Positions 1 through 39,322 of a DNA stretch of 39,322 bases are shown piece after piece. Within the stretch, counting starts at the first letter, position 1; each line of letters starts with the position of its first letter. The translations under genes were made by a program, and so were the position numbers. This stretch comes from Dehalococcoidia bacterium. Its GTDB lineage: Bacteria > Chloroflexota > Dehalococcoidia > Lucifugimonadales > Lucifugimonadaceae. The stretch covers positions 45,591-84,912 of the forward strand of contig JAKUNJ010000007.1 of NCBI GenBank assembly GCA_022451965.1, written 5' to 3'. The notes below the pieces were generated by a model. That model saw only the letters and a list, made by a program, of their open reading frames with translations, did not search any database and had not been told where the DNA came from.

Positions 1-651
1 GTTTTGATGGCTCTTGGTGTTTTCATACTTTGGTTTGGTTGGTTTGGATTTAATGCTGGTTCAACAGTTTCTGGAAACGATGGATCAATAGCAGTAATTT
101 TCATAACTACAAACTTAGCTGCAGCTGCTGGAGCAGTTGGTGCCATGGTTCTTTCATATGCAATTTGGAAGAGATTTGATGTGTATATGACACTTAATGG
201 AGTAATTGCAGGTTTAGTTGCTATTACTGCAGGTTGTGCAAATATGGGCCCTGGAATGGCACTAATAACAGGACTAATTGGTGGTTTTGTTGTTGTAGGT
301 TCCGCAGTCTTCCTTGAAAATGTTCTAAAAGTTGATGATCCAGTTGGTGCGATTGCAGCACATGGATTTACAGGAGCTTGGGGAACATTAGCTGTAGGCT
401 TATTTGCCCAAGAAGAATTTGGCGGAATTAATGGATTATTATTCGGAGGTGGTGCCGGACAACTTGGAGCTCAATTTGTCGGTGTGATTGCAGCCTTCGT
501 ATTTGTTTTTGGAACTTCATTTGTGGTATTCAAACTGATTGATCTAACTATCGGTATGAGAGCATCAGATGAAGAGCAAGAAATCGGACTTGATGTTACT
601 GAACATAGTGCATCAGGATATCCAGATTTCACAAACGTTACTCAAAAATAA
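1..651 (+). CDS. amtB: Ammonium transporter (Amt family), 3' part
   Basis: C-terminal part of an Amt/MEP/Rh ammonium channel; the 5' end lies before the window, and the frame is open from the first base. About 216 residues are visible, with several hydrophobic helices. The segment DDPVGAIAAHGFTGAWGT carries the second pore histidine of the family's twin-His pair, and the DLTIGMR stretch before a polar tail matches the usual Amt C-terminus, where the PII protein GlnK/GlnB binds in characterised members. Role (family knowledge): uptake of ammonium across the cytoplasmic membrane. An intrinsic terminator follows the stop codon, so the downstream winged-helix gene is probably transcribed mostly on its own or by read-through. 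No glnK is seen downstream; it could be upstream of the window. Confidence 0.93.
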   Translation, partial: VLMALGVFILWFGWFGFNAGSTVSGNDGSIAVIFITTNLAAAAGAVGAMVLSYAIWKRFDVYMTLNGVIAGLVAITAGCANMGPGMALITGLIGGFVVVGSAVFLENVLKVDDPVGAIAAHGFTGAWGTLAVGLFAQEEFGGINGLLFGGGAGQLGAQFVGVIAAFVFVFGTSFVVFKLIDLTIGMRASDEEQEIGLDVTEHSASGYPDFTNVTQK

Positions 652-666
652 ATTTTTACCTTATAA

Positions 667-701
667 CTGGCTCCCTAATCCCTCTGGGGAGCCAGAATTT
701 T
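667..701 (+). terminator. Intrinsic terminator after amtB
   Basis: A perfect 9-bp inverted repeat (CTGGCTCCC, 667-675, with GGGAGCCAG, 687-695) and an 11-nt loop are followed by AATTTT. It starts 16 nt after the amtB stop. The stem is GC-rich in an AT-rich setting, typical of a Rho-independent terminator. The T-run is short, so termination may be partial. Confidence 0.75.
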
Positions 702-721
702 AGCTAAGAAGGATTTTGAAT

Positions 722-991
722 ATGCTTAAGGTCAAAGAAGAAATATATGAGATTTCTTACAATAATGAAGTTATAGATTTAACTCCAAAAGAGTATGAAC
801 TCTTAAAAACACTTATATATCAATCACATAAAGTTCTTAGTAAATCTGAAATTACTGAGCAAATTTGGCCAAATAAAACTCCCAAATCTAGAGTTGTTGA
901 TACATATGTATCTCGAATTAGAAAAAAATTAAAGAGATTCGGGCACCCTGGAATAATGGTTCAAAGTAAAAGAGGATATAGGCTTATCTAA
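722..991 (+). CDS. Stand-alone OmpR/PhoB-type winged-helix DNA-binding protein
   Basis: 89 residues that correspond almost entirely to the C-terminal DNA-binding domain of OmpR/PhoB response regulators. Visible signatures are LTPKEYELLKTL (helix 1), LSKSEITEQIW (helix 2), RVVDTYVSRIRKKL (recognition helix) and a C-terminal wing ending KRGYRLI. No receiver domain precedes it, so there is no phosphoacceptor Asp: the product is either a constitutive DNA-binding protein or controlled another way. The ATG at 722 is chosen because AAGGA at 709-713 lies 8 nt upstream; an in-frame UUG at 716 is too close to that site. It follows amtB after a terminator, so a role in nitrogen control is possible but only positional. 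The 192-bp gap downstream holds an AT-only hairpin (1010-1049) and nothing else I recognise. Confidence 0.85.
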   Translation: MLKVKEEIYEISYNNEVIDLTPKEYELLKTLIYQSHKVLSKSEITEQIWPNKTPKSRVVDTYVSRIRKKLKRFGHPGIMVQSKRGYRLI

Positions 992-1183
992 ATGCCAGCA
1001 AATAATATCCTAAAATCTTGATTTATAATTATAAATAAAAAAATTTTAGATTAGATAAAATTTACCTAAAGTTCTCTCATTGAACTCAATTTCCAGTTAC
1101 AATTTACCTTAAGATGCGATAGATTCTAAAATAATATAATCGTTTTATTAACTTTTTTATTCGGTTTAATATGGAGAATTTTA

Positions 1184-2188
1184 ATGAACAAAAATGAATT
1201 AAAAAAAGTTGCAAATTTTATGGTATCTCCTAGAAAAGGAATATTAGCAGCTGATGAAAGCACAGGAACCATAAAAAAAAGGTTTGACTCTATAAAGCTA
1301 GATTCTACTGAAGAAAATAGAAGAGACTGGAGACAGCTTCTTTTTCAAACAAGGTCAATATCCGACTACATAAGCGGAGTTATACTTTTTGACGAAACTC
1401 TGAGACAAAATACTTCTGATGGTCAATCTATTGTTGAACTACTAAATGAAAATGAAATAGTACCAGGCATTAAAGTTGATAAATCTACACATCAACTAGC
1501 AGGTTTCCCTGGAGAAGTGATCACTGAAGGATTAGATGGATTACGTGACAGACTTCAAGAGTATTACGATATCGGAGCTAGATTTACTAAATGGAGAGCA
1601 GTCATTAATATTAGTGATATCCTACCCAGTAAATATGCAATAAATGTTAATTCTTACCTTCTAGCAATGTACGCATCTTTAAGTCAGGAAATAGGATTAG
1701 TGCCTATAGTTGAACCGGAAGTTTTAATGGATGGTGATCATACAATAGATAAATGTTCTGAAGTTACTGATATTACTTTGTCTAAAGTTTTTCAACATCT
1801 CAATGAAGCTGATGTTTATTTACCAGGTATTATACTGAAGCCAAATATGATTTTATCAGGGAAAGATTCCAAGAATAGAGCTAAACCAGAATCTGTTGCA
1901 AATTATACTATTGATGTATTAAATAAAAATGTGCCTTCTGAAGTTCCAGGTATAGCCTTTCTATCTGGGGGGCAAGAAGATCAAGAATCCATTGATAACT
2001 TGAACTCTATAAATTTATTAGCAAAAATTAAAAAATCCCCATGGCAACTAACTTATTCTTATGGAAGAGGATTACAATCTGCTCCATTAAGAATTTGGAA
2101 TGGGAAAAAAGAAAATATAGCTATGGCTCAAAAAGAATTTGAAAAAAGAGGGATTTCTGCTTCAAAAGCGAGTCAAGGGATTTATTAA
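1184..2188 (+). CDS. Class I fructose-bisphosphate aldolase
   Basis: 334 residues, closely resembling the eukaryote-type class I (Schiff-base) aldolase rather than the metal-dependent class II enzyme. Key motifs are GILAADEST (Asp24), the substrate lysine in FTKWRAV (Lys136), VEPEV (Glu177 and Glu179), the Schiff-base lysine in GIILKPNM (Lys219), FLSGGQ, and the near C-terminal YSYGRGLQ. It interconverts fructose 1,6-bisphosphate with dihydroxyacetone phosphate and glyceraldehyde 3-phosphate in glycolysis/gluconeogenesis in the cytoplasm. GGAG 8 nt upstream supports the ATG. The next gene begins 2 nt after the stop, so the two are probably co-transcribed. No sign of truncation. Confidence 0.95.
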   Translation: MNKNELKKVANFMVSPRKGILAADESTGTIKKRFDSIKLDSTEENRRDWRQLLFQTRSISDYISGVILFDETLRQNTSDGQSIVELLNENEIVPGIKVDKSTHQLAGFPGEVITEGLDGLRDRLQEYYDIGARFTKWRAVINISDILPSKYAINVNSYLLAMYASLSQEIGLVPIVEPEVLMDGDHTIDKCSEVTDITLSKVFQHLNEADVYLPGIILKPNMILSGKDSKNRAKPESVANYTIDVLNKNVPSEVPGIAFLSGGQEDQESIDNLNSINLLAKIKKSPWQLTYSYGRGLQSAPLRIWNGKKENIAMAQKEFEKRGISASKASQGIY

Positions 2189-2190
2189 TT

Positions 2191-3354
2191 ATGGATTTTA
2201 AAAAATTATTAAGTAATACCGATAATAACTTAATTACTCATAGAAGAATACTTCATTCAATTCCTGAATTAGGATTTGAAGAATATAAAACTTCACAATA
2301 TATCCAAGATGAGCTAGAAAAATTAGGAATTCCTTTCAAAACTGATTATGGGAAAACTGGAGTAGTTGGCATAATTAAGGGAGGATTAGGAGGAGGAAGA
2401 TCCATAATGATAAGAGCGGATATAGATGGATTACCCTTAACTGAAGAAACTGGACTAGATTTTGCTTCTAAAAATGGAGCTATGCATGCCTGTGGTCATG
2501 ATGGACATGTATCTATTCTTTTAGAAACTGCTAGAATTTTAAATTCTCTAAAAGATTCACTTAAAGGTGAAATAATTCTGTGCTTTCAACCTGCAGAAGA
2601 AATTGTTCAAGGCGCACTGGCTATGATTAATGATGGTTTATTTGACGATTATCATCCAGAAAGAGTTATTGGACTTCATATTTGGAACCAATTACCTTCG
2701 GGATTTGTAGGGGTTAATGATTCAGCTGTTTTTGCTTCTGCAGATGCTTTTTCATTAGAAGTTAAGGGTAGAGGAGGCCATGGAGCGCTACCTCATCTTA
2801 ACATAGATCCAATTGTAGCGGCATCTCATATTATTTCTAATGCCCAGACTATTGTAAGTAGGGAAATATCCCCTCAAGATCCAGGAGTATTAACTTTTGG
2901 AAAAATTGAATCAGGATTTGCTCCTAATATTATTCCTGATACAGTGAATATAGAAGGAACAATTAGAGCATATTCACAAGAAGTTCGAGAAAAAATTTAC
3001 TCATCATTGGATAGAATTAGTAAGTTGAGTGCAGAATCTATGAGATCTACAGCAAGCACAGAAATCATGTATGGAGCCGGTCCAGTCGTAAACGAACAAG
3101 AAGTAGCATCATGGGTCAGAGATAAGGCTAGAGAAGTCTTGGATGATTCATTAGTTGGACCAACTGAACCTGTAAGTGTTGGTGATGATATGGCTGAATT
3201 TTTACAGAGAATTCCAGGGGTATATTTTCTTTTAGGTGCAAGTGTAGGTAATAAATATCCACACCATAATACTAAATTTGATTTTGATGAAAAAGCTATG
3301 ATTAATGGTGTAAAAGTTTTTTTATCTTGCACCCTAGATTTCTTAAATAACTAG
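2191..3354 (+). CDS. M20-family amidohydrolase (N-acyl amino acid / hippurate hydrolase-like)
   Basis: 387 residues, normal length for the M20D (ILR1/hippurate hydrolase/N-acyl-L-amino acid amidohydrolase) group. The metal-binding pattern is complete: Cys101 and His103 in HACGHDGH, Glu136-Glu137 in FQPAEE, His163 in GLHIW, and a C-terminal His in PHHNTKFDFD (358-359). The GGHGALPH stretch (about residue 195) opens the lid/dimerisation domain. It probably hydrolyses an amide bond between an acyl group and an amino acid, giving a free acid and an amino acid; substrate cannot be read from sequence. No signal peptide, so cytoplasmic. It starts 2 nt after the aldolase stop. Its 3' end shares the 4-bp palindrome CTAG with the convergent SDR gene, each gene taking its TAG stop from it. 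Confidence 0.92.
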   Translation: MDFKKLLSNTDNNLITHRRILHSIPELGFEEYKTSQYIQDELEKLGIPFKTDYGKTGVVGIIKGGLGGGRSIMIRADIDGLPLTEETGLDFASKNGAMHACGHDGHVSILLETARILNSLKDSLKGEIILCFQPAEEIVQGALAMINDGLFDDYHPERVIGLHIWNQLPSGFVGVNDSAVFASADAFSLEVKGRGGHGALPHLNIDPIVAASHIISNAQTIVSREISPQDPGVLTFGKIESGFAPNIIPDTVNIEGTIRAYSQEVREKIYSSLDRISKLSAESMRSTASTEIMYGAGPVVNEQEVASWVRDKAREVLDDSLVGPTEPVSVGDDMAEFLQRIPGVYFLLGASVGNKYPHHNTKFDFDEKAMINGVKVFLSCTLDFLNN

Positions 3355-4142
3355 ACTACCGGAGATGTTCCTCCATCAACATTAATAGCTGTTCCTGTTA
3401 CATAACTAGCTTTAGATGATGACAAGAAACAAATAACATTACCTACTTCTATAGCTTCACCAACTCTTCCCATTGGCACATTTTTTCCCATAACTTCCCA
3501 GTGATCTTCTAGTGTGTAATCAGGCTTTTCCTTCTGAATATTTTCTACTCTAGTTCTGTGTTGACCAGATTTTAGTAGTCCAACACAAACAGTATTAACT
3601 CTTATATTTTGGGCTGCATATTCTTTAGACCATGCTTTTGTTAGAGAAATTCCTGCAGCTCTAGATAGAGAGGTAGGTTGACTTCCTCCTGCTGTTGCTT
3701 TTCCACCAGGTGTTGTTATATTGATAATACTTCCTGATCTATTGGATTTCATATCATCTATGACTGCTCTGGCACAAAATATTGCTCCATAAACTTTTAA
3801 GTTAAGATCTTCAGTTAATTGTTCATTTGTCATTTCCTCAAGCGGAGAAGCAGATGACGTCCCAGCGTTATTAACTAGAATATCAATTTTTCCAAATTCA
3901 TCTTTTACTTTATTTATTGAGCTTATAACTGAAGATTCTTCTCTTACGTCTGTAGATATTGCTAATACTTTACCCTTAGCATCTCTTTTGATCTCTGTAA
4001 CAGCGTTATCAAGTTTTTCTTGAGTTCTTGCAAGAATTGCTACATTGGCCCCTTCTTTAGATAATGAGATTGCAGCAGCTAAACCAATACCGTCACTTCC
4101 TCCCGTAATTATTGCATTTTTGCCATTTAATCCAAGGTCCAT
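3351..4142 (-). CDS. Atypical SDR-family oxidoreductase lacking the Tyr/Lys catalytic pair
   Basis: 263 residues with a classical SDR Rossmann frame: TGGSDGIG (13-20) for dinucleotide, STDV (63-66), NNAG (91-94), and a C-terminal GTAINVDGG. At the active site the normal YxxxK is replaced: aligning on the P-x-S-x-S-x-A-A segment puts Thr157 where Tyr is expected and Arg161 where Lys is expected (QPTSLSRAAG), and the catalytic Ser position reads NITTPGG. The rest of the fold looks intact, so this is a divergent subfamily and not a decayed gene. It may use altered chemistry or bind NAD(P) without classic hydride transfer. AAAGGA precedes the ATG. The 3' end overlaps the M20 gene by 4 nt, tail to tail. 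Confidence 0.85.
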   Translation of the reverse strand: MDLGLNGKNAIITGGSDGIGLAAAISLSKEGANVAILARTQEKLDNAVTEIKRDAKGKVLAISTDVREESSVISSINKVKDEFGKIDILVNNAGTSSASPLEEMTNEQLTEDLNLKVYGAIFCARAVIDDMKSNRSGSIINITTPGGKATAGGSQPTSLSRAAGISLTKAWSKEYAAQNIRVNTVCVGLLKSGQHRTRVENIQKEKPDYTLEDHWEVMGKNVPMGRVGEAIEVGNVICFLSSSKASYVTGTAINVDGGTSPVV

Positions 4143-4205
4143 ATTTTTGTCCTTTCAGTTATAATTTAGTTAATTCTTAAGAATATATATTAACAGGAAT
4201 TTTCT

Positions 4206-5306
4206 TTGAAGCCTCTAAAAGTAAATAAAAGAATTATTCTAGGACCTGGTCCATCATCTGCTAATCCAGATGTCTTAAAATCTATGTCTAATCCAATACT
4301 TGGATATCTAGATCCAGATTTTTTTAAAATATTAGATGATGTAAGAGTCAGTCTTAAGGATCTTTACAGGACTAAAGATCATGCATTTGCTTTAAGTGGA
4401 TCAGGATCTTCCGGAATGGAAGCTGGTCTAACTTGTTTAGCAGAAAGAGGTGATAAAGTTATAATTTGTGCTTATGGATATTTTTGTGAGAGACAAATTT
4501 TGATGGCAGAAAGACTTGGTTTAGAAATAATTCCTATAAGAACCGAATGGGGTAAACAAATGGACCCTTCACTTCTAGAAGACGCTCTAAAAGAAAATCC
4601 TGATACTAAACTTGTAGTTGCTACACATGCTGAAACGAGTACAGGAGTTTTGCAAAATATAGAAGAGTTAGGAAATATAGTTTCTAAAACTGACGCTTTA
4701 TTTATGATTGATTGCGTTACTTCAATAGCAGGAACAGAAATTCTTTTTGATGATTGGAATTTAGATTTTGCATATTCAGGATCGCAAAAATGCCTTGCCT
4801 CTCCTCCAGGATTGTCTCCATGTGCTATGTCTGAAAAGGCATATCAATATATAAAAAACAGAAAGGCAAAGCCATCATCATGGTATCTAGATTTATCTTT
4901 GGTAAATGATTATTGGGATAAAGATCATATACCTCAATATACGGTTGCAGTGAGCTCAATCTATGCTCTTTATGAATCTCTCAGACTTCTTGAGGAAGAA
5001 GGTTTAGAAAATAGATGGAATAGGCATAAAGTTAATGCTGAAAAACTAAGAGCAGGTTTGACTGAAATTGAACTTAATTTACCTATATCTCCAAACGATA
5101 GATTAGATCAATTAACCGTAGTTACTAAACCTGACCACATAGATGACGTTGAATTCAGAAATAAACTAATTTATGACTACAATATTGAAATAGGTAGAGG
5201 GCTTGGAGACTTTTCAGGGAAAGTATTCAGAATTGGTCTAATGGGAGAATCTTGTAAGTCTGAGTATGTTGACCAAATATTAGAAGTTTTTAGAAAAGAA
5301 ATTTAA
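4206..5306 (+). CDS. Class V aminotransferase, serine/alanine-glyoxylate type
   Basis: 366 residues, PLP-dependent fold type I, class V. Evidence: GPGPSSANPDVL at the N-terminus, LSGSGSSGMEAG (phosphate-binding loop, 63-74), HAETSTGVLQN (141-151), DCVTSIAG (169-176), and the PLP lysine Lys195 in SGSQKCLASPPG. It matches the alanine-glyoxylate / serine-pyruvate aminotransferase group, which uses glyoxylate as amino acceptor to make glycine. Start is UUG at 4206, with AGGA 7 nt upstream and family-like N-terminal alignment. It converges on a 2-hydroxyacid oxidase gene with stop codons sharing TTAA. Since that oxidase family makes glyoxylate from glycolate, the pair suggests glycolate salvage to glycine; this is inference from adjacency. 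Donor amino acid uncertain. Confidence 0.9.
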   Translation: MKPLKVNKRIILGPGPSSANPDVLKSMSNPILGYLDPDFFKILDDVRVSLKDLYRTKDHAFALSGSGSSGMEAGLTCLAERGDKVIICAYGYFCERQILMAERLGLEIIPIRTEWGKQMDPSLLEDALKENPDTKLVVATHAETSTGVLQNIEELGNIVSKTDALFMIDCVTSIAGTEILFDDWNLDFAYSGSQKCLASPPGLSPCAMSEKAYQYIKNRKAKPSSWYLDLSLVNDYWDKDHIPQYTVAVSSIYALYESLRLLEEEGLENRWNRHKVNAEKLRAGLTEIELNLPISPNDRLDQLTVVTKPDHIDDVEFRNKLIYDYNIEIGRGLGDFSGKVFRIGLMGESCKSEYVDQILEVFRKEI

Positions 5307-6457
5307 TTATTATATCTAAACCTCAGGTTATTCATTCCAAGCTCACTTATGTTTTTACAACCCATAAGTTTCATATCCCTCTCTAGAGCAGTTTTATATA
5401 ATCCCAAGGCTTTCTCAACACCAGCCTGACCAGCTGCAGCAAGGGCATAAAGATATAATCTACCACCAGCAACGGCCTTTGCTCCCATAGATAATGCCTT
5501 GAGCATATGCGTTGATCTTTGTATTCCGCCTTCACAAATTACATCAATTTTATCTCCAACAGCATCCATTATTTCAGCAAGTTGATCGAAGTTAGATCTC
5601 TGTCCATCAAGTTGTCTGCCTCCATGATTAGATATGATTATTCCTGTACATCCTATATCGATGGCTCTTTTTGCATCTTCAACAGACATAACTCCTTTTA
5701 GGGCAAAATGACCACCCCAATCTGAAGAAAGTTTTTCCGCATCATTCCAATCCATGGATTGATCTAGCATGGTTGAAAAGTATTGTCCAATAGAAGTGGA
5801 TACATTAGATAATTCACTTACGCTGTCTTTTAGAAGTGGTAACTCGAATTTTTCTCTAAGAACATAGTTCAATCCCCACTTAGGTTTTGAAATAAAACTA
5901 TACAAGCTTCCTAAAGTTAATTTTGGAGGAGAAGTAAATCCGGTTTTTAGATCTCTTTCTCTATTTCCTGAAGTTATTGTATCGACTGTAAGAGCTAAAA
6001 CATCGAATGATGATTCCTTAACTCTATCTAAAACAGCATCATTTATTCCATGATCTTTATGATAGTAAAACTGAAACATTTTTGGAGTATTTATTTTACT
6101 TAATTCCTCTATTGGTACAGTACCAATCGTAGAAAGCCCAAACATTGTTCCAAATTTTTCAGCTGCTTTTGCTACAGCTCTCTCTCCTTGATGATGAAAT
6201 AATCTTTGAAGAGCGGTAGGAGAACAGTAAAAAGGTAAATCTAATTTCTTTCCAAAAATAGTTGTAGATAAGTCTATATCTTCAACTCCACGAAGAACAT
6301 TTGGAACAAGATCTACATCTTCATATGAACTAGTATTTCTTCTATATGTTGTTTCATCTTCAGCAGCTCCATCAATATAGTGAAATATTGGAGATGGAAG
6401 GTTTTTTTTAGCTAACTTTCTAAAGTCATGAAAGTTATTACAATGTTTAAGTTTCAT
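5303..6457 (-). CDS. FMN-dependent alpha-hydroxy-acid oxidase/dehydrogenase
   Basis: 384 residues, a member of the glycolate oxidase / L-lactate dehydrogenase (LldD) / mandelate dehydrogenase family. Catalytic features: Tyr27 in FHYIDGAAEDE, QFYYHKD (Tyr131/132), LTVDT (157-161), the flavin lysine in FALKGV (Lys254), the catalytic His278 and Arg281 in SNHGGRQLDG, and CEGGIQRSTHMLKAL followed by GGR for the FMN phosphate. It oxidises an (S)-2-hydroxyacid to the 2-oxoacid; lactate, glycolate or a longer acid cannot be separated by eye. No Shine-Dalgarno is visible. TAAATA lies exactly 6 nt before the ATG, so the mRNA may be leaderless. Its 3' end overlaps the aminotransferase gene by 4 nt. Confidence 0.92.
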   Translation of the reverse strand: MKLKHCNNFHDFRKLAKKNLPSPIFHYIDGAAEDETTYRRNTSSYEDVDLVPNVLRGVEDIDLSTTIFGKKLDLPFYCSPTALQRLFHHQGERAVAKAAEKFGTMFGLSTIGTVPIEELSKINTPKMFQFYYHKDHGINDAVLDRVKESSFDVLALTVDTITSGNRERDLKTGFTSPPKLTLGSLYSFISKPKWGLNYVLREKFELPLLKDSVSELSNVSTSIGQYFSTMLDQSMDWNDAEKLSSDWGGHFALKGVMSVEDAKRAIDIGCTGIIISNHGGRQLDGQRSNFDQLAEIMDAVGDKIDVICEGGIQRSTHMLKALSMGAKAVAGGRLYLYALAAAGQAGVEKALGLYKTALERDMKLMGCKNISELGMNNLRFRYNN

Positions 6458-6573
6458 ATTAGATATTTAAATTTTTTACACTAATAGTTAATCTTACATT
6501 CTTTAAATAAAGTCATCATCTTTTTCTTTGCTTAAATCGTTCATTTCCTCCATAATTTTAATAAGGATTTATA

Positions 6574-7665
6574 ATGAAAAAATATTCTCTGAATTGTTCT
6601 ATTTGTGATGTTAGACAATCTAATAACTCAATTTCTAATATTTTTTGTGACTGCAACCGTAAAGCTTTACTTTATTGTGAAGATATTTCAATTAATAATA
6701 TAAATCCTATTGAATCTATAAAGAATTCTAAAAATTTAATCTCACTTGGGGAGGGAAATACGCCATTAGTTAAGTTAGAAAAAATTGGTGAAAAACTAGG
6801 CCTAAATAAATTATTTGCTAAGCTTGAATTTATGTCTCCAACAGGTTCATTTAAGGATAGAGGTAGTGCCTTAGTTGTGAGTGTTGCTAAAAGAGAAAAA
6901 GTTAAAGAATTTGTGGAGGATTCTTCTGGAAATGCTGGTGCATCTCTATCTGCTTATGCTGCTGCGGCAAATATAAAAGCTCATATCTTTGTTCCGGATA
7001 CTGCAGGAAAGGGTAAACTCGATCAAATATCTATTTTTGGAGCAAAATTACACAAAATATCAGGACCAAGGGAAAATTCTACTATTGAAGCAAAGAAATT
7101 CTCTGAAAAAAATGATATTCCATATATATCTCATAATTTATCGCCATATTTTTCTGAAGGTATGAAAAGCTTTGCTTATGAAATTTATAATGAGATCAAA
7201 GAAATAGATCATATAATTTTTCCAACAGGAAATGGATCTCTACTTCTAGGTACCTGGAGAGGTTATAAAGACATTATGAAATCTAATAAAACTATCCTTC
7301 CTAAATTACATGTAGCTCAGTCTAAGAATATTGAACCAATAGTAGCTAAATTAAATAGCAAAAAATGGAAATTTGATATACACAAAAAAACTCTCGCTTC
7401 TGGAATATCTGTTTCTAACCCTCCAAGAATTAATGAGATTATTCAAGCTGTAAAATCTTCTGCAGGTGAAGGGGTTTCATCTACTGATGAAGAAGCTCTT
7501 ATTTGGCATGATATATTGGCAAAAGAAGAAGGGATTTTTAGTGAAATAACGTGTGCTTTTGTTTTTCCTGCATTAGAAAAACTAATAAGAAACAAAAAAA
7601 TTAAAAAGGATGAAACTGTTCTTCTACCAATCACTGGATCTGGATTAAAAGAACCTATTTTATAG
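6574..7665 (+). CDS. thrC: Threonine synthase
   Basis: 363 residues, PLP fold type II. The N-terminus has Cys8, Cys11, Cys25 and Cys27, a small zinc-ribbon-like arrangement common at the start of archaeal/bacterial threonine synthases. Then come SLGEGNTPL (57-65), the PLP lysine Lys94 in TGSFKDRG, and SSGNAGASL (117-125) for the phosphate. It converts O-phospho-L-homoserine to L-threonine in the cytoplasm. AAGGA upstream supports the ATG. Homoserine dehydrogenase of the same pathway lies about 10 kb away on the same strand (17296); no homoserine kinase is in the window. The 3' end overlaps the convergent aminotransferase gene by 11 nt. Related fold-II enzymes such as diaminopropionate lyase are less likely given the Cys-rich N-terminus. 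Confidence 0.88.
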   Translation: MKKYSLNCSICDVRQSNNSISNIFCDCNRKALLYCEDISINNINPIESIKNSKNLISLGEGNTPLVKLEKIGEKLGLNKLFAKLEFMSPTGSFKDRGSALVVSVAKREKVKEFVEDSSGNAGASLSAYAAAANIKAHIFVPDTAGKGKLDQISIFGAKLHKISGPRENSTIEAKKFSEKNDIPYISHNLSPYFSEGMKSFAYEIYNEIKEIDHIIFPTGNGSLLLGTWRGYKDIMKSNKTILPKLHVAQSKNIEPIVAKLNSKKWKFDIHKKTLASGISVSNPPRINEIIQAVKSSAGEGVSSTDEEALIWHDILAKEEGIFSEITCAFVFPALEKLIRNKKIKKDETVLLPITGSGLKEPIL

Positions 7666-8836
7666 ATTCAAAAGCTTTCTTGAATCCCTCTATTGATCCT
7701 TCGAGTACCCAATCATCAACACTATAAGATATTCTAAAGTATCCTTCAAGACCAAATCCTCTACCAGGAACTGTAAGAACTTTTGAATTTTGAAGTATAT
7801 TTACAAATCTACTATCATCCTCAATTGGTGATTTGGGAAAAAGATAAAAAGCCCCATCTGGCTTTACACATTCATATCCAATCTTTATTAGCTCATTATA
7901 TATAAAATCTCTTTTTTGCTTATAAACATTTATATCTACAGATTCTTCTTGAATATCCTCTATAGATTTTTGCATAATTGCTGTTGCATTTACATGCCCT
8001 AAGGTTCTTAAAGAAAATACTAATGCATCATAAAGTACTTTTTTATCCTTATCCTTTGGAGATAAGGCTATGTACCCAATTCTTTCTCCTGCTAGCCCTA
8101 AATCTTTAGAATGAGATGTGACTACAATTGATCTATCGTGATGAGGAAAAACAAAAGGATATTTTTTATTATCAAATATGATTTTTCTGTATGGTTCATC
8201 AGATATAAGATAAATTTCAGTATCTAGCTCTTTTTCTTTTGAAGATAGTATTTCACCGATTTTCTCTATAATTTTTCTTGGATACAAAACGCCAGTTGGG
8301 TTATTTGGTGAATTTATTATTATACCTTTAGTATTTTTTGTAATCCTTTCACTTAAATCAGACAAGTCAGGGAAGAAATTTCTATCAGTTTTAGCAAGGA
8401 CTGGTATTCCATTATGATTTTTAATATAGAATAAATATTCAACAAAGAAAGGACTAAAAACTATAATTTCATCATTTGGATTTAATATAGATTTTAAAAT
8501 TGCATTTAATCCACCTGCTGCACCTGTAGTTATGATAAGTTCTTCAGCTGTTATAGGAAAATTAGATTCTTTTGCTAAGGAATTAGCCACTTTTTCTCTT
8601 GTAGATAGAAATCCCTGATTTGGCATATATCTGTGAAGCCCTTTTTCATCTGAATTAGACAGTTCAATTAATTTTCTTTTGAATTTTTCAGGAGGCTCTA
8701 GTAATGGATTTCCTAAAGATAAATCGAAGATATTTTTTTCACCAAATTGCTTCTTTAATTCGATTCCTTCCTCAAACATTTTTCTTATCCAGCTAGATTG
8801 TTCTAGCACATCAAGAATTGCTTTAGATATAATCAT
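7655..8836 (-). CDS. Class I/II PLP aminotransferase
   Basis: 393 residues, fold type I, aspartate-aminotransferase superfamily. Visible: LSLGNPLLEPP (39-49), TTGAAGGLNAIL (103-114), SPNNPTGVLYP (176-186, Asn179), ISDEPY (211-216, with Asp213 and Tyr216), PLP lysine Lys244 in SHSKDLGLAGERIGY, and the C-terminal FRISYS with the carboxylate-binding Arg. Substrate not predictable; aspartate, aromatic and other 2-oxoacid aminotransferases share these motifs. The start overlaps the stop of the upstream RDD gene by 4 nt (ATGA), so the two are translationally coupled in a two-gene operon. The 3' end overlaps thrC by 11 nt, tail to tail. Proximity to thrC hints at amino-acid metabolism but does not show it. 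Confidence 0.9.
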   Translation of the reverse strand: MIISKAILDVLEQSSWIRKMFEEGIELKKQFGEKNIFDLSLGNPLLEPPEKFKRKLIELSNSDEKGLHRYMPNQGFLSTREKVANSLAKESNFPITAEELIITTGAAGGLNAILKSILNPNDEIIVFSPFFVEYLFYIKNHNGIPVLAKTDRNFFPDLSDLSERITKNTKGIIINSPNNPTGVLYPRKIIEKIGEILSSKEKELDTEIYLISDEPYRKIIFDNKKYPFVFPHHDRSIVVTSHSKDLGLAGERIGYIALSPKDKDKKVLYDALVFSLRTLGHVNATAIMQKSIEDIQEESVDINVYKQKRDFIYNELIKIGYECVKPDGAFYLFPKSPIEDDSRFVNILQNSKVLTVPGRGFGLEGYFRISYSVDDWVLEGSIEGFKKAFESIK

Positions 8837-9258
8837 TTTTTTCTTTCCACTCGTTTATCTTTAATAACTAAAGTTTCAAAAAATATATCATACCATGCTC
8901 TATTTTTTTCATCTTTAATTATCCATAGAATACCAATTAGTAGAGGAATAGAGGAGAAAATTTTTCCTCCAATTTCTCTTGCAAATGCTGCTCCAATTCC
9001 TATCTTATTTCCTTCTGGATTAACTACTGATATTCTAAGGGCCCATTTCCCTATAGTTTTACCATACAAACCAGTTGGTATTACTAGATAAGAGAAACAT
9101 ACAATTATTATTATGTAATCAAAAATTTCTGTGCTAATAGAAAAAATATTTCTTCCTATAATATTGAATCCAAAATATAAAAGTAGAACATAAAATAGAT
9201 CTACGATAAAAGCCATAAATCTTCTTCCTATTCCTGCAATTTTAAGTTCTTTTTTCAT
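8833..9258 (-). CDS. RDD-family membrane protein
   Basis: 141 residues with the RDD pattern: GIGRRFMAFIVDLFYVLLLY near the N-terminus (Arg and Asp in the first helix), a second hydrophobic helix around 47-67 (FDYIIIIVCFSYLVI), the GKTIGKWALRISVV loop, and a third hydrophobic segment near 110-125. Members are small integral membrane proteins of mostly unknown or varied function; some act in ion antiport, but nothing here allows that assignment. GAGGA 9 nt upstream supports the ATG. It is first in a two-gene operon and overlaps the following aminotransferase start by 4 nt. Confidence 0.85.
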   Translation of the reverse strand: MKKELKIAGIGRRFMAFIVDLFYVLLLYFGFNIIGRNIFSISTEIFDYIIIIVCFSYLVIPTGLYGKTIGKWALRISVVNPEGNKIGIGAAFAREIGGKIFSSIPLLIGILWIIKDEKNRAWYDIFFETLVIKDKRVERKK

Positions 9259-9349
9259 ATCTAAAATTCCTCTAATCTTTTTATGGTATATAAATTTTGA
9301 AATTTCGAATATATTATTTACTTAATTATTTGTGTATCGGAGGGAAAAA

Positions 9350-10129
9350 TTGTCTAGATTAAATAATAAAGTAGCAATAATAACAGGTGCAGGTTCAGGT
9401 ATAGGTTTAGCAACAACTAAGATTTTTCTTGAAAATGGATGTAAAGTTATTTGTTCAGATAATAATGAAAAATCTTTAGAGAAAATAAACAAAGATTTTT
9501 CAAATTATAAAGGTGATTTTCTTACTCTTAAGGCAGATGTTTCTAAAAAATCAGAATGTAAGGATACTACAAAATTCACAGTTGATAATTTTGGGAAAAT
9601 AGACATTTTGGTAAATAGTGCAGGAGTTAGCCAAAGACAGGCTCCTGATCAGAACTGGGACTATGAGAAAAAGTGGGATTTTGTGATGGATATCAACTTA
9701 AAGGGATCTATGATGATGTCTTATGAAAGTGTAGTTTATATGAAAGAAAACAAGGTAGGATCAATTATCAATTTAGCATCAATAATTGGAATGGTTGGAT
9801 ACAATGACATCTTAGAATTATCAGATGGATTTAATCCTTATCCACATTCAAAAGGTGGAGTAGTTCAATTATCTAGAGATATGGGTGTAAATCTTGCAAA
9901 ATTTAATATTAGAGTGAATGCTATATGTCCTGGTTATGCTTATACAAATTTGACTACAGCCTTAACTAAAGATAAGGAGATGGAAAAAAAATTAATAGAC
10001 CTTCATCCATTAGGAAGATTGGCCACAGGAGAAGACGTTGCTAAAGCAGCGTTATTTCTTGCTAGTGATGATTCCTCATTTATTACCGGAGTATTATTAC
10101 CCGTGGATGGTGGATATACAGCTAAATAA
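9350..10129 (+). CDS. SDR-family NAD(P) oxidoreductase
   Basis: 259 residues, classical SDR with every catalytic element: TGAGSGIG (12-19), DV (63-64), NSAG (89-92), Ser144 in NLASIIG, Tyr164 and Lys168 in YPHSK, and the C-terminal GVLLPVDGGYTAK. The Asp at the end of beta-2 (CSDNN) suggests NAD preference. The start is UUG at 9350 and not the GUG at 9332: a strong GGAGGG sits just before UUG, and the reading MSRLNNKVAIITG has normal SDR length. Gene order is co-directional with an ADP-ribosylglycohydrolase-like gene 10 nt downstream, so they are co-expressed. The loop between Ser144 and Tyr164 is longer than usual by several residues. Substrate unknown. Confidence 0.9.
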   Translation: MSRLNNKVAIITGAGSGIGLATTKIFLENGCKVICSDNNEKSLEKINKDFSNYKGDFLTLKADVSKKSECKDTTKFTVDNFGKIDILVNSAGVSQRQAPDQNWDYEKKWDFVMDINLKGSMMMSYESVVYMKENKVGSIINLASIIGMVGYNDILELSDGFNPYPHSKGGVVQLSRDMGVNLAKFNIRVNAICPGYAYTNLTTALTKDKEMEKKLIDLHPLGRLATGEDVAKAALFLASDDSSFITGVLLPVDGGYTAK

Positions 10130-10139
10130 AGGAGAAAAA

Positions 10140-11540
10140 ATGTTAATTAGATTAGATACGCTAAGAGAAAGGCTTCATGGAGTTGTACTTAACAAAGGTG
10201 AACAGGGTTATGATATAGAAGGATTACAGGATCAACTTGATAATTTACAAGATAGTTATGATGAATTTGTAAATTTTACTAAAAAATTATTAAGTCTAAA
10301 AATTAGGCCTGATTGGTCTTATGTTGAACCAAGTTCTATAAATGATATTTTGAATGAAATGGATCCATCCAGACCTAAAGGTCAAATTAAAAAAGTTGAT
10401 ATAGAAGATAGTTCAAAAAGAGTAGAAGCAGCTTTTATAGCATCTTTATGCGGATGTATGTTAGGAAAGCCATTAGAGGCTATGTTTACAGGGCATGAAA
10501 TTATGAAAGCTCTAAAAGAAATAAATCAATGGCCTATGACTGATTACATAACAAAAGAAATAGAAAATGTTTTACCTAGAGTTCATAGATCTTTTCCAGA
10601 AACAGCTAAAGAGTATATAAATTATGTAGCTCCAGATGATGATATTAATTACACAATTATGGGCATGTTGATTTTAGAAAAATTTGGTTCAGATTTTACA
10701 CATGAAAATATGAAAGAACTTTGGATTCATCATTTGCCAATAGGAACAACTTTTGGGCCTGAAAATACAAAGTTATTAAAGTCAGGAATGGATTTAAAGA
10801 TTGATGGAATGGATAGATCTACTTTTCTTGAAAAGGGCGGCAATGGGCCAAGAAATATTTTACCTTCTGAAAACTCAGAAGATTTAATTGATGTTTTTAA
10901 TGATGTATTAAATCCTGGAGATGAATTATGTGGAGCAGCAATTAGAGCTGATGCTTATGGTTATGCTTATCCTGGAAACCCTGCAAAGGCTTCTGAACTA
11001 GCTTGGAGAGATGCTAGCTTTACCCATAATCGAACTGGTGTTTATGGAACTATGTTTATTGCAGCGGCTATTTCATGTGCTCAAATCATGGAAGATAGAG
11101 ATGAAATAATTGAAACAGCTCTTAAGTTTGTGCCCCAAAAAAGTCGTTTTTATGAAAGAGTTTCAGTTTGTTTTAAAGATGTAAGAGAATCTAATTCTTG
11201 GGAAGAAGCATACGATAAAATAAGTGATAAATATGGAGAATATGGTCACTGCAGAATTTATCAAGAGATTGGTATGTTAATTAATACTTTGAACTTTGCT
11301 GAAGATGTTGGTCATGGAATTTGTATTCAAGTAAGTCAAGGTGCCGATACTGATAGTTTTGGAGCAACTTCAGGTTCTCTTCTGGGAGCATATTTTGGCC
11401 CAGGTTTTCTTGATGATAAATGGGTAGAACCATTTAATGATGATATTCATACAGGATTAGCATGGTTTTTTGAAAGGTCTATTTCTAAATTAGCAAAAAG
11501 AATGTCAAATCTTCCAAGAATGACAAATTCATTGAAGTAG
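10140..11540 (+). CDS. ADP-ribosylglycohydrolase-family protein with N-terminal extension
   Basis: 466 residues from the ATG at 10140, which has AAAGGAG upstream; a longer reading frame upstream lies inside the SDR gene and is rejected. The ADP-ribosylglycohydrolase (DraG/ARH) core starts near residue 95: ASLCGCMLGKPLEAMF, then PDDDINYTIMG (165-175, first Mg-binding acidic cluster), and QGADTDSFGATSGSLLGAYFG (from 400), whose Asp403 and Asp405 are the second metal-binding motif. The first 90 residues are predicted mostly helical and polar and are not part of the usual fold. Known members remove ADP-ribose from proteins or hydrolyse related N-glycosides. Being in an operon with an SDR suggests a metabolic N-glycoside or sugar substrate, not protein demodification, but that is inference. 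Confidence 0.85.
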   Translation: MLIRLDTLRERLHGVVLNKGEQGYDIEGLQDQLDNLQDSYDEFVNFTKKLLSLKIRPDWSYVEPSSINDILNEMDPSRPKGQIKKVDIEDSSKRVEAAFIASLCGCMLGKPLEAMFTGHEIMKALKEINQWPMTDYITKEIENVLPRVHRSFPETAKEYINYVAPDDDINYTIMGMLILEKFGSDFTHENMKELWIHHLPIGTTFGPENTKLLKSGMDLKIDGMDRSTFLEKGGNGPRNILPSENSEDLIDVFNDVLNPGDELCGAAIRADAYGYAYPGNPAKASELAWRDASFTHNRTGVYGTMFIAAAISCAQIMEDRDEIIETALKFVPQKSRFYERVSVCFKDVRESNSWEEAYDKISDKYGEYGHCRIYQEIGMLINTLNFAEDVGHGICIQVSQGADTDSFGATSGSLLGAYFGPGFLDDKWVEPFNDDIHTGLAWFFERSISKLAKRMSNLPRMTNSLK

Positions 11541-11557
11541 CCTTGTTATTTATTTAA

Positions 11558-11634
11558 TGGCACGCCCGGGAGGATTCGAACCCCCGACCTATTGGGTAGA
11601 AACCAATTGCTCTATCCAGCTGAGCTACGGGCGC
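11558..11634 (-). tRNA. tRNA-Arg (anticodon UCU)
   Basis: Read on the minus strand the 77-nt segment folds as a full cloverleaf. Acceptor stem GCGCCCG pairs with CGGGCGT (first pair G-U); D-arm GCTC/GAGC; anticodon stem ATTGG/CCAAT around loop TTTCTAC, giving anticodon TCT at positions 34-36; T-arm GGGGG-TTCGAAT-CCTCC. The discriminator is G and CCA is encoded at 11558-11560. UCU reads AGA/AGG, the arginine codons expected to dominate in such an AT-rich genome. It sits alone between the converging ADP-ribosylglycohydrolase and formate dehydrogenase genes and has its own promoter (11650-11679). Confidence 0.97.
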
Positions 11635-11649
11635 ATGACGACATATACT

Positions 11650-11679
11650 ATTATAAAATTTAAATTTATCTATTGCCAA
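11650..11679 (-). promoter_or_regulatory. Sigma-70-type promoter of tRNA-Arg
   Basis: On the minus strand, TTGGCA (11674-11679) and TATAAT (11650-11655) are separated by 18 nt. The expected start falls about 6-8 nt downstream, just before the tRNA 5' end at 11634. This is the best consensus -35/-10 pair in the window and supports a standard housekeeping sigma factor in this organism. Confidence 0.75.
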
Positions 11680-11703
11680 TGCTTATTTTGGTTAGTGAAG
11701 CTT

Positions 11704-12900
11704 TTACTTCTTAAACTTTGCTGCTTCTTCAGATCCACCAGTAGCACTTCCTTTAGTATAAGAATGGGCTCCCATTCCTGCTAGATCTCCGTTTTCTACT
11801 ATGAGATATTCATTTCTTATTTTTCTTCCCTCAAAAAAACATTCAAGTATTTCTCTTACTCCCGCAGCATATCTAGTTTGTGCAGACAAAGAAGTACCAC
11901 TTGTATGTGGTGTCATACCATGATTAGGCATTTTTCTCCAAATATGATCATTAGGAGCAGGTTGAGGAAACCACACATCACCTGCGTACCCACTTATATG
12001 ACCCGACTCTAATGCTCTGGCCATAGCTTCTCTATTTACTATTTTTCCTCTTGCAGTATTAATTACATATGCACCTTTCTTACATTTATTAATTAATTCA
12101 TCGTCAAAAAGATTTTCTGTTTCAGAATGTAAAGGACAACTGATATTGATTACGTCACATACCTTGACTAAAGACTCAACTGTGTCGTGAAAAGTTAAGT
12201 TTAATTCTTTTTCTTTTTCTACAGGCAATCTGTGTCGATCGTTATAATGTAGATGAACATCAAATGGATACATTTTCCTTAAGACATCATAACCAATTCG
12301 TCCCGCAGCTATTGTTCCAACATGCATACCTTCGACATCATAAGATCTCTTAACTGCGTCAGCAATATGCCATCCACCATCATTAACAATTTTATGCTGA
12401 TTATGATAATCTCTAACCATAGCTAATATCATCATTACTATATGCTCTGAAACGGACCTTGAATTACAATATGTAACTTCTACAACATCTACATTATTAT
12501 CTATAGCAGCTTGTAAATCGACATGATCTGATCCAATCCCAGCTGTTATAGCCATTTTCAATTTTTTTGCAGACTCTATTCTTTCTTTTGTTAAATAGTA
12601 TGGCCAGAAGGGTTGAGAAATTACTATGTCTGAATCAATTAATTCTTTATCAGCTACACAACCTTTAGCATCTTTATCAGATGTCACTACAAGTGTGTGT
12701 CCATTTTCTTCTAAGAATTTTCTCAAACCTAATTCTCCTGAAACACACCCTAGAAGTTCACCTCTCTTGAAATCTATAGTTTTTGGGTTTGGAAGAGACA
12801 TTCCATCTGGATATTTATCGAGAATAGGGATTTCGTTTAATGGATATGATTTTGGCATACCATCTGTAGGATCGTCATATAAAACGCATAATATTTTCAT
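11704..12900 (-). CDS. fdh: NAD-dependent formate dehydrogenase
   Basis: 398 residues, D-2-hydroxyacid dehydrogenase superfamily, matching metal-free NAD formate dehydrogenases of methylotrophs and plants. Active-site residues fall at the same numbers as in the Pseudomonas sp. 101 enzyme: Asn146 (YCNSRS), Arg284 (NTARGKIV), Gln313 and His332 (TPHTSGTSLSAQ). The PFWPYYLT segment (97-104) forms the formate pocket. The cofactor loop is GTIAAGRIG, and Asp221-Arg222 after the beta-strand indicates NAD and not NADP. It oxidises formate to CO2 with NADH production in the cytoplasm. AAGGA precedes the ATG. Monocistronic by context. Formate could come from C1 metabolism or demethylation, giving NADH from a one-carbon by-product. 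Confidence 0.95.
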   Translation of the reverse strand: MKILCVLYDDPTDGMPKSYPLNEIPILDKYPDGMSLPNPKTIDFKRGELLGCVSGELGLRKFLEENGHTLVVTSDKDAKGCVADKELIDSDIVISQPFWPYYLTKERIESAKKLKMAITAGIGSDHVDLQAAIDNNVDVVEVTYCNSRSVSEHIVMMILAMVRDYHNQHKIVNDGGWHIADAVKRSYDVEGMHVGTIAAGRIGYDVLRKMYPFDVHLHYNDRHRLPVEKEKELNLTFHDTVESLVKVCDVINISCPLHSETENLFDDELINKCKKGAYVINTARGKIVNREAMARALESGHISGYAGDVWFPQPAPNDHIWRKMPNHGMTPHTSGTSLSAQTRYAAGVREILECFFEGRKIRNEYLIVENGDLAGMGAHSYTKGSATGGSEEAAKFKK

Positions 12901-12968
12901 AATATTTTCCTTATATTTATAATTTCTTTAAGATTTATATTTATATTATTAGAAATTTTTATTTTTGG

Positions 12969-13598
12969 TTATTGATTTTGTTTTATTTTGAAATACTTGA
13001 ATAAAAAATATCCTATGATAACTATTATCAAAATTATAAGAATTGGAAATCCAAATCCTCCAACATAATTTTTTATTTCTGAATAGTTTTCTCCTAAATT
13101 ATTCCCAATATAAACATAAATAAAAAGAGTTGGATATGAAGCTATGAAAGTATATGCTACGTATTTATAAAAATTAAGATTATATATACCCGAAATTACT
13201 GAAGTAATAGTTTTGGGTATAAAAGGGATCATTCTCGTTATAAAAATAAAATAAAATTGATTCTTTACAAAGAACTTTTCTTGTTTCATTAAGTCCTCTT
13301 CAGAGATAAATAAATATTTTCCATACTTAATTATGAATTTCCTTCCGACAGCTTTTGCCAAATAAAATTCAAACAAACACCCTATCGTAGAACCAATAGT
13401 TGCAATCAAAGATAATAAAAATACTTGAGAAATATTATCAGCAAGTATCCATCCCGCTAGAGGAAGAATAATTTCAGCTGGAACGGGTAGGGCAGTCGGA
13501 TCTAAAATCATCAAAATAAAAACACCTAAATAATCTATAGTTTCTAAAACTTTAGTTATCCACTCGATTATTGAATTTTCTAAACTTAGGCTACCCAT
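12969..13598 (-). CDS. DedA-family (VTT-domain) membrane protein
   Basis: 209 residues with the DedA/SNARE-associated domain. The helical hairpin LDPTALPVPAEIILPLAGWIL (about 32-52) matches the conserved P-x-P-x-E re-entrant loop. A small-residue-rich helix with GSTIGCLFEFYLAKAVGRKF (68-87) and the conserved arginine in TRMIPFIPKTITSVISGIYNL (120-140) complete the pattern. The C-terminus has one more hydrophobic helix, then a Lys-rich tail. DedA proteins are inner-membrane; characterised members translocate lipid carriers or phospholipids, and the specific lipid here is unknown. No strong Shine-Dalgarno. The gene is divergent from a small HTH gene across a repeat-rich intergenic region. Confidence 0.88.
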   Translation of the reverse strand: MGSLSLENSIIEWITKVLETIDYLGVFILMILDPTALPVPAEIILPLAGWILADNISQVFLLSLIATIGSTIGCLFEFYLAKAVGRKFIIKYGKYLFISEEDLMKQEKFFVKNQFYFIFITRMIPFIPKTITSVISGIYNLNFYKYVAYTFIASYPTLFIYVYIGNNLGENYSEIKNYVGGFGFPILIILIIVIIGYFLFKYFKIKQNQ

Positions 13599-13750
13599 TT
13601 AAGCTCTTTAATTTATTGTTCTTATAAAAAGTATACAAAAATTAAAAAAGAGCCCTTAAATCAAAATCAAAATAAAAATAAAAAAAGTCATTACTTAATT
13701 AAAAAAACAAGACAACATATATGAATTACATGAATATCATATAATATTCA

Positions 13751-13789
13751 GATAATTATCAGAAAAATTTCGTTTTTTTGATAATTATT
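13751..13789. repeat. Long inverted repeat (17-bp stem, 5-nt loop)
   Basis: Bases 13751-13767 can pair with 13773-13789 over 17 positions, with two G-T wobbles and no mismatch; the loop is TTTCG. The stem is AT-only except for a few pairs. It contains the self-complementary GATAATTATC, and GATAATTATT in the other arm. As DNA it could be a protein-binding or cruciform site. As RNA from the plus strand it would form a hairpin, but no T-run follows, so a simple terminator is unlikely. Confidence 0.6.
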
Positions 13790-13820
13790 ATTTGGCTAAA
13801 ATAAGTTCAAATAATATAAA

Positions 13821-13840
13821 GTTTTGAACAAGTTCAAAAC
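13821..13840. promoter_or_regulatory. Candidate operator: 20-bp palindrome
   Basis: Perfect 9-bp arms GTTTTGAAC and GTTCAAAAC around a central AA. The site ends 27 nt upstream of the candidate -35 box of the HTH gene. A partial copy of one arm (AAGTTCAAA) lies at 13803-13811. The size and symmetry fit a binding site for a dimeric regulator, possibly the HTH protein encoded just downstream. Confidence 0.5.
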
Positions 13841-13870
13841 TAAAACAATAAAAGTATTGAATTAGTTTTG
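13835..13870. repeat. Nested inverted repeat overlapping the palindrome and -35 box
   Basis: CAAAACTAA (13835-13843) pairs with TTAGTTTTG (13862-13870). Inside it CAATA (13846-13850) pairs with TATTG (13855-13859), around loop AAAG, with AA opposite AA between the two stems. Its left arm shares bases with the palindrome 13821-13840, so the two cannot form at once. Its right arm overlaps the candidate -35 box, which would let a bound protein block the promoter. Confidence 0.5.
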
Positions 13871-13895
13871 TACTTTTTCTTTGCTATGTTATAAT
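13868..13895 (+). promoter_or_regulatory. Promoter of the small HTH gene
   Basis: TTGTAC (13868-13873), a 16-nt spacer, and a perfect TATAAT (13890-13895). The ATG of the HTH gene begins 6 nt after the -10 hexamer, so transcription would start at or next to the start codon, giving a leaderless mRNA. No Shine-Dalgarno is present, which agrees. Confidence 0.6.
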
Positions 13896-13901
13896 CAAAA
13901 T

Positions 13902-14138
13902 ATGGCTAACGAATCAAAAAAAACATCTAAAATGTTAGGTGTTGAAAAGAAGTTCAAAAGAGAGCTCGAAAAAGTTATACCAGAACTAGTTAATGAGTTT
14001 GGTCTTACTGGTGCTGCTAAGCAGCTAGGCGTTGGTAAAGCAACCTTATCATATTGGATGCTAAAGCTTGGAATTCAATTTAGAAAAGTTGCTCTAGCTC
14101 CAGGGGAAAATATAGAAATTAAGAGATTATCTGATTAA
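13902..14138 (+). CDS. Small helix-turn-helix DNA-binding protein
   Basis: 78 residues from the ATG at 13902. A longer frame from UUG at 13881 would include the -10 box and is rejected. The N-terminal third is Lys-rich and polar (MANESKKTSK...). Residues about 35-57, LTGAAKQLGVGKATLSYWMLKLG, are a clear helix-turn-helix: small residues in the first helix, the turn LGVGKAT, then the recognition helix LSYWMLKLG. The tail GENIEIKRL looks like a short beta strand. It resembles FIS-like or transposase/Xre-type HTH units, but I do not recognise the family. No enzymatic domain. A dense set of inverted repeats just upstream suggests autoregulation. It may also control the divergent DedA gene or the cytochrome gene 85 nt downstream. 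Confidence 0.75.
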   Translation: MANESKKTSKMLGVEKKFKRELEKVIPELVNEFGLTGAAKQLGVGKATLSYWMLKLGIQFRKVALAPGENIEIKRLSD

Positions 14139-14211
14139 TAATTACTTTTTTTATATTTATTTTTCTTATTTACTACTTTATTCTTAAAATGAATTATAGA
14201 AAAAAACGAAT

Positions 14212-14217
14212 TATACT
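14212..14217 (+). promoter_or_regulatory. Candidate -10 box of the cytochrome gene
   Basis: TATACT ends 6 nt before the ATG at 14224, and there is no Shine-Dalgarno between them. The spacing is the same as for the HTH gene just upstream. No convincing -35 is seen at the right distance, so this is weaker than the HTH promoter. Confidence 0.4.
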
Positions 14218-14223
14218 CACAAA

Positions 14224-14676
14224 ATGAATAAAAAATTTACTTTACTGTTTATTTTCACTTTATTTTCCGCACTACTTGTATCATGTAGAGAGGTTACTGT
14301 AGATCCTTCTCCTCCAGTTGTATTTCAACCTACGCCTGCAACATCTGAAAAACTCATGGCAGGAGCTGCTCCGGTTGTACAAGTAGTAATAGTAGGAAAT
14401 CCTGCTGCTGGTGAAGAATGGTTTCTTACACAAGGCTGTAATGCTTGTCATTCTACTGGTGCAGAGAAATTGGTTGGTCCTGGTCAAAAAGGAGTTTATG
14501 CTAGATCTGGAGCAAGGCCTGGTTACGGATCAGCTGATGAATATATAGAAGCTTCGATAAGATATCCTGGGGAATATCTAGTTGAAGGCTACTCAAATCT
14601 TATGCCGGCAAGTTGGGAAGAGGCTGAAAAGCAAGATATTGCTGACGTAATTGCATATTTGAAAACTCTAGAATAA
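14224..14676 (+). CDS. Lipoprotein mono-haem cytochrome c
   Basis: 150 residues. The N-terminus is a lipoprotein signal peptide: MNKK, a hydrophobic core, and lipobox LLVSC with the lipidated Cys at 21. A Pro-rich linker (27-40) follows. The cytochrome c domain has the haem motif Cys72-Asn-Ala-Cys75-His76, GPG at 85-87, and the distal Met127 in SNLMPASW. The end EKQDIADVIAYLKTLE is the typical C-terminal helix. It should be exported, lipid-anchored and act as a single-electron carrier on the outer face of the membrane, probably between a quinol oxidising complex and a terminal oxidase or reductase; the partner is not in the window. It ends 32 nt from the convergent larB gene. Confidence 0.92.
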   Translation: MNKKFTLLFIFTLFSALLVSCREVTVDPSPPVVFQPTPATSEKLMAGAAPVVQVVIVGNPAAGEEWFLTQGCNACHSTGAEKLVGPGQKGVYARSGARPGYGSADEYIEASIRYPGEYLVEGYSNLMPASWEEAEKQDIADVIAYLKTLE

Positions 14677-14708
14677 TTTAGTTACAAGCCAACTTAATAA
14701 ACAAAAAA

Positions 14709-15371
14709 TCATCTCTTAGCTATTAGTGCTGCTTGATATCCAGCAGAGAAGCCAGCATCAATATTAACCACCGATATTCCAGGCGCACATGAGTTCAACA
14801 TTGTAAGTAAAGCGGAATATCCTTTTTCTCCTGTTCCAAATCCTACAGATGTTGGAACAGCGATGACTGGTTTATTTACCAAACCAGCAACAACTGTGGG
14901 TAGCGCGCCTTCCATTCCAGCTACAACAACTATGCAATGGGCTTTTTTAATTTTTTCAATTTTACTTAAAATCCTGTGTATCCCTGTTACACCAACATCA
15001 TTAATTATCTCAGTCTTTGCCCCCATCAATGAAGCTGTTATTTCTACTTCTTTAGCTATTGGTATATCTGAGGTACCCGCACTAACGACAGACACAATAC
15101 CACTAGTATTTTTGATATTTTTAGATGACCAAATCATTTTTGCATTGGAATCGAATTTTGCTTCAGGAATTATCTTTATAACTTTTTCATAAGTTTCAAT
15201 ATTAGTTCTTGTAATTAGAAAAATACCAGAATTATCATATATTCTTTTAGCAATTTTAGAAGATTGATCTGGGGACTTTGTTTCTCCATAGATTACTTCG
15301 GGAAAACCTGTTCGTTTTTCTCTTTCATAATCAATTTCAGCGAATTCGATTGTATCATCTTTATTAGTCAT
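14709..15371 (-). CDS. larB: LarB family, nickel pincer cofactor biosynthesis
   Basis: 220 residues. The C-terminal half is the PurE/AIR-carboxylase-like domain of LarB: VSAGTSDIPIAKEVEITASLMG (97-117), NDVGVTGIHRIL (124-135), VVVAGMEGALPTVVAGLV (148-165), PTSVGFGTG (173-181), and Cys194 in MLNSCAPGISVVNID, the position of the cysteine that attacks the pyridinium ring. LarB carboxylates nicotinic acid adenine dinucleotide, the first step toward the nickel-pincer cofactor of lactate racemase LarA and relatives. LarC, LarE and LarA are absent from the window, so the pathway is elsewhere or partial. No Shine-Dalgarno; TAAAAT lies 6 nt before the ATG. A link to the 2-hydroxyacid oxidase at 5303 is possible but unproven. 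Confidence 0.88.
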   Translation of the reverse strand: MTNKDDTIEFAEIDYEREKRTGFPEVIYGETKSPDQSSKIAKRIYDNSGIFLITRTNIETYEKVIKIIPEAKFDSNAKMIWSSKNIKNTSGIVSVVSAGTSDIPIAKEVEITASLMGAKTEIINDVGVTGIHRILSKIEKIKKAHCIVVVAGMEGALPTVVAGLVNKPVIAVPTSVGFGTGEKGYSALLTMLNSCAPGISVVNIDAGFSAGYQAALIAKR

Positions 15372-15484
15372 TTATTTATTTTACATTATTAAAAAATTAA
15401 ACTGATTATTATAAATCCCTTGTAAATTACGTTCTAGTTTTTATAATTTACATATTATTTAGTAAAAAATTGGAAGGCAACCTT

Positions 15485-16612
15485 ATGAAGCTCAGCTGCA
15501 TACAATCAAACTTAAGGAAAGGCTTAGCAATCGTTAGTAGGGCAGTAGCTACAAGATCAACTATTCCTGAAACTCAAAATGTACTCATTGCAACAGATAA
15601 TGGAAGACTAAAATTAACCGCAACAAATTTAGAAATTGCTATAACTACATGGATTGGTGCTCAAATAGAAGAAGAAGGAGCAATAACTATACCTGCAAGA
15701 ATGCTATCTGATTTCATAAACTCGCTTCCAGATAAGAAAGTTGATATTGAGATGGTACCTAATCCCATAGGATTAAAAATACATTGTGCAAATTTTGATG
15801 CTCAAATGAACGGTATTGATCCTGAAAGTTATCCTCCTATACCTAATATTACAGATGGCCCTAAAGTATCAATTTCCTCTTCAGATTTTAAGAGTTCTTT
15901 ATCAAGAGTAAAATTTGCTGTGGCTTCAGATGAATCTAGGCCTGCTCTGACTGGAGTAAAAGTTGATATCAAAAATAATCAATTTACACTTGCTTCAGCT
16001 GATGGTTTTAGATTGGCTGTAGAAACTGGTAGTTGTGATTCTTCAGTAGAAGACGATATTTCTGTCATTGTTCCTGGAAGAACAATGAATGAAATTTTTT
16101 CATTACTAGGTTCTGATAACGGTATGTTGGATATGACTGTTACTGATCAAAAAAGTCAAGCACTTTTTAAGTTTGGAGATGTAGAAGTTGTTACTCAACT
16201 AATTCAAGGGAATTTTCCAGATTATGAAAGACTAATTCCTTCTGAAAAAGGTACTATTTGTAGAGTAAACAGACAAGAAATCATACAAGCCACAAGTGCT
16301 GCTTCAGTTTTTGCTAGAGATGGCAGTGGGATAATTAGAATGGTTTCTGAAAATATTGATGATGAAGGCTCTGTTAGGATTATGTCTCAAGCTGAAGAAC
16401 TAGGATCAAATGAAGCTCGAATTAAAGCCGAAATTGAAGGAGAAGAAGCTAGAATAGCATTTAATTCTAAGTTCCTTGGAGAAATCTTAGGAGTTTTAGA
16501 CGGAGATGAAATTGAAATCGAAACTATGAGTCCTTCATCTCCTGGAGTATTTAGGTCAGCGGCAAACTCCGGATATCTTCATATAATTATGCCTATGTTC
16601 GTACAATGGTAA
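15485..16612 (+). CDS. dnaN: DNA polymerase III beta subunit (sliding clamp)
   Basis: 375 residues from the ATG at 15485, with GGAAGG 7 nt upstream; the in-frame UUG at 15470 would place the Shine-Dalgarno inside the gene. Three clamp domains of about 125 residues can be traced, with LSCIQSNLRKGLAIVSRAVATRSTIPETQNVLI at the start, SSSDFKSSLSRVKFAVASDESRPALTGV opening domain 2, NFPDYERLIPSE before domain 3, and the family-typical C-terminus HIIMPMFVQW. It encircles DNA and tethers polymerases. No dnaA, recF or gyrB lies beside it, so this is not the classical origin-linked dnaA-dnaN-recF cluster. A structured intergenic region and terminator follow. Confidence 0.96.
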   Translation: MKLSCIQSNLRKGLAIVSRAVATRSTIPETQNVLIATDNGRLKLTATNLEIAITTWIGAQIEEEGAITIPARMLSDFINSLPDKKVDIEMVPNPIGLKIHCANFDAQMNGIDPESYPPIPNITDGPKVSISSSDFKSSLSRVKFAVASDESRPALTGVKVDIKNNQFTLASADGFRLAVETGSCDSSVEDDISVIVPGRTMNEIFSLLGSDNGMLDMTVTDQKSQALFKFGDVEVVTQLIQGNFPDYERLIPSEKGTICRVNRQEIIQATSAASVFARDGSGIIRMVSENIDDEGSVRIMSQAEELGSNEARIKAEIEGEEARIAFNSKFLGEILGVLDGDEIEIETMSPSSPGVFRSAANSGYLHIIMPMFVQW

Positions 16613-16663
16613 TAATTTATTATCAATGATCCTTTGGAAATGATAGAATTATAATGAGCCGAC

Positions 16664-16827
16664 TACTAAGAATTATTTCTTAGTACAGGATATTTGGCCC
16701 TCTTATTAAAATATTTTCTCTAATCCACTTTAGATTATGTTTTTTGAGGGTCATTTTGTTTTTAATTGATATAATTTACAAGTGCTATTAATTATTTACG
16801 GAACTAATAACTAATAGCACATTTTTT
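16664..16827 (+). other. Structured intergenic region, candidate small RNA or 3' UTR
   Basis: Three consecutive hairpins lie between dnaN and the next gene. H1 is a perfect 9-bp stem, TACTAAGAA (16664-16672) with TTCTTAGTA (16677-16685), loop TTAT. H2 is closed by GGCCCTC (16696-16702) and GAGGGTC (16746-16752), enclosing a smaller stem TAATC/GATTA (16721-16737) and followed by ATTTTGTTTTT. H3 is the intrinsic terminator at 16782-16827. A TATAAT at 16650-16655 would start transcription about 16662, just before H1, although the -35 is poor. I do not recognise 6S, SRP, tmRNA or RNase P signatures. It could be an independent RNA of about 165 nt or the dnaN 3' UTR. Confidence 0.45.
16782..16827 (+). 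terminator. Intrinsic terminator downstream of dnaN
   Basis: GTGCTATTA (16782-16790) pairs perfectly with TAATAGCAC (16812-16820). Inside, TTATT pairs with AATAA across one mismatch. The hairpin is followed by A and six T. This is the strongest terminator in the window. A second TATAAT at 16770-16775 sits just before it, so it could also act as an attenuator-like leader of the DUF805-like gene 54 nt downstream. Confidence 0.75.
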
Positions 16828-16880
16828 ATGAAAAAATATCTCTCAATATTTTAAACTAAATTTATGAGGTGAATTATAAG

Positions 16881-17237
16881 ATGGAATTGATATATGCAGT
16901 AAAAGATGGATTTAAGAATTATACTAATACTAAAATTACAGCTACAAGATCTCAACTCTACTATTGGTTTTTATTCGCATTAATATCAATTACACTTTTT
17001 AACTTAATTGATATTGTTATTTTTGATTCAAATACATATAGCCAGTTATTCGAACTAAACGAACCCACAGGATGGTTAAGTAGAATATGGTTTTGGTCTA
17101 TAGTTACCCCTTCAATAACAATTATTATAAGAAGGATAAAAGTTATGCCTAAGCCTATATGGAAACAAAGATCATTTGTAGATATTCTTACAATGGTAGT
17201 AATTTTGATGCTTATGTTACTAATACTCGCTTATTAG
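16881..17237 (+). CDS. DUF805-like small membrane protein (divergent)
   Basis: 118 residues from the ATG at 16881 (GAGGTGA about 8 nt upstream; the frame's GUG at 16869 lies in that site). The N-terminus, YAVKDGFKNYTNTKITATRSQLYYWFLFALI, follows the DUF805 pattern of a soluble x-x-GFxNY start and an R-S-x-x-YWxF helix entry. Three hydrophobic segments follow (about 28-46, 66-82, 99-117). The hallmark R-R-L-H-D-T-x-R-S-G-W-W loop is degenerate, reading IIIRRIKVMPKPIWKQRS. A canonical member is at 34671. Function of the family is unknown. It is followed 58 nt later by homoserine dehydrogenase on the same strand. Confidence 0.7.
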   Translation: MELIYAVKDGFKNYTNTKITATRSQLYYWFLFALISITLFNLIDIVIFDSNTYSQLFELNEPTGWLSRIWFWSIVTPSITIIIRRIKVMPKPIWKQRSFVDILTMVVILMLMLLILAY

Positions 17238-17295
17238 GTAAAAGATAAATAATCTTTGTGTTTGCAACCCACTTGGAGAAAATAGGAAATTACTT

Positions 17296-18579
17296 ATGAA
17301 AATAATAAATATTGGAATACTAGGATTCGGAAATATTGGAAAAGAATTATTTGTATCTTTGACAGATAAAATTGCTTTGATAGAAGAGACGAGCGGTTAT
17401 AAATTAAACATCTCTAAAGTTTTAGTTAAAGAAATCAACAAAAAAAGAGATATTGATATAAATAAAGAATTAATTACTAATGACCCAGAAGAAATAATAA
17501 GTAATAAAGATATATCTATAGTAATAGAATTGATGGGAGGAGCCGAAAACGCATATCCTTTTGTAAAAAAGGCATTGCAGTCAAAAAAATCTATTATAAC
17601 TGCTAATAAAGATTTGATAGCTACTTATGGGACTGAACTATTTAGTTTGGCTAAAGAAAATAAAGTTTCTATATTTTTTGAAGCTGCTGTAGCGTCAGGA
17701 ACTCCTATTATTTCAACATTGATGAGAGATTTATCAGCCACAAATATATCTTCTATCAGAGGAATAATTAATGGAACCAGTAACTTTATTTTATCTGAAA
17801 TGGAAGAGAAGCAATCAGAATTTAAAGATGCCTTAAAATTAGCCCAAAATTTAGGATATGCTGAACCTGATCCATCAAATGACATCACAGGGCTTGATGC
17901 TTGTTATAAACTTGCTATCTTAACATCATTAGCATTTAATACTGAAATTACATTTGAAGATATTTTTGTTGAAGGAATAGAAACAATTGAAAAGGAAGAT
18001 TTTGATTATGCTAAAGAATTAGGTTACACCATAAAATTACTAGGTATTACAGAAAATCAAGATAATAATTTATTATGTAGGGTCCATCCAGTATTACTAA
18101 GCTTGAAAGCGCCATTAGCAAAAATATTAGGTCCAAATAATGCTATTGAAATAAAAGATACAATGCTAGGAGAATTGATTATTCAAGGACCAGGAGCAGG
18201 TCCCTCCCCAACAGCTTCTGCAGTATTAAATGACCTAGTTTATCTGCTTAATAATCTGTCGAATTTGTCGGTAACTCTTCCAAAAATCTATAATAAAACG
18301 AAAATGGAGAATATAGATATTCTAAATTCTAAATTTTTCTTACGATTTGAGGTAATAGATCAACCTGGAGTTTTAGCAAAAATGTCTAACATTTTTGGTG
18401 AAGAAAAAATTTCAATTGCATCAGTTATTCAAAAAGAAAATAAATCTTTACAAAATGGTGCTGAATTAGTTTTTATGACTCATGAGTCATCTCAATCTTC
18501 AATTGATAAATCATTAAAAAAGTTGCATAGTCTTGATTGTGTAAATAAAGTAATCAATGTTCTAAGGGTTCAAGATTAA
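17296..18579 (+). CDS. hom: Homoserine dehydrogenase
   Basis: 427 residues: N-terminal Rossmann domain (GILGFGNIG, 7-15), IELMGGAENAYPFVKKAL (77-94), TANKDLIA (102-109, Lys105), the substrate-binding NGTSNF (159-164) and GYAEPDPSNDITGLDACYKL (187-206, with Glu190 and Lys205), and a C-terminal ACT domain from about 350 (RFEVIDQPGVLAKMSNIFGE), which in this family often mediates threonine feedback. It reduces aspartate semialdehyde to homoserine for threonine, methionine and isoleucine synthesis. AGGA precedes the ATG. It serves the same pathway as thrC at 6574 but is not clustered with it. Full length, no oddity. Confidence 0.95.
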   Translation: MKIINIGILGFGNIGKELFVSLTDKIALIEETSGYKLNISKVLVKEINKKRDIDINKELITNDPEEIISNKDISIVIELMGGAENAYPFVKKALQSKKSIITANKDLIATYGTELFSLAKENKVSIFFEAAVASGTPIISTLMRDLSATNISSIRGIINGTSNFILSEMEEKQSEFKDALKLAQNLGYAEPDPSNDITGLDACYKLAILTSLAFNTEITFEDIFVEGIETIEKEDFDYAKELGYTIKLLGITENQDNNLLCRVHPVLLSLKAPLAKILGPNNAIEIKDTMLGELIIQGPGAGPSPTASAVLNDLVYLLNNLSNLSVTLPKIYNKTKMENIDILNSKFFLRFEVIDQPGVLAKMSNIFGEEKISIASVIQKENKSLQNGAELVFMTHESSQSSIDKSLKKLHSLDCVNKVINVLRVQD

Positions 18580-18707
18580 GATATGAATTCTTCTAATATT
18601 TTTTGTTCTATAGTTATTTTAATAAATACAAAGTATGAAAAAATATAGTTAATATTTAAATTCTTTCATTTTGTTATTTATTTCCTTGAGTTTTATCTAA
18701 GCTTGGG

Positions 18708-18743
18708 TACTATTTGAATAGTATGAATTAGAAAGATTATACT
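18708..18743 (+). promoter_or_regulatory. Candidate guaC promoter with overlapping palindrome
   Basis: A 16-nt palindrome, TACTATT-TG-AATAGTA (18708-18723), overlaps a -35-like TTGAAT (18714-18719). An 18-nt spacer leads to TATACT (18738-18743). Transcription would start near 18750, giving an 80-nt leader for guaC. An operator over the -35 box would allow repression. Rest of the 251-nt gap: AT-rich, nothing else recognised except a 5-codon frame at 18766-18783. Confidence 0.4.
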
Positions 18744-18830
18744 CACTTGAGGAATAGAAGGCTATATGTTTGTTCAATGGTAAAAAAGTCGATTTATTTC
18801 TGATTTTGTAACATTATAAAATAAAAAATT

Positions 18831-19844
18831 ATGTTTTATTCAAAAGAAAAAAAATTAAATTTTAAAGATGTGCTTATAGTTCCAAAGTTATCAAAACTTA
18901 ATTCAAGAAAAGATGTTTTTCTTGATACAAAAATAATTTTTCCTGTTTCAGGCATAAACTGGGAAGGAGTGCCAATAATGGCATCAAATATGGATTATGT
19001 TGGGACATTTGAAATGGGTTTAAGTCTGCAAAAATTTCATATGACTAATGCTGTTAGTAAGTTCTACAGTTTAGATGCTTGGATCAATTCTATAAATAAA
19101 GGACTAGATCTTAATTACAACTTTATGACATTTGGATTAGAAAAAGTTTCTAATGTTTATGAAATTATTTCATCAATATCTCAAAAAACTAATAAAAATC
19201 TTAGCGCTATTGTTTTTGATATTCCAAATGGGTACATTGAAAAATTTTCTTCACTTATAAAGGAAACAAGAAAGGAATTTCCAAAGTTAGGAATTATAGC
19301 TGGAAATGTTGTAACTCCTGAAGGAATTAAGCAACTTATGGATTCAGGAGCAGATGGAGTAAAAGTTGGAATTGGCTCAGGAGGAGTTTGTGACACAACT
19401 GAAACAACAGGTATAGGGTACCCTCAATTATCTGCAGTCATAGAATGTAGTGAAGAAATAAAGAATTACAATGGATTCGTTGTTTCAGATGGAGGAGTAA
19501 AAATTACTGGAGATATTTCAAAAGCTTTCGCAGCGGGTGCAGGATTTGTAATGTTGGGATCTCTGTTAGCTGCTCATAAAGAAAGCATGGCTCCAATTAT
19601 TCGGAAAGATAATAAAAATTACAGAGAACTTTATGGTATGAGTTCAGCTCAAGCTATGACTAAGCATTATGGTGGTGTTGCAGACTACAGAACATCAGAA
19701 GGAAAGTTAATACTTGTTGAAGATAGGGGCCCAGTAAAAATTACTCTAAATAATATTTTAGGAGCACTCAGATCAACTTGTACTTATATCGACGCAAAAA
19801 ATATTGGAGAAATTTATCAAAATTCAAGCTTCGTATTAATTTAA
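18831..19844 (+). CDS. guaC: GMP reductase
   Basis: 337 residues, aligning along its length with Escherichia coli GuaC (from memory): LNFKDVLIVPKLSKLNSR, the GVPIMASNMDYVGTFEM segment, GNVVTPEG, VKVGIGSGGVCDTTETTGIGYPQLSAVIEC with the catalytic Cys187, VSDGGV, FVMLGSLLAAH, and YGMSSAQAMTKHYGGVADYR, which distinguishes GMP reductase from IMP dehydrogenase. No CBS domains are present, as expected. It deaminates GMP to IMP with NADPH. One difference: the family's GPGSVCTTR reads GSGGVCDTT, changing two glycine/serine positions and the residues after the nucleophile. With apt at 37777 it belongs to purine salvage. No Shine-Dalgarno next to ATG. Confidence 0.93.
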   Translation: MFYSKEKKLNFKDVLIVPKLSKLNSRKDVFLDTKIIFPVSGINWEGVPIMASNMDYVGTFEMGLSLQKFHMTNAVSKFYSLDAWINSINKGLDLNYNFMTFGLEKVSNVYEIISSISQKTNKNLSAIVFDIPNGYIEKFSSLIKETRKEFPKLGIIAGNVVTPEGIKQLMDSGADGVKVGIGSGGVCDTTETTGIGYPQLSAVIECSEEIKNYNGFVVSDGGVKITGDISKAFAAGAGFVMLGSLLAAHKESMAPIIRKDNKNYRELYGMSSAQAMTKHYGGVADYRTSEGKLILVEDRGPVKITLNNILGALRSTCTYIDAKNIGEIYQNSSFVLI

Positions 19845-19849
19845 AAGGC

Positions 19850-19876
19850 TTGTTGTAAATAACAGACATTTAACAA
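19850..19876. repeat. Hairpin element A, 3' of guaC
   Basis: Begins 6 nt after the guaC stop. TTGTT-(GT)-AAAT pairs with ATTT-AACAA around an AACAGAC loop. A related element lies at 28147-28178 just after the photolyase stop; both share TTGTTGTAA and a GACATTTA core. No T-run follows. Confidence 0.35.
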
Positions 19877-19919
19877 TAATGTAATTTGTATGTAAAACAA
19901 ATAATGTAAATTTTTATGT

Positions 19920-20453
19920 ATGAAAATAAATATAGGCGATAAATTAGATGATATTAAACTTCCTTCAGTAGATGGTTCTAGTTTTTCTCTCCATAGCCTC
20001 AGAGGTAAAAAAGTTCTTCTAACATTTTATAGATTTGCAAGATGTCCCATGTGTAATCTTCGCATAAATGAAATTATCAAAAGATATGATGAATTGGGAA
20101 ATGATTTTGCAATGGTTGGCATCTTTGATTCTAAAATTAGTAACCTACAAAAAGCTATGAGTAGGCATGATTTATCATTTACAATATTAGCTGACGAAAA
20201 TTATGAATATTTTGAAAAATATGAAGTAAAAACATCTTGGTGGGGTGTAATCAAGGCATCTCTTACTAGATTCAATAGATTTAATAAAGCACTTTTCGTT
20301 AAAGGTTATGTCCCTTTTCCAATTAAAGGTCATTTCAACACCCTTCCTGTTGACATACTAATTGATGAAAAAGGTGTTGTATCTGATGTTAAGTATGGTG
20401 AAGATATAGGAGATCATTTTTCATTTGAAAAGATTAAGAGCTTTTCATCTTAA
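19920..20453 (+). CDS. Peroxiredoxin-like (AhpC/TSA) protein
   Basis: 177 residues with a thioredoxin fold. It starts GDKLDDIKLPSVDGSSFSLHSLRGKKVLLTFYRFARCPMCNLR, with Cys42 and Cys45 forming a CxxC at the peroxidatic position. After VDILIDEKGVVSDVKYGEDIGDHF comes the short C-terminal helix. In typical peroxiredoxins the site is P-x-x-x-T-x-x-C; here RFARCPMC replaces it, a pattern of the AhpC/TSA-like redoxin group. It probably acts as a thiol peroxidase or disulfide reductase in the cytoplasm; there is no signal peptide. An insertion around 103-128 (SWWGVIKASLTRFNRFNKALFVKGYVP) is hydrophobic and basic and may contact membrane or partner. Converges with the enolase-superfamily gene. Confidence 0.82.
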   Translation: MKINIGDKLDDIKLPSVDGSSFSLHSLRGKKVLLTFYRFARCPMCNLRINEIIKRYDELGNDFAMVGIFDSKISNLQKAMSRHDLSFTILADENYEYFEKYEVKTSWWGVIKASLTRFNRFNKALFVKGYVPFPIKGHFNTLPVDILIDEKGVVSDVKYGEDIGDHFSFEKIKSFSS

Positions 20454-20530
20454 GAAGTAACCATTTCTATCTCAATGAATATTTCTGCATAGCTTTATAA
20501 TAAATTAAATGAAACAAAGCATATAAAATA

Positions 20531-21658
20531 CTATTGTAAAGCTACGCTTCCATCTTCTCTAATAGGAGGAGGTATTTTTGCGGGATCAAAGCTGTGTATT
20601 TTAGGTGCATTATCATTAAATAATATTCCAAGTCCTGGTTTTTCAGATGGTATGTACCATCCATTTTCAAGTTTCATTATTTCATCTGTCATATCTCTTC
20701 TAGGAGGTATATCTTCTTGAACTGATTCTTGTACATCCCAAGATTGTGAAGATACCCCAAGAGCAATACACGCAGATGTAGCGATTGGTCCCTGAAAATT
20801 ATGAGGAGAAATCTTTATATGATGGGCTTCAGCAATTGTAGCTATTTTTTTTACTCCAGTTATTCCACCTGCTACTGCAATATCAGGCTTAAAAAAAGCT
20901 GGTTTTGCTAATTGAGCATATTCTCTAAACTCCCATATTCCCATATTTCTTTCTCCTATAGCTAAAGGCAGTTTCATTTTTTTTGAGACTTCTCCCATAG
21001 CTAATACAGAATCAGGAACAATAGGATCTTCAATGAAATAAGGTCTTAGTGGGGCAACTTCTTCACAAAAAGCTATAGCTTCATGAGGTTGCATATTTCT
21101 GTGAATCTCTATTCCAATATCAAAATCCCATCCGACTGTTTCTCTAACTGCTCGGACACTATCTAATGCAAAACTAATCATTTTGGTATAGTTCATTTCT
21201 GCCCATTCCTTAGCCATAGGAGTAAATTTTAAAGCACTGAAACCTTGTTTCATTACTTTTTTGGCTCCAACTGCAAATTCATCAGGAGTATTACCGGAAA
21301 TTCCTTGAGCAATAGCTCTAACCTTATTTCTAGTCTTTCCACCAAGTAAATTCCAAACTGGAGATTGTAATCTTTTACCTTTTATATCCCATAAAGCCAT
21401 ATCTATTGCACTTATAGCTCCACCTATACTATTGCCTCTGAAAGCAGAATTATATCTCCATAAGTATGACCAAATGAACTCGATATTATCTGCATCCATG
21501 CCTATTAGTTCATCTCTAAAACCATGAATTGTAGCCTCTGCAGCTTTTGGATAAGACCAATAACAAGATTCACCTATTCCTTCTATGCCATCTTCAGTAG
21601 TTACTTTTACAACTAGGAAACGAGAAACAAAGAACGTTTCAATCTTTTCAATCTTCAA
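20531..21658 (-). CDS. Enolase-superfamily (mandelate racemase/muconate lactonizing) sugar acid dehydratase-like protein
   Basis: 375 residues: N-terminal capping domain (1-110) and a modified TIM barrel. Metal and catalytic positions: GIEIHR with Glu184 and His186, FIEDP with Glu210, IGERN with Glu236, and ISPHNFQGP with His286. The metal ligand-x-His and terminal His follow the acid-sugar dehydratase type (galactonate/mannonate/RspA-like) and not the KxK racemase type; the first metal ligand is Glu where Asp is usual. It should dehydrate an aldonate to a 2-keto-3-deoxy acid with Mg. Start is UUG at 21658, 15 nt after the Gfo/Idh stop; it is last of a four-gene operon with lactonase, SDR and Gfo/Idh. 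Substrate cannot be named. Confidence 0.87.
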   Translation of the reverse strand: MKIEKIETFFVSRFLVVKVTTEDGIEGIGESCYWSYPKAAEATIHGFRDELIGMDADNIEFIWSYLWRYNSAFRGNSIGGAISAIDMALWDIKGKRLQSPVWNLLGGKTRNKVRAIAQGISGNTPDEFAVGAKKVMKQGFSALKFTPMAKEWAEMNYTKMISFALDSVRAVRETVGWDFDIGIEIHRNMQPHEAIAFCEEVAPLRPYFIEDPIVPDSVLAMGEVSKKMKLPLAIGERNMGIWEFREYAQLAKPAFFKPDIAVAGGITGVKKIATIAEAHHIKISPHNFQGPIATSACIALGVSSQSWDVQESVQEDIPPRRDMTDEIMKLENGWYIPSEKPGLGILFNDNAPKIHSFDPAKIPPPIREDGSVALQ

Positions 21659-21673
21659 TTTTTTCTCACTTTC

Positions 21674-22924
21674 TTAAATTTTCCAGTATTTATTAATACT
21701 TGATTCGTAAACTGATGTTTTTTCATTTTCTATTTCTTCAATAGTAACTGGTCTTCCTAGAATTGAGGATTCTAAAGCAGCGTTACATACAGCCAAATCT
21801 TTTCTTCCAACGTATGCATCTACTTCTGGTTGAGTACCTTCAGCTATACATTGACCAAGTTCGTAATATTCTAGAGCTACTAAAAATCTGTCTGCATCTT
21901 CAAAAGGTGTTTTATAAAATCCTAATCTATCAGAACCAAACAACCTTGCAGGTAGCTCTTCAAGATGAAAATCAGGGACAAGATCTAAAACCTCATTTCC
22001 AGAATATGAGTCGGATCCATCTAGAGTTACATTAAGAGGATCTCCTCTACGTTGTTTAGCGGGTGTTATAGACCCTTTACTTCCGTAAATCATACTATAG
22101 TCTATTTCTTTACCGTGGGCAGCAAAAAATGATGTCCACTGACCAATAGCTCCATTCTTGAATTTAATAGTTGAAATAACCATATCTTCAGCTGTAGATT
22201 CTATTTCTTCAGGTACTTCATCAATCCAATGATCATAAAAATTAGCAACCCCTATTTTTTCACCCTTAAATCTTTTAGTTTCCCAAATTTTAGAAACTGC
22301 AAATACTTCTTCAATCTCACCAAGGTAATACATCATTTGGTCTACTGTATGAACTCCAGCGTCTACAAAAATTCCACCAATATTTTTATAATGTCTCCAT
22401 GGCCATATGATTATGTTATTTCCTCCACGTGCTGATCCTTGAATAAAACTATACGGTTCTCCAATTATTCCTTTCTCAATAATAGCTTTATTTAATCGAC
22501 ACATAGGGTCTCTTCTTTCTTGTTCTCCTACGCTCAGCACTTTACCACTTTTTTTCCATGCTTTTATTACACGATTGCAACCTCTTATAGTAAGAGATAA
22601 TGGCTTTTCACAAAGAACGTTATAACCAAGTTCAAATGCTTGTTCGGCGACTAAGTGATGAGATCCTGAATCTGTGGTTATATCAATAGCCTGAATATCA
22701 GGTCTATTTTTTTTCATTAGCTCCATAGAATCGAAAACCTCTGGTCTTTTATTAAGAATTTCTTCAGCCAAATCTGCAAGATGATTTGCATTCTCTTTTC
22801 TTATGTCACAAACTGCTACTAGTTCCACATTAGACATACCGCTTTCATATAGAGCATTAAGCGCTCTTAGATGTCTGCCACCCATGCCACCTGCTCCTAT
22901 AATAGCTATTGGTATCTTTATCAT
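21674..22924 (-). CDS. Gfo/Idh/MocA-family oxidoreductase
   Basis: 416 residues. The N-terminal Rossmann domain begins IPIAIIGAGGMGGRHLRAL (4-22). CEKPLS (105-110) carries the conserved catalytic Lys107, and DAGVHTVDQMMYYLG (188-202) supplies Asp188 and His192. The C-terminal alpha/beta domain is the larger substrate half and is about 60 residues longer than in small members. These enzymes oxidise or reduce sugars and cyclitols at a hydroxyl or C1 with NAD(P). Within this operon it could oxidise an aldose to a lactone or act on the keto-acid. AAGGAAAGA precedes the ATG; 24 nt separate it from the SDR upstream. Confidence 0.88.
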   Translation of the reverse strand: MIKIPIAIIGAGGMGGRHLRALNALYESGMSNVELVAVCDIRKENANHLADLAEEILNKRPEVFDSMELMKKNRPDIQAIDITTDSGSHHLVAEQAFELGYNVLCEKPLSLTIRGCNRVIKAWKKSGKVLSVGEQERRDPMCRLNKAIIEKGIIGEPYSFIQGSARGGNNIIIWPWRHYKNIGGIFVDAGVHTVDQMMYYLGEIEEVFAVSKIWETKRFKGEKIGVANFYDHWIDEVPEEIESTAEDMVISTIKFKNGAIGQWTSFFAAHGKEIDYSMIYGSKGSITPAKQRRGDPLNVTLDGSDSYSGNEVLDLVPDFHLEELPARLFGSDRLGFYKTPFEDADRFLVALEYYELGQCIAEGTQPEVDAYVGRKDLAVCNAALESSILGRPVTIEEIENEKTSVYESSINKYWKI

Positions 22925-22948
22925 AAATTATCTCTTTCCTTATTATTA

Positions 22949-23734
22949 TTAGTCATGAAACTTTTGTGAAGCAATCATTCCTCCGTCTACTAATATAGTT
23001 TCACCATTAACATATTGCCCAAGTTCTGATGAAAGATATAAAACAGCATTTGCAATATCGCTGGGTAAACCACCTTTTCCAGAGGGAACAAATCTCTTAA
23101 AGTCTTTGGGGTTATGAGGTGGACCATCAATTGAATCATCAGATAATTCAGGTAGTCTATTAGAAATTGCACCTGGAGCTATACAATTTGCTGTTATGTT
23201 TTTACCAGCAAGATCTGCTGCAATCCCTTTTACCATTCTTCTAAGACCCATTTTTGCTGTCCCATAAGCAGTCCAATTTGGCATTGCAATGTAAGAGTGA
23301 ACACTTGAAAGACAGATTATCCTACCGCCTTTTCCACTTGAGATCATCTCATTTGCAGCTCTTTGTGAAGCAAAAAAGTATCCCTTGAGAGATAGATTCA
23401 TCATTCTATCCCAATAAATTTCATCTGTTTCAAAAAAAGGTCTTTGTTGATCTGGAAATATGGCATTATTTATCAATATATCAATTTGAGCATGAGCTTT
23501 CAAAAATGAATCAAATACTTCATTGATACCAGTAAGACTACTTACATCACCTTTATGAAAACTTGATTTAGACTTTTTAGAAATTATACTAAGTAATTTT
23601 TTTGTGTAATCATCATCAACAATATCATTTATACCTACTTCAGCACCTTCATTTGCTAGGGTAATAGCAATTCCTCTTCCTATTCCTTTCCTTGCTCCTG
23701 TTATTAGAACCTTTTTGCCGTCTAGTAATCCCAT
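22949..23734 (-). CDS. SDR-family oxidoreductase of the sugar operon
   Basis: 261 residues, canonical SDR: TGARKGIGRG (12-21), GDVSS (62-66), NNAIFPDQ (89-96, where the usual NNAG is NNAI), Ser144, Tyr157 and Lys161 in YGTAK, and the C-terminal GETILVDGGM. TGARKGIG with Asp37 following beta-2 suggests NAD. It lies 9 nt downstream of the SMP-30 lactonase gene, with AGGAG upstream of its ATG, so it is co-transcribed with the lactonase, Gfo/Idh and dehydratase genes. Likely step: oxidation of an aldose to the lactone, or of a 2-keto-3-deoxy acid to a diketo acid. Which one cannot be decided here. Confidence 0.9.
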   Translation of the reverse strand: MGLLDGKKVLITGARKGIGRGIAITLANEGAEVGINDIVDDDYTKKLLSIISKKSKSSFHKGDVSSLTGINEVFDSFLKAHAQIDILINNAIFPDQQRPFFETDEIYWDRMMNLSLKGYFFASQRAANEMISSGKGGRIICLSSVHSYIAMPNWTAYGTAKMGLRRMVKGIAADLAGKNITANCIAPGAISNRLPELSDDSIDGPPHNPKDFKRFVPSGKGGLPSDIANAVLYLSSELGQYVNGETILVDGGMIASQKFHD

Positions 23735-23743
23735 AATAATCTC

Positions 23744-24643
23744 CTAAAATTTTGTACTATATTCTAACTTTCCTTGAATATCTAAAGTTACTTTGAACAA
23801 ATCTCCACCACGATATGCTTTGTGATTATATCCTTTTGGCTCTGAACCAATTGGAGCTTCTCCTGTACCTGAAAAAGCGGTACTAACATATAATTCATTC
23901 AAATCTTCGCCTCCAAACATTGGGCATGAGGTTTGAGTTGCAGGAAAAATAATTTCTCTTTCCAATTTTCCATCTGGATCAAATCTCATTACCTTTGAAC
24001 TAAACCAAATAGCAGACCATATATAACCTTCAGAATCCACTGTCATGCCATCGACGATACCTATTGAATCATCGTTCAAATTAATAAATACTTTTTTATT
24101 AGTTATTGATTTTTTTTGTTTATTATAATCCCATTTATATATAAGTTTTCTCAGTGAATCAGTGCTATAGAAAGTTGATTCATCAGGAGAAAAACCCATT
24201 CCGTTACAAAGCTTTACGCCTTCATCTATTACATCTATTGAATTATTAGGATTAATTCTAAAAACAACATCATTACTCCAGTTTGAAGCATCAGTACCAC
24301 AATAAAAACTTCCATCTGGACCTGCAGTAGCATCATTAATTCTAATATTTATTTGCGTTCCGTCAATTTTTCCACTTTTCAATAATTTGTAATTTTTACC
24401 TAGATCCCACAAGTAAATACCTTCCCATGATCCTAGAATTATTCCTCCACTCTCATTAAATCTGAACCCACCAATATTTATACCATCATGTATTATTTCA
24501 TTAGTTTTTTTATTAGGATCATATCTATATAATTTTCCCCCTGAGATATCCGTCCAATAAATTTTTTTTTCTTTTGAGTTCCATACTGGACCTTCCCCAA
24601 CATTAGCATTGGGAGAAGCAACTTTTTCAATATGATAATCCAT
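23744..24643 (-). CDS. SMP-30/gluconolactonase-family lactonase
   Basis: 299 residues, six-bladed beta-propeller of the SMP-30/regucalcin family. The divalent-metal ligands are all found: Glu17 in VGEGPVW, Asn103 in RINDATAGPDG, Asn147 in LCNGMGFSPDE and Asp198 in IVDGMTVDSEG. Blade repeats of the type W-x-D-I-x-G, FRFNESGG, DGSFYCGT and GYIWSA are visible. It hydrolyses a sugar lactone to the aldonic acid. GAGG precedes the ATG; the gene is first in the minus-strand operon and divergent from an SDR gene at 24735. No signal peptide, so cytoplasmic. Confidence 0.92.
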   Translation of the reverse strand: MDYHIEKVASPNANVGEGPVWNSKEKKIYWTDISGGKLYRYDPNKKTNEIIHDGINIGGFRFNESGGIILGSWEGIYLWDLGKNYKLLKSGKIDGTQINIRINDATAGPDGSFYCGTDASNWSNDVVFRINPNNSIDVIDEGVKLCNGMGFSPDESTFYSTDSLRKLIYKWDYNKQKKSITNKKVFINLNDDSIGIVDGMTVDSEGYIWSAIWFSSKVMRFDPDGKLEREIIFPATQTSCPMFGGEDLNELYVSTAFSGTGEAPIGSEPKGYNHKAYRGGDLFKVTLDIQGKLEYSTKF

Positions 24644-24674
24644 AAAACCTCATTACTTGAATATGAATTTTATA

Positions 24675-24704
24675 TTATCAGGATATATCACTATCGTGTA
24701 TACT
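24675..24704 (+). promoter_or_regulatory. Weak promoter candidate for the divergent SDR gene
   Basis: TTATCA (24675-24680), 18-nt spacer, TATACT (24699-24704), then a 30-nt leader with AAGG before the ATG at 24735. The 91-nt gap to the divergent lactonase gene is too short for more than shared control elements; no palindrome was seen. Confidence 0.3.
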
Positions 24705-24734
24705 TTTTGAAGAATAATCTAAGAAAGGTAAATT

Positions 24735-25532
24735 ATGGGTGATCTCAATAATAAAGTTGCAATTGTTACTGGTGGTGCACAAGGAATAGGAAAGGGAATA
24801 GTTGATATATTTTCAATGGATGGAGCCAAAGTTTGTATTGCAGATATTTCAAAAGAGCACGGTAATAATGCTGTAAGAGATATTACTAAAAGAGGGGGAG
24901 AGGCATTCTTTGTAGAGGCTAATTTTCAGAATTCTCAAACACCTGAAAAAGTGGTGGAATCATGCATGAATTATTTTGGTTCAATAGAAATTTTAGTAAA
25001 TAATGTTGGTATCCAGCCTCCAAGTTCCTATAAAAATGTTGAAGAAACTTCAGAGGAAATTTGGGACGCAGTTATAAATGTTAACTTAAAAAGTTATTTT
25101 CTAATGTCAAAATATTCTATTCCCTATATGAAAAAAAATGGTAGAGGATCAATCATAAACATAGCAAGTGTTCAGGGTTTACAATCACAAAAGCTAGTAC
25201 CACCATATGCAGCTAGTAAGGGAGGTGTTTTATCACTCACTAGGCAGATGTCTTTAGACTATATCAGTAGCAACATAAGGATTAACGCAATAAATCCCGG
25301 AACATTTAATACACCCATGGTCAGAAATTCTATTTCGGGAAATATTGAGGAAAGTATTGATCTTTTTGGAAGCGATATTCCAATTGGAAGAGTTGGTGAT
25401 CCAAAAGAAATTGGTCATGTAGCCTCGTTTCTTGCAAGCGAAAAATCTTCATTTATATCAGGTGAATACATAAATGTAGACGGAGGAATTATGGCAAAAG
25501 GGGGATGGGATTCTGATCTTCAGGGAGAATAA
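24735..25532 (+). CDS. SDR-family oxidoreductase, divergent from the sugar operon
   Basis: 265 residues, canonical: TGGAQGIGKG (12-21), Asp37 in IADIS suggesting NAD, NNVG (89-92), Ser145 in NIASVQG, Tyr158 and Lys162 in YAASK, C-terminal GEYINVDGGIMAKGGWDSD. It shares about the usual SDR level of similarity with the other members here but is not a tandem copy of 22949. AAAGG precedes the ATG. It is divergent from the lactonase operon and tail-to-tail overlaps the DUF4432 gene by 13 nt. By context it probably performs the other dehydrogenase step of the same sugar-oxidation route. Confidence 0.9.
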   Translation: MGDLNNKVAIVTGGAQGIGKGIVDIFSMDGAKVCIADISKEHGNNAVRDITKRGGEAFFVEANFQNSQTPEKVVESCMNYFGSIEILVNNVGIQPPSSYKNVEETSEEIWDAVINVNLKSYFLMSKYSIPYMKKNGRGSIINIASVQGLQSQKLVPPYAASKGGVLSLTRQMSLDYISSNIRINAINPGTFNTPMVRNSISGNIEESIDLFGSDIPIGRVGDPKEIGHVASFLASEKSSFISGEYINVDGGIMAKGGWDSDLQGE

Positions 25533-26596
25533 TTAAAAGGATTATCACCATTCGAGTATTTAGAAAAAATTCCTGCCTTGATTTTTGCTTTGATAGTTTC
25601 TCCAGCTTTGACAATATAGGCTGATCCATTATTTTCAGCTTGTTCTACTCCTCCATTATGCCAACTAGTGCATGGTTCTAATCCTGCGTTGTAGCATCTA
25701 CCATACCATGGATATCCGTATCCTCCTCCAAAATTTCTCCAGTACCATATGTACTTAAATAAATCTTTTGGAAATTCTACACCCCAAGTCAATTGCAAAT
25801 CATTATTTGTTATTGCGTACCAACCATCAGTTAAGTTTGTAAAGTATGCCATATCTAAGGATCTATCTTGCTTACCAGGTATTTTTCTTAGGTCATTTTT
25901 AGTTCCATCTTTCATTTCAATATATGGCCACTTTCCCTTATAATTAGGTTTAAGTTTGGATGATTTGTCTGCATCAACAGGATGAGACAATACTGTACAC
26001 TCAGGAATTGACAGAGAACATTTATCTGAAAGGAATGATCCACCTATAGCAATGTGTTCAAGCCACACAATATTTAGATCTTCTTCTGCAAAATTAGAAA
26101 CTTCTTGATATATTTCTATAAAAGTATCTTCATCACTTAAGGAAATAATCCTCTTGATTTCAAATGGACTTCTCAAACTTCTTGTTGTGAATTCTACAAT
26201 ACATTTTTTATTTGAATCCTGAACTATTTTTGTATCCCATGGGATGTTATTAACATCACCATGAATTCCAAAATCAGCTCCATAATATTTACTTGGATAT
26301 CCACCATGTGGCACAACACTTTGCCAACCACCTTCATAATAATCTAACCAAACTGAAGCTCCATCACCAGTTGAAGGAACATTATTCTTGGGATTTCTTA
26401 TACCCCATGGTGTCTTGAACATAAATTCTGTATCTGAAGATTTATGAACAAAACTGGATATATCTGCTCCCTTATCAGCAAGGATTTCTAAACGAATATT
26501 TTTATTTTCTAAAATTACTGTTTTTAATCCTCTAAAAGTCCATGCATCAGACACTCTCACTCCTTCTGACCTTTCTTCCCTATAATTAGTTCCCAT
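25520..26596 (-). CDS. DUF4432 / aldose-1-epimerase-like protein
   Basis: 358 residues, galactose-mutarotase-like beta-sandwich. Features: LEILADKGADISSFVHKSSDTEFMFKTPWGIRNP (32-65), HGGYPSKYYGADFGIHGDVNNIPW (97-120, with His113), a conserved VWLEHIAIG (157-165), and LEPCTSWHNGGVEQAENNG (about 309-327), a Glu-rich stretch resembling the family C-terminal catalytic end. Function in the family is a mutarotase or sugar-binding role on free sugars; DUF4432 has little direct biochemistry. AAGGA precedes the ATG. Location beside lactonase and dehydrogenases suggests it interconverts anomers of the sugar that the first dehydrogenase uses. Rich in Trp/Tyr/Gly. Confidence 0.78.
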   Translation of the reverse strand: MGTNYREERSEGVRVSDAWTFRGLKTVILENKNIRLEILADKGADISSFVHKSSDTEFMFKTPWGIRNPKNNVPSTGDGASVWLDYYEGGWQSVVPHGGYPSKYYGADFGIHGDVNNIPWDTKIVQDSNKKCIVEFTTRSLRSPFEIKRIISLSDEDTFIEIYQEVSNFAEEDLNIVWLEHIAIGGSFLSDKCSLSIPECTVLSHPVDADKSSKLKPNYKGKWPYIEMKDGTKNDLRKIPGKQDRSLDMAYFTNLTDGWYAITNNDLQLTWGVEFPKDLFKYIWYWRNFGGGYGYPWYGRCYNAGLEPCTSWHNGGVEQAENNGSAYIVKAGETIKAKIKAGIFSKYSNGDNPFNYSP

Positions 26597-26720
26597 AAAT
26601 ATTTCCTTGTTTCTGATTTAGTATGTGATAATAATACAAAACTTATTTATTAATGGTTAAGTTTATTTGACTTTTTTCTTTTCAAAGAATTTATTTAATA
26701 TAAAAGTTTAGAATAGTAGT

Positions 26721-28142
26721 ATGAATACGTATGATGACTTATCTGTTTATTGGCTTAGGCAAGATCTTAGGCTAACTGATAATCCAGCTCTAACAAAATC
26801 TCTTGAATCAAATAATGTTCTTGTAATCTACATTTTAGATGATATTAATTCTAAAGATAATAAAATGGGAGGATCAAGTAGGTGGTGGCTACACAGATCC
26901 TTAGAAAATCTAAATGAGAAGCTAGATAATAAAATATCATTTTATTCTGGAAACCCTTCAGACATTTTTTCTGAACTTACATCAAGACTAAATATTAAGA
27001 AAGTATATTGGAACAGATGCTATGAACCATGGAGAATTAAAAGAGATATTGTGCTAAAAAAACTTTTGTTAGACAAGGGTATAAAAGTTAACTCATACAA
27101 CTCAAATTTACTATGGGAACCTAATCAAATACTTAAATCTGATAAAACTCCATACAAGGTTTTTACTCCTTATTACAGAAAAGGTTGCCTAAATCATTCA
27201 TCTCCTAGAATGCCTATTAATAAGCCAAACTTAGAAAATATAATAAAGGATGAGAAAAATAACAATTTAGAAGATTTGTGCCTTTTGGACAAATTTAAGT
27301 GGTACTCAAAATTTGAAAATCTTTGGACTCCTGGTGAAGATTCTGCTTATTTAAAGTTTAATAAATTCTTAGAAAATGGCTTAAATGGTTACAGAAATGG
27401 TAGAAACTTTCCAGAAAAAGAAAATGTTTCTCAGTTATCTCCACATCTTCATTTTGGAGAAATATCTCCAAATCAAATCTGGTATGAATTAGATGAAAAA
27501 TTTAATAATTATCCAGAAAAAGATATCAACCATTTTAAGAGTGAACTAGGTTGGAGAGAATTCTCATATTATCTAAATTTTCATTTTCCTGATTTAAATA
27601 ATAAAAATCTACAAACAAAATTTGATGCTTTTCCTTGGGAAAATGATTCAAAGCTATTAAATGCTTGGAAAAAAGGTGTTACAGGATATCCTATAGTTGA
27701 TGCAGGGATGAGAGAGCTTTGGCAAACAGGGTATATGCATAATAGAGTAAGAATGATAGTTGGTTCCTTTTTAGTAAAGAATTTGTTAATAGATTGGAAA
27801 AAAGGTGAAAGATGGTTTTGGGATTGCCTAATTGATGCAGATCTTGCCAGTAATTCTGCCAGTTGGCAGTGGGTTGCAGGAACTGGAGCAGATGCAGCTC
27901 CATACTTCAGAATTTTCAATCCAATATTACAAGGATCAAAATTTGATCCAAATGGAAATTACACAAGAAAATTCATCCCAGAATTGAATAAAGTTCCTGT
28001 AAAATATCTGTTTAATCCCTGGGATGCACCAAAAGATTTATTATTAGAAGCAGGAGTAATTTTAGGTGTCAATTATCCAAAACCAATAGTTGATATTAAG
28101 GATTCAAGAAATAAAGCTCTTGAATCTTTCTCTATGTTATAG
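26721..28142 (+). CDS. phrB: Deoxyribodipyrimidine photolyase
   Basis: 473 residues. The N-terminal antenna domain begins YWLRQDLRLTDNPAL. The FAD-binding helical domain (about 200 onward) contains SQLSPHLHFGEISP, WREFSYYLNFHFP, GYPIVDAGMRELWQTGYMHNRVRM, and NSASWQWVAGTGADAAPYFRIFNP. Asn378 and Trp382 stand at the same numbers as the flavin-contacting Asn and the first Trp of the electron-transfer chain in the Escherichia coli enzyme. This is a class I CPD photolyase (blue-light repair of cyclobutane dimers), though cryptochrome-like members share these motifs. No Shine-Dalgarno; TAGAAT is 6 nt before the ATG. It implies a sunlit habitat. Confidence 0.95.
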   Translation: MNTYDDLSVYWLRQDLRLTDNPALTKSLESNNVLVIYILDDINSKDNKMGGSSRWWLHRSLENLNEKLDNKISFYSGNPSDIFSELTSRLNIKKVYWNRCYEPWRIKRDIVLKKLLLDKGIKVNSYNSNLLWEPNQILKSDKTPYKVFTPYYRKGCLNHSSPRMPINKPNLENIIKDEKNNNLEDLCLLDKFKWYSKFENLWTPGEDSAYLKFNKFLENGLNGYRNGRNFPEKENVSQLSPHLHFGEISPNQIWYELDEKFNNYPEKDINHFKSELGWREFSYYLNFHFPDLNNKNLQTKFDAFPWENDSKLLNAWKKGVTGYPIVDAGMRELWQTGYMHNRVRMIVGSFLVKNLLIDWKKGERWFWDCLIDADLASNSASWQWVAGTGADAAPYFRIFNPILQGSKFDPNGNYTRKFIPELNKVPVKYLFNPWDAPKDLLLEAGVILGVNYPKPIVDIKDSRNKALESFSML

Positions 28143-28146
28143 TTTG

Positions 28147-28178
28147 TTGTAATAAATATCTGACATTTATCATTACAA
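28147..28178. repeat. Hairpin element B, 3' of photolyase
   Basis: TTGTAAT-AAAT pairs with ATTT-(ATC)-ATTACAA around an ATCTGAC loop, starting 4 nt after the photolyase stop. It is related to element A at 19850-19876. A run of A and not T follows, so it is not a standard terminator on the plus strand. Confidence 0.35.
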
Positions 28179-28258
28179 AAAAAAGTTCATATAATTTTCA
28201 CATATCTTTTATAAAATGGTTTCAAATTCATTAAATATAACTGTATTAAGGAATTAAG

Positions 28259-30613
28259 ATGTCATTACAATCTTTGGTAAGTTTCTGCGCTAGAAGACCA
28301 TTTGTAACTGTTGGAATTTGGGTATTACTAATGATTTCTTCAGGATTACTTTCTCAAAATTATTTAGATAGCGCATTGAGTGGCGGTCAAGGTGCTACTC
28401 AAGATCAAGAATTTAGGCTTGCTCAGAAGTTAAAAGATGAAAAAATGAATGATCTGAATCCACAACAACAACAGTCTTCAGGATCCTCTGGTATGGAAGA
28501 CAATCTATTAGTAGTAACCTCTAATGTTTATACATTTCCTTCTGACGAGTATTTTACTTCACTAAATGGATTCTTTAATAAAATACAATCTGAAATTGAC
28601 AAATTTGAAGTTGACCAAAATATTGGTAAAGTTGAAGATTATCAGATTAATCCCTCCCAAGATGGAACAACAATAATGATATCCGCACCTTTCGTTAGAG
28701 GCGAACTTGTTGGTCCACTAATACATGTCACTGAAGATTTTTCAGATGATAATTTTCAATATTATTTTATTGGATTTGAATCTATTCAATATTCATTTGC
28801 ACATATAGCAGAAAAAGACTTAATAACAGGTGAAACTATAGGAATCTCTGTAGCATTAATAATATTAGCTCTTGTATTTGGTTCGGTAACTTCAGCGATA
28901 ATACCGGTTATTCTAGCAGTAGTGGCAATTTTTGTTTCTATTGGTGCAGTTTCTGTAATAGGTCAGATAGTTGATTTAAATGATTTTGTGCCCAATATTA
29001 TGACTATGATGGGTCTAGCTGTTGGGATTGATTATTGTTTGTTCATATTATCAAGATATAGAGAAGAAAGAGCAAATGGATTTGAAAAATACGATGCAAT
29101 TATAAACTCAGGGAGTACTGCAGGAAGAGCTGTTTTGTTCAGTGGATTAACTGTAGTACTTGCATTAGTTGGAATGTTTATAATACCTGAAAAAACTTTT
29201 CAGGCATTTGGAGTGGGAGCTATCGTAGTAGTTTTTGTTGCAGTAATGGCAGGAATTACCATACTTCCTGCAATAATTGGTATTTTAGGAGATAGAGTCA
29301 ACAGTTTTGGCGTACCCAAAGGATTAACTATAATTCTCTACATCATTGGTTTTTTGATTGTGGCTTTTACTCAAGACTTAGGCCCAATATTATTATTAGT
29401 TTCTGGTGCTGTAATGTCATTGCTAATTTTATTATCAATATTAAGAAAAAGAGGTTTAAATATTAGTTTCTTCAATCCTGATAAAAGTAGTGAAACAGAA
29501 GGAGGCTTTTGGAATCTAATTACTCTTCAAGTAATGAAAAGGCCATATATCAGTATGTCTATTGCAGCAGGCTTTCTAATAATACTTTCTTATTTTTATT
29601 TCGATTTAGAAAAGGGCACTAGTGGTATTTCAGTTTTGCCTGATGATGAACCTGTCAAGGTTGGATTTAATCTTTTGGATGAAAAATTTGGATTTGGTTC
29701 AAATGCTCCCGCCACAATAATGATAGATGCAGATATGAATTCTGAAAAAATTACATCATCAATAAATAAAATCGAACAAAGCTTAATTGAAGATGCAGGC
29801 TTTTTACCTCCTGAAGTATTGATTGAACCATCAGTTAATTTTGCCGAATTGACATCAATGATACCTGGTGACCCTCAAAATCAAATTTCATTAAATTCAA
29901 TAAAGCGTCTTAGAAATGAAATAATTCCATCTGCTTTTGATGGAATACCTTCATCAGAGTATACAATTTACGTCGGTGGACAGTCAGCTGAAGTAGTAGA
30001 TTCTGTTGAAATGACAGATGAATATTTCCCTATCGTCCTGGGATTAGTTCTTTCATTGAGTTTAGTACTATTATTGTTTGCATTTAGGTCAATAACAATT
30101 TCAATAGCTTCAATAATAATGAATTTGCTTTCTGTAGGAGCTTCCTATGGTTTGTTAGTCTTAGTTTTTCAGAAAGGATTTATGATAGATATATTTGGAT
30201 TTGAGCAGGTAGATCAGCTTGAATTTTGGCTACCATTGTTTATGTTCAGTATACTTTTTGGATTATCCATGGATTATCACGTTTTTATGCTAAGTCGTAT
30301 AAAAGAACATTTTGATGAAACGGGCTCATCAGATGAATCTGTAGCTTTTGGTCTGAGAAAAACAGCAAGTATCATTACAGGTGCAGCTTTGATAATGGTT
30401 GCTGTTTTTGGAGGTTTTGCTTTAGGTGAGCTTGCATTTTTTCAGTCAATGGGATTTGGGCTAGGAGCAGCAGTACTAATTGATGCAACAGTTGTAAGAT
30501 CAATTCTAGTTCCAAGTGTAATGAAGTTACTGGGAACAAATGCTTGGTATTTGCCAAAGTTCTTAAATTGGTTACCGAATATATCTATTGAGGGTAATAT
30601 AAATAAAAATTAA
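28259..30613 (+). CDS. MMPL-family (RND superfamily) transporter
   Basis: 784 residues with the duplicated RND arrangement: one N-terminal helix, an extracytoplasmic loop (about 35-190), five to six helices, a second helix with a large loop (about 430-600), and a last helix bundle. Both halves hold the proton-relay Asp-Tyr pair: Asp258-Tyr259 in GLAVGIDYCLFILSRYREE and Asp672-Tyr673 in FGLSMDYHVFMLSRIKEHF. The first loop has a Gln/Ser-rich stretch (NPQQQQSSGSSG, about 67-78). The family uses proton motive force to export lipids or other hydrophobic molecules. AAGGA precedes the ATG. Substrate unknown; no adjacent lipid-synthesis gene is present. Confidence 0.93.
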   Translation: MSLQSLVSFCARRPFVTVGIWVLLMISSGLLSQNYLDSALSGGQGATQDQEFRLAQKLKDEKMNDLNPQQQQSSGSSGMEDNLLVVTSNVYTFPSDEYFTSLNGFFNKIQSEIDKFEVDQNIGKVEDYQINPSQDGTTIMISAPFVRGELVGPLIHVTEDFSDDNFQYYFIGFESIQYSFAHIAEKDLITGETIGISVALIILALVFGSVTSAIIPVILAVVAIFVSIGAVSVIGQIVDLNDFVPNIMTMMGLAVGIDYCLFILSRYREERANGFEKYDAIINSGSTAGRAVLFSGLTVVLALVGMFIIPEKTFQAFGVGAIVVVFVAVMAGITILPAIIGILGDRVNSFGVPKGLTIILYIIGFLIVAFTQDLGPILLLVSGAVMSLLILLSILRKRGLNISFFNPDKSSETEGGFWNLITLQVMKRPYISMSIAAGFLIILSYFYFDLEKGTSGISVLPDDEPVKVGFNLLDEKFGFGSNAPATIMIDADMNSEKITSSINKIEQSLIEDAGFLPPEVLIEPSVNFAELTSMIPGDPQNQISLNSIKRLRNEIIPSAFDGIPSSEYTIYVGGQSAEVVDSVEMTDEYFPIVLGLVLSLSLVLLLFAFRSITISIASIIMNLLSVGASYGLLVLVFQKGFMIDIFGFEQVDQLEFWLPLFMFSILFGLSMDYHVFMLSRIKEHFDETGSSDESVAFGLRKTASIITGAALIMVAVFGGFALGELAFFQSMGFGLGAAVLIDATVVRSILVPSVMKLLGTNAWYLPKFLNWLPNISIEGNINKN

Positions 30614-30695
30614 AAAAGACATTTTTTACAGTTTTTTTTATTTCAAATCCTTAATAAAATTAAAGAAAACTCGAATTTAGTTTTCAGGAGATAAA

Positions 30696-31793
30696 TTGGT
30701 TGCTACAAAGAAAAATGGATATCTAATATTAAATACAGGCACACCTGATGAACCGAGTATTCCTGCTCTTAGAAGATATTTGAAAGAGTTCTTATCAGAT
30801 CCAGATATGCTTGATTATCCGTCTACAAGGCCTGAAGAAATTTCAAAAGGATTTGATAAAGTCAAAAATAGAATTGCATCTGTTCTCAGATGGACAATAG
30901 TTAATCTTATTGTAGTACCTTTTAGACCTGCTAAAATTCAACATAAATACCAAGGTATATGGACAGATGAAGGATCTCCTTTATTAGTAAATACTGTTAA
31001 ATTTACTGAAAAATTAAAAAAGTATGTTGATGGAAATATTGAGATAGGAATGAGATATGGTAACCCTTCAATTGAAAGTGCCATAAAAAAATTAAAAGCA
31101 AGTGGAACTGAAAAACTTTTTTTAGTTTCTATGTTTCCACAATATGCCGAAGCTACTTCAGGTTCAACATTTACTGAAATATATAGAGTATTAAAAGCAG
31201 AAAACTTTGATCCTGAAATCATAAAAGTTGAACATTATTATAATGAAGATTTTTACCTAAAATCATTAGCAAAAAGTATAATTGAATCTGAAGAATATAA
31301 AAATAGTGAATATTTACTATTTAGTTTTCATGGTCTACCAGTAAGACATCTAAAAAAAGCAGATCTTTCTCAATCTCATTGCCAAAAAATAGATAATTGT
31401 TGCGAAAAGGTTAGTAAAAATAATGAATTTTGTTACAAATCTCATTGTGTAAAAACAATTATGAAACTTGCAGATATAATTGATCCGGATAAACCATTTA
31501 AGGTATGTTATCAAAGTACATTTGGACCAGAGCAATGGATTCAACCTAATATTGTTGACGTACTTGAAGATTTAGCTAATAAAGGTATAAAGAAAGTTTC
31601 TGTAGCTTGTCCATCTTTCACAGCAGATTGTTTAGAAACTTTAGAAGAAATTGCAGTCGAAAATCATGAAGATTTTGAAAAAAATGGTGGTGACTCGGTT
31701 AAATTAATACCAAGTTTAAATGATAACGATGATTGGGTTAAAGGTTTTGCTGGTTATCTTCAAGATAAAGAGTTTGAATTTTCTAGAAAATAA
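30696..31793 (+). CDS. hemH: Ferrochelatase with Cys-rich insert
   Basis: 365 residues from a UUG start at 30696, with AGGAG 5 nt upstream. It inserts Fe2+ into protoporphyrin IX (or coproporphyrin III) in the last steps of haem synthesis. Catalytic His212 is in SFHGLPVRH and the conserved acid in DCLETLEE (Glu314). Directly after His212 comes a Cys-rich segment with Cys229, Cys235, Cys236, Cys246 and Cys251. Ferrochelatases with a [2Fe-2S] cluster held by internal cysteines are known in some bacteria, and this spacing fits that type; cluster presence is not shown. Additional Cys271 and Cys305 are present. No other haem gene is in the window. The cytochrome c at 14224 would need the product. 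Confidence 0.93.
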   Translation: MVATKKNGYLILNTGTPDEPSIPALRRYLKEFLSDPDMLDYPSTRPEEISKGFDKVKNRIASVLRWTIVNLIVVPFRPAKIQHKYQGIWTDEGSPLLVNTVKFTEKLKKYVDGNIEIGMRYGNPSIESAIKKLKASGTEKLFLVSMFPQYAEATSGSTFTEIYRVLKAENFDPEIIKVEHYYNEDFYLKSLAKSIIESEEYKNSEYLLFSFHGLPVRHLKKADLSQSHCQKIDNCCEKVSKNNEFCYKSHCVKTIMKLADIIDPDKPFKVCYQSTFGPEQWIQPNIVDVLEDLANKGIKKVSVACPSFTADCLETLEEIAVENHEDFEKNGGDSVKLIPSLNDNDDWVKGFAGYLQDKEFEFSRK

Positions 31794-31873
31794 TTCCTTT
31801 GTCATAAAAATTAATCTAAAATAAATACCAATTGAAATAATAATTCTTTTAATTTAGTAAGTTGAGGTAATTA

Positions 31874-32767
31874 ATGGAAGTTGGTGTAGTCGGTTTAGGA
31901 AAAATGGGTAACCAAATAGCTCAGAAGTTAAGTGATTCAAATTTTACTGTTTTTGGTTATGATCAAGACCAAGAAATAATAAATACTATTGACCATTCAT
32001 ATCATATAGATAATGACTTAATAACTCTAATGGATCGATTTACCTCAAAAAAAATTATTTGGTTGATGGTACCAAGTGGAGAACCAACAAATAATCTAGT
32101 TATCAAATTGTCAGAGATTATGAGCCAAGGTGACGTAATTATAGATGGTGGGAACAGTTATTATAAAGACTCTGTAAAGAATAATAATATTTGCTCCAAA
32201 AAAGGTATAAGTTTCCTTGATTGTGGTACAAGCGGAGGAGTTTGGGGATTAAGAAATGGATTTTGTTTGACTATAGGAGGCTCTGAAGAAGTTTATAAAG
32301 AAATTATAGGTATATTTGAAACATTATCTACCAAAGAAGCTCAAGGTGGTCTATTTGTGGGACCTTCTGGATCAGGTCACTACGTAAAAATGATTCATAA
32401 TGGTATTGAGTACGGGATGATGCAATCTATTGCTGAAGGTTTGGAGATATTGAAACATAAGTCAGAATATAAATTAAGTCTTGATCAGATAGTAAATAAT
32501 TGGAGAAGAGGCTCAGTAGTTCAGTCATGGCTTATAGATTTAATTGCAGTGGAATTAAGTAAAGATTCAGATCTGGAAAAATTTAGTTCAGAAGTTAGTG
32601 ATTCAGGAGAAGGAAGGTGGACTATAAAAGAGTCCATAGATCTTTCAGTTCCTATTCCGAGTATATATGCTTCTATTTCTCAAAGATTTAATTCTAAAAA
32701 CACAAATTCTTATGCTGGTAAAATACTTTCAGCTATGAGGAATGCTTTTGGTGGTCATACGAACTAG
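31874..32767 (+). CDS. gnd: 6-phosphogluconate dehydrogenase, short (about 300 aa) type
   Basis: 297 residues, the short form of decarboxylating 6-phosphogluconate dehydrogenase. NAD(P)-binding GLGKMG (7-12), VPSG (66-69), DGGNSYY (91-97), the DCGTSGGVWGLRNG loop (116-129) with Ser119-Gly-Gly, and the catalytic Lys172, Asn176 and Glu179 in GHYVKMIHNGIEYG. It oxidises 6-phosphogluconate to ribulose 5-phosphate and CO2. Long (470-residue) Gnd has an additional C-terminal helix domain that is missing here by family, not truncation. Lack of Arg after beta-2 (GYDQDQ) suggests NAD. GAGGT precedes the ATG. Converges with the DUF1330 gene. Confidence 0.92.
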   Translation: MEVGVVGLGKMGNQIAQKLSDSNFTVFGYDQDQEIINTIDHSYHIDNDLITLMDRFTSKKIIWLMVPSGEPTNNLVIKLSEIMSQGDVIIDGGNSYYKDSVKNNNICSKKGISFLDCGTSGGVWGLRNGFCLTIGGSEEVYKEIIGIFETLSTKEAQGGLFVGPSGSGHYVKMIHNGIEYGMMQSIAEGLEILKHKSEYKLSLDQIVNNWRRGSVVQSWLIDLIAVELSKDSDLEKFSSEVSDSGEGRWTIKESIDLSVPIPSIYASISQRFNSKNTNSYAGKILSAMRNAFGGHTN

Positions 32768-32829
32768 ATAAAATATAAATAATAACTTAATCTCTTACTT
32801 CGACTAAATCCACTATATTAAGATATGCT

Positions 32830-33117
32830 TTATATACCTTGAACTACAAAAGATTCGCTTTCAGAAGCTTTGATTCTTATAGCAGCGACAGGCTTGTAGT
32901 CTTCAGAATTTATGAAATTATTCATATCTTCAATTGTAGGAAATTCTAAAATAACTATTCTTTGAGGATTCCAGGTTGTATTATCCGATATGATTTCACC
33001 ACCTCTAACAAGATATTTACCACCATATTTTTTTATAATCGCAGGTACTAATTTCATATACTCTGCATAAGCATCCCAATCTTTAACAGTGATACTACCA
33101 ATATGATAAACTGACAT
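32830..33117 (-). CDS. DUF1330-family protein
   Basis: 95 residues, ferredoxin-like fold of DUF1330: HIGSITVKDWDAYAEYMKLVPAIIKKYGGKYLVRGGEI (5-42), a core RIVILEFPTIEDMNNFINSEDYKPVAAIR (53-81). Small dimeric proteins of this kind relate to dimeric alpha/beta-barrel monooxygenase/isomerase domains, but no activity is established. GAAAGGA precedes the ATG. It is the last gene of the six-gene minus-strand operon that begins with the sulfatase, 10 nt after the HAD gene. Confidence 0.85.
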   Translation of the reverse strand: MSVYHIGSITVKDWDAYAEYMKLVPAIIKKYGGKYLVRGGEIISDNTTWNPQRIVILEFPTIEDMNNFINSEDYKPVAAIRIKASESESFVVQGI

Positions 33118-33127
33118 TTTTTCCTTT

Positions 33128-33841
33128 CTATTTTTTCAAGTATACAGAAATTTCTTCAAAACTTTCTACAACTAAATCAAATCTAGATAAATCTCCATAA
33201 TTTTCACTAATACCTGTACCAAATTCATTTGGTCTATGAACATAGCAAGTTTTCATCCCTACATTAATTGCACCATCTAAATCATAAGCATGTGATGCTA
33301 CCATCATAGATTCTTCTGAATTAGATTCAAGTAATTTCATAGCACCTAAATAGACTTTTGGGTCAGGTTTATAAGTCCCAAAAAATTCTGTAGATAAAAT
33401 TGAGTCCCAGTGAATATTAGAATTTTTTGACAACTTAACTAACATTGATAAATTCCCATTTGACAATGCTGAAATTATGTAATGATTTTTTAGATCTGAT
33501 AAACCTGCTTTTGAATCATCCCAAGGTTTTAATCTATGCCATGATTCGTTGAAATTAACCAGGTTTTCTTTACTAATATCATTTATATTTAGTTCATCTA
33601 GTAATTGATTTAGCACTTCCATATGAATTTCATCCATTGATAAATAATCTCTTTGACCATTTGCTACCTTTGATTGCAGTAATCTAAAGCCTGCTCGCCA
33701 TTTATCGGTAAAAACAAACTCATCAAAAGAAAGTTTGTACTTTGATGAGAAGATTGTAGTTTCTTGTCTAATTGATTTATGCCAATCAAAAACAGTGCCA
33801 AAAACATCAAAAAATATTGTATTTATTCTTAATTTCTTCAT
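33128..33841 (-). CDS. HAD-family hydrolase, haloacid dehalogenase type II-like
   Basis: 237 residues. Motif I is FFDVFGTVFDW with nucleophile Asp12. Motif II is ALSNGN (about 115-120), motif III the Lys in YKPDPKVYL, and motif IV ASHAYDLDGAINVGM. The F-D-x-F-G-T-V-x-D-W start, the H-A-x-D-L-x-G-A motif and the HRPNEFG end are features of L-2-haloacid dehalogenase (type II), which hydrolyses 2-haloalkanoates to 2-hydroxyacids. The phosphatase-like alternative is a little less likely since Val replaces the phosphatase's second Asp (D-x-D reads D-V-F). 12 nt upstream is an SDR gene; the operon suggests catabolic use. Substrate halogen or not is unproven. Confidence 0.83.
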   Translation of the reverse strand: MKKLRINTIFFDVFGTVFDWHKSIRQETTIFSSKYKLSFDEFVFTDKWRAGFRLLQSKVANGQRDYLSMDEIHMEVLNQLLDELNINDISKENLVNFNESWHRLKPWDDSKAGLSDLKNHYIISALSNGNLSMLVKLSKNSNIHWDSILSTEFFGTYKPDPKVYLGAMKLLESNSEESMMVASHAYDLDGAINVGMKTCYVHRPNEFGTGISENYGDLSRFDLVVESFEEISVYLKK

Positions 33842-33853
33842 AAGAGTTAAGGC

Positions 33854-34657
33854 TTATATTTTAGCCGCAACTCCTCCATCAATATTTATAATTTCAGAAG
33901 TTATAAACCTTGAATTTTCACTTACTAGGAAAAGAACTAAGTTTGCCACATCCTTTGGATAACCAGGGCCAGGAATTATTTGAGCTAAATCAAACATTGA
34001 TTCAAAAACATGATGACCTCCGTCTGGATCACTTAGAGTTCCTCTAGTCGCTCCTGGAGTCATTATCTGTCCAGGTCTTATACAATTTACTCTTATATTT
34101 TTATCTCCTCCTACTCCGGCCATATATCTAGTTAGAGCATCAATTCCTGCTTTTGCGACATAATATGATGGAGCAGTAGTACCAAACTCCTCCTTCATTT
34201 TTGGGGAAAATCCTCGTTGAGCTGCTAAAGAAGACATATTTACTATAGCTCCTCCTCCAGAATTAACCATATAAGGCCAAACTGCTCTTGATACAAAAAA
34301 TGTTCCATTTAAATTATCATTTATTACATTATTCCAATCTTCAGTTGTTGACTCAGGAAAATCTCCAGCTGCTCCATGTCCAGCATTATTAAATAAAATA
34401 TGAATTTCACCATAAACTTCAGCAGCTTTTGAAATTGCTGAATTTACAATATTTTCATCTCCTACATCACATTTTATAAATGCAGCTTCTCCACCATTCT
34501 TAATAATTTCAGACTCTACTCTTTTTCCTTCTTTATCTCTACGTGCCATAATTATAACTTTGGCGCCTTGTTCAGAAAATAAATGTGCTGTAGCTTCTCC
34601 AATTCCACTATTTCCACCAGTTACTATTGCAACTTTATTTTCTAGTATTTTATTCAT
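33854..34657 (-). CDS. SDR-family oxidoreductase of the sulfatase operon
   Basis: 267 residues, classical: TGGNSGIG (13-20), Arg39-Arg40 in MARRDK suggesting NADP, CDV (63-65), NNAG (90-93), Ser143 in NMSSLAA, Tyr165 and Lys169 in YYVAK. The Ser-to-Tyr interval has about nine extra residues (SPKMKEEFG). The C-terminal FITSEIINIDGG is intact. AAGGAG precedes the ATG. It is 12 nt upstream of the HAD gene and 13 nt downstream of a DUF805 gene. Role in the operon unknown, likely alcohol/ketone step. Confidence 0.9.
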   Translation of the reverse strand: MNKILENKVAIVTGGNSGIGEATAHLFSEQGAKVIIMARRDKEGKRVESEIIKNGGEAAFIKCDVGDENIVNSAISKAAEVYGEIHILFNNAGHGAAGDFPESTTEDWNNVINDNLNGTFFVSRAVWPYMVNSGGGAIVNMSSLAAQRGFSPKMKEEFGTTAPSYYVAKAGIDALTRYMAGVGGDKNIRVNCIRPGQIMTPGATRGTLSDPDGGHHVFESMFDLAQIIPGPGYPKDVANLVLFLVSENSRFITSEIINIDGGVAAKI

Positions 34658-34670
34658 AAAATCTCCTTAA

Positions 34671-35033
34671 TTATTGTGGTATTCCTATTGGTCTTTTTTC
34701 AGGATCAGTTTCAAAAGATTCTTCACTCCATAAGATAATTAATATTATCCATCCGATAATTGGTGGTATTAATAAAAGTTGCCACCAACCACTTCTATTT
34801 GTGTCGTGTAATCTTCTTGATCCTACTGCTAAGACAGGTATTATTGTGAACAAAATCCACAATAACAGTATAAATCTATAGGGTGCTCCAAATACTAAAT
34901 AATCAATTATTGTTGCAATTATTACTCCCAGAAAGAAGAAAAGTTGAAACCACCAAAATTGAGATCTATCAGCATTTCCAGTAAACATTCCATAATTATT
35001 TATTCCATCTTTAACTGATGGTATAAATTCCAT
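34671..35033 (-). CDS. DUF805-family membrane protein
   Basis: 120 residues with the full DUF805 pattern: a soluble start SVKDGINNYGMFTGNADRSQFWWFQLFF, then hydrophobic helices, the hallmark SRRLHDTNRSGWWQLLLIPPIIGWIILIIL, and the polar end. Three or four helices, no export signal. Role unknown. AGGAG precedes the ATG. It sits inside the sulfatase operon, an odd place for a membrane protein of unknown role, and may be a passenger. A degenerate relative is at 16881. Confidence 0.92.
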   Translation of the reverse strand: MEFIPSVKDGINNYGMFTGNADRSQFWWFQLFFFLGVIIATIIDYLVFGAPYRFILLLWILFTIIPVLAVGSRRLHDTNRSGWWQLLLIPPIIGWIILIILWSEESFETDPEKRPIGIPQ

Positions 35034-35074
35034 ATTTAAACTCCTAAGATTTTATATTGATAATATAGCAAAAA

Positions 35075-36286
35075 TTAGTGTCTTTTTACTTCTAAATCTT
35101 CTAATTTATGTGTTTTGGATAGGTATTCTTTAGTATTAAATTCCTCAAACCTTCTTGGTAAATAAGATTCTGAATCAATACTTGTTTCTCCATTTATTAC
35201 GTGTTCAGATATGAGCATTCCAGCTACTGGATTATAAGCAAATCCACCTGAATGAAAATTTGAGCATAAATATAATCCTTCGATATTTGGTACTGGCCCA
35301 ATAACAGGCGTTGCGTCAGCGGTTACGCTTATTAATCCAACAGTATGGTAGTCCCATTCTTTATTCTCAATAATTGGAACTCTATTTTTGAAAGAGTCTT
35401 TGAGAAAATCTAAAGCATTTGGATAAGGGTGTAATTCATTTATATTAAAATCTTTATCTTCTATAACGAAGTTTTCTGGGTTATGCTGAGAAGTTCCTAC
35501 TAAAATTCTATTATCTTCTGTACCTCTAATGTAGCTTTGGTAAACTCTATCATTTATTGCAGGTAAAAATAGTTCTCTATCAAATGGTTTGGTTACAAAT
35601 CTTTCATGTACAAAATTTTTCATAGGTATTTTAAAATCAATAGGGGATAGTATTAAATTTGTCCAAGCATTGACTGCACATATAATAGCATCGCAATTGT
35701 ATGATTTTTCTTTATTTTCAGTTTTTGAAAAAGTAATTAATCCATTTGTTTTATTACCTGAAAATGTAAAATTTCTTACTTCTTCATTTTCAAATATTTT
35801 TACACCCATATTTTCAATTTTTTTTCTTAATGCAGGTATATATGTATGAGCTTCACTGTAGCCGCCTCTTGGATCTAGAATTCCGTATTCATCATCTTCT
35901 GCCTTAAGATCACTAAATTTTTTAGTAAGTTCATTTCCTATATATGTTTCATATTTTGCGCCTAGTTCGTCATGCAAATTTCTTAAGTCAGATCCTAAAT
36001 CATAATCTTTTTTATCAGATAAATTTAAACATCCTACTTGTTGAAAAGTATAGCCATCCAGAATTTGACTAAATTTCTCGAATAAATCTAATGATTTCAT
36101 TCTTGCTTTTACAGATGTTTCATTCCACTGCAAGCATGTAACTATACCAGCAGCTTGTGAACTTGAACCGCTTCCAATATTATCTTTTTCAATTATAGTA
36201 ATATCTTTTACACCTTTTTCAGCAAGTTGAAAAGCTGTACTCATACCTATAACTCCGCCACCAATAATTATTACTTTTTTTATCAT
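35075..36286 (-). CDS. FAD-dependent oxidoreductase (DAO family)
   Basis: 403 residues. The N-terminus is a beta-alpha-beta FAD site, VIIIGGGVIGMSTAFQLAEKG (5-25), then IIEKD and the GSGSSSQAAGIV stretch (42-53), typical of the D-amino-acid/sarcosine/dimethylglycine oxidase family. A CAVNAWTN segment (about 203-210) and the C-terminal GLYLCSNFHSGGFAYNPVAGML complete the FAD domain. It should oxidise a C-N bond of an amino acid or N-methyl compound. It begins 5 nt after the sulfatase stop, so they are tightly co-transcribed. Choice among glycine oxidase, sarcosine oxidase beta and dimethylglycine dehydrogenase cannot be made by eye. No Shine-Dalgarno is obvious. Confidence 0.88.
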   Translation of the reverse strand: MIKKVIIIGGGVIGMSTAFQLAEKGVKDITIIEKDNIGSGSSSQAAGIVTCLQWNETSVKARMKSLDLFEKFSQILDGYTFQQVGCLNLSDKKDYDLGSDLRNLHDELGAKYETYIGNELTKKFSDLKAEDDEYGILDPRGGYSEAHTYIPALRKKIENMGVKIFENEEVRNFTFSGNKTNGLITFSKTENKEKSYNCDAIICAVNAWTNLILSPIDFKIPMKNFVHERFVTKPFDRELFLPAINDRVYQSYIRGTEDNRILVGTSQHNPENFVIEDKDFNINELHPYPNALDFLKDSFKNRVPIIENKEWDYHTVGLISVTADATPVIGPVPNIEGLYLCSNFHSGGFAYNPVAGMLISEHVINGETSIDSESYLPRRFEEFNTKEYLSKTHKLEDLEVKRH

Positions 36287-36291
36287 TATTT

Positions 36292-37677
36292 CTATCTAAG
36301 TCCCATTTGAGTATTAAGTCTTTGAGCTTCACTTGGAGCTCCATAATCTTTTATCCATTTATCCTCTATTTTACTTCTCCAATTTTCTGCTAATTTAGTT
36401 AACTCAGCGGTAATTTCAGGCTCTTTGTCAGCAAGATTATTTGACTCACTAATATCCTCTTCTAAATTAGCTAGATGAACATCTGGAACTGGTCCATAAG
36501 CATCAATCAATTTTCCTTTTAAGACTAATTTCCATTTTCCTTTTCTTACTGCTGTTTGATCAAGATACTCCCAAAAAATAACTCTATCATCGTGATTATC
36601 ATTTCCTTTAGCAAGTTCAACAAGACTTTTACCATCTAAATAATGATCATCTAAATTTACACCTGCAGCTTCTAGAATAGTTGGGGCAATGTCCATAGAA
36701 GCGCATGGTTCACTGGAAACAACTCCCGTTTGAATATTTCCAGGCCAATGCATTATTCCAGGTTCCCTAATTCCACCTTCAAACAAACTACCTTTGTGAC
36801 CCTTAAATTTGCCTGCAGTACCTCCATAATAAGGATCTAGAGTACTGTCTAGCCAATTTCTTGTTTCTCTAGATGGCCCATTATCTGATGTAAAGAATGT
36901 AAGAGTATTATCATCTACTCCTAATCTTTTTAATTCATCCATAATATTACCTACTGAATCATCCATTGCACTAAGCATGGCTGCCATTACTTGCCTATCC
37001 CAAGGTAGATTAGAAAATCTATCCATATACTTCTTTGGAGCATGCATAGGATAATGAGGTGCATTGTAAGGAACATATAAAAAGAAAGGCTTACCCTCAG
37101 AATTCATTTTTCTTAGATATTCAATACATTTTTCAGTAATAATTTCAGTAAAATACTCCCCATCCATCCAAACTTCTTTTTCGTTTTCCCAAAGATCATG
37201 AGTTGGATTTACCTGAGGTAATATTGAATCTTTTGTATTTGCACCGTAATAGTATATATGTGAGTAATAATCTACATTTCCAGCTAAAAATCCAAACCAA
37301 TTATCAAAACCATGATTATTAGGTCTAGATTTTTTTTCTAAACCTAAGTGCCATTTTCCCACCATAGAAGTTGAGTATCCTTCAGATTGTAATATTTTTG
37401 CCAATGTTGGAGTAGATTCTGGTAACCCAGCAGCTTTCCTATGGCCAGGCAGGATTCCTCTTATACCTGTATTACCTGGGTATCTACCAGTTAATAATGC
37501 TGCTCTAGCTGGGCTACATACTGGACAATTAGTGTACCAATCTGTAAACCTAATTCCTTCGCTTGCTAATTTATCTAGAGACGGAGTCTTAAAGTCTGTA
37601 GCCCCCATGCAGGATAAATCTCCATATCCTTGATCATCTGTCATAAATACAATAAAGTTTGGTTTATCATTAGCCAT
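36292..37677 (-). CDS. Type I sulfatase (arylsulfatase family)
   Basis: 461 residues from the second in-frame ATG (37677), which has GGAG 6 nt upstream; the first ATG (37689) contains that site. Formylglycine motif: Cys54 in CPVCSPARAALLTGR (C-x-[AP]-x-R), so maturation by a formylglycine-generating enzyme is needed; none is in the window. Metal ligands Asp14-Asp15 in MTDDQGYGD and the conserved Asp-Asn in FFTSDNGPSRET (about 266-277); the motif GKWHLG (about 114-119) is also present. It removes sulfate from an organic sulfate ester. There is no signal peptide, so it acts in the cytoplasm on an imported substrate, unlike many arylsulfatases. First gene of the six-gene operon. Confidence 0.92.
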   Translation of the reverse strand: MANDKPNFIVFMTDDQGYGDLSCMGATDFKTPSLDKLASEGIRFTDWYTNCPVCSPARAALLTGRYPGNTGIRGILPGHRKAAGLPESTPTLAKILQSEGYSTSMVGKWHLGLEKKSRPNNHGFDNWFGFLAGNVDYYSHIYYYGANTKDSILPQVNPTHDLWENEKEVWMDGEYFTEIITEKCIEYLRKMNSEGKPFFLYVPYNAPHYPMHAPKKYMDRFSNLPWDRQVMAAMLSAMDDSVGNIMDELKRLGVDDNTLTFFTSDNGPSRETRNWLDSTLDPYYGGTAGKFKGHKGSLFEGGIREPGIMHWPGNIQTGVVSSEPCASMDIAPTILEAAGVNLDDHYLDGKSLVELAKGNDNHDDRVIFWEYLDQTAVRKGKWKLVLKGKLIDAYGPVPDVHLANLEEDISESNNLADKEPEITAELTKLAENWRSKIEDKWIKDYGAPSEAQRLNTQMGLR

Positions 37678-37776
37678 GGTTTTCTCCATAATATTTAGTA
37701 TTTTTAAGAATATTATTTAAGATAGAAAAATTATTCCACTAACATATGATAATTTATCAATATAATTATTAGATAT

Positions 37777-38289
37777 ATGAATATTAGTAACTACATTAGA
37801 TCTATAGACAATTTTCCTTCAAAAGGAATAATTTTTAGAGATATATCTCCAATATTTCAAAATCCTAATATTCTTAATTATGTAGTAGAAGAAATGAATA
37901 AATATATTGATAAATTGAAGCCCGACTATCTTGCAGCTATTGATTCAAGGGGTTTTTTACTGGGATCATCTGTGGCATATTCTTGTAAAATCCCACTTAT
38001 ATTAATTAGAAAAAAAGGCAAACTACCCCCACCTATAATATCTGAGAAATATTCATTGGAATATGGGGAAGATTACTTAGAATTGTCTTCAGATTTAGAT
38101 CTTTTAGGAAAAAAAATAGTAATCATTGATGATGTATTAGCTACAGGAGGAACTGTTTTGGCTGCAATTAAGCTACTTACAAGACTTGATGCTAGTGTAT
38201 GTGGATTAAGTTTTTTAATTAATTTAAGGGATATTGTTAGGCCACAAGAATTAAGAGATTATTCAATAAATTATCTAATTTCTTATTAG
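37777..38289 (+). CDS. apt: Adenine phosphoribosyltransferase
   Basis: 170 residues, type I PRTase. The N-terminal hood MNISNYIRSIDNFPSKGIIFRDISPIF matches Apt; the PRPP site is VIIDDVLATGGT (115-126), with Asp118-Asp119; DSRGFLLG (56-63) and LIRKKGKLPP (76-85) are Apt-specific. It makes AMP from adenine and PRPP in purine salvage, complementing guaC. No Shine-Dalgarno; TATAAT at 37761-37766 is 10 nt from the ATG, so the leader is probably a few nucleotides or none. The 128-nt gap after it is AT-rich and has a 12-A run (38386-38397). Confidence 0.95.
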   Translation: MNISNYIRSIDNFPSKGIIFRDISPIFQNPNILNYVVEEMNKYIDKLKPDYLAAIDSRGFLLGSSVAYSCKIPLILIRKKGKLPPPIISEKYSLEYGEDYLELSSDLDLLGKKIVIIDDVLATGGTVLAAIKLLTRLDASVCGLSFLINLRDIVRPQELRDYSINYLISY

Positions 38290-38417
38290 TTAAAAATTAA
38301 CTTTTTGTTACATTTTCTAAAAATTGACTTAATTGATTATTTAATTCTTATATTTTAATTCTTCAGATGTTATTGTTTCTTTATCAAAAAAAAAAAACTT
38401 TTTACAAGGAAGTAGTT

Positions 38418-39322
38418 ATGAAAATTTTTCTTAAATTATTTTTGGTTTCGGTTCTAATGTTTTCAGTTTTTGCCTGTTCTGATGAGGCAGAAGAAATTGT
38501 TGAGTCAATCACTGAAAGTACTTCTTCAGAATCTGAGGAAAAAGAAGCTCATTCTGATGAGGATGATCACGGTGAGGATGAAGATCATGAACACGATGAG
38601 GATGAAGATCATGAACACGATGAGGATGAAGAACATGATCATGATGAGGAAAAAGAAGCTCATTCTGATGAGGATGATCACGGTGAATTTAAATTTGGAT
38701 TAATACTTGTTGGTCCTAGAGATGATAAAGGGTGGTCACAAGCTCATTTTGAAGGTGGAGAATATGTAGAAGAAATAACTGGTGGAGAGATGATAGTAGC
38801 TGATTTTATTAATCCAGCTGATAGTCCTAATCTAACTGTTGATCAAGTAGCTTCAGACATGATCGATGAAGGAGCACAACTTATAATTGCAACTTCAGAT
38901 GATATGAAAGATGGTATTCTTGCTGCTGCGGAAATGTATCCAGATATACCTATGATTTGGGCATCAGGGGATAGTGCCAAAGCTGATGGTAAGGGATATA
39001 GAGAGGATCTTGAAAATTTGGGAAATATTATGGGAAGAATGGAATATGGAAAAATGATAGCTGGTTGTGCAGCTGCCCTCAAAACTAAGACGGGTCATAT
39101 AGGATTCCTTGGCCCATTAATAAATGATGAGACTAGAAGATTAACAAATGCTGCTTACCTTGGAGCTAAACATTGTTACAAAGGAGAGAATGAACTTAAG
39201 TTTGATGTAATATGGATTGGATTTTGGTTCCATATTCCTGGAGTGACTTCTGATCCAACTCAAGTAACAAATGAGTTCTTTGATGCAGGAGCAGATGTTG
39301 TTATTTCTCATATCGATACTCC
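38418..39322 (+). CDS. BMP-family lipoprotein with His/acidic-rich linker, 3' end cut
   Basis: 301 codons to the window edge, no stop. AAGGA precedes the ATG at 38418. Lipoprotein signal: MKIFLKLFL, hydrophobic core, lipobox VFAC with Cys20. Residues 45-89 are almost only Glu, Asp and His, with ten His, including three E-D-E-x-H-x-H-D units (53-76) flanked by copies of AHSDEDDHGE. From 91 the sequence FKFGLILVGPRDDKGWSQAHFEGGEYV matches the BMP (basic membrane protein/Med) substrate-binding fold of nucleoside-type ABC transporters; VDQVASDMIDEGAQLIIATSDDMKDGI and GHIGFLGPL agree. Family members bind nucleosides or similar. The His-rich segment probably binds Zn or another divalent metal. The rest of the transporter should lie just beyond the window. 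Confidence 0.85.
   Translation, partial: MKIFLKLFLVSVLMFSVFACSDEAEEIVESITESTSSESEEKEAHSDEDDHGEDEDHEHDEDEDHEHDEDEEHDHDEEKEAHSDEDDHGEFKFGLILVGPRDDKGWSQAHFEGGEYVEEITGGEMIVADFINPADSPNLTVDQVASDMIDEGAQLIIATSDDMKDGILAAAEMYPDIPMIWASGDSAKADGKGYREDLENLGNIMGRMEYGKMIAGCAAALKTKTGHIGFLGPLINDETRRLTNAAYLGAKHCYKGENELKFDVIWIGFWFHIPGVTSDPTQVTNEFFDAGADVVISHIDT
38534..38686 (+). repeat. 42-bp direct repeats in the BMP gene
   Basis: Two identical 42-bp copies (38534-38575 and 38645-38686), in frame and 111 bp apart, encode EEKEAHSDEDDHGE at both ends of the His-rich region. Perfect identity at the DNA level indicates recent duplication or gene conversion. The region between holds the 24-bp tandem repeat. Confidence 0.9.
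38574..38645 (+). repeat. 24-bp tandem repeat, three units
   Basis: Units at 38574-38597, 38598-38621 (identical to the first) and 38622-38645 (two differences). Each codes for E-D-E-D/E-H-E/D-H-D. A slippage-prone minisatellite within a coding region, so unit number may vary between strains. Confidence 0.9.

Follow-up and report, generated by a model that had tools for sequence, protein, structure and literature searches.

At the end of the 39,322-nt stretch of DNA that we analyzed (the window; G000:C7:45591-84912, within a 1.25-Mb draft genome) lies the gene of a BMP-family lipoprotein with a low-complexity linker, directly preceded by a purine salvage gene. The following features were located there:

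37777..38289, + strand: apt, adenine phosphoribosyltransferase gene directly upstream of the BMP gene (NCBIfam NF002636, 195 bits, cut-off 125; PF00156)
38406..38412, + strand: ribosome-binding site AAGGAAG for the ATG at 38418, by sequence reading
38418..39322, + strand: BMP-family (PnrA-like) lipoprotein gene, predicted to bind a purine (PF02608), cut by the window end
38418..38477, + strand: lipoprotein signal peptide MKIFLKLFLVSVLMFSVFAC with lipidated Cys20, by sequence reading; Cys at the same place in orthologues
38478..38687, + strand: 70-residue linker (tether) from Cys20 to the binding domain, by translation; highly variable among orthologues
38535..38687, + strand: His/Asp/Glu-rich tract of 51 residues (10 His, 33 Asp/Glu), the last part of the linker
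38534..38575, + strand: 42-bp direct repeat, copy 1
38645..38686, + strand: 42-bp direct repeat, copy 2, with the sequence of copy 1 (identity 100%)
38563..38650, + strand: 24-bp tandem array, 3.7 copies, TRF score 141
38688..39322, + strand: BMP ligand-binding domain, N-terminal part inside the window; closest solved structures by sequence 3s99 (E 4.9e-23) and AtzT 6pi5 (E 1.7e-14)

On the extended contig the BMP frame, starting with the ATG at 38418, is complete and encodes 452 amino acids (L002 4009-5367); this copy contains a single N in a codon that must be Pro. A Pfam scan placed the protein in PF02608 (E 2.8e-14, 53.3 bits, cut-off 24.1), and by reading, residue 20 in the context SVFAC (codon 38475-38477) is the lipidated Cys of a lipoprotein, which is kept in orthologues. 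The BMP-family lipoprotein named in the initial annotation is thereby confirmed. Named relatives matched by the protein are marine MAGs labelled Chloroflexi or Dehalococcoidia, and the genome may be of SAR202 type. AlphaFold models from shallow alignments (mean pLDDT 44.6 and 57.5) were too poor for fold comparison, and the linker shows low pLDDT within such a poor model.

AtzT binds guanine with a KD of 110 nM and adenine with 2.5 uM, and the Brucella BMP lipoprotein 3s99 contains a modelled adenine according to the AtzT paper (PMC6834077). Both share with the BMP protein whole-domain similarity and the purine-pocket residues, a match of the domain only, with their linkers outside the comparison. 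In the alignment Tyr45, Ser97, Glu165 and Trp194 of AtzT correspond to Trp17, Ser71, Glu149 and Trp181, whereas Asn218 and Asn220 of AtzT are replaced by His209 and Asp211, as in 3s99. All mapped pocket residues were invariant in the five of five relatives compared. With the purine-sandwiching aromatics and the hydrogen-bonding residues present, the protein would belong to the purine-binding BMP subgroup, and in view of the APRT and HGPRT-like neighbors described below the likeliest ligand is a purine nucleobase.

The genes of the extended contig follow each other on one strand in the order apt, BMP gene, RbsA-type ATPase, BPD_transp_2 permease, BPD_transp_2 permease and HGPRT-like phosphoribosyltransferase, and after the latter an enolase-superfamily gene, a DAO-type oxidoreductase gene and an amino-acid-type SBP gene continue on the same strand. 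It had been proposed initially to extend the contig and look for ATPase and permease genes; both types were found just downstream of the BMP gene, where the double-cassette ATPase and the two permeases (L002 5420-8857) make up the set of a BMP-type ABC importer. The ATPase, the two permeases and the HGPRT-like gene adjoin the BMP gene in relatives too, as judged from the order of the reading frames and from end sequences. In L069 and L074 the neighbor of the cluster is a gene for an IMP dehydrogenase/GMP reductase domain protein. The same component families are clustered in PnrA/BmpD-type nucleoside ABC importers. The cluster described here differs from those in the His/acid tether and in the adjoining APRT and HGPRT-like genes, because of which we favor a nucleobase rather than a nucleoside as ligand. 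No metal-related gene was found in the cluster by the Pfam scan of the extended contig, and a search of the 19-kb locus gave neither a purine riboswitch nor any other Rfam family. A separate SBP_bac_3 gene was seen just downstream of the BMP operon in the studied genome (L002 11823-12920).

Turning to the linker, the His/Asp/Glu stretch with its ten His had been recognized correctly in the initial annotation, but with 45 residues it had been taken a little too short; the identical 42-bp direct repeats around a 24-bp tandem repeat were confirmed. A pair of perfect 42-mers at a distance of 111 bp is not a chance event, and the second-best separate tandem array in the window reached a TRF score of only 50. 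The repeat units are non-independent evidence, as they overlap inside one low-complexity tract. From the genome a sample of about 0.45 Mb was read. Among 104,001 residues of its long reading frames the background was 1.57% His and 6.26% Asn, yet the tract holds 10 His and no Asn; His is thus strongly enriched against base composition and is not a by-product of AT-richness. In ten tracts compared, His positions often differed between repeat units, with Asp or Glu instead. Such a low-complexity tract is common to the BMP protein, the ZnuA/cluster A-I zinc-binding proteins and ZrgA, but the BMP protein lies outside the ZnuA family: the Pfam scan gave PF02608 only, with no match to PF01297, and the ZnuA of this genome is a separate gene at C6. 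Identity with ZrgA (NF047873) was rejected as well, since this sole NCBIfam match (23.9 bits, cut-off 185) covered only residues 17-92, almost wholly linker, and is composition-driven. Our literature search on His-rich BMP linkers and tether peptides found nothing relevant.

For comparison we collected orthologues, with 49 of 247 sampled genomes of the order giving a BMP match and nine genus members containing the protein. While the orthologue domains are 61-88% identical, their linkers are His/acid, Pro-Ala, PTAE, Ser-rich or almost absent, so that the His-rich linkers proposed for a survey of homologues exist in some of them and not in others. A His/acid linker is found in six of the nine genus members (G000, G006, G003, G004, G002 and G001, the last read from DNA upstream of a broken frame) and, outside the genus, as EEHSEEKHS repeats in two f32 genomes; the other genus members have a single His (G007) or none (G005 and G008). 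The remaining linkers are PAPAAP (G152 and G085), PTAE (G036), SSDSDSSSS (G181 and G173), short Ser/Gly (g60) or about ten residues long (G128), all tract lengths being approximate because repeats break contigs in draft genomes. The His/acid state changes at least twice on the domain tree by parsimony, on a single gene tree with some weak branches and with all genomes draft, and on this reading the tract type would have been gained at least twice in BMP proteins.

Some arrangements in these relatives are described here for themselves. One lipoprotein of genus g10 combines an SBP_bac_3 domain with a BMP domain behind it (L019, L020, L021, L026 and L110; Pfam-tested in L020). Its anchor-proximal linker is of the His/acid type in L020 and L021 but built of GPPPKK repeats in L019, L026 and L110; such a predicted joining of a purine binder to an amino-acid-type binder is unusual. 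An 863-aa lipoprotein frame with two BMP domains was seen at L024 244-2832 (G238), and at L108 (G177) a similar frame that breaks off where the contig ends. The domain tree groups the BMP proteins of L012-L014 (family f34, genus g67) with those of the studied genus, which suggests either that the operon was transferred horizontally or that there is a problem with the taxonomy.

Two pattern searches of the studied genome found real His/acid coding tracts in the BMP gene and in a Peripla_BP_2 (FecB/BtuF-type) lipoprotein gene, which adjoins a FecCD permease and an ATPase. The ZnuA gene, broken by the contig end, has a loop with repeat-built GHDDHE, and a short tail rich in His was seen on a formate-dehydrogenase-like frame. 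Linkers of the Peripla_BP_2 orthologues are His/acid, VEKPAEK, EVKVIEEVKV, QMRMEKE, Pro-rich or absent. DNA substrings shared among the BMP, Peripla_BP_2 and ZnuA tracts were no longer than after synonymous-codon shuffling, which speaks against an obvious copying of a DNA tract between the three genes. The ZnuA proteins of the genus (L096, L177-L183) carry long repeat-built His/Asp/Glu loops, in some cases C-terminal tails too, and in several of the drafts the loop is interrupted by the end of a contig. A truncated frame at L073 10524-11072 with the end GHDDHDGHDDHDKHDDHN overlaps a ZnuA match near a frame reading like a Fur-type regulator, and the studied genome encodes a lipoprotein that contains a collagen-like Gly-X-Y stretch (L095 9086-9739). 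A correspondence between ZnuA presence and His linkers, apparent inside the genus where G005 and G008 lack both, failed in 28 further genomes: ZnuA was present with Pro-Ala linkers, and none was seen in the His-linker genomes G229 and G247 (63-69% complete).

Taken together, we consider it probable that the protein belongs to a purine, most likely nucleobase, ABC importer and carries a fast-evolving flexible tether; import as the direction of transport and purine as the ligand are both what we infer. The membrane-anchored BMP domain would catch a purine outside the cell for import by the downstream double-cassette ATPase and the two permeases, and the APRT and HGPRT-like enzymes of the adjacent genes would turn it into nucleotide. 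The conservation of domain and operon does not extend to the linker, for which a flexible tether is the best reading: strongly charged, it would give the domain reach from the lipid anchor to the permease, and expansion of DNA repeats would make and remake it quickly. To judge from the orthologues, which use Pro-Ala, PTAE, Ser-rich or nearly no linkers, the BMP protein does not depend on what exactly the tether is made of. By analogy with any His/acid tract the linker can probably bind divalent metals weakly, which would not be how the importer works. Three observations count against this explanation, namely that no purine riboswitch was found, the His enrichment far above base composition and the separate building of same-type tracts in at least three binding proteins of the genome, including the zinc-binding ZnuA. 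Such recurrence exceeds the prediction for a freely drifting spacer, and together with the enrichment it leaves real weight on a putative auxiliary metal binding, which is possible.

In its explicit form this alternative states that the His/acid tethers of several abundant binding proteins in this lineage keep Zn, Fe, Ni, Co or Cu close to the membrane and pass it on to ZnuABC or to another uptake system, or protect from excess, with the purine importer working independently. The strong over-representation of His in the tract speaks for it, as do the one type shared by the BMP, Peripla_BP_2 and ZnuA-loop tracts with no sign of DNA copying, and the recurrence of that type through at least two gains in BMP proteins, in Peripla_BP_2 of g1 and g10 and in the SBP_bac_3-BMP fusions. 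ZrgA is a precedent, with a His-rich loop that provides extra zinc sites in vitro and is dispensable (PMC9820375). However, close orthologues keep the domain but drop the tract or substitute non-metal repeats, ZnuA does not track the tract across the 28 further genomes, and the operon is without a metal gene, so that we regard this only as a tentative second explanation. It is doubtful whether one may go further and assume a lineage-wide, shared extracellular metal-collecting layer, with His/Asp/Glu tethers repeatedly evolved on unrelated surface binders (purine, corrinoid- or iron-chelate-type, and amino acid-purine fusions) and feeding ZnuA or other uptake.

Slippage of GAT, GAA and CAT codons alone might also yield acidic-His tracts with no selection on His, and the perfect 42-bp duplication with its tandem units, the free variation of length and sequence, and the frequent swaps of His with Asp or Glu in the ten tracts are as expected for such a neutral spacer. 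Drift from Asp/Glu codons should, however, give Asn, Tyr and Gln too, and His far outnumbers all three, although Asn is four times commoner than His in the genome background; moreover, binding proteins that are not related to each other came by similar tracts independently. We therefore consider pure slippage improbable. What had been named initially as the mark of a neutral spacer, homologues without a His-rich linker and a freely varying repeat number, was largely observed here, with the enrichment of His and the recurrence of the tract type standing against it. Metal-coupled or metal-sensing nucleoside uptake, in which linker-bound metal gates ligand capture or docking, has the closeness of the tract to the ligand-binding domain in its favor, but is very unlikely given orthologues with intact pocket and operon and no His linker, and no metal gene in the cluster. 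Any metal mechanism specific to the BMP protein was rejected because of the orthologues without the tract.

For the ideas first raised on this protein, these results mean that buffering or sensing of metal, or its coupling to uptake, is largely undercut by homologues without a His linker and by the purine-salvage neighborhood, and that an 'undescribed type of metal-linked' binding protein finds no support. An auxiliary metal role keeps its place, since tracts of Asp, Glu and His have appeared repeatedly on binding proteins of this lineage that are unrelated to each other, the true zinc protein ZnuA among them. With purine import on a flexible tether as the preferred explanation, the binding protein itself would be fairly ordinary for purine uptake, on a leash whose place is taken in close relatives by leashes of quite another kind. 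For an uncultured group of marine Chloroflexota our analysis provides an operon of purine uptake and salvage that is well supported. Lipoprotein tethers of this group would be renewed very rapidly through the expansion of DNA repeats, with no change in the binding domain. That tethers of the His/acid type recur poses a small, testable puzzle on metal capture in the ocean.
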